Positions 1 through 33,745 of a stretch of DNA of 33,745 nucleotides are shown here, in pieces. The stretch's first letter is position 1, and each line of letters begins with the position of its first letter. The notes beneath the pieces were generated by a model that was given only the letters and a program-made list of their open reading frames with translations, did not search any database and was not told where the DNA came from. Origin of the DNA: an uncultured Oscillospiraceae bacterium (GTDB lineage Bacteria; Bacillota; Clostridia; Oscillospirales; Oscillospiraceae); assembly GCA_944385125.1 (NCBI GenBank), contig CALWVZ010000020.1, positions 1 to 33,745 on the forward strand. Direction: 5' to 3'. Both the position numbers and the translations under genes were made by a program.

Positions 1-94
1 AGAACCCTTTTCTGGTGCTTATTTGCATAAGCTGTTCTTACATTGTTCAATTTTCAAGGTACACTCGCTAGCTCCCTTCCGGGACAGCTTGATT
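1..94 (-). other. Probable rRNA operon leader (rRNA genes outside window)
   Basis: Read on the minus strand, this stretch follows two strong tandem promoters and contains TTGAAAATTGAACAATG, a pattern common just upstream of 16S rRNA genes in Firmicutes. It also has a small hairpin, GCTTAT-gcaa-ATAAGC, near the window edge. No rRNA sequence is visible inside the window. The 16S assignment is inferred from context: in Bacillus subtilis an rRNA operon also follows gyrA near the origin. A tRNA or other stable-RNA operon is the alternative. Confidence 0.5.
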
Positions 95-123
95 AGTTTA
101 GCACGCTTTCAGGAACTTGTCAA
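95..123 (-). promoter_or_regulatory. Stable-RNA promoter P2 (proximal)
   Basis: On the minus strand the -35 box is TTGACA (118-123), a perfect consensus, and the -10 box is TAAACT (95-100), with a 17-nt spacer. Immediately upstream is an A/T-rich tract (about 124-165) like an UP element. It is the second of two tandem promoters firing out of the left edge. Confidence 0.75.
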
Positions 124-199
124 GATGTTTTTTGAAATTTTTTCAATTTCTTTTTCCATCTCTTGCCATTTTTCCGGCCTTCCCTCAAGGCGCTTTGCT

Positions 200-228
200 A
201 ATATACCACCGCAAATTCCCTTTGTCAA
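200..228 (-). promoter_or_regulatory. Stable-RNA promoter P1 (distal)
   Basis: On the minus strand the -35 box is TTGACA (223-228) and the -10 box is TATATT (200-205), with an exact 17-nt spacer and an A-rich UP-like tract just upstream. Two near-consensus promoters about 105 bp apart, both with UP-like tracts and no coding gene downstream in the window, are typical of rRNA operons. Confidence 0.75.
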
Positions 229-267
229 CAGTTTTTTTGAATTTTTGGAAAGTTTTTTTACATGTCT

Positions 268-296
268 AAATATTGCGTAAGTATCTGGCAATACTA
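268..296 (+). promoter_or_regulatory. Weak candidate forespore (sigma-G-like) promoter of gerA operon
   Basis: AAATA (268-272) and AATACTA (290-296) are separated by 17 nt. Each differs only in its first base from the sigma-G consensus as I recall it (GHATA and CATACTA). gerA operons are transcribed by sigma-G in Bacillus, so the fit is plausible. The predicted transcript start would fall at or very near the ATG at 303, leaving almost no leader. No good sigma-A promoter is seen here. The match could be chance. Confidence 0.25.
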
Positions 297-302
297 CACA
301 AT

Positions 303-1817
303 ATGTATACTAATTCAAACCACAGTTCCCCGGCCTTCCACAAGCAGAAGCTGCCGGAGTACAAATGCCTGCTCAGCTGGCAGAACCTGAAGGACATCTT
401 CGCCAGCTGTGGGGACTTTGAGAGCCGGGAGATAATCCTGGGTCTGGAACAGAATATCAGCCTTACTCTTTGCTGGCTGGACGGGCTGGTCTCCGGCACG
501 GCGGTGGCGGAGGAGATAATACGCCCTCTCACCCAGGCCGGGCGTAATCCTCAGATGAAGAGCGAGCAGCAGTGCATCGAATACATTCTTCTGGGGGCAG
601 CCTACAGCTATTCCGCCAAGGAGCGCAGCACCATGGACGAGCTGGTGAACGACCTGAGCCACGGCAGCTGCGCAGTTATCCTGGACGGGATAAACCGGGC
701 CGTCACCTTTGAGGTACGCAGCTCCAATGTGCGCAGCATCTCCGAGCCCACTCTGGAGAAGTCCCTGAAGGGGGGCAAGGACTCCTTTGTGGAGACCCTG
801 CGGATAAACACCGCCCTGGTGCGCCGGCGCATCTGCTCCCCCAAGCTGAAGCTGGTGGAGAGCAGCGTGGGCCGCAAGAGCAAGACTCGGCTGTCCATTA
901 TGTTCATGGACGGTATAGCGGACCCGTCCACGGTGGAGGAGTTGGCCCGGCGCTTGGATGAGCTGGATGTGGACGCTCTGCTGGCCACCGGCACTCTGGA
1001 GGAGTACATCGTGGACTGCCCCCGCTCCCCCATGCCCCAGCTGCTGCACACGGAGCGGCCGGACCGCTTTGCAATGCAGCTGATGGCGGGCAGGGTGGGC
1101 CTGCTGGTGGACGGGCTGCCTCTGGGGCTTATCCTCCCCGCCTCTCTGGCGGACTTCATGCGGGTCACCGGGGACAGCAGCAAGAACTACCTGGTGGCCA
1201 CTTCCCTTACGGCTCTGCGCTATCTGTCCCTGATGCTGGCCATATTCCTCCCGGCCCTGTATGTGGCGGTGGCCATGTATCACCAGGAGATGATACCCAC
1301 GCCCCTGCTGCTGTCCATAATCGAGGCCAAGAAAAACGTGCCCTTCTCCACGGCTCTGGAGATAGTGGGCATGCTCATCGCCTTTGAGCTTTTGCAGGAG
1401 GCGGGATTGCGCCTGCCCAACCCCATAGGGGACACGGTGTCCATCATCGGGGCCCTCATCGTGGGCCAGTCGGCGGTGGAGGCCCAGGTGGTCTCCCCCA
1501 TCGCCATCATTGTGGTGGCCATCTCCGGCATCGCCTGCTATACTCTCCCCAGCCAGGACCTGGGGGCGGTGGTGCGGCTGCTGCGCCTGGCCCTGGTAGT
1601 GGCGGCCCTGGCTGCGGGCTTCTTCGGCGTGGGCCTGGCCATCTGCCTGTTCCTGCTGCATATATCCTCCATAGACAGCTTCGCTCTCAGCTACACCGCC
1701 CCCATGACCGACGGGCGGCCCTTCCCCCTGCTGCGGCTGCTGCTGCGGCTGCCCAAGCCCCTGGACAAATACCGGGACCCCAATCTGAATACACCGGACA
1801 AGAGGCGGCAAAAATGA
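303..1817 (+). CDS. gerAA: Spore germinant receptor A subunit (GerA/GerAA family)
   Basis: A subunit of a GerA-type germinant receptor in the spore inner membrane. With the B and C subunits it senses small nutrients and triggers germination. The 504-residue protein has the family layout: a soluble N-terminal half (about 1-265) with the typical stretch around PTLEKSLKGGKDSFVETL and the VDGLPLGLILPASLADF segment, then hydrophobic membrane segments (about 285-480) and a short polar tail. It overlaps the next gene by 4 nt (ATGA), so an A-C-B operon is clear. The start is uncertain. ATG at 303 is chosen; an in-frame TTG at 273 would add 10 residues. Neither has a convincing ribosome binding site. 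The family call is secure; the germinant cannot be told from sequence. Confidence 0.92.
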   Translation: MYTNSNHSSPAFHKQKLPEYKCLLSWQNLKDIFASCGDFESREIILGLEQNISLTLCWLDGLVSGTAVAEEIIRPLTQAGRNPQMKSEQQCIEYILLGAAYSYSAKERSTMDELVNDLSHGSCAVILDGINRAVTFEVRSSNVRSISEPTLEKSLKGGKDSFVETLRINTALVRRRICSPKLKLVESSVGRKSKTRLSIMFMDGIADPSTVEELARRLDELDVDALLATGTLEEYIVDCPRSPMPQLLHTERPDRFAMQLMAGRVGLLVDGLPLGLILPASLADFMRVTGDSSKNYLVATSLTALRYLSLMLAIFLPALYVAVAMYHQEMIPTPLLLSIIEAKKNVPFSTALEIVGMLIAFELLQEAGLRLPNPIGDTVSIIGALIVGQSAVEAQVVSPIAIIVVAISGIACYTLPSQDLGAVVRLLRLALVVAALAAGFFGVGLAICLFLLHISSIDSFALSYTAPMTDGRPFPLLRLLLRLPKPLDKYRDPNLNTPDKRRQK

Positions 1818-3046
1818 AGCGATACATTTCTTTCCTTATTATAATAAGCTCGCTGCTTAGCCTGACAGGCTGCGGCGGCATCCACACCAATTTCCGGGAG
1901 ATACAGCAGCTGCTGGTTATCCAGACCATGGGGCTGGACCGGGAGGAGGGCAGCGTGCGCATCTCCATGGCTGCGGCGGCGGAGGCCTCCGGCGCCGCTC
2001 CCCGGCGGATGAGCGCCCTGGGGGGCACGGTGAGCGCCGCCATCCACCGGGCTTACCAACTGTCCTATGAAGAATCCATCTTTTTTTCCCATGTGAACCA
2101 CATCCTTGTGGGACAAGAAGCGGCGGAGGACATGGGGCCTTTTCTGGATTATCTGTGTCAGTCCCCGGAGCTGCGCATAGACATTCCCCTGTACGTAGTG
2201 CAGGAGGGCACTGCAAACCAGGCGGTGATGGAGGTGGGCGACGGTAACCGGGGCATCTCCGAGGTGATGCAGGCCGTGCGGGAGAGCTTCGCCACCGCCA
2301 GCGACAGCAAGGTATTTACCGTGGCCGACACCATAAGCTCCCTGGAGCGCTACGGCAGCGCCCTGGTCTGCGCCATACGCTGCCAGCCCGGCTCCGAGTC
2401 CTCCGGCCCTCAGGAGCTTGGCGGCTCCCAAGACGGCGCCAAGGCCAAAGAGGAGGAGCAGCAGAGCTCCGAGCCCGCCGCCGGGGAGGGCCAGGGCTCC
2501 GGGGCCGAGGGCTCCACCATGGCGGGCATAGCCGGCTACGCAGTCATCCGGGAGGGGCAGCTGTGCAAATATCTGGAGCCGGAGCTGGCGGTGGCGGTGG
2601 GTCTGATGACCGGCAGCGTCCCCATCAGCTTCATCGGCGTGGAGGACATGGACGGCCGGCCCTGCTCCCTGGAGGTGTACCAGGGCAGCGCCCGGCTCAG
2701 CCCCCTGTGGGGCGGCCCGGGGGAGCTGATAGGTCTGGATATCCAGGCGGAGGTCACCGCCTCGGTGATGGAGTCCGGCTCCTCCGAGGCCGCAGGGGCG
2801 GAGGAGTACGTGAACCATCTCACCGGCCGGCTGGAGTCCGCCGTGTCTGAGCAGCTGAGCGCTCTGCTGCAAAGCTCCATGCAGCTTAAGGCGGACTTCC
2901 TGGGCCTGGCGGGCCGGGTGGAGCGCAGCTCCCCGGAAAACTACCGGCTCATGGAGCAGGACTTTGCGGAGGTCCTGCCCTCCCTGGAGCTTCAGATAAG
3001 CGTCAGCGGACGGCTGAGCCACACCAATGACATGAAGGAAGCGTAG
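1814..3046 (+). CDS. gerAC: Spore germinant receptor C subunit, lipoprotein (Ger(x)C family)
   Basis: C subunit of the germinant receptor, a lipoprotein anchored on the outer face of the spore inner membrane. The signal peptide ends in a clear lipobox, LSLTGC, with the lipidated cysteine at residue 20. The following FREIQQLLVIQTMGLDRE matches the conserved start of the Ger(x)C fold. At 410 residues it is close to family size. A Gly/Ser/Glu/Gln-rich, low-complexity insert of about 45 residues (roughly 195-240) separates the two halves and looks like a flexible linker. The start overlaps gerAA by 4 nt and the stop lies 2 nt before gerAB, indicating translational coupling. Confidence 0.9.
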   Translation: MKRYISFLIIISSLLSLTGCGGIHTNFREIQQLLVIQTMGLDREEGSVRISMAAAAEASGAAPRRMSALGGTVSAAIHRAYQLSYEESIFFSHVNHILVGQEAAEDMGPFLDYLCQSPELRIDIPLYVVQEGTANQAVMEVGDGNRGISEVMQAVRESFATASDSKVFTVADTISSLERYGSALVCAIRCQPGSESSGPQELGGSQDGAKAKEEEQQSSEPAAGEGQGSGAEGSTMAGIAGYAVIREGQLCKYLEPELAVAVGLMTGSVPISFIGVEDMDGRPCSLEVYQGSARLSPLWGGPGELIGLDIQAEVTASVMESGSSEAAGAEEYVNHLTGRLESAVSEQLSALLQSSMQLKADFLGLAGRVERSSPENYRLMEQDFAEVLPSLELQISVSGRLSHTNDMKEA

Positions 3047-3048
3047 AC

Positions 3049-4176
3049 GTGAACAAACTGACACAGATAAGCCGGCGGCAGCTTTTCACCCTGGCCACGC
3101 TTATGCTGCTGGTGCCCTCTCTCCGGCTCTTTATCACTGCGGCCACAGAGTATGCAGGGCTGGCAGTGTGGCTGACGGCGCCCCTGGCGGCCCTGCCCAT
3201 GCTGCTGTATATGCATTTCATATCGGACTTTATGGACTGCCGCCGGGAGGGGGAGAACCTCCAGGAGCTGTTCCTCCGCTGCCTGGGCCCGAAACTGGGG
3301 AAGGCCGCCCTGGCCCTCACCGCCGCCTGGCTCACTCTCTATTCCGGCTTTATCCTCCGTTCCGGGGCTGACCGGCTGATAGTCACCATCTATCCTGACA
3401 GCTCCCCCTGGGTCTTTACTCTGGGCTTGGGTCTGGTGTGCCTTGTTGCGGCTCTGGGCAACCCCCGCTCCATAGTCCGCTCCGCCATGCTCATAAGCCC
3501 GGTGCTCATCGGCTCCCTGCTGCTGATTTTCATCTTCTCCCTCAGCTCTCTGGAGCCCTCCAATCTCCTGCCCGTCACCGTGGACGACGCCCTCCCCGTG
3601 GCTCTTGGCTCCCTGGCCGCCGTGGACGTGCTCTCCTTTGGGGTCTACGCCGTGTGCTTTATTGAGGGGCTCTGCCCCAAGGAGGCGGGCCGGGCCCGGC
3701 AGGGCAGTCTCTGGCTCATGGTCATGGTGCTGCTGATGAGCCTGCTGTGTCTGTCGGTGGTGGGCATGTTCGGCCCGGAGCTCTGCTCCCAGCTCAGCCG
3801 CCCCTTTTTCATCATGGTGAGAAACCTGGTGTTTTTCCACACCGTGGAGCGGGTGGAGGCCCTGGTGGTGATGCTCTGGCTCTTCCCGGACTTTCTGCTG
3901 GTGTCGGTGTTCCTCTACGCCGCCCAGTACTGCCTGCGCCTCAGTCTGGGCCTGGAGGCCGCCTATCAGGGGGAGCGGCTCACGGATATGAGCCGGGGCC
4001 GCTGGCTCATCTGGCCCACGGCCTTGACGGCCATAGTCTGTTCCCTCTTCATCGGCCCCGATTCCGTGAGCATGGAATTTTGGTCGGCAAAGCTGATACC
4101 GGCCATCAACCTGCTCTTCGCCTTTGTGTTCATCCCCTCTATTTATATAGTAGGAAAAATAAAAAAGACGCTGTGA
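3049..4176 (+). CDS. gerAB: Spore germinant receptor B subunit (endospore germination permease)
   Basis: B subunit of the germinant receptor, a membrane protein of the APC-transporter-like spore germination family that is thought to bind the germinant. The 375-residue protein is almost entirely hydrophobic, with about 10 predicted transmembrane segments, and its start (ISRRQLFTLATLMLLVPS) matches the family. The start is GTG at 3049, with AAGGAAG about 8 nt upstream inside the end of gerAC. The TGA stop (4174-4176) lies within the left arm of the terminator hairpin, so the coding end and the terminator overlap. Gene order is A-C-B, where Bacillus gerA is A-B-C. Confidence 0.9.
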   Translation: MNKLTQISRRQLFTLATLMLLVPSLRLFITAATEYAGLAVWLTAPLAALPMLLYMHFISDFMDCRREGENLQELFLRCLGPKLGKAALALTAAWLTLYSGFILRSGADRLIVTIYPDSSPWVFTLGLGLVCLVAALGNPRSIVRSAMLISPVLIGSLLLIFIFSLSSLEPSNLLPVTVDDALPVALGSLAAVDVLSFGVYAVCFIEGLCPKEAGRARQGSLWLMVMVLLMSLLCLSVVGMFGPELCSQLSRPFFIMVRNLVFFHTVERVEALVVMLWLFPDFLLVSVFLYAAQYCLRLSLGLEAAYQGERLTDMSRGRWLIWPTALTAIVCSLFIGPDSVSMEFWSAKLIPAINLLFAFVFIPSIYIVGKIKKTL

Positions 4177-4193
4177 TTTTTGGTCACAGCGTC
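4167..4193. terminator. Terminator hairpin, left copy at repeat 1
   Basis: A perfect stem, GACGCTGTGA pairing with TCACAGCGTC, with a T-rich loop. It is preceded by six A, which read as a T-run on the minus strand, so it should terminate the leftward DHHW/MBOAT transcript. No T-run follows on the plus strand. The same 27-nt hairpin recurs at 4398-4424 with a single base difference. Confidence 0.75.
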
Positions 4194-4397
4194 TCAGCTT
4201 GTCGAAGAAGGCCAAGCCTTCTTCGACAAAAGGGCTTGCACTTCGCTCCATGCCTCAGTTGTACGCCAGAGGCGTACAATTCGACACTTCGCTCCGTGAG
4301 AAGTGTTTTCTGCGACGTACACGCCGCCGCAGAAAACGATTTAAATTATTTTTTCGCTGCGGCGAAAAAACTCTGCGAGGCTTTTTCGACAGTCTCA
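4194..4397 (+). repeat. Structured interspersed repeat, copy 1 (terminator-flanked)
   Basis: A 204-bp element repeated at 8406-8608 (about a dozen differences) and, inverted and more diverged, at 28011-28211. Hairpins in order: GTCGAAGAAGGC/GCCTTCTTCGAC (4201-4227), TTGTACGCC/GGCGTACAA (about 4259-4279), CACTTC/GAAGTG, GTTTTCTGCG/CGCAGAAAAC (4305-4337), and TTTTTTCGC/GCGAAAAAA. The two ends form an imperfect terminal inverted repeat around TGTCGAA (14 of 19 positions). One frame stays open through it, but I see no start codon with a ribosome site and do not call it a gene. It is flanked by two copies of the local terminator hairpin. Confidence 0.85.
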
Positions 4398-4428
4398 GAC
4401 GCTGTGATTTTTCGTCACAGCGTCTTTT
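4398..4428 (+). terminator. Terminator hairpin, right copy at repeat 1
   Basis: The same hairpin as 4167-4193 with one loop base changed (C for G), followed by TTTT on the plus strand. It should stop transcripts coming from gerAB after they have read through the repeat. Between them, the two hairpin copies give the convergent gerA and DHHW operons one terminator each. Confidence 0.75.
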
Positions 4429-4430
4429 CA

Positions 4431-5552
4431 TCATTCCAGCCAGATGAAGTTGCTGTCGCTGAGGAAGTTTCCAATGGAGTAGGCCACCAGCACCTGGTCA
4501 AAGCCCTCCTGCCGGTAAAGCTCCGACAAGGGCTCCTTGTAATAGCGCAGGTCCGCCAGCACCACGGTCTTGTAGCTTCCGGCCAGGAAGCAGCCCAGGC
4601 AGTTGGAATAGGAGTCCCGTATCACCAGCAGGCTGCCCTCCGCCTCCGGGTCCTGATTTTCTATGCGCACCAGGGGGTGGTTGCCGTCCAGCCAGTAGGT
4701 GTACTTGTCCGTTTCCTCCAGGCGCTCCGGGAAAAACAGGCTGTGAAATTCCCCCTCCCGGTCGGAGAAAGTGACGGTATAGCTGCCCCCGTCCTCCCAG
4801 ACCTCCATGTCCTCCGGCGGGTACTGCCACAGGCAGCTGCGGGAATAGGTGCTGCCGTAAAAGCCGGGGATATAGCTGAGGCTGTAGTCTTCCTCCGCCC
4901 GGCTCTCCCGGCCCAGGCTCTCCATATACTCCCTGTAAGCCAACCAGGCCCCGTAGGCCGTCCAGTGGTGATCGGTGCGGTAGTAGAGCCGCTCCCTGTC
5001 CGCCCCGGCGAAGGGCCCCAGCAGGTCCAGGCAGCGCAGCTCCTCCCTCGCCAGGGCATAGGCGGAGGCTATCAGCTCGTCGTCAATATAGGGATTTTTA
5101 AGGCCCTTAATGTCCTCCTGCATCATATAGCCCGCCGAGGGCACCAGCATGAAGTCCACATCCCGGCCCAGCTTTTGGGCAAAGGCGTTTATATATTCCA
5201 TGTGCTCCTCTGTGGAGGCACCGTCCGCCCGGCAGGGGGCCTCGTAGAGCCGGCCGCTCTCCCCCACATAGATGTCCTTGGTGACCTGCAGGCCCATGAG
5301 CCTTTCCCCGTTTGCGGCAAGGCCCACGAAGAAGTCCCGGAAGGGCAGGTGGTCGGCCATGTATTTCTCCGCTTTCTCCCCGAAGTCCCCGGAGCTGAGA
5401 CTGTCCCAGCTCAGCTGCGGCAGCTTTTCCAGATAGCGCTTCTCCTTTTGGGAAAAGTCCTCCTTGGGCAGCAGCAGGAACAGGGCCGCCATGGCGAAGA
5501 CCGCCAGCAAAAACAGCAGGCAGACCAGATAGTCTCTCAGTTTTCCTTTCAT
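4431..5552 (-). CDS. DHHW family protein (AlgJ/AlgX-like acyl-transfer partner)
   Basis: Membrane-anchored extracytoplasmic protein of the DHHW family, usually encoded beside an MBOAT acyltransferase and thought to hand an acetyl group to a surface polymer. The 373-residue protein starts with a basic stretch and one transmembrane segment (about 9-28), followed by the conserved YLEKLPQ region. The hallmark RTDHHWTAYGAW lies near residues 195-206 and carries the Asp/His pair expected of an SGNH-like hydrolase fold. A late VIRDSYSN would be the nucleophile-type GDS-like motif. It starts 11 nt after the MBOAT stop, so the two are co-expressed. The substrate polymer is not known. Confidence 0.85.
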   Translation of the reverse strand: MKGKLRDYLVCLLFLLAVFAMAALFLLLPKEDFSQKEKRYLEKLPQLSWDSLSSGDFGEKAEKYMADHLPFRDFFVGLAANGERLMGLQVTKDIYVGESGRLYEAPCRADGASTEEHMEYINAFAQKLGRDVDFMLVPSAGYMMQEDIKGLKNPYIDDELIASAYALAREELRCLDLLGPFAGADRERLYYRTDHHWTAYGAWLAYREYMESLGRESRAEEDYSLSYIPGFYGSTYSRSCLWQYPPEDMEVWEDGGSYTVTFSDREGEFHSLFFPERLEETDKYTYWLDGNHPLVRIENQDPEAEGSLLVIRDSYSNCLGCFLAGSYKTVVLADLRYYKEPLSELYRQEGFDQVLVAYSIGNFLSDSNFIWLE

Positions 5553-5563
5553 GCTCCGCCTCC

Positions 5564-6949
5564 TTAAAACCTGAAGTAGATAAAGGGATTATAGCTCTGG
5601 CTGGCCAGGGCGGCGGTGCAGAGGAGGAAGAGGGCCCCCAGGCCCAGAAGGCTCAGGGCGTCTTTGACTTTCCCCTCCCCCAGTCTCAGGTACAGAGTCT
5701 TTCCCGCCGGGGTGGCGGCAAAGGCGGCCAGGGCCATAGTGGGCAGGTAGGCCAGTATCATGTTCCGGCTGTATACGTCCTCGGCGCTGAAGCTGAAGAG
5801 CCGGGCCAGGAAGGCGAAGAGCTCCCCGGTGTCGGTGAAATAGAAGAGCATCCAGCCCAGGGCCACCGCCAGCAGCACCCCCAGGCAGCGCAGGGCCGAG
5901 GGGACTTTTTCCAGACCCCTGAGCAAAAACACCTTTTCCAAAGTCAGCCACAGGGCGTAATACAGTCCCCAGAGCACGAAGTTCCAGCTGGCCCCGTGCC
6001 ACAGTCCGGTGAGGGCCCAAACGATGAAGATGTTCAGCAGCTGCCGCTTCAGTCCCCGGCGGTTGCCCCCCAGGGGAATGTACACGTATTCCCTGAACCA
6101 GGTGGAGAGGCTTATGTGCCAGCGGCGCCAGAACTCGGTTATGCTGCGGGAGATATAGGGATAGTCGAAATTCTTTAAAAACTCGAAGCCCAGCATCCGC
6201 CCCAGGCCTATGGCCATGTCGGAGTAGCCGGAGAAGTCGAAGTATATCTGCAGGGTGTAGGCCAGCATGCCCACCCAGGCGGAGGCCGTTCCCCCGGAGA
6301 CGCTGAGATTCTCCCACAGCAGGCCCATCTGGTTTGCCAGCAGCAGCTTTTTCCCCAGGCCGATGATGAACACGCCCACCCCGGAGGCGAACTTCTCCAG
6401 GCTCTCCCGGCGGCAGCTCAGCTGCTCCGCCACGTCCTTGTACTTCACTATTGGCCCGGCGATGAGCTGGGGGAACATGGACACATAGGCCCCGAAGCCT
6501 ATGGGGTCCCTCTGCACCGGGGCGTCCCGGCGGTACACGTCTATGGTGTAGCTCATGGACTGGAAAATATAGAAGGAAATGCCTATGGGCAGGGCTATCT
6601 CCGGCACAGACAGGGAGCCCAGGCCCGGGACAAGGGCCTTAAGGCTCCCCAGGAGAAAGCCGGTGTACTTGAAAAAGCCCAGCAGGGCCAGGTTCAGCAC
6701 CACCGCCAGGGCCAGCAGCTGCTTTGCCTTCCTCGCCGAAGCTCTGTGCCTGTCTATCAGCAGCCCTGCCAGGTAGTTCAGGGCTATGGTGAAGAGCATC
6801 AGCAGCAGATACACCGGCTCACCCCAGCCGTAGAACAGCAGGCTCACGGCAAAGAGCAGGGCGTTCCTCCACCGCCGGGGGCAGAGGTAGTACAGCAGCA
6901 GTACCGCCGGCAGATAGGCAAACAGAAAAATATTACTTGAAAATACCAG
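5564..6949 (-). CDS. MBOAT family O-acyltransferase (AlgI/DltB-like)
   Basis: Polytopic membrane-bound O-acyltransferase predicted to move acyl groups across the membrane for O-acetylation of an extracellular polymer. Diagnostic motifs are FWRRWHISLSTWFREYVYIP and GLWHGASWNFVLWG; the latter holds the catalytic His of the family. I extend the N-terminus beyond the first ATG (6847). The open frame continues upstream as VFSSNIFLFAYLPAVLLL, the usual MBOAT start, with AGGGAG placed 8 nt before a CTG codon at 6947-6949. A CTG start is therefore proposed, giving 461 residues. A terminator hairpin lies between this gene and the lipoprotein gene upstream, so expression may be partly uncoupled. Confidence 0.85.
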   Translation of the reverse strand: MVFSSNIFLFAYLPAVLLLYYLCPRRWRNALLFAVSLLFYGWGEPVYLLLMLFTIALNYLAGLLIDRHRASARKAKQLLALAVVLNLALLGFFKYTGFLLGSLKALVPGLGSLSVPEIALPIGISFYIFQSMSYTIDVYRRDAPVQRDPIGFGAYVSMFPQLIAGPIVKYKDVAEQLSCRRESLEKFASGVGVFIIGLGKKLLLANQMGLLWENLSVSGGTASAWVGMLAYTLQIYFDFSGYSDMAIGLGRMLGFEFLKNFDYPYISRSITEFWRRWHISLSTWFREYVYIPLGGNRRGLKRQLLNIFIVWALTGLWHGASWNFVLWGLYYALWLTLEKVFLLRGLEKVPSALRCLGVLLAVALGWMLFYFTDTGELFAFLARLFSFSAEDVYSRNMILAYLPTMALAAFAATPAGKTLYLRLGEGKVKDALSLLGLGALFLLCTAALASQSYNPFIYFRF

Positions 6950-6965
6950 AACTATCTCTCCCTAC

Positions 6966-6998
6966 AAAAGCCGGGGGCTCCAAGCCCCCGGGCTTTTT
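6966..6998 (-). terminator. Rho-independent terminator/attenuator between lipoprotein and MBOAT genes
   Basis: A very GC-rich stem: AGCCCGGGGGCT on the minus strand pairs with AGCCCCCGGCT, with one bulge and a short loop, followed by TTTT. It starts immediately after the DUF4358 stop codon and ends just before the MBOAT ribosome site. It would reduce read-through from the lipoprotein genes into MBOAT-DHHW. On the plus strand it has a T6 tail, so it could work both ways. Confidence 0.7.
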
Positions 6999-7484
6999 TC
7001 AGTCTATACCCACCGCCTTGTCGAAGGCGGCCTTTAAAGTCTCTATATCCTGAGACGCCAAAAGCACCACATAGTTCCCCTCCCGGAGTATGGCGGCGTT
7101 CTCCAGCACCTGGTACTGGTCCGGGGCGTAGTTCTTGAACTCCTCCATCCGCTGCTCCACCCGGGCTCGGGCCAGCTCCTCTATCTCTGCGGCGGCGGAG
7201 CCGTCCTTGGCCTCCACCAGCCATATCTCGTCGGCCTGGATGTTCAGGGCGCTGATGGCGGTGACGGCCTGGACGCATTGGGAGTAATCCAGCCCCAGGA
7301 AGTCCAGTGCCTTGTCCTCCGGCAGCTCTATCATTGCGGGCATATCCGGCAGGGCCGTCAGCTCCCCGTAGACCTGCTGCACGTCCATCTCAAAGGCCGC
7401 CTTGTTTCCCCCGGAGCAGGCCCCCAGGCTAAGGGCCATAAGCAGGCTCAGCAGAGCCCCGGTAAATCTCTTCATCTTTTTCAT
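6999..7484 (-). CDS. DUF4358 family lipoprotein
   Basis: Small secreted lipoprotein of unknown function. The 161-residue protein has a signal peptide with lipobox SLGAC, the lipidated Cys being residue 23. The mature part contains the DUF4358-type run: a Met/Pro-rich start, FLGLDYSQC, IQADEIWLVEAKD, then NYAPDQY and a hydrophobic NYVVLLAS strand. I recognise it from family memory, not from a search. The ATG at 7484 was chosen over an upstream in-frame start because it begins a proper signal peptide and overlaps the SGNH stop by one base (TGATG). In Clostridia such genes often accompany MBOAT, DHHW and SGNH genes, as here. Confidence 0.75.
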   Translation of the reverse strand: MKKMKRFTGALLSLLMALSLGACSGGNKAAFEMDVQQVYGELTALPDMPAMIELPEDKALDFLGLDYSQCVQAVTAISALNIQADEIWLVEAKDGSAAAEIEELARARVEQRMEEFKNYAPDQYQVLENAAILREGNYVVLLASQDIETLKAAFDKAVGID

Positions 7485-8287
7485 CAAGTCTCCTCCTCTG
7501 TCCCCGTATCCTGGGAGTAATAGTAATTGTCCCTGTCCATCAGGGCCTCTATCCACACTTTGCAGCCCTCGCCGTTGAAGTGGGCGTAGTCCAGGCTGAA
7601 TTTCCCCTGCATGTTCCCCTCCTCGTCCTTCAGACCCTGGGCGATATCCACATAGACGCAGCCCTTTTCCAGGCAGAAGTCCTTCAAAGCCTCATTAAGC
7701 AGCTCCACGTTCTCGTTGTTCATATAGCCGGTCTCGGTAAAGAGGGGGGTGCCGGACTGGATGAATATCTCCGTATCCGGGCAGCGGCTGCGGATATCCT
7801 CCAGCACCGTCTCCCAGCAGTCCACCACCTGTTCCGGCGTACGGCTCAGGTCGTTCATGGACAACAGGAAAAAGGCCTTTCCCGCCCCGGTGGCTTCCAC
7901 CAGCTCCGCCATGCTCAGCTTCTCCCCCTGATAGGGCAGCAGGGCGCCCTCCTCCACGGCCCCGTGGCAGGAGTAGCTGTTGGCATAGATGATGTCCGCC
8001 TCTCCCAGGCCGCCGTTAAGGAGAGTATAGGAGCTGAGCATGCCGGTGATGGAGTCCCCTATAAAGAGGGCGTCGTCGAACCAGGCCTGGTCTATAGTCT
8101 CCGGCACCGGAGGCTCGGGAGTGGGCTCCGGGCTAGGCTCCGGCGTAAGGGCCGCCGGGGCGGGCAGCGCAGTCTCCTCCGCCTTCTCCGGCATTTCGCC
8201 GCCGGCAGGGCTTTCCCCGCCCCCGCAGCCGCCAAGACACAGCAGCCCCAAAACCAGCAGGACTGCAAGACTTTTTTTCCCTTTCAT
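7484..8287 (-). CDS. SGNH/GDSL hydrolase lipoprotein
   Basis: Predicted surface esterase or acetyltransferase of the SGNH fold. The 267-residue protein has a lipoprotein signal (CLGGC, Cys21), a Pro/Glu-rich spacer (about 45-62), then the hydrolase domain. Block I is FIGDSIT with the likely nucleophile Ser, a later LLSMNDL carries the Asn of block III, and DYAHFN near residue 234 supplies the Asp-x-x-His dyad. The start has GGAGAAGG upstream and a good promoter at 8321-8349. It probably heads a two-gene unit with the DUF4358 lipoprotein and works with the MBOAT/DHHW pair to add or remove O-acyl groups on the envelope. The substrate is not known. Confidence 0.85.
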   Translation of the reverse strand: MKGKKSLAVLLVLGLLCLGGCGGGESPAGGEMPEKAEETALPAPAALTPEPSPEPTPEPPVPETIDQAWFDDALFIGDSITGMLSSYTLLNGGLGEADIIYANSYSCHGAVEEGALLPYQGEKLSMAELVEATGAGKAFFLLSMNDLSRTPEQVVDCWETVLEDIRSRCPDTEIFIQSGTPLFTETGYMNNENVELLNEALKDFCLEKGCVYVDIAQGLKDEEGNMQGKFSLDYAHFNGEGCKVWIEALMDRDNYYYSQDTGTEEET

Positions 8288-8320
8288 GCTCAGGCCTTCT
8301 CCCCAATAGTTTTCCCGTAT

Positions 8321-8349
8321 ATTCTATATTATCTCGCTCCCCTTTTCAA
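8321..8349 (-). promoter_or_regulatory. Promoter of SGNH-lipoprotein operon
   Basis: On the minus strand the -35 box is TTGAAA (8344-8349) and the -10 box is TAGAAT (8321-8326), with a 17-nt spacer. It lies 33 bp upstream of the SGNH start codon. The rest of the 372-bp gap is the terminator-flanked repeat copy 2. Confidence 0.65.
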
Positions 8350-8377
8350 CAGGGACTTTCTTTGCTTTTATTAAGAA

Positions 8378-8405
8378 AGCGCAAAGCCTTTGCAGGCTTT
8401 GCGCT
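8378..8405 (-). terminator. Terminator hairpin, left copy at repeat 2
   Basis: An intact stem, AGCGCAAAGCC pairing with GGCTTTGCGCT. On the minus strand it is followed by the T-rich TTCTTAAT. It should end the mfd-foldase transcript after that transcript has crossed repeat 2. A diverged copy of the same 28-nt hairpin (20 of 28 positions) is at 8609-8636. Confidence 0.65.
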
Positions 8406-8608
8406 CAGCTTGTTGAAGAAGGCATAGCCTTCTTCAACAAAAGGGGCTTGCACTTCGCTTCATGCCTCGGTTGTACGCCAAAGGCGTACAATTCGACACT
8501 TCGCTCCGTGAGAAGTGTTTTCTGCGACGCACATGTCGCCGCAGAAAACGATTTAATTTATTTTTTCGCTGCGGCGAAAAAACTCTGCGAGGCTTTTTCG
8601 ACAGTCTC
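8406..8608 (+). repeat. Structured interspersed repeat, copy 2 (terminator-flanked)
   Basis: A 203-bp element about 94% identical to copy 1, with one single-base length difference. The first stem is GTTGAAGAAGGC/GCCTTCTTCAAC (8412-8438): a C-G pair of copy 1 has become T-A, a compensatory change. The stem GTTTTCTGCG/CGCAGAAAAC (8517-8549) is unchanged. The frame that is open through copies 1 and 3 is broken by a stop in the first hairpin here. The element lies in the 3' region of the foldase gene and would be transcribed in reverse as part of its 3' UTR. Confidence 0.85.
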
Positions 8609-8636
8609 AGCTCAAAATCTTAAAAGACCTTGCGCT
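8609..8636. repeat. Decayed terminator-hairpin duplicate, right side of repeat 2
   Basis: The same length as the hairpin at 8378-8405 and matching at 20 of 28 positions, but the stem has several mismatches and there is no T-run on the minus strand. It is the copy nearest the foldase stop and looks like a relic of a target duplication that is no longer needed for termination. Confidence 0.6.
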
Positions 8637-8659
8637 TTTGTTGGGCCGTTTATATGGGC

Positions 8660-9877
8660 TCACTCCAGGTAGTCGCCAAGCTCCGGGGGTGTGAAGCCCG
8701 GGGCGTATTCCGCCTCCATGGCCTCCAGGTAGGCGTCCAGCTTCTGGGCGTAGTCGTAATTGGCGTAGTACTCCCGGGCGCTCAGGGCCTCGCCGGCGCT
8801 GGAATAGCCCATGAGCGCATCGGCGTCCAGGGGCAGGCGCAGGATGACATGGTAGCCGTAGGGCGACTCCACCGGCTCCGACACTGCGTATTCCTCCAGG
8901 GCAAAGGCGGCGCTTTCAAATTCCTCCACCATCTCCCCGGTGCGGAACATATATCCGTCGGGGAAGGCGGTCTTGCCGGTATCCTCGCAGTATTCCTCCT
9001 TCAGCTCCCTGAATCGCTCCACCAGCTTGTCAGGGTCCTCAATGGCCTTCAGCTCCTCCGCCAGGCTCTCTGCCTGGGCCTTCTTCTCGGCAACGGTCTC
9101 CTCATCCAGGGCCTCCCCGGTGCTCAGGTCCATGGTGGTCAGGAGGATATGGTTTGCAAAGACATAGCCGTTTTCCTCCAGGTAGCTCAGGGCCTGCTCA
9201 TCACTGACCTTTTCCCCCTTCAAGCCGTAGCTCTCGGAAAAGTTCTGGATGTTTATATAGTTTGCCATGTTGGTGCGGTCGTAGGCCTCCCGGCTGCGGT
9301 AGAGACTGTCCAGATACTCCTGGAAGTCCTCCTCCGTGCCCTCCTCCCCAACGGTGGCGGCCATGTCGCTCTTCTCCTGCTCAGCAATGGAGTCCAGGGT
9401 CTCCTGGGAGGCCGTTATCCCGTTGGCTTCGGCAAAGCCCCGGATGGCCATTATCTGGATGAGGGTGTTCTCTCCACCCTCCAGGGCGGCGTCGGCGTAG
9501 CTCTGCTGCGAACCCTCACCCACCGGGTCGGACCAACTCATGGGCATGCCGTAGCTGGCCATGGCCACGAAATACTGCTCTGTCTGCATGGCGCTCATGT
9601 AAAGCCAGCTGAAGTACTCGCCCCAGTTTATCTCCTCCCCGTCGATGAGCATGACTATATCCTCCGGCGCATGGAGGGCGTAGATGGCTTCATAGTCCAG
9701 GGTCTGGGCCTCTATGGGCTCCCCTGTGGCCTCCTGAGTCTCTTCGGCCTGGGCCGGACTGGGGCTGGGCTGGGTCTCCTCAGGCTGGGCGGAAAGGCTC
9801 CCCTTGCCCATGAGATAGCCTGCCGCACCTGCAAATACAAGGCACACCGCCAGCAGAATGATCACAAACTTTTTCAT
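8660..9877 (-). CDS. Parvulin-type peptidylprolyl isomerase, membrane-anchored or secreted (PrsA/SurA-like)
   Basis: Predicted extracytoplasmic foldase that catalyses prolyl cis-trans isomerisation of exported proteins. The 405-residue protein has an N-terminal hydrophobic segment (about 4-24) without a lipobox, an acidic low-complexity spacer (about 28-55), a SurA-N-like helical region, and a parvulin domain (about 235-355) recognised by ANHILLTTMD, the EYCEDTGKTAFPDGYMFRTG region and VSEPVESPYGYHVILRL. The start overlaps the mfd stop by 4 nt (ATGA), so it is co-translated with mfd. The usual active-site residues of the parvulin core are only partly recognisable; it could act mainly as a chaperone. 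Confidence 0.85.
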   Translation of the reverse strand: MKKFVIILLAVCLVFAGAAGYLMGKGSLSAQPEETQPSPSPAQAEETQEATGEPIEAQTLDYEAIYALHAPEDIVMLIDGEEINWGEYFSWLYMSAMQTEQYFVAMASYGMPMSWSDPVGEGSQQSYADAALEGGENTLIQIMAIRGFAEANGITASQETLDSIAEQEKSDMAATVGEEGTEEDFQEYLDSLYRSREAYDRTNMANYINIQNFSESYGLKGEKVSDEQALSYLEENGYVFANHILLTTMDLSTGEALDEETVAEKKAQAESLAEELKAIEDPDKLVERFRELKEEYCEDTGKTAFPDGYMFRTGEMVEEFESAAFALEEYAVSEPVESPYGYHVILRLPLDADALMGYSSAGEALSAREYYANYDYAQKLDAYLEAMEAEYAPGFTPPELGDYLE

Positions 9878-12800
9878 CTTCTCTGTCCTTTCTTTTCATC
9901 GGTATCTCCGGCGGCGCCCTCCCCGCCCCAGAGGGCGGCAAAGCGGCGGGCCTCGTCGATGACCCGGTTTCTGTCCTTTATCCTCAGGCTCAGGCAGGGC
10001 CTGGAGCCCGCCTCCACCTTGAATCTGCCTTTATACTCCGGCAGGGCGTAGAGCTCCGACACCTTTTCCATATCGAAGTTCTCCACGGTGAAGCGGAGAT
10101 AGCCCTGCTTCTGGGCGATGTCGCTGATGCCCGCCTTCCCCGCCTCGCCCCGGAGAAGGGCAACGTGGATCAGGGCGTTCACCCCCGGGGGCGGGTCACC
10201 GAAGCGGTCGATGAGCTCGTCGGTGAGGTCGTCCGCCTCCGCCTCCGTGCGGATGAGGGCTATGCGCCGGTAGATATCCATGCGCTGTTCCGGGGAGGGG
10301 ATGTACCTGTCGGGGATGTTGGCGGCCACCGCCAGGTCGGCGGAGCACTCCGCCCGCTGGGGCGCTTCAATGCCCCGGGCCTCCAGCACCGCCTCGCTTA
10401 AAAGCTTCATGTACATGTCGTAGCCCACGTCTATCATGTGGCCGGACTGCTCCGCCCCCAGGAGATTTCCCGCACCCCGAATCTCCAGGTCCCGCATGGC
10501 TATCTTGAAGCCGGAGCCGAACTGGGCGAAGTCCCGGATGGCGTTGAGGCGTTTTTCCGCTATCTCTGTCAGCACCTTGTCCCGGCGAAAAGTGAGGTAG
10601 GCGCTGGCCCGGCGGGTGGAGCGGCCCACCCTGCCCCGTATCTGGTGCAGCTGGGCCAGGCCCAGGTGGTCGGCGTCCTCGATTATCAGGGTGTTCACAT
10701 TGGGGATGTCTATCCCCGTCTCGATGATGGTGGTACACACCAGCACCTGTATCTCCCCGGAGGAGACGCTTTCCATCACCGAGGAGAGCTGGTTCTTGTC
10801 CATCTTCCCGTGGGCCACCCCCACGGTGACCTCCCCCTCCAGGAGCTTTATGATGCGCCCGGCGGTGCGCTCTATATCCTCCACCCGGTTGTGGAGGTAA
10901 TAGACCTGGCCGCCCCGCTGCACCTCCCGGCGTATGGCGTCGGCCACTATGCCCCAATCGTGCTCCATGACGAAGGTCTGCACCGGCAGCCGGTCCTCCG
11001 GGGGCTCCTCGATGCTGGACATGTCCCGTATGCCGCTCATGGCCATGTTCAGCGTTCTTGGTATAGGCGTTGCCGACAGTGTGAGCACGTCCACACCCCG
11101 GCTCAGCTCCTTGATGTGCTCCTTGTGGCTGACGCCGAAGCGCTGCTCCTCGTCCACCACCAGCAGCCCCAGGTCCTTGAACTTAACGTCCTTGCTCAAA
11201 AGCCGGTGGGTGCCTATCACCAGGTCGCACTTGCCGCTGGCCAGGTCCGAGAGGGTCTTGCTTGCCGCCGAGCCGCTGCGGAAGCGGCTGAGCTGCTGTA
11301 TCTCCACGGGGAAGCCGAAGAAGCGCTGCAAGGCAGTCTGATAGTGCTGCTGGGCCAGCACCGTGGTAGGCACCAGTATGGCGGCCTGCTTGCCGTCCAG
11401 CACGCACTTCATCACCGCCCGGAGAGCCACCTCCGTCTTGCCGAAGCCCACGTCCCCGCACAGGAGCCGGTCCATGGGCACGGCCCTCTCCATGTCCGCC
11501 TTTATCTCGGCGGTGCATCTGAGCTGGTCGTCGGTCTCGGTGTAGCCGAAGTTCTCCTCGAACTCCCTTTGCCACTCACTGTCCGGGGAAAAGGCGTAGC
11601 CCGGCAGGCGCTGGCGCTGGGCGTAGAGGGCAATGAGCTTTTTTGCCATGTCCTTGGCGCTGGCCTTGGCCCGGCTGCGCTTCCTCTCCCAGTCGGCGCC
11701 CCCCATCTTGCTCAGATGCACCGGCTTTTCCTCCCCGGCCCCGGTGTACTTGCTCACCAGGTCCAGCTGGGTGGCGGGGACGTAGAGGGTGTCCGTGCCG
11801 GCGTAGTTAATCTTTATATAGTCCTTGTCGAAGCCGTCCACCTGCATCCTCACGATGCCGGCAAAGCGGCCTATGCCGTGGTTCTCGTGGACCACATAGT
11901 CCCCCAGGGAGAGGTCTGCGCAGCTGTCTATCCGCTGGCGGCCCGGGGGCAGGCTCTTTCGCTGCTTCTTTTTTTCACTCCTGCGCAGCAGCTGGGCGTC
12001 GGTGAGCACCGCCAGGCGCAAGGCCGGGTACTCCAGGCCTGCGGATATGGAGCCCAGGCTTATGCAGCAGCGGCCCGGCTCCGGCAGCTTTTTAAGCTCC
12101 CTGTATATCAGGGCCTCTATGCCCTGGTCCTTAAAGAAATTCTGGAGCACCTGGGAGCGGCGCTCATCGGCGGAGAGCACCACCACGGAGTAGTTCTGCT
12201 TTAAGTACTGGTTCACGTCCTCCGCCGCAGTCTGGGCGGAACCGGCGTAGGAGGGCAGCTGCTTTGCGCTGATGCTGGTCAGGGTCTTTGGGGCTATGGG
12301 ATTTTTCCCCACGGTGAAGGCCTCCGCCATGTACAGGGGATAGTCCTCCAGCCTTTTGAACAGGGCCTCGGGGCTGAGGACGAAGCCCTCCGCCCCCAGG
12401 GCCGTCTGGCCCCGGCGCTGCAACTCCCTAATGTCCTCCCCCAGCTGCTTCACATATTCCTTTGCCCGCTGGGCGCAGCGGCCCGGCTGGTCCAGGAATA
12501 TGAAGGCCCCCTCAGGTATATAGTCCGCTCCGCTTGCCATGGGGTAGATAAGGGGCAGGTAGCGGTCGGCGTCGCTCATGTTCAGGCCGTTTCTCAAGCC
12601 CTCTGCGTCGCCTCTCATGCAGGCGGCCAGGGCGGCGGCGTTGTCGCTGCTGCGCTTTCTGGCGTATTTTTCCGCCAGCTTCTCTATCTCCCCGGCCAGG
12701 GCCTCAACTCCCCCAAGGCTGAGAGAGGGCAGGGTCTCCGCCGCCGGCAGGATGCAGCAGCGCTCCACGCTCTCGCTGCGCCGCTGGCTCTCGGTGTCGA

Positions 12801-13416
12801 AATGGCCCATGGAGTCGATGTCGTCCCCCCAGAACTCTATGCGCACCGGCTGCCGGTCCCCGGGAGAGAAAAAGTCCAGGATGCCGCCCCGGCGGGCGAA
12901 CTGGCCCGGACCCTCCACCTGGTGGGTGAGGCTGTAGCCGCAGCGCAGCAGGGCCCGCTCCACCTCCTCCGGGGGACAGCTGCCCCCGTCCTCTATCACC
13001 AGGGCCGCCTGCCGGAGAGTCTCCGGGGGCATGCAGCGCTGGATGAGGGCGGTGACGGAGGCGGCGAGTATCCGGGTCTTGCCTGTGGCCAGGCGGTAGA
13101 GGGTGGCCAGGCGCTTCTGCTCTCCCTGGCGGGAGGCCGCCTCGGCGGGGTAGAAGACCCAGTCCCTCATGATGAGGCAGTCCACCTCCCGGCCCAGCAT
13201 GGCCTCCAGGTCCCGGGCAAAGCTCTCCGCCGCCGTGTCGTCGGGGCAGATGACCACCAGGGGCAGGCCCAGCTTGTTTTCCAGAGCCGCCGCCAGGTTT
13301 GCCCGGTGCACCGGGGACAGGCCGGAAATGAGCGCAGGAAGCCCTCCGCTCTCCAGCAGCGAGGGGAGGGCGGCGGCTTCCTTATGCTCCAGTATTTGAT
13401 TTACCAGTATGTCCAT
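9874..13416 (-). CDS. mfd: Transcription-repair coupling factor Mfd
   Basis: DNA translocase that removes RNA polymerase stalled at lesions and recruits UvrA. The 1180-residue protein has all Mfd modules: a UvrB-like N-terminal region (about 1-300), a CarD-like RNA polymerase interaction domain starting at LSLGDYVVHENHGIGRF (about 490-560), the RecG-like motor with Walker A GDVGFGKTEVALRA and Walker B VVDEEQRFGV, motif III LSATPIPRTL, motif VI QIRGRVGRS, and the C-terminal TRCF domain. The ATG at 13416 is only about 8 nt after the end of a near-perfect -10 box and has no ribosome binding site, so the transcript may be leaderless. The foldase gene follows with a 4-nt overlap. Confidence 0.97.
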   Translation of the reverse strand: MDILVNQILEHKEAAALPSLLESGGLPALISGLSPVHRANLAAALENKLGLPLVVICPDDTAAESFARDLEAMLGREVDCLIMRDWVFYPAEAASRQGEQKRLATLYRLATGKTRILAASVTALIQRCMPPETLRQAALVIEDGGSCPPEEVERALLRCGYSLTHQVEGPGQFARRGGILDFFSPGDRQPVRIEFWGDDIDSMGHFDTESQRRSESVERCCILPAAETLPSLSLGGVEALAGEIEKLAEKYARKRSSDNAAALAACMRGDAEGLRNGLNMSDADRYLPLIYPMASGADYIPEGAFIFLDQPGRCAQRAKEYVKQLGEDIRELQRRGQTALGAEGFVLSPEALFKRLEDYPLYMAEAFTVGKNPIAPKTLTSISAKQLPSYAGSAQTAAEDVNQYLKQNYSVVVLSADERRSQVLQNFFKDQGIEALIYRELKKLPEPGRCCISLGSISAGLEYPALRLAVLTDAQLLRRSEKKKQRKSLPPGRQRIDSCADLSLGDYVVHENHGIGRFAGIVRMQVDGFDKDYIKINYAGTDTLYVPATQLDLVSKYTGAGEEKPVHLSKMGGADWERKRSRAKASAKDMAKKLIALYAQRQRLPGYAFSPDSEWQREFEENFGYTETDDQLRCTAEIKADMERAVPMDRLLCGDVGFGKTEVALRAVMKCVLDGKQAAILVPTTVLAQQHYQTALQRFFGFPVEIQQLSRFRSGSAASKTLSDLASGKCDLVIGTHRLLSKDVKFKDLGLLVVDEEQRFGVSHKEHIKELSRGVDVLTLSATPIPRTLNMAMSGIRDMSSIEEPPEDRLPVQTFVMEHDWGIVADAIRREVQRGGQVYYLHNRVEDIERTAGRIIKLLEGEVTVGVAHGKMDKNQLSSVMESVSSGEIQVLVCTTIIETGIDIPNVNTLIIEDADHLGLAQLHQIRGRVGRSTRRASAYLTFRRDKVLTEIAEKRLNAIRDFAQFGSGFKIAMRDLEIRGAGNLLGAEQSGHMIDVGYDMYMKLLSEAVLEARGIEAPQRAECSADLAVAANIPDRYIPSPEQRMDIYRRIALIRTEAEADDLTDELIDRFGDPPPGVNALIHVALLRGEAGKAGISDIAQKQGYLRFTVENFDMEKVSELYALPEYKGRFKVEAGSRPCLSLRIKDRNRVIDEARRFAALWGGEGAAGDTDEKKGQRR

Positions 13417-13423
13417 GGCGCTG

Positions 13424-13452
13424 ATTATAGCATTTATTTTTTATCTTTTCAA
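13424..13452 (-). promoter_or_regulatory. Promoter of mfd-foldase operon
   Basis: On the minus strand the -35 box is TTGAAA (13447-13452) and the -10 box is TATAAT (13424-13429), with a 17-nt A/T-rich spacer. The expected start point (13416-13418) coincides with the first base of the mfd ATG. Confidence 0.75.
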
Positions 13453-13478
13453 TCGTTTTCAGTCAGCTGAGCCCAGGT

Positions 13479-14000
13479 TCAATCCTTCAAGTTCTCTACT
13501 ATCCCCTGTATATAGGCCTTATCGGATATATCATAGGATGAGGACATGACTTCGGCTGCCCGCTCCTCAGCCCGGGTTTTATTCTTTTTTCTCTTCAAAG
13601 CACTTACAAAGGCTCTCATCATCAATCTGTATCCCAAAGACATTTTTTCATAGTTCAGTCCTCCGGGACAATAGAACAGCTTCACCTGCTCCAATTCCCT
13701 CTGTGAGAAATTTTTACTCAAAGTCGTGACGATATCAGGGAGGTCTGCGGGGCTGGCACCCACAGAAAAAACTGTCAGCTTTTTTCCCTTCCATCTATCC
13801 ATGTTGGCCCTGAACCATTTCAAGCCTCTTATGCTGCCTGCGCAGGCCCAGCCCCCAAAAACGATTGCATCATATTTATCAAAATTTATCCTTTTAGCCT
13901 GCTTCAGCTCATAGCAGTCTGCCCCTGTCTCATCAGCTATCCACCGGGCGTATCGCCGGGTAAACCCGGTTTTGGAGCAGTATACCACCGCTGCTTTCAT
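13479..14000 (-). CDS. Flavodoxin domain protein
   Basis: A 173-residue FMN-binding flavodoxin-like protein, probably a small redox carrier or reductase. The start MKAAVVYCSKTGFTRRYA contains the phosphate-binding loop SKTGFT, and YDAIVFGGWACAGSIRG provides the second flavin loop. A later KLTVFSVGASP strand completes the fold. The C-terminal 60 residues are basic and helical. It resembles the flavodoxin domain of protoporphyrinogen oxidase HemG in layout, but that role is not supported here. The start overlaps marR by 4 nt (ATGA), so it is the likely target and partner of that regulator. Expression may respond to an oxidant or drug. Confidence 0.8.
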   Translation of the reverse strand: MKAAVVYCSKTGFTRRYARWIADETGADCYELKQAKRINFDKYDAIVFGGWACAGSIRGLKWFRANMDRWKGKKLTVFSVGASPADLPDIVTTLSKNFSQRELEQVKLFYCPGGLNYEKMSLGYRLMMRAFVSALKRKKNKTRAEERAAEVMSSSYDISDKAYIQGIVENLKD

Positions 14001-14512
14001 ACCACCGTCTCCTCCCTGTTTTCCGTTTTTCCGCCTCTGCTATCAAGAGCATCTATACCCTCATATATTTTCATTAAAAGGCGGAACAGTGTCTCCATTT
14101 CCTCATCGCTGTACGCCTGAAAAAGATATTCCAGCTCTCTCTGATAAGGTGAAAAATCATTTTTGAAATATTCTTCCACTCTGTCTGTGAGCGTCAAACA
14201 CATGGCTCTGGGGTCTGCCGGACTGGCCTGGAGCTTGACAAAGCCTTTCTTTTCCAGTATCTGAGCCAATTTCTTTATATTCTGCCGGGAGCAGCCCAAG
14301 AGCTCTCCCAGCTTGGAAAAATTCATCGGCTCTTTTGCCTGTCTTGCCACAGACAACAGCATAAATTGCTTTAAAGACAGCTGGGGTATATTGCTGTCAA
14401 ATATGGTCTGCAATCTGTTCCCGGCAATGAAAATGGTGCTGAATACCGCCTTCCCCTGATTTTCTCTCCCTTGGGAAAATCTCTCCACAAGATGTCTTAT
14501 CTCCACTTTCAT
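13997..14512 (-). CDS. MarR family transcriptional regulator
   Basis: A 171-residue winged-helix repressor of the MarR family, probably autoregulatory. Helix-turn-helix region: MNFSKLGELLGCSRQNIKKLAQILEK is recognisable around residues 60-85, followed by the wing GFVKLQASPADPRAMCLTLTD. The N- and C-terminal helices would form the dimer. The start is uncertain: the ATG at 14512 has GGGGG directly before it, a GTG at 14506 would have AGGGGG at ideal spacing, and a TTG at 14527 lies almost on the transcript start. It is the first gene of a two-gene operon with the flavodoxin, under a large palindrome that is probably its own operator. Confidence 0.85.
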   Translation of the reverse strand: MKVEIRHLVERFSQGRENQGKAVFSTIFIAGNRLQTIFDSNIPQLSLKQFMLLSVARQAKEPMNFSKLGELLGCSRQNIKKLAQILEKKGFVKLQASPADPRAMCLTLTDRVEEYFKNDFSPYQRELEYLFQAYSDEEMETLFRLLMKIYEGIDALDSRGGKTENREETVV

Positions 14513-14516
14513 CCCC

Positions 14517-14566
14517 CTAACAGGCAACTTGTTACTATCAGATTATAGCAACAAGTTACCTGTTAG
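14517..14566. promoter_or_regulatory. Large palindromic operator of the marR operon
   Basis: CTAACAGGCAACTTGTTAC (14517-14535) and GCAACAAGTTACCTGTTAG (14548-14566) are inverted copies matching at 17 of 19 positions, separated by 12 bp. Each arm is itself a near-palindrome around AACTTGTT, so this may be two adjacent MarR dimer sites. One arm fills the spacer between -35 and -10; the other covers the transcript start and leader. That placement suits repression by the MarR protein encoded downstream. Confidence 0.75.
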
Positions 14567-14570
14567 TCAA
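14542..14570 (-). promoter_or_regulatory. Promoter of marR-flavodoxin operon
   Basis: On the minus strand the -35 box is TTGACT (14565-14570) and the -10 box is TATAAT (14542-14547), with a 17-nt spacer. It is a near-consensus promoter whose spacer is occupied by one arm of the palindromic operator. Confidence 0.8.
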
Positions 14571-14643
14571 CAATGATTATGCCCGTATTTATTCTTTGCT
14601 TTTCTCCAAGTTTCAAATTGCCCTTTCCCGTTTCAGGTCTTTT

Positions 14644-14671
14644 TGCTATAATAGAACAAAAAAACTAAGGA
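14644..14671 (+). promoter_or_regulatory. Extended -10 promoter and RBS of the cyclodeaminase-like gene
   Basis: TGCTATAAT (14644-14652) is an extended -10 element; a poor -35 (TTTCCC, 14624-14629) sits 17 nt upstream. AAGGA at 14667-14671 is the ribosome binding site, 10 nt before the ATG at 14682. Confidence 0.5.
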
Positions 14672-14681
14672 TGGTATTGCC

Positions 14682-15794
14682 ATGGATTTTGTCATGCCCA
14701 CATACACCGCCCCGGATTTTAGCCGCCCGGAGTTTCTCTCCGCACCCGACGCCGCCTTTGAGAGAGTGGAAAAAGACGGGGTGGCCCCGGAGAATTTCCA
14801 CAGCACCTCCATGTACCCGGAGTATGTGAAGCTGGAGGGCCGCTGGCGTCTGGCGGAGGAGAGCCGCATGGACAGCTGCATAGTCTGGAACGCCGACGGC
14901 AGCCTCTCGGTGGTGGAGAGCCGGAACCTGAAAAAAGGGGACCGGGTCATAGTCGGCCGCAGCGAGGACGGCAGCGGGGGCATCTATCTCCACGCCGCCG
15001 GCTTTGGCGAGGAGTCCGGCAAGGAGAAGGAGAGCTTCGTCTTCCGCCAGGGCCGCAGCCGGGAGACCTCCTACGCCCGGGACTATGACCGGCTCATCCG
15101 CCTGCTGCGCTATGAGAAGGAGCACGGCGGCAGGGTCCTCTGGGTCATGGGCCCCGCCTTCTCTTTTGACGCCGACGCCCGCCGGGCCATGGAGGGCATG
15201 ATAGACAACGGCTATGTCCAGGGCATCCTGGCGGGCAACGCCCTGGCCGTCCACGATTTGGAGGGGGCTCTGTTCCACACCGCCCTGGGCCAGGATATCT
15301 ACAGCCAGAAGCCCCAGCCCCAGGGCCACTACAACCACCTGGACGTGATAAACAAGGTGTGCGCCTGCGGCTCCATCCCCGCCTTTATAGATAAGTACGA
15401 CATTGACAACGGCATAATCTACAGCTGCGTGAAAAACTCCGTGCCCTTTGTCCTCACCGGCTCCATCCGGGACGACGGCCCTCTGCCGGAGGTCTACGGC
15501 GACGTGTACGAAGGGGCCTCCGCCATGCGCTCCCTCATCCGGGGGGCCACCACGGTCATCTGCCTTGCCACCATGCTCCACACCATAGCCGCCGGGAACA
15601 TGACCCCCTCCTTCCGGGTGCTCCCCGACGGGACGCTGCGCCCCCTCTTCCTCTACACCGTGGACGCCGACGAATTCGTGGTGAACAAGCTCCGGGACCG
15701 GGGCAGTCTCAGCGCCACCTCCATCGTCACCAACGTCCAGGACTTCATCACCATAGTGGCCCGGGGCCTGGGGGTAATGGAGTACACGGTGTGA
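14682..15794 (+). CDS. Archaeal-type ornithine cyclodeaminase-like protein (TIGR00300/LOR-SDH domain family)
   Basis: A 370-residue cytosolic enzyme of the family once called TIGR00300, whose studied archaeal and cyanobacterial relatives convert ornithine to proline plus ammonia. Supporting motifs, from family memory: an N-terminal LOR/SDH-type domain with SRMDSCIVWNADGSL; the Rossmann-like half with WVMGPAFSFDADARRAME and GNALAVHDLEGALFHTALGQ; the HYNHLDVINKV motif; and a conserved end with FVLTGSIRDDGPLPEV. It stands alone between its own promoter and a strong terminator, divergent from marR, so context adds no pathway clue. The family call is fairly firm; the reaction is inferred. Confidence 0.65.
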   Translation: MDFVMPTYTAPDFSRPEFLSAPDAAFERVEKDGVAPENFHSTSMYPEYVKLEGRWRLAEESRMDSCIVWNADGSLSVVESRNLKKGDRVIVGRSEDGSGGIYLHAAGFGEESGKEKESFVFRQGRSRETSYARDYDRLIRLLRYEKEHGGRVLWVMGPAFSFDADARRAMEGMIDNGYVQGILAGNALAVHDLEGALFHTALGQDIYSQKPQPQGHYNHLDVINKVCACGSIPAFIDKYDIDNGIIYSCVKNSVPFVLTGSIRDDGPLPEVYGDVYEGASAMRSLIRGATTVICLATMLHTIAAGNMTPSFRVLPDGTLRPLFLYTVDADEFVVNKLRDRGSLSATSIVTNVQDFITIVARGLGVMEYTV

Positions 15795-15824
15795 GCTTCC
15801 CCTGAAATTTTTTCCCACATATAA

Positions 15825-15867
15825 AGCCCGGGGAGACGGAAAATGGACCGTCTCTCCGGGCTGTTTT
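15825..15867. terminator. Bidirectional terminator between cyclodeaminase-like and GNAT genes
   Basis: A 15-bp stem with AGCCCGGGGAGACGG on the left pairing with CCGTCTCTCCGGGCT on the right, loop AAAATGGA, then GTTTT on the plus strand. It ends the plus-strand gene and, with a weaker T-run, may also serve the minus-strand gene GNAT, whose stop is at 15918. Confidence 0.8.
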
Positions 15868-15917
15868 CACCCCTCATCCCTGAAAGTTTTCCACAATTTA
15901 TCTCTTTTATGTGGGTA

Positions 15918-16496
15918 TCAGTCCTTTTCCGCCGGGCGGATATCCAGCATCCTCCGTGCCGCCGCCGGACTGAGGCAGCGGGTGTAGAAGTCCGGGAGTA
16001 TCCGATGGGCTATGGGGCTTATGTCCCCGGAGCACTTCAGGGGCTTTGCCATCACATTGGCCTTCACTCCCCCAATGCGGCAGCGGCAATCCAGCTCCAC
16101 ATAGCCGAAGCGGGCGAAGAACTTTTTAAGCTTTTTCACCCGGTCCTCGTCCTCGTCGGGAAACTCCGTTATCTCGGCGATAAGTCCCTGCTTATGGGCG
16201 TAGCGGCGGTTTATAAAACGCATGGTCTCCACCCCCATGCCCCGGCCCCGGTACCAGGGCAGAACCCCCATGTACTTGAGCAGCACGTAGCCGTAGAGGT
16301 TCTTAACTATGGCGAGGGCATAGGCCACGTCCAGGCCGCTCTCCTTCTCGTAGACTATCAGCAGCTCTGCCGTGCCCTTCATCATGGCCCGGTGGAGGCT
16401 GAGCCTCGGCAGCAGCTCCTCGCTGTCAAAGTCCATTTCCATCAGGGGGTAATATTTCTCCAGCTCGGCGTGGCCGCCTTTTCTAATATCCAGCAT
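15918..16496 (-). CDS. GNAT family N-acetyltransferase
   Basis: A 192-residue acetyl-CoA-dependent N-acetyltransferase of the GNAT fold. The acetyl-CoA loop is visible as YMGVLPWYRGRGMGVETM (near residues 75-92), with the R/Q-x-x-G-x-G/A pattern RGRGMG. A preceding hydrophobic strand (VKNLYGYVLLKYMGVLP) and a downstream KLKKFFARFGYVEL complete the fold. AGGAGG lies 8 nt before the ATG. It follows the ABC exporter by 43 nt on the same strand and ends at the terminator near 15825-15867, so it is probably the last gene of that unit. The substrate is unknown. Confidence 0.8.
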   Translation of the reverse strand: MLDIRKGGHAELEKYYPLMEMDFDSEELLPRLSLHRAMMKGTAELLIVYEKESGLDVAYALAIVKNLYGYVLLKYMGVLPWYRGRGMGVETMRFINRRYAHKQGLIAEITEFPDEDEDRVKKLKKFFARFGYVELDCRCRIGGVKANVMAKPLKCSGDISPIAHRILPDFYTRCLSPAAARRMLDIRPAEKD

Positions 16497-16539
16497 AGCC
16501 CTGTCCTCCTGTGTATGTATTGGGGGAAGCTTCCTCCCC

Positions 16540-18279
16540 TTATTTCAGCTCCTGGGCCCGGCAGAGTTTGGCGTACTCCCCGTCCTTTTCCATAAGCTCT
16601 CTATGGGTGCCCATCTCCACGATGTGCTCCCCCTCCACCACGGCTATCATGTCCGCATTCCTCACGGTGGAGAGCCGGTGGGCGATGATGATGGTGGTGC
16701 GGCCCTGGCTCAGTTCGTCCAAAGACTCCTGTATTCTTTGCTCGGTGACGGTGTCCAGGGCGGAGGTGGCCTCGTCCAGAATGAGTATCTTGGGGTTTTT
16801 CAAAAACACCCGGGCAATGGATATCCGCTGCTTCTGGCCGCCGGAGAGCATGACTCCCCGCTCGCCAATATAGCTGTCGTAGCCCTGGGGCATCTCCATT
16901 ATCTCCTGGTGTACCTGGGCCCTCACCGCCGCCTCCACTATCTCCTCGTCGGTGGCGTCGGGCCGGCCGTAGCGGATGTTCTCCCTTATAGTGCCGGCGA
17001 ACATGAACACGTCCTGCTGTATCATGCCGATGTTCCGGCGCAGGCTGCTCTGCTTTATGTCCCGCACGTCTATGCCGTCCACCTTCACACTGCCGGAGCA
17101 CACGTCGTAGAACCTGGGCAGCAGCTGGCAGAGGGTGGTCTTGCCGCCTCCCGAGGGGCCCACCACCGCCAGGCACTTCCCCGGCTCCAGGTGCAATTCG
17201 ATATCTTTCAGCACCTCCACGCCGTTGCCGTAGTCGAAGCAGACCTTGTCGTAATCCACCCGGCCGGTGACCTTATCCAGCTCTATGGCCTCGGGCTTAT
17301 CCTTCACCGTGGGCTGGGTCTGCATCAGCTCGATAAAGCGGGTGAAGCCGGCGCTGCCGTTCATGTACTGCTCGGAGAACTGGGCCAGCTTCCGTATGGG
17401 GGAGATGAAGGTGGACACGTACAGGGAGAAGGTGACCAGGTCCACATAGTCCATGGAGTTTTGCATTATCAGCAGACCCCCCACGGTGATGACCAGCACC
17501 TGGGCAATGCAGCAGGTGAAGTCCATGCCGCTCTGGAAAAGGCCCATGGTGCGGTAGTATTCCACCTTGGCTCCCTTGAACATGGCGTTGGCCTCGTCGA
17601 ACTTCCCTCTCTCCTGCTCCTCGTTGGCGAAGGCCTTGGCGGTGCGTATGCCGGAGATGCTGCTCTCGATGGCGGCGTAGATATCGGCGGTCTTTCTCTT
17701 CACCTCGATGTTGGCCTTTTTCATCCTCACCCTCTGGGACAGGGTGAACCACAGGCAGAGGGGCAGCACTATGGCCAAAGTCATAGCCAGGCGCCACTCC
17801 ATGGTGAACATCACCGCCAGGGCCCCCACTATGGTGAGGGTGCAGATGAGCACGTTCTCCGGCCCGTGGTGGCTCAGCTCCGTTATCTCGAACAGGTCGC
17901 TGGTTATGCGGCTCATGAGCACGCCGGTGCGGTTCTTGTCGTAAAAGCTGCAGGAAAGGTCCTGCATGTGGGTGAACACGTCCCGGCGCATGTCCGCCTC
18001 TATGAGCACGCCCATCCTGTGTCCCACCACGGTGATTATGTAGTAGAGGGCGGCCTTTATCACATAGGCCGCCACCATGATGGCCATGACGGTGAAAAAC
18101 AGGGCGAACAGCCTGTTTGGCAGCAGGCTGTTCATGGATATTCTGGACACATAGGGGAAGGCCAGGTCTATCACCGACACCAGCAGGGCGCAGCCCATGT
18201 CTATGGCGAAGAGTTTTTTGTGCCCCGCCACATAGGACATGAACAGCCTGAACGGATTTCCGAAATAATTTTTAGCCAT
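16540..18279 (-). CDS. ABC transporter, fused permease and ATPase (exporter half-transporter)
   Basis: A 579-residue half-transporter of the lipid/drug exporter (ABCB/MsbA-like) type, expected to dimerise in the membrane. The N-terminal half (about 15-310) holds six membrane segments of the exporter type. The ATPase half has Walker A VVGPSGGGKTT, Q-loop QQDVFMFAGTIRENI, signature LSGGQKQR, Walker B ILILDEATSALD and the switch His in IIAHRLSTV. The start at 18279 has AAGGTGA upstream and gives MAKNYFGN; a few extra in-frame residues upstream overlap rnhA and were rejected. It starts 4 nt after rnhA. No partner half-transporter gene is adjacent, so a homodimer is likely. The substrate is not predictable. 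Confidence 0.93.
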   Translation of the reverse strand: MAKNYFGNPFRLFMSYVAGHKKLFAIDMGCALLVSVIDLAFPYVSRISMNSLLPNRLFALFFTVMAIMVAAYVIKAALYYIITVVGHRMGVLIEADMRRDVFTHMQDLSCSFYDKNRTGVLMSRITSDLFEITELSHHGPENVLICTLTIVGALAVMFTMEWRLAMTLAIVLPLCLWFTLSQRVRMKKANIEVKRKTADIYAAIESSISGIRTAKAFANEEQERGKFDEANAMFKGAKVEYYRTMGLFQSGMDFTCCIAQVLVITVGGLLIMQNSMDYVDLVTFSLYVSTFISPIRKLAQFSEQYMNGSAGFTRFIELMQTQPTVKDKPEAIELDKVTGRVDYDKVCFDYGNGVEVLKDIELHLEPGKCLAVVGPSGGGKTTLCQLLPRFYDVCSGSVKVDGIDVRDIKQSSLRRNIGMIQQDVFMFAGTIRENIRYGRPDATDEEIVEAAVRAQVHQEIMEMPQGYDSYIGERGVMLSGGQKQRISIARVFLKNPKILILDEATSALDTVTEQRIQESLDELSQGRTTIIIAHRLSTVRNADMIAVVEGEHIVEMGTHRELMEKDGEYAKLCRAQELK

Positions 18280-18283
18280 AATA

Positions 18284-18724
18284 TCACCTTGCAAAGCTGT
18301 CCCTCATGGCAACGGCCATAGCGTCGCAGCGGTTATTGAATTCGTTTTCGGCGTGGCCCTTCACCCAGTGGCAGCTGACGCTGTGCTTTTGGCACAGCTC
18401 CAGCAGCCTCTGCCACAGGTCCGGGTTGAGAGCCGGCTTTTTGTCCGCCTTCACCCAGCCCTTTTTCCGCCAGCCTTCGGCCCAGCCCTTTTCCAGGGCC
18501 TCCACCAGGTACTTGGAGTCGGAATACAGCTCCACGGCGCAGGGCTCCTTCAGGGCCTCCAGGGCCTTGATGGCGGCGGTGAGCTCCATGCGGTTGTTGG
18601 TGGTCATGGGCTCTCCGCCGCTGAGCTCCTTCTCCGCCCCCTTATAGCGGAGGATGGCCCCCCAGCCCCCGGGGCCGGGGTTGCCGGAGCAGGCCCCGTC
18701 GGTATAGGCTTCAACTGTTTTCAT
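18284..18724 (-). CDS. rnhA: Ribonuclease HI
   Basis: A 146-residue type 1 RNase H that cuts the RNA strand of RNA-DNA hybrids. All catalytic acids are present: Asp in [16 protein letters not shown], Glu in [10 protein letters not shown], Asp in LYSDSKYL and the final Asp in FNNRCDAMA. The substrate-contacting [10 protein letters not shown] is also conserved. Its length is standard, with no N-terminal hybrid-binding domain. It overlaps the upstream small membrane-protein gene by 14 nt and lies 4 nt before the ABC exporter, so it is in the tail of the gyrase transcription unit. Confidence 0.96.
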
Positions 18725-19091
18725 TTTCCCTCATATACCGCTGGTACTTGGCCCTCAAGGCATTGTATTCCTTCTTGTCGATAAGCCCGTTTTCCAGGAA
18801 ACTGTCCAGCTGCTCCATGCGCCGGATATTGTCCATGTCCCTTATCTCCCCGGGATTGTAGGTCCGGGGCTTTTGGCCGGCTCTCTCCCCGGAGCTCATT
18901 TTGGGCCTGTCCTCTCCCCGGGAGCCCTTTTTCGCCGCCTTCTTCACAAAGTAGTAGCCCAGGACCGCTCCTCCGGCAATGAGGAAAAGCACGGCCACCA
19001 GAAGTATCACATTGCTGTCAAATTCGGAAATGGCGCTCATTATCACCAGGAAAACAAAGGTATAGAGCACGGACTTGCCGGCTTTGTTCAT
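18711..19091 (-). CDS. Small membrane protein with SHOCT-like C-terminus, function unknown
   Basis: I do not recognise a named family. The 126-residue protein has two hydrophobic segments near the N-terminus (about 5-20 and 27-45), a basic and polar middle, and a C-terminal helix pair, [25 protein letters not shown], that looks like the SHOCT motif (short C-terminal domain). The ATG at 19091 was chosen; a GTG at 19118 would add nine basic residues, but its Shine-Dalgarno touches the codon. It sits immediately downstream of gyrA and overlaps rnhA by 14 nt, so it is expressed with them. Confidence 0.7.
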
Positions 19092-19121
19092 TTTGTTTTC
19101 TCTCTGCTTTCTGTTCACTCC

Positions 19122-21638
19122 TTATTCCTCCTTTTCCTCAGTTTCCGTCTCTTCTCCCGGCTCGTCCTCCTCGCTGTCTCTCTCGGTCTTCTCTATGGAG
19201 ATGACCCGGCTTCCCTCGCCCAGGCGCATGATGCGCACGCCCTGGGTGGCGCGGCCCAGCAGGGAGATGGAGTCCGCCGCCATGCGTATCATGGTGGCGT
19301 CGTCGCTGACCACCAGGATATCCTCCCCCGGCCCCACTATCTTCACGTCGGCAAGGGAGCCGGTCTTGTCTGTGACATTGTAGTTCTTCACGCCCAGGCC
19401 GCCCCGGCCGTGGACGGGATATTCCTCCAGAAGGGTGCGCTTGCCGTAGCCCTTTTCCGTGATGCTCAGCAGGCTCTCCCCGCTGCCGGAGCTGCCGGCG
19501 CCTACCACATAGTCCCCCTCTCTCAGCTTTATGCCCCGCACGCCCACGGCAGTGCGGCCCATGGGCCGCACCTCCTTTTCACCAAAGCAGCAGGCCATGC
19601 CGTTTCTGGTGGCGATGAGGATGTTCTCCTCCCCGGAGGTCTGGAGCACGGTGATGAGCTCGTCCCCATCTTCCAGGGTCAGGGCCCTTATGCCGCTGGA
19701 GCGGATATTTTTGAGAGCGGACTGCTCCATGCGCTTGACGGTGCCCTTTTTGGTGACAAAGAAGAGGTATCTGTCCTCTTCCACGCCCCGGCCGTTTATC
19801 ATGGCGCTGACCTTTTCCCGCTCCTCCCCGGTGTCTATGGGGATGATGTTGACTATATTGGTGCCCCGGGCGTTGCGTCCGGCCTCGGGGATGGTGTAGC
19901 CCTTTTTCAGGAAGACCCGGCCCTTACTGGTGAAGAAGAGGATATAGTCGTGGGTGGAGGCGGTGAACACCGTGTCCATATAGTCCTCCTCCTTGGTGGC
20001 CATGGCCCTTATGCCCTTGCCGCCCCGGCCCTGGCTGCGGTACTCGCTCACCGGCAGGCGCTTTATATACCCGGCATGGGTGAGGGTAAAGACGCACTGT
20101 TCCTCTTCTATAAGGTCCTCCAGGTCTATCTCGTCGGCCACGTCCTGTATCTCGGTCTTTCTCTCGTCGCCGTACTTGTCCCGGATTGCGGCAAGCTCAT
20201 CCTTCAGCACGGCCTTTATCTTCTCCGGGTCTGCAAGGAGGGCCTTGAAGTAGCTTATCTTCTCCTCCAGCTCCTTGTACTCCGCCTCCAGCTTTTCCCT
20301 GTTCAGGCCCTGGAGGGAGATAAGGCGCATGTCGCAGATGGCCTGGGCCTGGACCTCGCTGAGACCGAAGCGCTCCATGAGCCGCTGCTTTGCGTCGTCA
20401 TAGCTGGAGCGGATGATGTGTATGACCTCGTCTATGTTGTCCTGGGCTATCAGCAGGCCCTCCAGCAGATGGGCCCGCTCCTCCGCCTTTCTCAGATCGT
20501 ACCTGGTGCGGCGGATTATCAGCTCCTCCTGGAAGCTGAGGTACTCGCTGAGGATGTCCTTCAGGGAGAGTATCCTGGGCTGGCTCTGATTGTTCACCAG
20601 GGCCAGCATGTTTATGGAGAAGCTGCTCTGCATGGCGGTCTGGGCAAAGAGGCGGTTGAGCACCACCTGGGGATTTGCGTCCCTCTTCAGCTCTATGACC
20701 ATGCGCATGCCGTTGCGGTCCGTCTCGTCCCGCAGGTCGGATATGCCCTCCAGGCGCTTGTCGTGGACCTGGTCGGCGATGTTCTTTATCAGCTGCCGCT
20801 TGTTCACCTGGTAGGGCAGCTCCGTGACTATTATGCGTATGCGGTTCTGGCCGTGCTCCTCAAACTCGGTGCGGGCCCTCACTATCACCTTGCCCCGGCC
20901 GGTGGCGTAGGCCTGGCGTATGCCGCTGCGGCCCATGATGATGCCCCTGGTGGGGAAGTCCGGCCCGGTAATGTGCTGCATCAGCTCCGAAAGCCCCGCC
21001 TCCGGGTTTTCCAGCAGGCAGATGCAGGCGTTTATCACTTCCCTGAGATTGTGGGGCGGGATATTGGTGGCCATGCCCACGGCTATTCCGCTGCTGCCGT
21101 TCACCAGGAGATTGGGGAAGCGGGAGGGCAGGACCCTGGGCTCTTTTCGTGTCTCGTCGAAGTTTGGGTCCCAGTCCACGGTGTCCTTGTCGATATCCCG
21201 AAGCATCTCGTTGGATATCTTGGAGAGCCTTGCCTCGGTGTAGCGGTAGGCTGCCGGGGGGTCTCCGTCCACGGAGCCGAAGTTGCCGTGGCCGTCCACC
21301 AGCATATAGCGCATGGAGAAGTCCTGGGCCAGACGCACCATGGCGTCGTAAACCGAGCCGTCTCCGTGGGGGTGGTAGCGGCCCAGCACGTCGCCCACAC
21401 AGGTGGCGGACTTTTTGAAGGGCTTGTCGGAGGTGAGGTTATCCTCGTACAGGGTGTAGAGTATCCTCCGGTGTACCGGCTTCAAACCGTCCCTCACGTC
21501 GGGGAGGGCCCGGCCCACTATGACGCTCATGGCGTAATCTATATAGCTGGTCTGCATCTCGCTGACCAGTTCCGACTCGGTTATGGCCTGATTGGGAAAG
21601 GCGATATCCTCAGGCTTGTAGTCTCTCTTGTGTGCCAT
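19122..21638 (-). CDS. gyrA: DNA gyrase subunit A
   Basis: Breakage-reunion subunit of gyrase; with GyrB it introduces negative supercoils. The 838-residue protein has the catalytic Tyr in [13 protein letters not shown], the winged-helix region [17 protein letters not shown], and a C-terminal beta-pinwheel with the GyrA-box-like [11 protein letters not shown] (Q-R-G-G-x-G) that identifies it as GyrA and not ParC. In the quinolone-contact segment the position equal to E. coli Ser83 is Gly (codon 21357-21359) and the Asp87 equivalent is kept. The C-terminus ends in an acidic Glu/Thr tail. It starts 14 nt after gyrB. Confidence 0.98.
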
Positions 21639-21652
21639 TTTCCCTCACCTCC

Positions 21653-23584
21653 TCAGATATCCAGGTTGGCCACGTACTTGGCGTTGCGCTCTATCCAGTC
21701 CCGGCGCGGCTCCACGTCCTCCCCCATGAGCACGGTGAATATCTCGTCGGCCTTCAGCGCGTCGCTGAGGGTTATACGCCGCAGGGTGCGCTTTTCCGGG
21801 TCCATGGTGGTCTCCCACAGCTCGTGGGGGTCCATCTCGCCCAGGCCCTTGAAGCGGGAGATATCCACCTTGGCGTTGGGGTTGTCGGCTCTCAGCTGGG
21901 CGCTGAGCTTATCCCTCTCCTCGTCGGAGTAGGCCACCTTCTGCATCTTGCCCCGGGTGAGCTTATAGAGGGGAGGCACGGCGGAATACACATAGCCGTG
22001 CTCGATAAGGGGCCGCATGTATCTGAAGAAGAAGGTGAGCAGCAAGGTGCGTATATGGGAGCCGTCCACATCCGCATCTGCCATTATGATTATCTTGTGG
22101 TAGCGGAGCTTTTCGATGTTGAACTCGTCCCCTATGCCGGCCCCCAGGGCCACGATAAGGGGATAGAGCTTGTCGTTGCCGTATATCTTGTCGGCCCGGG
22201 CTTTTTCCACGTTGAGCATTTTGCCCCACATGGCCAGGATGGCCTGGAAGCGGGAGTCTCTGCCCTGGATGGCGGAGCCGGCGGCGCTGTCGCCCTCAAC
22301 GATGTATATCTCGCAGAGGGAGGGGTCCCGCTCGTTGCAGTCCTGGAGCTTGTCCGGCATCTGGCCGCTCTCCAGCCCGGTCTTCCTTCTCACCGACTCC
22401 CTGGCCTTTCTGGCGGCCTCCCGGGCCCGGTTTGCCATCATGGCCTTGTCCAGCACCGCCTTGGCCACGGCCGGGTGCTCCTCGAAGTAGGTGGCCAGCT
22501 GCTCGGACACGATGTTGTCCACCAAAGTGCGGATGTAGGCGTTGCCCAGCTTCTGCTTGGTCTGGCCCTCGAACTGGGCCTCCGGCAGCTTCACGGAGAT
22601 GACGGCGGAGATGCCCTCTCTCACATCGTCGCCGGAGACCTTGTCGTCCCCCTTGATGATGTTGTTTTTCTGGCCGTAGTTGTTTATGACCCTGGTGAGG
22701 GCGGTCTTGAAGCCGGTCTCGTGCATGCCCCCCTCCGGGGTGTGTATGTCGTTGGCGAAGGAGACCAGAGTCTCGTTGTAGCCGTCGTTATATTGCAGGG
22801 CTATCTCCGCTATGGCCTCGTCCTTGGCGCCGCTGAGGTAGATGACGTCCTCATGGATGGGGTTCTTGTTCTTGTTTATATAGCGGACGAACTCCCTTAT
22901 GCCACCCTCGTAGCACATGGTCTCGCTCTGCTCCTTGCCGGCTCTCTTGTCCTCTATGCTGATGCGCAGTCCGCCGTTTAAGAAGGCCTGCTCCCGCATA
23001 CGCCGGTGGAGTATCTCGTAGTCGTAGACGGTGTCGTCGAACATCTCCGGGTCCGGCTTGAAGCGCACGAAGGTGCCGTGGTCCCGGGTCTTGCCCACCA
23101 CGTGTATGCCCTCGGTGATATCACCCCGGGAGAACTTCATCTGGTATATATCCCCGTCCTTGTGGACCTGGACCTCCAGCCACTCCGACAGGGCGTTGAC
23201 CACCGAGGCGCCCACGCCGTGGAGGCCGCCGGAGACCTTGTAGCCCCCGCCGCCGAATTTGCCCCCGGCGTGGAGCACGGTGAAGACCACTTCCAGGGCG
23301 CTTTTCCCGGTCTGCTCCTGGATATCCACGGGGATGCCCCGGCCGTTGTCCCGGACGGAGATGATATCTCCCTCCTCTATGCAGACCTCTATGTGGCTGC
23401 AAAAGCCTGCCAGGGCCTCGTCTATGGAGTTGTCCACTATCTCATAGACCAGGTGGTGCAGACCTGAGGAGGAGGTGGAGCCTATATACATACCGGGACG
23501 CTTGCGCACTGCCTCCAGGCCCTCCAGGACCTGGATCTGTGAAGCGTCGTATTCCTGAGCCGCTCTTTCTATGTTTTCAGACAT
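21653..23584 (-). CDS. gyrB: DNA gyrase subunit B
   Basis: ATPase subunit of gyrase. The 643-residue protein has the GHKL ATP site ([22 protein letters not shown], and the lid [15 protein letters not shown]), a transducer domain, and the TOPRIM domain with EGDSAAGSA and [16 protein letters not shown]. It is the short Firmicutes form with no large insert. Two spots differ from the common pattern: GDSAAGSA where GDSAGGSA is usual, and AILAMWGK where AILPL(K/R)GK is usual, placing Trp at the E. coli Lys447 equivalent. It lies 15 nt after the remB-like gene. Confidence 0.98.
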
Positions 23585-23599
23585 TTACTAATCTCCATT

Positions 23600-23860
23600 T
23601 CACAGTATCCCCGCCTCGGCCCGGCGCAGCAGGGTAGCCGAAGCCATTTGGCAGAGATACAAAGTTCTTTTATTTCCGTCCCAGCAGACTACGAAGGACT
23701 TGGGTATATCCTCCGAGGCGTTGATGACCTGCCCGGCCTTTTCCGCCATGCTGAGGTATTTTCTTGTCAGGTGGGATTGAGAGCTGATGTCCAGATCGAA
23801 GATGCCCATTATCTCCCCGGTGTTCACCACCCAGCCCTTGCCCAGATGCAGATAGTTCAT
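23600..23860 (-). CDS. remB: RemB-like protein (DUF370, YaaB family)
   Basis: An 86-residue protein of the DUF370 family, related to B. subtilis RemB (YaaB), which sits at the same place between recF and gyrB and is tied to control of extracellular matrix genes. It begins MNYLHLGKGWVVNTGEIMGI, matching the family start (YIHLG..FVVST.DIVGIFD), and keeps the ending strand TLYLCQMASATLLRR. The start codon overlaps the recF stop by 4 nt. The longer open frame upstream is an out-of-frame shadow of recF. The regulatory role is inferred from the homologue. Confidence 0.88.
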   Translation of the reverse strand: MNYLHLGKGWVVNTGEIMGIFDLDISSQSHLTRKYLSMAEKAGQVINASEDIPKSFVVCWDGNKRTLYLCQMASATLLRRAEAGIL

Positions 23861-24957
23861 TTTATCCTGCCCTTTTCCACCAGGAGCACCTTTCCCCCGG
23901 TGCGCCGGGAGATGCCCTCGTCCTCGCAGCAGCTTATCAGGGTCTGGCCCCCGCCTATGCGGTTGAGGACGAACTCCTGCCTTTTCTCGTCCAGCTCCGA
24001 GAGCACGTCGTCCAGCAGCAGTATTGGATATTCCCCTGTTTCCGCCAGGAATATCTCCCTCTCCGCCAGCTTCACCGACAGTGCCGCCGTCCTGGTCTGG
24101 CCCTGGGAGGCGAAGCTCCTGGCCAGGCGGCCGTTTATATATATCTCCAGGTCGTCCTTGTGGGCGCCGGTGAGACACTGGGCGCTGTCCAGCTCCGCCT
24201 GGCGGTGCCGCTCCTGGTGCTCGCAGATATCGTAATATATCTCCTTCACCGAAGCGAAGGGGTCCTTCACGGAGCTGACGGTCCTGTATTCCATCCCCAG
24301 CTCCTCCCCCTTGCCGGAGAACTCCCGGTGTATGGGTGCCGCCGCCTCCTTCAGCCGCTGGACGAAGGAAGCCCTGTAGCGTATCAGCTGGGCTGAGGCC
24401 CTGCACATCCCATCGGAAAACTCGTCCAGAGTGTCCAGCAATGAGGGCTTGTCCCGCCAGTCTTTAAGTATCCTGGTCTTGTGCTCGTAGAGCCGGTTGA
24501 ACTCCGTGAGATACTGGGCGTATCTGGGGCGTATCTGGCTTATGGCGTTGTCCATGAGCCGCCGCCTCACCGCCGCCCCCTCCTTTATCATGTTCAAATC
24601 GTCGGGACAAAAGAGCACGGCGTTCACCACTCCGCTCAGCTCCCCGGCGCTCTTTTTCACGGAGTTCACCTTTATCTGTTTCCCCTGGCCCGGCTGCAAC
24701 CTTATGTTTATGGTCTGCTCCCGCTCATGGCTGAACACATCCGCCAGTATCTCCGCCGATGAAAAGTCGAAGCCCACCAGCTCCCGGTCGAATCTTGTCC
24801 TGAAGCTTCTGCCGCAGGAGAGCAGGTACACCGCCTCCAGGAGATTGGTCTTCCCCTGGGCGTTTTGCCCGGCGATGACGTTGGTGCCGTCTATGAAGTC
24901 CACGGTTTCGAACTCATAGTTCCTAAAGCCGCTGAGGGCTATGCGTCTTACTATCAT
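23857..24957 (-). CDS. recF: DNA replication and repair protein RecF
   Basis: SMC-like ATPase that loads RecA at single-strand gaps. The 366-residue protein has Walker A GQNAQGKTNLLEAVYLLS, a signature region around LARSFASQGQTRTAALS and Walker B PILLLDDVLSELDEKRQ, in the order and spacing of RecF. The N-terminus MIVRRIALSGFRNYE is typical. It overlaps the S4 gene before it (ATGA) and the remB-like gene after it (ATGA), so the three are translationally coupled. Confidence 0.97.
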   Translation of the reverse strand: MIVRRIALSGFRNYEFETVDFIDGTNVIAGQNAQGKTNLLEAVYLLSCGRSFRTRFDRELVGFDFSSAEILADVFSHEREQTINIRLQPGQGKQIKVNSVKKSAGELSGVVNAVLFCPDDLNMIKEGAAVRRRLMDNAISQIRPRYAQYLTEFNRLYEHKTRILKDWRDKPSLLDTLDEFSDGMCRASAQLIRYRASFVQRLKEAAAPIHREFSGKGEELGMEYRTVSSVKDPFASVKEIYYDICEHQERHRQAELDSAQCLTGAHKDDLEIYINGRLARSFASQGQTRTAALSVKLAEREIFLAETGEYPILLLDDVLSELDEKRQEFVLNRIGGGQTLISCCEDEGISRRTGGKVLLVEKGRIK

Positions 24958-25166
24958 GCTTCAGTTATAAGAAATTCCATATTCTGGAATTTCACCTTGT
25001 CTCCCGGCCGGAGCTTTTTCCCTCTCATGGTGCAGACTTCGCCGTTGACCTCCACCATTCCCTGGGATATTACCAGCTTGGCCTCCCCGCCGGTGCCCAC
25101 GGCGGCGGCGAATTTCAGCAGGGCGTCCAGCTTTATAAACTGGGTGTCTATAGCTATTTTTTCCAT
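24954..25166 (-). CDS. yaaA: S4-domain RNA-binding protein YaaA
   Basis: A 70-residue protein made of a single S4-like RNA-binding fold, homologous to the conserved small gene (yaaA) between dnaN and recF in Firmicutes. Visible S4 features are FIKLDALLKFAAAVGTGGEAK, VISQGMVEVNGE and the basic turn MRGKKLRPGDKV. RNA binding is known for the fold; the cellular job is unclear. The ribosome site is weak. The stop overlaps the recF start by 4 nt. Confidence 0.92.
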   Translation of the reverse strand: MEKIAIDTQFIKLDALLKFAAAVGTGGEAKLVISQGMVEVNGEVCTMRGKKLRPGDKVKFQNMEFLITEA

Positions 25167-25204
25167 AATTTTCTAAACTCAGTCTCTTTCTCTCGGTGAT
25201 ATCC

Positions 25205-26311
25205 TCAGGCGTGGAGCCGCACCGGCAGCACCATATAGGTGAAGCTGTCGCTGCCGTCGGCGGCCTTGATGATACAGGGTGAGGAGGGGCTGTTGAGACA
25301 CAGCAGCAGCTCATCCTTGCCGGCGGCCTTCATGGCGTCTTTCAGGTAGCGGTCGTTGAAGCCTATCTCCATGCCCTCCCCGTCCCCTTGGCAGGAGCAG
25401 GTGTCTTCCGCCCGGCCGATGGGGGTCAGGCAAAGGCAGTGGATGCTGCCGTCGCCGATGCTCATGCGCACGGGGCTGCTGTTTTTCTCGCTGACTATAA
25501 GGGAGACTCTGTCTATAGTGGACATGAACTCCCCTCTGTCCACCTTCAGCTGGTACTTGAAGCTGTCGGGGATGGATTTTTTATAGTTGAGGAACTCACC
25601 TTCCAGTCTTCTGGACACCACCACGGTGCCGCCGATGGAGAAGGAGATATGCTTTGCGCCCACGGATATCTCCGCCGGCTCCTCGCTGTCGGAGCAGATA
25701 CGCTCCACGTCGCTGAGGGCGGAGCCGGGGACCACGAAGCTGCAATTTTCCATTTTTGCCTTCTCCAGTTTTTCCCGGCGCAGGGCCAGGCGGTAGCCGT
25801 CCACGGACACCAGGCTCAGCTCCTCTCCCTCCACCTCAAAGAGGGTGCCGGTGTATATGGGTCTCACGTCGCTGTCGGACACGGCGAAAAGGGTCTGGTT
25901 TATCATCTGGCCCAGTATTTTTCTGGGGAGGGAAATGCTGCTGAGAGCGTCCACCTCCGGCATTTCCGGGTAATCCTGGGCGCTGATGCCCATGAAGTTG
26001 AATTCGCTTTTGCCGCATTTCACGTTCACGTTGTTGTTCACGTCGCAGCTTATCTTAACTATGCCGTCGGGCAGGCGGCGCATCATCTCGCCGAAGAGGC
26101 GGGCGCCCACCACAACGGAGCCGGCCTCGCTGATGTCGGCCTGAAGGCTGGTGTATATACCCTTTTTCAAATCGTAGCCGGTGACTCTTATATCCTCCCC
26201 GGCCTGGATGAGCAGGCCCTCCAGGGCGGGGATGGGGCTTTTGCTTGCGGCGGCTCTGGAGGCTGTGGCGCAGGCGTTCTGAAGCAGATATTTTTCACAG
26301 CTGAAGTTCAT
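25205..26311 (-). CDS. dnaN: DNA polymerase III beta subunit (sliding clamp)
   Basis: Sliding clamp that tethers polymerase III to DNA. At 368 residues it has the three repeated clamp domains and ends with FTYMVLPVRLHA, the usual P-V/M-R-L clamp ending that lines the client pocket. N-terminal MNFSCEKYLLQNACATASRA and GLLIQAGEDIRVTGYDL fit domain 1. The start has GAGGAG about 9 nt upstream. The origin region lies between it and dnaA. Confidence 0.97.
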   Translation of the reverse strand: MNFSCEKYLLQNACATASRAAASKSPIPALEGLLIQAGEDIRVTGYDLKKGIYTSLQADISEAGSVVVGARLFGEMMRRLPDGIVKISCDVNNNVNVKCGKSEFNFMGISAQDYPEMPEVDALSSISLPRKILGQMINQTLFAVSDSDVRPIYTGTLFEVEGEELSLVSVDGYRLALRREKLEKAKMENCSFVVPGSALSDVERICSDSEEPAEISVGAKHISFSIGGTVVVSRRLEGEFLNYKKSIPDSFKYQLKVDRGEFMSTIDRVSLIVSEKNSSPVRMSIGDGSIHCLCLTPIGRAEDTCSCQGDGEGMEIGFNDRYLKDAMKAAGKDELLLCLNSPSSPCIIKAADGSDSFTYMVLPVRLHA

Positions 26312-26327
26312 ATCTCATACTCCTCGG

Positions 26328-26542
26328 AAAAAATAATTTTTTATATAATAAATAAATCTAAATATTTTTAGTAGTGATAGTAGTAGGAAAAATTTTTGTG
26401 GAAAAGTCCCTTTAGCCCTTGATATCCGGGCCTTTTGAATGTTGAAGCTTTTGTGAACAAAAAAGCCCTTTCCCACAGGGCCGGCCCCGGCCCCATCCTT
26501 CAACATTTCCCTTTCAACTTTTCCACAGCCATATGTGGAAAG
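26328..26542. other. oriC: Replication origin oriC (dnaA-dnaN intergenic)
   Basis: DnaA boxes fitting TTWTNCACA: TTTTCCACA at 26397-26405 (minus) and 26519-26527 (plus). One-mismatch boxes are at 26452-26460, 26469-26477 and 26534-26542. On the minus strand the box at 26397 is followed by A4T5, CC, then the triplet run ACTACTATCACTACTA (26369-26386), and then a strongly A/T-rich stretch (26328-26368). That order, box then triplets then unwinding region, is the basal unwinding layout described for B. subtilis (DnaA-trios). Perfect 10-bp inverted repeats AATGTTGAAG (26438-26447) and CTTCAACATT (26498-26507) flank a GC-rich centre. Confidence 0.9.
26459..26481 (-). terminator. Probable dnaA terminator/attenuator inside oriC
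   Basis: On the minus strand GCCCT pairs with AGGGC (26465-26481) around a 7-nt loop, followed by six T (26459-26464). The stem is only 5 bp but GC-rich. A near-consensus DnaA box (26469-26477) occupies the loop. It could separate dnaA from dnaN expression. Confidence 0.5.
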
Positions 26543-26543
26543 C

Positions 26544-27851
26544 TCAGACGGAATTTATATTGGAAGTGATGTCCCTCACGGTGCCGGCCATGGCGGGGTC
26601 GGTCTTTAAAAGGTCCTCCACCTTTCTTATGGAGCTGAGGACGGTGGCGTGGTTCCTGTCCTCGTATTCTGCGCCTATGTCCTTAAGGGAGAGGTTTGTG
26701 AGGGAGCGCATAAGGTACATGGACACCTGCCTTGCCATTGCGGTGTTCTTGGAGCGGCTCTGGCCCCTCAGGTCCTCCGGCTTCAGGGAGTAATACCTGG
26801 CGGTCTCCCTTATTATGCTCTCGGGGGTGGGGATGTAGGTGCCTATCCTGATTACGTCCTTTATGGCCCGCTTCACCGAGTCAATGGTGATTATATCGTC
26901 CAGTATCTCCTTATAGGCGGTGAGACGTTTTATCACGCCCTCTATCTGCCGTATATTGGCGGTGATGTTGTTGGCGATGTACTCCACTGCGTCGTCGGAG
27001 AGGAGCAGGCCCAGCTGCCCGGCCTTGTTCCGGGTTATGGCCATGCGGGTCTCCAAATCCGGGGGCTGGATGTCCGCCATGAGCCCGCCCTCAAAGCGGG
27101 TGCGCAGCCTGTCGTCCAGGATGGACATCTCCAGAGGCGGCCTATCGGAGGTGATGACTATCTGGTGCCCGGCCTCGTAGATGTTATTGAAGGTGTGGAA
27201 GAATTCGTTCTGGGTCTGCTGCTTGCCGGCGATGAACTGGATATCGTCCACCAGGAAGAGGTCCACGTTCCTGTACTTCTGGCGGAATTCCTCGGCGGTA
27301 CCGTCCTTGATGGATTTCACCAGCTGGTTTGTGAACTCGTCCCCCTTTATGTAGGCTATGCTCTTTTCCGGGCTGTGCTCGTGTATCTGCTGGCCTATGG
27401 CCAAAAGCAGATGGGTCTTGCCCAGGCCGGAGTTGCCGTAGATGAACAGGGGATTGTAGGTCCTCCCCGGGTTTTCCGCCACGGCTATGGCGGCGGCATG
27501 GGCGAACTTGTTGGAATTGCCCACGATGAAGCGGTCGAAGGTGTAGCCCGCCATTTCCGGCAGGGAGTTGTCCACCTTTTTCTTTATGGCAAAATCGCTT
27601 ATCTCGTCCCCGGAGAGCACCAGCAGATCGAAGTCGCAGGAGAAGAGGTCGGAGAGGGCGGCCTTTATGGTGTCGCCGAAGCGGGAATTTATGATATCCC
27701 TTTTAAAATCGCTGGTGGTGTGCAGCACCAGGCGGCTGTCCTCTATATCCACGGGGGTGCAGTCGGAGAACCAGGTGTTGATGGCGGTGGCTGTAAGCTG
27801 ATGGGAAAGTATCTCTATAATTTTGTCCCAAATGTCATTGAGTGAGTTCAT
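26544..27851 (-). CDS. dnaA: Chromosomal replication initiator DnaA
   Basis: AAA+ initiator that binds DnaA boxes and opens oriC. The 435-residue protein has domain I (about 1-75), a short linker, the ATPase domain beginning TFDRFIVGNSNKFAHAAA with Walker A GNSGLGKTHLLL and Walker B VDLFLVDDIQFIAGK, and domain IV with the DNA-binding helix-turn-helix near LSLKDIGAEYEDRNHATV. The more usual form of the signature is RDHSTV; here it is RNHATV. The ATG has GAGAGGTG 6 nt upstream. Its own promoter (27899-27927) has a DnaA-box-like site just upstream of -35. Confidence 0.97.
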   Translation of the reverse strand: MNSLNDIWDKIIEILSHQLTATAINTWFSDCTPVDIEDSRLVLHTTSDFKRDIINSRFGDTIKAALSDLFSCDFDLLVLSGDEISDFAIKKKVDNSLPEMAGYTFDRFIVGNSNKFAHAAAIAVAENPGRTYNPLFIYGNSGLGKTHLLLAIGQQIHEHSPEKSIAYIKGDEFTNQLVKSIKDGTAEEFRQKYRNVDLFLVDDIQFIAGKQQTQNEFFHTFNNIYEAGHQIVITSDRPPLEMSILDDRLRTRFEGGLMADIQPPDLETRMAITRNKAGQLGLLLSDDAVEYIANNITANIRQIEGVIKRLTAYKEILDDIITIDSVKRAIKDVIRIGTYIPTPESIIRETARYYSLKPEDLRGQSRSKNTAMARQVSMYLMRSLTNLSLKDIGAEYEDRNHATVLSSIRKVEDLLKTDPAMAGTVRDITSNINSV

Positions 27852-27898
27852 TTACGGCACCTCTCAGCGAATTTGCTCGCAGTATTCCTAACTATATA

Positions 27899-27941
27899 AT
27901 TATATCAAAATAATTTAAGATTTTCAATACTTTGTGGAAGA
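27899..27941 (-). promoter_or_regulatory. dnaA promoter with adjacent DnaA-box-like site
   Basis: On the minus strand the -35 box is TTGAAA (27922-27927) and the -10 box is TATAAT (27899-27904), with a 17-nt spacer and a TG at the extended -10 position. TCTTCCACA (27933-27941), one mismatch from TTWTNCACA, sits 5 bp upstream of -35. This placement suggests autoregulation by DnaA. Confidence 0.75.
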
Positions 27942-27984
27942 CATAAATATAATATAGAAAGATATACAAAATTATAAACAAAAA

Positions 27985-28005
27985 CCGGCGGAAATTTTCT
28001 ATGAT
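27985..28005. repeat. Decayed terminator-hairpin duplicate, left side of repeat 3
   Basis: CCGGCGGAAATTTTC is identical to the first 15 bases of the intact hairpin at 28218-28238, and the A and T flanks also match. The last six bases, which would close the stem, are all changed. This is the copy distal to serS, where a second terminator is not required. Confidence 0.6.
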
Positions 28006-28010
28006 TTTTT

Positions 28011-28211
28011 GAAACTTTCAAGAAAGCCTCACAGAGTTTTTTAAACCCAGCAAAAAAATAATTTGAATCGTTTTCCGCAGCGGCGTGTACGTTGCGGAAA
28101 ACACTTCTCACGGAGCGGAGTGTCGAATTGTACGCCGTAGGCGTACAACCGAGGCATGAAGCGAAGTGCAAGCTTTTTTGTAAAAGAAGGCATAGCCTTC
28201 TTTTACAAGCT
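28011..28211 (-). repeat. Structured interspersed repeat, copy 3 (inverted, terminator-flanked)
   Basis: A 201-bp, more diverged copy in the opposite orientation to copies 1 and 2, lying between the serS terminator and the dnaA promoter. Stems are kept by paired changes: GTAAAAGAAGGC/GCCTTCTTTTAC (28180-28206) against GTCGAA.../...TTCGAC, and GTTTTCCGCA/TGCGGAAAAC (28070-28102) against GTTTTCTGCG/CGCAGAAAAC. The stem nearest the far end, TTTTTTCGC in the other copies, is largely lost. The 421-bp gap between dnaA and serS holds only this element, its flanking hairpins and the dnaA promoter. Confidence 0.85.
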
Positions 28212-28243
28212 AAAAAACCGGCGGAAATTTTCCGCCGGTTTTT
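28212..28243 (-). terminator. serS terminator, intact hairpin at repeat 3
   Basis: CCGGCGG pairs with CCGCCGG (28218-28238), with six A before and five T after on the plus strand, so it has T-runs in both directions. On the minus strand it follows the serS stop by about 30 bp and ends the parA-parB-serS operon before repeat 3 is reached. Confidence 0.8.
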
Positions 28244-28272
28244 CAAAAAGGCAAATATTGAAGTTCTGGTTT

Positions 28273-29577
28273 TTATTTCTTGGGTATCAGCACTTCAGCG
28301 CCGCCCATGTAGGGCCGGAGCACCTGGGAAATGGTGACGGAGCCGTCGGCCTGGAGGTGGTTCTCCAGGTAGGCTATCAGCATCCGGGGCGGGGCCACCA
28401 CGGTGTTGTTCAGAGTGTGGGGCAGGTACATCTTGCCGTCCTGGCCCTTGACTCTCATGCGCAGGCGGCGGGCCTGGGCGTCCCCCAGGTTAGAGCAGGA
28501 GCAGACCTCGAAGTATTTCTGCTGCCGGGGGGACCAGGCCTCGATGTCGCAGGACTTCACCTTCAAATCCGCCAGGTCGCCGGAGCAGCACTCCAGCTGC
28601 CGCACCGGGATATCCATGCTGCGGAACAGCTCCACGGAGAATCGCCACATCTTTTCGTACCAGGCCATGGAGTCCTCAGGCTTGCAGACCACTATCATCT
28701 CCTGCTTTTCGAACTGGTGGATGCGGTACACGCCTCTCTCCTCTATGCCGTGGGCGCCCTTCTCCTTGCGGAAGCAGGGGGAGTAGCTGGTGAGGGTCTG
28801 GGGCAGGCTCTCCTCGGGGATTATCTGGTCGATGAACTTGCCTATCATGGAGTGCTCGGAGGTGCCTATGAGGTACAGGTCCTCCCCCTCTATCTTGTAC
28901 ATCATGGAGTCCATATCCGTCTGGCTCATGACGCCCTCCACCACGTTGCCGTGTATCATGAAGGGGGGTATGCAGTAGATGAAGCCCTTGTTTATCATGA
29001 AGTCCCGGGCATAAGCCAGCACGGCGGAGTGGAGCCGGGCGATATCCCCCATGAGGTAATAGAAGCCGTTGCCGGAGACCCGGCCGGCGGCGTCCATGTC
29101 CACGCCCTTGAAGCTCTCCATGATGTCCGTGTGGTAGGGTATCTCATACTCCGGCACCACCGGCTCCCCGAAGCGCTCCACCTCCACGTTTGCGCTGTCG
29201 TCGGGACCGATGGGCACGGAGGGGTCGATGATGTTGGGGATGCTGAGCATGATGTGGCGGATGCGCCGGGCGTATTCCTCCTCCAGCTTCTCCAGTTCCG
29301 AGAGCCTTTCGGCGTTGGCCTTCACCTGCTCCTTTATCTTTTCCGCCTCCTCCAGCTTGGAGGGGTCCTTCTTGGCCTGGCCCATGAGCTGGCCTATCTG
29401 CTTGGAAAGGGCGTTGCGGCTGGCCCGGATGTCGCTGGCCTCGGTGATGGCGGAGCGGTTCTTGGCGTCCAGCTCCAGCACCTCGTCCACCAGGGGCAGC
29501 TTTGCCTCCTGGAATTTCTTTTTGATGTTCTCCTTGACTATCTCAGGGTTCTCTCTGACAAACTTTATGTCCAGCAT
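28273..29577 (-). CDS. serS: Seryl-tRNA synthetase
   Basis: Class II synthetase charging tRNA-Ser. The 434-residue protein has the N-terminal coiled-coil arm that grips tRNA (about 28-105), then the catalytic core with motif 2 SPCFRKEKGAHGIEERGVYR and motif 3 HTLNNTVVAPPRMLIAYLEN. The HTLNNT/APPRM version of motif 3 is, from memory, common in Clostridia. It starts 17 nt after parB with GGAGAAAA upstream, so it is the third gene of parA-parB-serS. No T-box leader is present, which fits its position inside an operon. Confidence 0.97.
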   Translation of the reverse strand: MLDIKFVRENPEIVKENIKKKFQEAKLPLVDEVLELDAKNRSAITEASDIRASRNALSKQIGQLMGQAKKDPSKLEEAEKIKEQVKANAERLSELEKLEEEYARRIRHIMLSIPNIIDPSVPIGPDDSANVEVERFGEPVVPEYEIPYHTDIMESFKGVDMDAAGRVSGNGFYYLMGDIARLHSAVLAYARDFMINKGFIYCIPPFMIHGNVVEGVMSQTDMDSMMYKIEGEDLYLIGTSEHSMIGKFIDQIIPEESLPQTLTSYSPCFRKEKGAHGIEERGVYRIHQFEKQEMIVVCKPEDSMAWYEKMWRFSVELFRSMDIPVRQLECCSGDLADLKVKSCDIEAWSPRQQKYFEVCSCSNLGDAQARRLRMRVKGQDGKMYLPHTLNNTVVAPPRMLIAYLENHLQADGSVTISQVLRPYMGGAEVLIPKK

Positions 29578-29594
29578 TTTTCTTTTCTCCTTAC

Positions 29595-30473
29595 TTATTT
29601 ATTGTTGCCGGCCCGGCCCAGCAGTTCAATGAGAGCCTCCCGGTCGTCGGCGCCGTAAAATTCTATTTCTATCCTGCCGGTCTTCTTTCCGTCCACCAGC
29701 TTCACCTTCCTGCCCAGGGCCTCGCTGAGCTGCCGGGACACCTCGGCGCCATAGTCCACCTTCACGCCACGGAAGGGCTTTTCCTCCGTCTCCTCCGTCT
29801 CCCGGCTTAGCCTTGCCGCCAGCTGCTCCGTCTTCCTCACGGACAGGGCTTTGTCTATGACCTCTTTTGCCGCCAGCAGCTGCTTTTCCCCGTCCTCTAT
29901 GGGCACCAGGGCCCGGGCGTGGCCGGCGGAGAGCTCACCCTTTTCCAGAAGCTCCAGCACCGGCTTTGACAGGCTCAACAGCCTCAGGGCGTTGGCCACT
30001 GCCGGCCTTGAGCGGCCCACGCTTTTGGCCGTCTCCTCCTGGGTCAGGCCGTATTCCTCCATGAGGGTCTTATAGCCCTTGGCCTCCTCCACCGGGTTTA
30101 GGTCCTCCCTCTGGAGATTTTCCACCAGGGCCAGCTCCGCCGTGCGACGGTCGTCGGCCTCGATGACCCGCACCGGCACCTCCCGGAGCCCGGCCATACG
30201 GGCCGCCCGCCAACGCCGTTCCCCGGCGATTATCTGGTAATAGCCGCTGTCCAGCTTCCTTGCGGTTATGGGCTGGATGAGCCCGTACTGGGCGATGGAG
30301 TCCGCCAGGGCCTGGAGAGCCGCCTCGTCGAAATATTCCCGGGGCTGCTCCAGCCGGGGCTCCACCTTGCTTATGGGCAGGTTCAGCAGCTGGGAATCGC
30401 CCTCGTCCATATCGTCCCCTCCAAAGAGGACGCCCAGTCCCGTGCCCAGTCCTTTCATATTTTTAGCCGCCAT
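29595..30473 (-). CDS. parB: Chromosome partitioning protein ParB/Spo0J (CTPase)
   Basis: Binds parS, loads as a CTP-dependent clamp, spreads along DNA and stimulates ParA. The 292-residue protein has the ParB/Srx CTP-binding domain (about 28-120) with the AGERRWRAAR box and ENLQREDLNPVEEA, a helix-turn-helix domain including GLTQEETAKSVGRSRPAVAN, and a C-terminal dimer domain. It starts 8 nt after parA. Three matching parS sites lie upstream of parA. Confidence 0.97.
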   Translation of the reverse strand: MAAKNMKGLGTGLGVLFGGDDMDEGDSQLLNLPISKVEPRLEQPREYFDEAALQALADSIAQYGLIQPITARKLDSGYYQIIAGERRWRAARMAGLREVPVRVIEADDRRTAELALVENLQREDLNPVEEAKGYKTLMEEYGLTQEETAKSVGRSRPAVANALRLLSLSKPVLELLEKGELSAGHARALVPIEDGEKQLLAAKEVIDKALSVRKTEQLAARLSRETEETEEKPFRGVKVDYGAEVSRQLSEALGRKVKLVDGKKTGRIEIEFYGADDREALIELLGRAGNNK

Positions 30474-30481
30474 GTTTTACC

Positions 30482-31240
30482 TCACTTTTCACTTCTGGCA
30501 ATGAACTCCACCGCCAGGGCCATATAGGCCTTGCTGCCCCGGTTTATCCTGTCGTAGACCACGCCGGGCAGCCCGTGGCTGGGGGCCTCGGAGAGGCGGA
30601 CGCTGCGGGGTATCACCGTCTCATAGACCTTGTCGGAGAGATAGCGGCGCAGCTCGTTTGCCACCTGGATGGTGAGGTTTGCCCGGCTGTCGTACATGGT
30701 GAGGACTATGCCCTCTATACCCAGCTTGCGGTTAAGGCGCCGGGAGCACATCTTGATGCTGGTCATCAGGTCGGCTATGCCCTCAAGAGCGTAGTACTCG
30801 CACTGCATGGGGATGAGCACCGTGTCCGCCGCCACCAGGGAGTTCACCGTCAGCAGCTCCAGGGAGGGGGGACAGTCCATGAGTATGTAGTCGTAGTTTT
30901 CCTTCACGGTCTCCAGGGCCTTTTTCAGCACGTATTCCCTCTCCTCCGTGTCGATGAGTTCCACGGAAGCGGCGGCCAGCTCCTTGCTGGCGGGGATAAC
31001 GTCGCCGTAATCCGTGTGGACTATGCACTCGGCAGCCTGGGCGCCGTTTATCAGCATGTCGTAGGTGTTGGGCCGCTGGCTTTTGGACACTCCCATGCCG
31101 GAACTGGCGTTGCCCTGGGGGTCGCAGTCCACCAGCAGCACGTTTTTGTCCATCAGGCTCAGGGCCGCACAGAGATTGACGCAGGTGGTGGTCTTACCCA
31201 CGCCGCCTTTCTGGTTCGCAACAGCAATCAATTTAGCCAT
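30482..31240 (-). CDS. parA: Chromosome partitioning ATPase ParA/Soj
   Basis: DNA-binding ATPase that segregates origins and, in Bacillus, controls DnaA. The 252-residue protein has the deviant Walker A NQKGGVGKTTTCVNL, the switch region VDCDPQGNASSGMG and Walker B-like YILMDCPPSLELLTVN. It is the short chromosomal form with no N-terminal helix-turn-helix. AAAGGAGA lies before the ATG. The promoter at 31268-31296 abuts a parS site. Confidence 0.97.
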   Translation of the reverse strand: MAKLIAVANQKGGVGKTTTCVNLCAALSLMDKNVLLVDCDPQGNASSGMGVSKSQRPNTYDMLINGAQAAECIVHTDYGDVIPASKELAAASVELIDTEEREYVLKKALETVKENYDYILMDCPPSLELLTVNSLVAADTVLIPMQCEYYALEGIADLMTSIKMCSRRLNRKLGIEGIVLTMYDSRANLTIQVANELRRYLSDKVYETVIPRSVRLSEAPSHGLPGVVYDRINRGSKAYMALAVEFIARSEK

Positions 31241-31267
31241 AAGTTTTCTCCTTTTATATCTGGAGGC

Positions 31268-31296
31268 ATTATATCAGCTTTGACTGTGCTTTTCAA
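31268..31296 (-). promoter_or_regulatory. parAB-serS promoter
   Basis: On the minus strand the -35 box is TTGAAA (31291-31296) and the -10 box is TATAAT (31268-31273), with a 17-nt spacer. The first parS copy begins at 31297, directly against the -35 box, so ParB binding or spreading could affect this promoter. Confidence 0.75.
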
Positions 31297-31312
31297 TGTT
31301 TCATGTGAAACA
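31297..31312. promoter_or_regulatory. parS: parS site 1 (one mismatch)
   Basis: TGTTTCATGTGAAACA, differing from the consensus TGTTNCACGTGAAACA at one position in the centre. It abuts the -35 box of the parA promoter. Confidence 0.85.
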
Positions 31313-31339
31313 TTTTATAAGTTTTGAAATAGTAAAGAA

Positions 31340-31355
31340 TGTTTCACGTGAAACA
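31340..31355. promoter_or_regulatory. parS: parS site 2 (perfect)
   Basis: TGTTTCACGTGAAACA, an exact 16-bp palindrome matching the Firmicutes parS consensus. It starts 43 bp from the start of site 1. Confidence 0.95.
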
Positions 31356-31378
31356 CAGGTCAAAGATAAGGACAATAA

Positions 31379-31394
31379 TGTTTCACGTGAAACA
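31379..31394. promoter_or_regulatory. parS: parS site 3 (perfect)
   Basis: A second exact TGTTTCACGTGAAACA, 39 bp beyond site 2 and 14 bp before the gpr stop. It shares the flanks AATG before and CAGG after with site 2, as if copied from it. Confidence 0.95.
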
Positions 31395-31408
31395 CAGGGA
31401 GAAGGAGC

Positions 31409-32260
31409 TCAGCCCAGGAGCAGGTCCATGTCCTCAATGCTCAGCCCCCGGTGGACGGCCATGTTTATCCCGTAGCCTATGGCCCGGGCCCCGGCCCTCA
31501 CCAGGGAGTCGATGCTCCGGGGCGTGACGAAGAGCCCGGCCATCCCCTCCCCGGCCAGGATCCCGGCGTCCATCACCGTAGGTATGCCTATGGAGAGCAC
31601 CGGCGCACCCAGGGTCTCCCGGCTCAGCTCCTGCCGGTCATTGCCCACCCCGGAGCCGGGGGAAATGCCGGAGGAGGATATCTGGATGCAGCGGCAGAGC
31701 CGGTCCAGGTCAGCCCCCGCCAGGGCGTCTATGACTATCACCAGCTCCGGCCGGATCTCGTCGCAAAGGAGCTTTATCTGAACTGCGCTCTCAATGCCGG
31801 AGCTGCCCAGCACCCCGGGACGGCTGAGGGCCAGGGAGGAGAAGGCCTCAAAGCCGGGGACCTTTCCCTCTTTCAGGTGCCGGGTCACCAGTATGCTCCC
31901 GGCGGCCAGACTTCCCAGGGCGTCGGGGGTGATGTCGGGATTCCCCAGGGCGGCCACCAGCACGGAGCCGAAACTGCCGGCGCAGCGGCCTATCAGCTCC
32001 GAGAGGGCCTTGACCAAATCAGGGAACTGCTCCGCCCCACGCTGGAACTGTCGGGGAGTGTCCAGAGTGAAATATTTGCCTATAGGCTTGCCCAGGGCCC
32101 TGGCTCCCCTCTCGTCCAGGATATCCACGCTCAGGGTCTCCAGACCATGGATGTTCTCTTTCACCGCCTTCACCCCGGAAAGCCGGGTGAGCTCTCCGCC
32201 GTCCTCACCCAGCTGGCGGAAGCTCTCGCTGGCCAGGTCCGTCCTGCCTTTATAAAGCAT
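31409..32260 (-). CDS. gpr: Spore germination protease GPR
   Basis: Endopeptidase that degrades small acid-soluble spore proteins during germination; made as a zymogen in the forespore. The 283-residue protein has the propeptide/self-cleavage region GRTDLASES at residues 5-13 (cleavage expected after Asp8, by homology), the NIHGLETLSVDILDE segment, the long VALGNPDITPDALGSLA loop, ELVIVIDALAGADLDRL with the conserved acidic residues, and SGISPGSGVGNDRQELS. GGAGGT is well placed before the ATG at 32260; the 23 residues of open frame upstream have no support. No terminator separates it from parA, so read-through is possible. Confidence 0.95.
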   Translation of the reverse strand: MLYKGRTDLASESFRQLGEDGGELTRLSGVKAVKENIHGLETLSVDILDERGARALGKPIGKYFTLDTPRQFQRGAEQFPDLVKALSELIGRCAGSFGSVLVAALGNPDITPDALGSLAAGSILVTRHLKEGKVPGFEAFSSLALSRPGVLGSSGIESAVQIKLLCDEIRPELVIVIDALAGADLDRLCRCIQISSSGISPGSGVGNDRQELSRETLGAPVLSIGIPTVMDAGILAGEGMAGLFVTPRSIDSLVRAGARAIGYGINMAVHRGLSIEDMDLLLG

Positions 32261-32358
32261 AGCAATACCTCCAAAAATCAAGATATAGTGTATCATTCCC
32301 ATAATGGCTACAATAGATAACAGAGGCAAAAAAATGAGAACTTTTTTTGAAAAAACAC

Positions 32359-32387
32359 TTGATTTCTGGTGACTTCTTTGATATAAT
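32359..32387 (+). promoter_or_regulatory. rpsT promoter
   Basis: TTGATT (32359-32364) and TATAAT (32382-32387) with a 17-nt spacer and a TG at the extended -10. It is followed by an unusually rich Shine-Dalgarno, AGGAGGAGGT (32421-32430), 12 nt before the rpsT ATG. Confidence 0.8.
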
Positions 32388-32442
32388 CCATCAATGCGAG
32401 TTGTGATGACTCAATTTTATAGGAGGAGGTGGCGATTGAAGC

Positions 32443-32706
32443 ATGGCCAACATTAAATCTTCTGCAAAGAGAGACATTAAGTCCAAGGAGCTCAGAGCCA
32501 AGAACCGGGCGGACAAGACCGAGCTCAAGACCATGATGAAAAAATTTGACGCAGCCGTTGCCGAAGGCAACCGTGACAATGCCGTCAGTGCCTATAAAGT
32601 TGCTGTTAAGACTGTCGACCGCGCAGCCGGCAAGGGGCTTCTGCACAAGAACAATGCAGCTCATAAGAAGTCTGCTATGGCAAGCAAGCTCAACGAGATG
32701 GCTTGA
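32443..32706 (+). CDS. rpsT: 30S ribosomal protein S20
   Basis: Small basic ribosomal protein that binds 16S rRNA early in 30S assembly. The 87-residue protein has the typical start MANIKSSAKRDIKSKELR and the helix ending KNNAAHKKSAMASKLNEM. It is divergent from gpr, as in several Firmicutes where the rpsT-gpr pair is conserved, and is followed directly by a terminator. Confidence 0.97.
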   Translation: MANIKSSAKRDIKSKELRAKNRADKTELKTMMKKFDAAVAEGNRDNAVSAYKVAVKTVDRAAGKGLLHKNNAAHKKSAMASKLNEMA

Positions 32707-32721
32707 GAAAAAAGCGATTAA

Positions 32722-32748
32722 GGACATGCTTCCGGCATGTCCTTTTTT
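32722..32748 (+). terminator. rpsT terminator
   Basis: GGACATGC pairs with GCATGTCC around the loop TTCCG, followed by six T. The run of T overlaps the leader of the lipid kinase gene, whose ribosome site follows within about 10 bp, so that gene may be expressed at a lower level by read-through. Confidence 0.85.
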
Positions 32749-32770
32749 CATATCAAAGGAGCGGAGACAA

Positions 32771-33661
32771 ATGGAAAAGAAGCTGATGCTGATAATCAAT
32801 CCCTCTGCCGGCAAGGGAGCCTACAAGGTGAATCTGGGGGAGGCTCTCCAGACCCTGGATCTGGGCGGGTACAGGACCAGCCTGTTTTTCACCTCCGGCC
32901 GAGGGGACGCCACGGAGTACGCCGCTTCCTATGCCATGGATTATGACGCCGTGGCCTGCATCGGCGGGGACGGCACTCTCAGCGAGGTGGTGTCTGGGCT
33001 GATGGAGCTAAGCTCTCCCCCGCCCCTGGGCTATATCCCCATGGGCACGGCCAACGACGTGGCCACCACCCTGGCCCTGCCCAAGAACGACACCGTGGCC
33101 GCCGCCCGGCGCATAGTCCACGGCACCGCCCACCCCTTTGACGTAGGTGGCTTTGGGGACAGGGAGTACTTTGCCTATATCGCCGCCTTCGGGGCTTTCA
33201 CGGAGGTGAGCTACGCCACCCCCCAGAGCCAGAAGAAGATGCTGGGCCACCTGGCCTATGTGCTCCAGGGGGCCCTGGCCCTGCCCAAGATAGAGAGCTA
33301 CAAGACACGGGTGGAATATGACGGCGGCGTTATTGAGGGGGACTTCCTCTACGGCAGCGTGTCCAACTCCACCTCCGTGGCGGGGCTGGTGCATCTCCGG
33401 GACGACCTGGTGTGCCTGGGGGACGGCTATTCCGAGCTGGTGCTGGTGAAAAACCCCGGCAATCTCACGGAGTTCAAGAACATCGTGGACAGCGTGCTCT
33501 ACCAGAAATACGACAGCGAGGACCTGCTGATACTCCATACCAAGAGGGCAAAGTTCAGCTTTGAAAAGCCGGTGGCCTGGACCCGGGACGGGGAGGCCGG
33601 CGGTGAGTATCAGGAGATAGAACTGAAAAACTATCAATGCCCCCTGCAATTTATATTTTAG
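32771..33661 (+). CDS. Diacylglycerol/lipid kinase (YegS/BmrU-like)
   Basis: ATP-dependent lipid kinase of the DAGK catalytic family, probably recycling diacylglycerol or a related lipid at the membrane. The 296-residue protein begins KLMLIINPSAGKGAYKVNL, has the hallmark AVACIGGDGTLSEVVSGL and PMGTANDVATTLALP, and the C-terminal beta-sandwich with SNSTSVAGLV. AAAGGAGCGGAGA precedes the ATG at 32771. The longer open frame to the left is rpsT read in another phase. It lies just after the rpsT terminator. Confidence 0.92.
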   Translation: MEKKLMLIINPSAGKGAYKVNLGEALQTLDLGGYRTSLFFTSGRGDATEYAASYAMDYDAVACIGGDGTLSEVVSGLMELSSPPPLGYIPMGTANDVATTLALPKNDTVAAARRIVHGTAHPFDVGGFGDREYFAYIAAFGAFTEVSYATPQSQKKMLGHLAYVLQGALALPKIESYKTRVEYDGGVIEGDFLYGSVSNSTSVAGLVHLRDDLVCLGDGYSELVLVKNPGNLTEFKNIVDSVLYQKYDSEDLLILHTKRAKFSFEKPVAWTRDGEAGGEYQEIELKNYQCPLQFIF

Positions 33662-33700
33662 TATGACCAAGGGCCCGTTGCAAAATGGAGCCAAAAAGAT

Positions 33701-33741
33701 GAGCGAGATTTGAAGCCCGAAAGGGTTTTCAAATCTCGCTC
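33701..33741. repeat. Long perfect-stem hairpin at right edge
   Basis: GAGCGAGATTTGAA pairs with TTCAAATCTCGCTC, with an inner CCC/GGG and loop GAAA. The lipid kinase stop is 40 bp away. No T-run is visible before the window ends, so it may be a terminator whose tail lies outside or the start of another repeat. Sequence between the stop and the hairpin holds nothing recognisable. Confidence 0.5.
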
Positions 33742-33745
33742 GATG

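Follow-up and report, generated by a model that had tools for sequence, protein, structure and literature searches.

Most DDE transposable elements generate a target duplication of fixed length that is set by the transposase. Group IIC introns insert beside terminator hairpins and are not known to duplicate the hairpin. Hairpins also serve as targets within the IS1182 family. For IS1272 and TnSha1 of staphylococci, target hairpins are reported to be deleted without target duplication (PMC4923244), and several of them were confirmed as terminators (PMC5678879, PMC4923244). One of these papers proposes that IS1272 attacks the 3' feet of the hairpin, which is thereby lost, and also depicts a possible route by which the ends join at the 5' feet and the whole hairpin is duplicated (PMC5678879). 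A review is cited in both papers for palindromic targets of some IS1182 members.

The window, i.e. the whole stretch of DNA that was analysed (33,745 nucleotides), is contig C20 of the genome of an uncultured Oscillospiraceae bacterium (G000; 2.0 Mb, 86 contigs, 76% complete), referred to below as the source genome. A first-pass annotation of the window claimed that the same element of about 200 bp sits between paired hairpins and that the hairpin differs by locus, which was confirmed at three sites (Table 1) and genome-wide. At site 1 the two hairpins match at 26 of 27 positions, and the element lies between a spore-permease-like gene (3049–4176) and a DHHW-family gene (4431–5552), which converge; all of its 204 bases are the same as those of five other copies in the source genome. 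The element is located between a GDSL-lipase-like gene and a PPIC-rotamase-like gene at site 2 and between dnaA and a seryl-tRNA synthetase gene at site 3, where the repeat search returned a flanking repeat of 35 nt at 80% identity. Sites 2 and 3 are weak when taken singly; the case for duplication rests on the other copies in the genome. An Rfam scan of the window gave zero matches at the gathering score.

Table 1 Repeat copies and their target hairpins in the window.
Feature	Position	Strand	Basis or remark
Site 1, left target hairpin copy	4167–4193	.	Sequence read, flank comparison
Site 1, MITE copy 1	4194–4397	+	Ends TCAGCTTGTCGAAG...CTTTTTCGACAGTCTCA; genome repeat search
Site 1, right target hairpin copy	4398–4424	.	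TTTTC directly after
Site 2, left target hairpin copy	8379–8404	.	Intact
Site 2, MITE copy 2	8405–8609	+	94% to copy 1
Site 2, right target hairpin copy	8610–8635	.	Decayed, 18/26 match with left
Site 3, left target hairpin copy	27980–28009	.	3' arm decayed/lost
Site 3, MITE copy 3	28010–28213	-	86% to copy 1
Site 3, right target hairpin copy	28214–28243	.	Intact

In the source genome, 40 stretches match the 204-bp element and 18 of them are near full-length (at least 192 bases aligned). Recent spread of the repeat is suggested because six copies are identical across all 204 bases. Most copies in this genome adjoin a hairpin of their own sequence, as judged by eye. The repeat was matched in 21 of 60 genomes, namely the source genome, 19 of the 36 others of the genus (many with partial matches), and G042, which belongs to a different family in the same order. 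A first look at G042 gave 109 candidates; the 13 matches listed for it are all partial.

Flanks were measured for 58 copies, each matching over more than 150 bases, from five genomes, consisting of those in the source genome and 40 stretches from G003, G029, G016, and G012; further listed copies lie outside this sample. Four copies are cut by contig ends, and the 54 evaluable copies are not independent events since orthologous copies are included. The left and right flanks match with a score of at least 15 in 44 of the 54, while 2000 mismatched left/right pairs gave a median score of 7, a 99th percentile of 13, and a maximum of 22. In 37 of the 44 duplicated copies, the matching flanks start no more than one base away from the element at either end, and a strict boundary test was passed by 40 of the 54 MITEs as against 44 by match score. 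The hairpin is duplicated in 17 of the 18 near full-length copies of the source genome. Where loops are asymmetric, most hairpin copies are direct; one loop is apparently inverted in L013, L087, and L015 (by eye). Copies without hairpin duplicates, which the first-pass annotation had named as an argument against its reading, do occur: ten of the 54 score below 15 (L010, L084, L081, L092, L093, L098, L105, L109, L111, and L117). Among them, L010 and L084 are orthologous and decayed, L081 is flanked by two different whole hairpins, and L092 and L093 form the opposite ends of a single composite unit.

Relatives of the source genome retain alleles without the element. At position 17616 of contig C2 in the source genome, the element lies between two copies of gccaacaagcatacacttgttggc, and the same site in G003, G016, and G029 has in each case a single gccaacaagcatacacttgttggc copy and no element. 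The orthologues of the window sites at 28011 and 8406 are also empty in G029, with one hairpin each, while 28011 is occupied in G016 and 8406 in G003. For site 1, matches in G003, G016, and G029 extend into the element from its left and from its right, each side on a different contig. These three insertions are older, since the sites are occupied or entered in relatives. The single-hairpin empty sites at C2:17616, 8406, and 28011, a check that the first-pass annotation had proposed, indicate that the element inserts and duplicates a hairpin. They bear out its view of the hairpin as local DNA duplicated on insertion and identify the repeat as a miniature inverted-repeat transposable element (MITE). 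A non-autonomous mobile element had been proposed, and the other features agree with this: the element is short (204 bp), has no room for a transposase gene, occurs in many copies, duplicates its target, and has empty sites. In G016, the L013 site was considered as a further empty allele and dropped, because the segment in its place contains genes that, by eye, are purine-synthesis-like.

The IS1182 transposase profile NF033551 gave matches in 6 of the 9 genomes searched. Matches above the cut-off of 270 bits were found in three of the nine: the source genome (with one internal stop), G016, and G034. The scores of L066 (390 bits), a piece of L073 (297 bits), L068 (367 bits), and L072 (336 bits) all pass, and L067 of the source genome reaches 380 bits when scored across its stop. 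The first four (L066, L073, L068, and L072) are thus IS1182 transposases by NCBIfam, and they carry DDE domains according to Pfam (PF05598, PF01609, and PF13751 in L066; PF01609 and PF13751 in the L073 piece). The IS1182 elements L067 (G000:C12) and L073 (G016:C29) have the MITE terminal motif at both ends, and each lies between duplicated copies of its own hairpin. The ends are TCAGCTTGTCGAAGAA and TGAGACTGTCGAAAAA in the MITE, TCAGCTTGTCAAAAAA and CAGCCTGTCAAAGAA in L067 and L073, and TCAGCTTGTAGAAAAA and TCAGCCTGTCGAAAAA in L066, and the terminal inverted repeat around TGTCGAA that had been annotated is present. The MITE shares its ends with these IS elements over about 15–21 bp, to which the similarity is limited. 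The transposase of L067 contains the internal stop and that of L073 is split into two pieces. L066 encodes an uninterrupted transposase (494-aa frame) but has different hairpins on the left and right, and it was excluded from the count of duplications. On its left side only, L066 (1300–2930 within this G016 locus) is flanked by the terminator that carries MITE copy L014 in the source genome, a shared insertion place. Among the draft genomes carrying the repeat, no NF033551 match was found in G003 (which has many MITE copies), G007, and G042, and the search in draft genome G029 gave a fragment only.

Public genomes were scanned with L066 and L073, and the best 80 of 527 confirmed loci, close relatives by design, were analysed. 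Their records are mostly from Clostridia, one being the contig of L066 itself, and the genera include Gemmiger, Oscillibacter, Claveliimonas, Chakrabartyella (six loci), Acetobacterium, Desulfosporosinus, and Sporomusa. Fourteen of the 80 loci are too near a contig end, leaving 66 evaluable, and flanking sequence is duplicated in 45 of these 66 (best 80 of 527). The duplication length of the 45 IS loci is 17–39 bp (median 28), and that of the strict set of 40 MITEs is 20–33 bp. Exact dyad symmetry of the duplication was observed in 35 of the 45 IS loci from the best 80 of 527 and in 26 of the 40 MITEs. The mean paired fraction is 0.78 versus 0.40 after shuffling for the IS loci (best 80 of 527) and 0.77 versus 0.43 for the MITEs; the lowest values (0.59 for IS and 0.42 for MITE) and the shuffle maxima (0.50 and 0.58) are not far apart, and L107 is barely a hairpin. 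The duplication length is variable yet dyad-centred, which argues against measurement by a ruler of fixed size. Pairing continues into the adjacent flanking bases in 29 of the 45 IS loci (best 80 of 527) and 28 of the 40 MITEs, so that the cut lies near the foot of the longest possible stem but does not always coincide with it.

Many of the duplicated hairpins resemble intrinsic terminators in their flanks, in agreement with the terminator-like targets proposed in the first-pass annotation. A T-rich right flank (five or more T among the eight bases that follow the right copy) or an A-rich left flank (five or more A before the left copy) is present in 37 of the 45 IS loci among the best 80 of 527 and in 29 of the 40 MITEs (raw counts). 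There is no clear orientation preference at the target, with T-only versus A-only flanks numbering 14 versus 12 for the IS loci (best 80 of 527) and 4 versus 8 for the MITEs. No matching hairpin pair was found at 21 of the 66 IS loci (best 80 of 527) and at 10 of the 54 MITEs. Inspected by eye, 12 of these 21 IS loci carry whole hairpins that differ between left and right, about eight carry a single hairpin, and L195 carries none; they may be recombinants or assembly joins.

A search for the IS1182 family in 249 genomes of the phylum provided 29 further loci, some of which are cut by contig ends. Eight of the 29 score at least 22 for duplication and the rest score 12 or less. The eight duplicating loci have ends like CAGnCTGTnGA(C/A)AAA. 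Zero duplication scores of 15 or more were found among the sampled relatives with GGGGCTGT-type ends, and the loci of this type that were printed show no edge hairpins by eye. The input for a transposase tree comprised 56 rows: 25 of the 45 duplicating database loci, L240–L268, L068, and L072. A preliminary tree was discarded because L243 and L255 had very long branches and doubtful frames, and removal of rows with short frames (L161, L198, L243, L249, and L255) left 51 transposases. In the 51-row tree, 30 of the 31 duplicators fall in one clade of 32 with a support of 100/98. The other members of the clade are L246, which is cut by a contig end, and L247, which has a different hairpin on each side; L258 is the duplicator outside it. 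The duplicator label requires 4 changes on the tree versus a shuffled mean of 16, on a sample that is uneven because the database duplicators (best 80 of 527) were picked both for likeness to the queries and for duplicating.

Several copies depart from the simple arrangement. In contig C24 of G029 (957–2950 within L216, G029:C24:1500–9600), a VWA-domain gene lies between two MITEs that share one orientation. Of the hairpins of this unit, the outer two are near-copies (score 20) and the inner two differ. G003 lacks the element at the same place, between galactokinase-like and arginyl-tRNA synthetase-like genes (named by eye), and has there a single hairpin that is similar but has another loop. 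The VWA segment with the inner hairpins sits elsewhere in G003, and the source genome has a different hairpin at the equivalent place. The MITE pair may have moved the VWA gene as one transposon, or a circle with one MITE may have recombined into a resident MITE. A longer relative of the element, roughly 270–300 bp with an extra hairpin, is found at L032, L033, and L034 (G000:C1, C48, and C64); it carries a motif like AAAGGAG...ATGGATGAG, reminiscent of a ribosome site with a start, and no matching hairpin pair was seen by eye at the edges of these three loci. One MITE copy (L031, G000:C29:8900–10700) is interrupted by a segment of about 1.2 kb that contains an HNH gene and is bounded on each side by a 34-bp repeat. 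A nested insertion was set aside for this segment, and an assembly join was judged likely because the 34-bp repeat is not a whole hairpin.

The left end of the MITE is itself a hairpin (4199–4229 in the window and in other copies). Its pairing was assessed in 32 distinct sequences from 51 of the 58 copies, with at least 9 of 14 positions paired, a filter that favours pairing. Both sides had changed with pairing kept in 25 of 448 cells, and 9 cells were broken; 500 column shuffles, a control that still contains relatedness, gave a mean of 5.9 and a maximum of 12 double changes. Inverted loops were observed in this hairpin (CATAG/CTATG) and at site 2 (CCTTTGCAGG/CCTGCAAAGG). Such inversions give a hint of template switching in palindromes, in addition to selection.

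Taken together, the sequence comparisons make it very likely that DDE transposases of an IS1182 clade move the repeat, a MITE, in trans, with a hairpin target chosen by structure and duplicated whole. The mover would be the clade with terminal repeats of about CAGnCTGTC(G/A)AAAAA. The target would be selected by its secondary structure, not by its sequence, and would usually be a terminator-like hairpin, presumably extruded as a cruciform. The two 3' ends of the transposon would then be joined at the 5' foot of each cruciform arm, and these feet would face each other across the four-way junction at any stem length. Gap repair would copy the entire hairpin, so that the target duplication would equal the hairpin (17–39 bp), leaving the gene with a hairpin on either side of the insert. 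The hairpin duplication, the empty sites, the ends common to the MITE and IS1182 elements, and the clade come directly from the sequences; movement in trans, terminator function, cruciform extrusion, and the position of strand transfer are inferred. For the cruciform extrusion and the position of strand transfer, taken as a step by themselves, our confidence is modest, though above even.

At that step, with all else the same, the target might be recognised as a double-stranded palindrome or a single-stranded hairpin instead of an extruded cruciform. The sequences fit this equally well, and RNA polymerase pauses at terminators, where the DNA is locally open. A double-strand footprint of fixed size, however, would not give lengths of 17–39 bp that are mostly dyad-centred (IS loci, best 80 of 527), and we regard such recognition as possible but rather doubtful. 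An IS30-family partner was suggested in the first-pass annotation by analogy with IS1630, four copies of which are reported to have duplications of 16, 23, 25, and 26 bp (PMC3317919). This link was not supported: the IS30 profile NF033563, which matched in 3 of 14 control genomes, had no match in the source genome (76% complete), and the ends and target behaviour are common to the MITE and the IS1182 elements. The partner is probably not IS30, and an element like IS1630 in this role appears very improbable. That the hairpins belong to the element, or that the repeat sits between older tandem terminators, would agree with a hairpin beside nearly all copies but is scarcely credible, as the hairpin sequence varies by locus and the one-hairpin empty alleles at C2:17616 in three relatives refute it. 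Replacement of the hairpin on insertion as in IS1272, with a second hairpin from later recombination, would suit the common family but has almost nothing left to it, as both copies are identical, including asymmetric loops, in many insertions, and at C2:17616, where this reading is refuted, they agree with the one hairpin that the empty allele has.

Duplication of a structured target by the IS1182 clade can be placed beside the described systems as follows. By report, IS1272 and TnSha1 resemble the present elements in their transposase family, in hairpin targets without sequence consensus, and in insertion in either orientation (PMC5678879, PMC4923244). They differ in that IS1272, compared here by its description, is reported to delete or replace the hairpin, whereas in the present elements the whole hairpin is duplicated and present twice. 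IS1630 of Mycoplasma fermentans (IS30 family), as described, is similar in its variable-length duplication of inverted repeats and differs in its transposase family, for which the source genome has no match. The NF033551 transposase, the DDE domains, and the inverted-repeat ends are common to the IS1182 family; the sampled GGGGCTGT-type relatives differ in having no duplication score of at least 15. Palindromic IS1182 targets, hairpin deletion by IS1272, and the variable inverted-repeat duplication of IS1630 are already in print. Whole-hairpin duplication by IS1182 elements and an IS1182 MITE at terminators were not found in a search of the open-access literature. Neither did this search turn up an IS1182 clade that duplicates whole hairpins as a rule, or a MITE belonging to one.

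At dozens of sites, the fold of the target itself appears to set the duplication length. Terminators would let the element land without breaking a gene or losing the terminator of that gene. With IS1272 reported to remove its hairpin, two outcomes occur inside one family, and the reading of the hairpin and the strand position attacked by the transposase become testable. The present clade looks like the duplicating pathway drawn in PMC5678879. On balance, we favour a picture in which a clade widespread in Clostridia would pick its sites by DNA hairpin structure, the hairpin would set the duplication length, host terminators would be duplicated, and MITE pairs may carry a host gene between terminators. 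Together with IS1272, one family would then include both duplication and destruction of one kind of target, with the outcome set by the cruciform foot that the transposase attacks.
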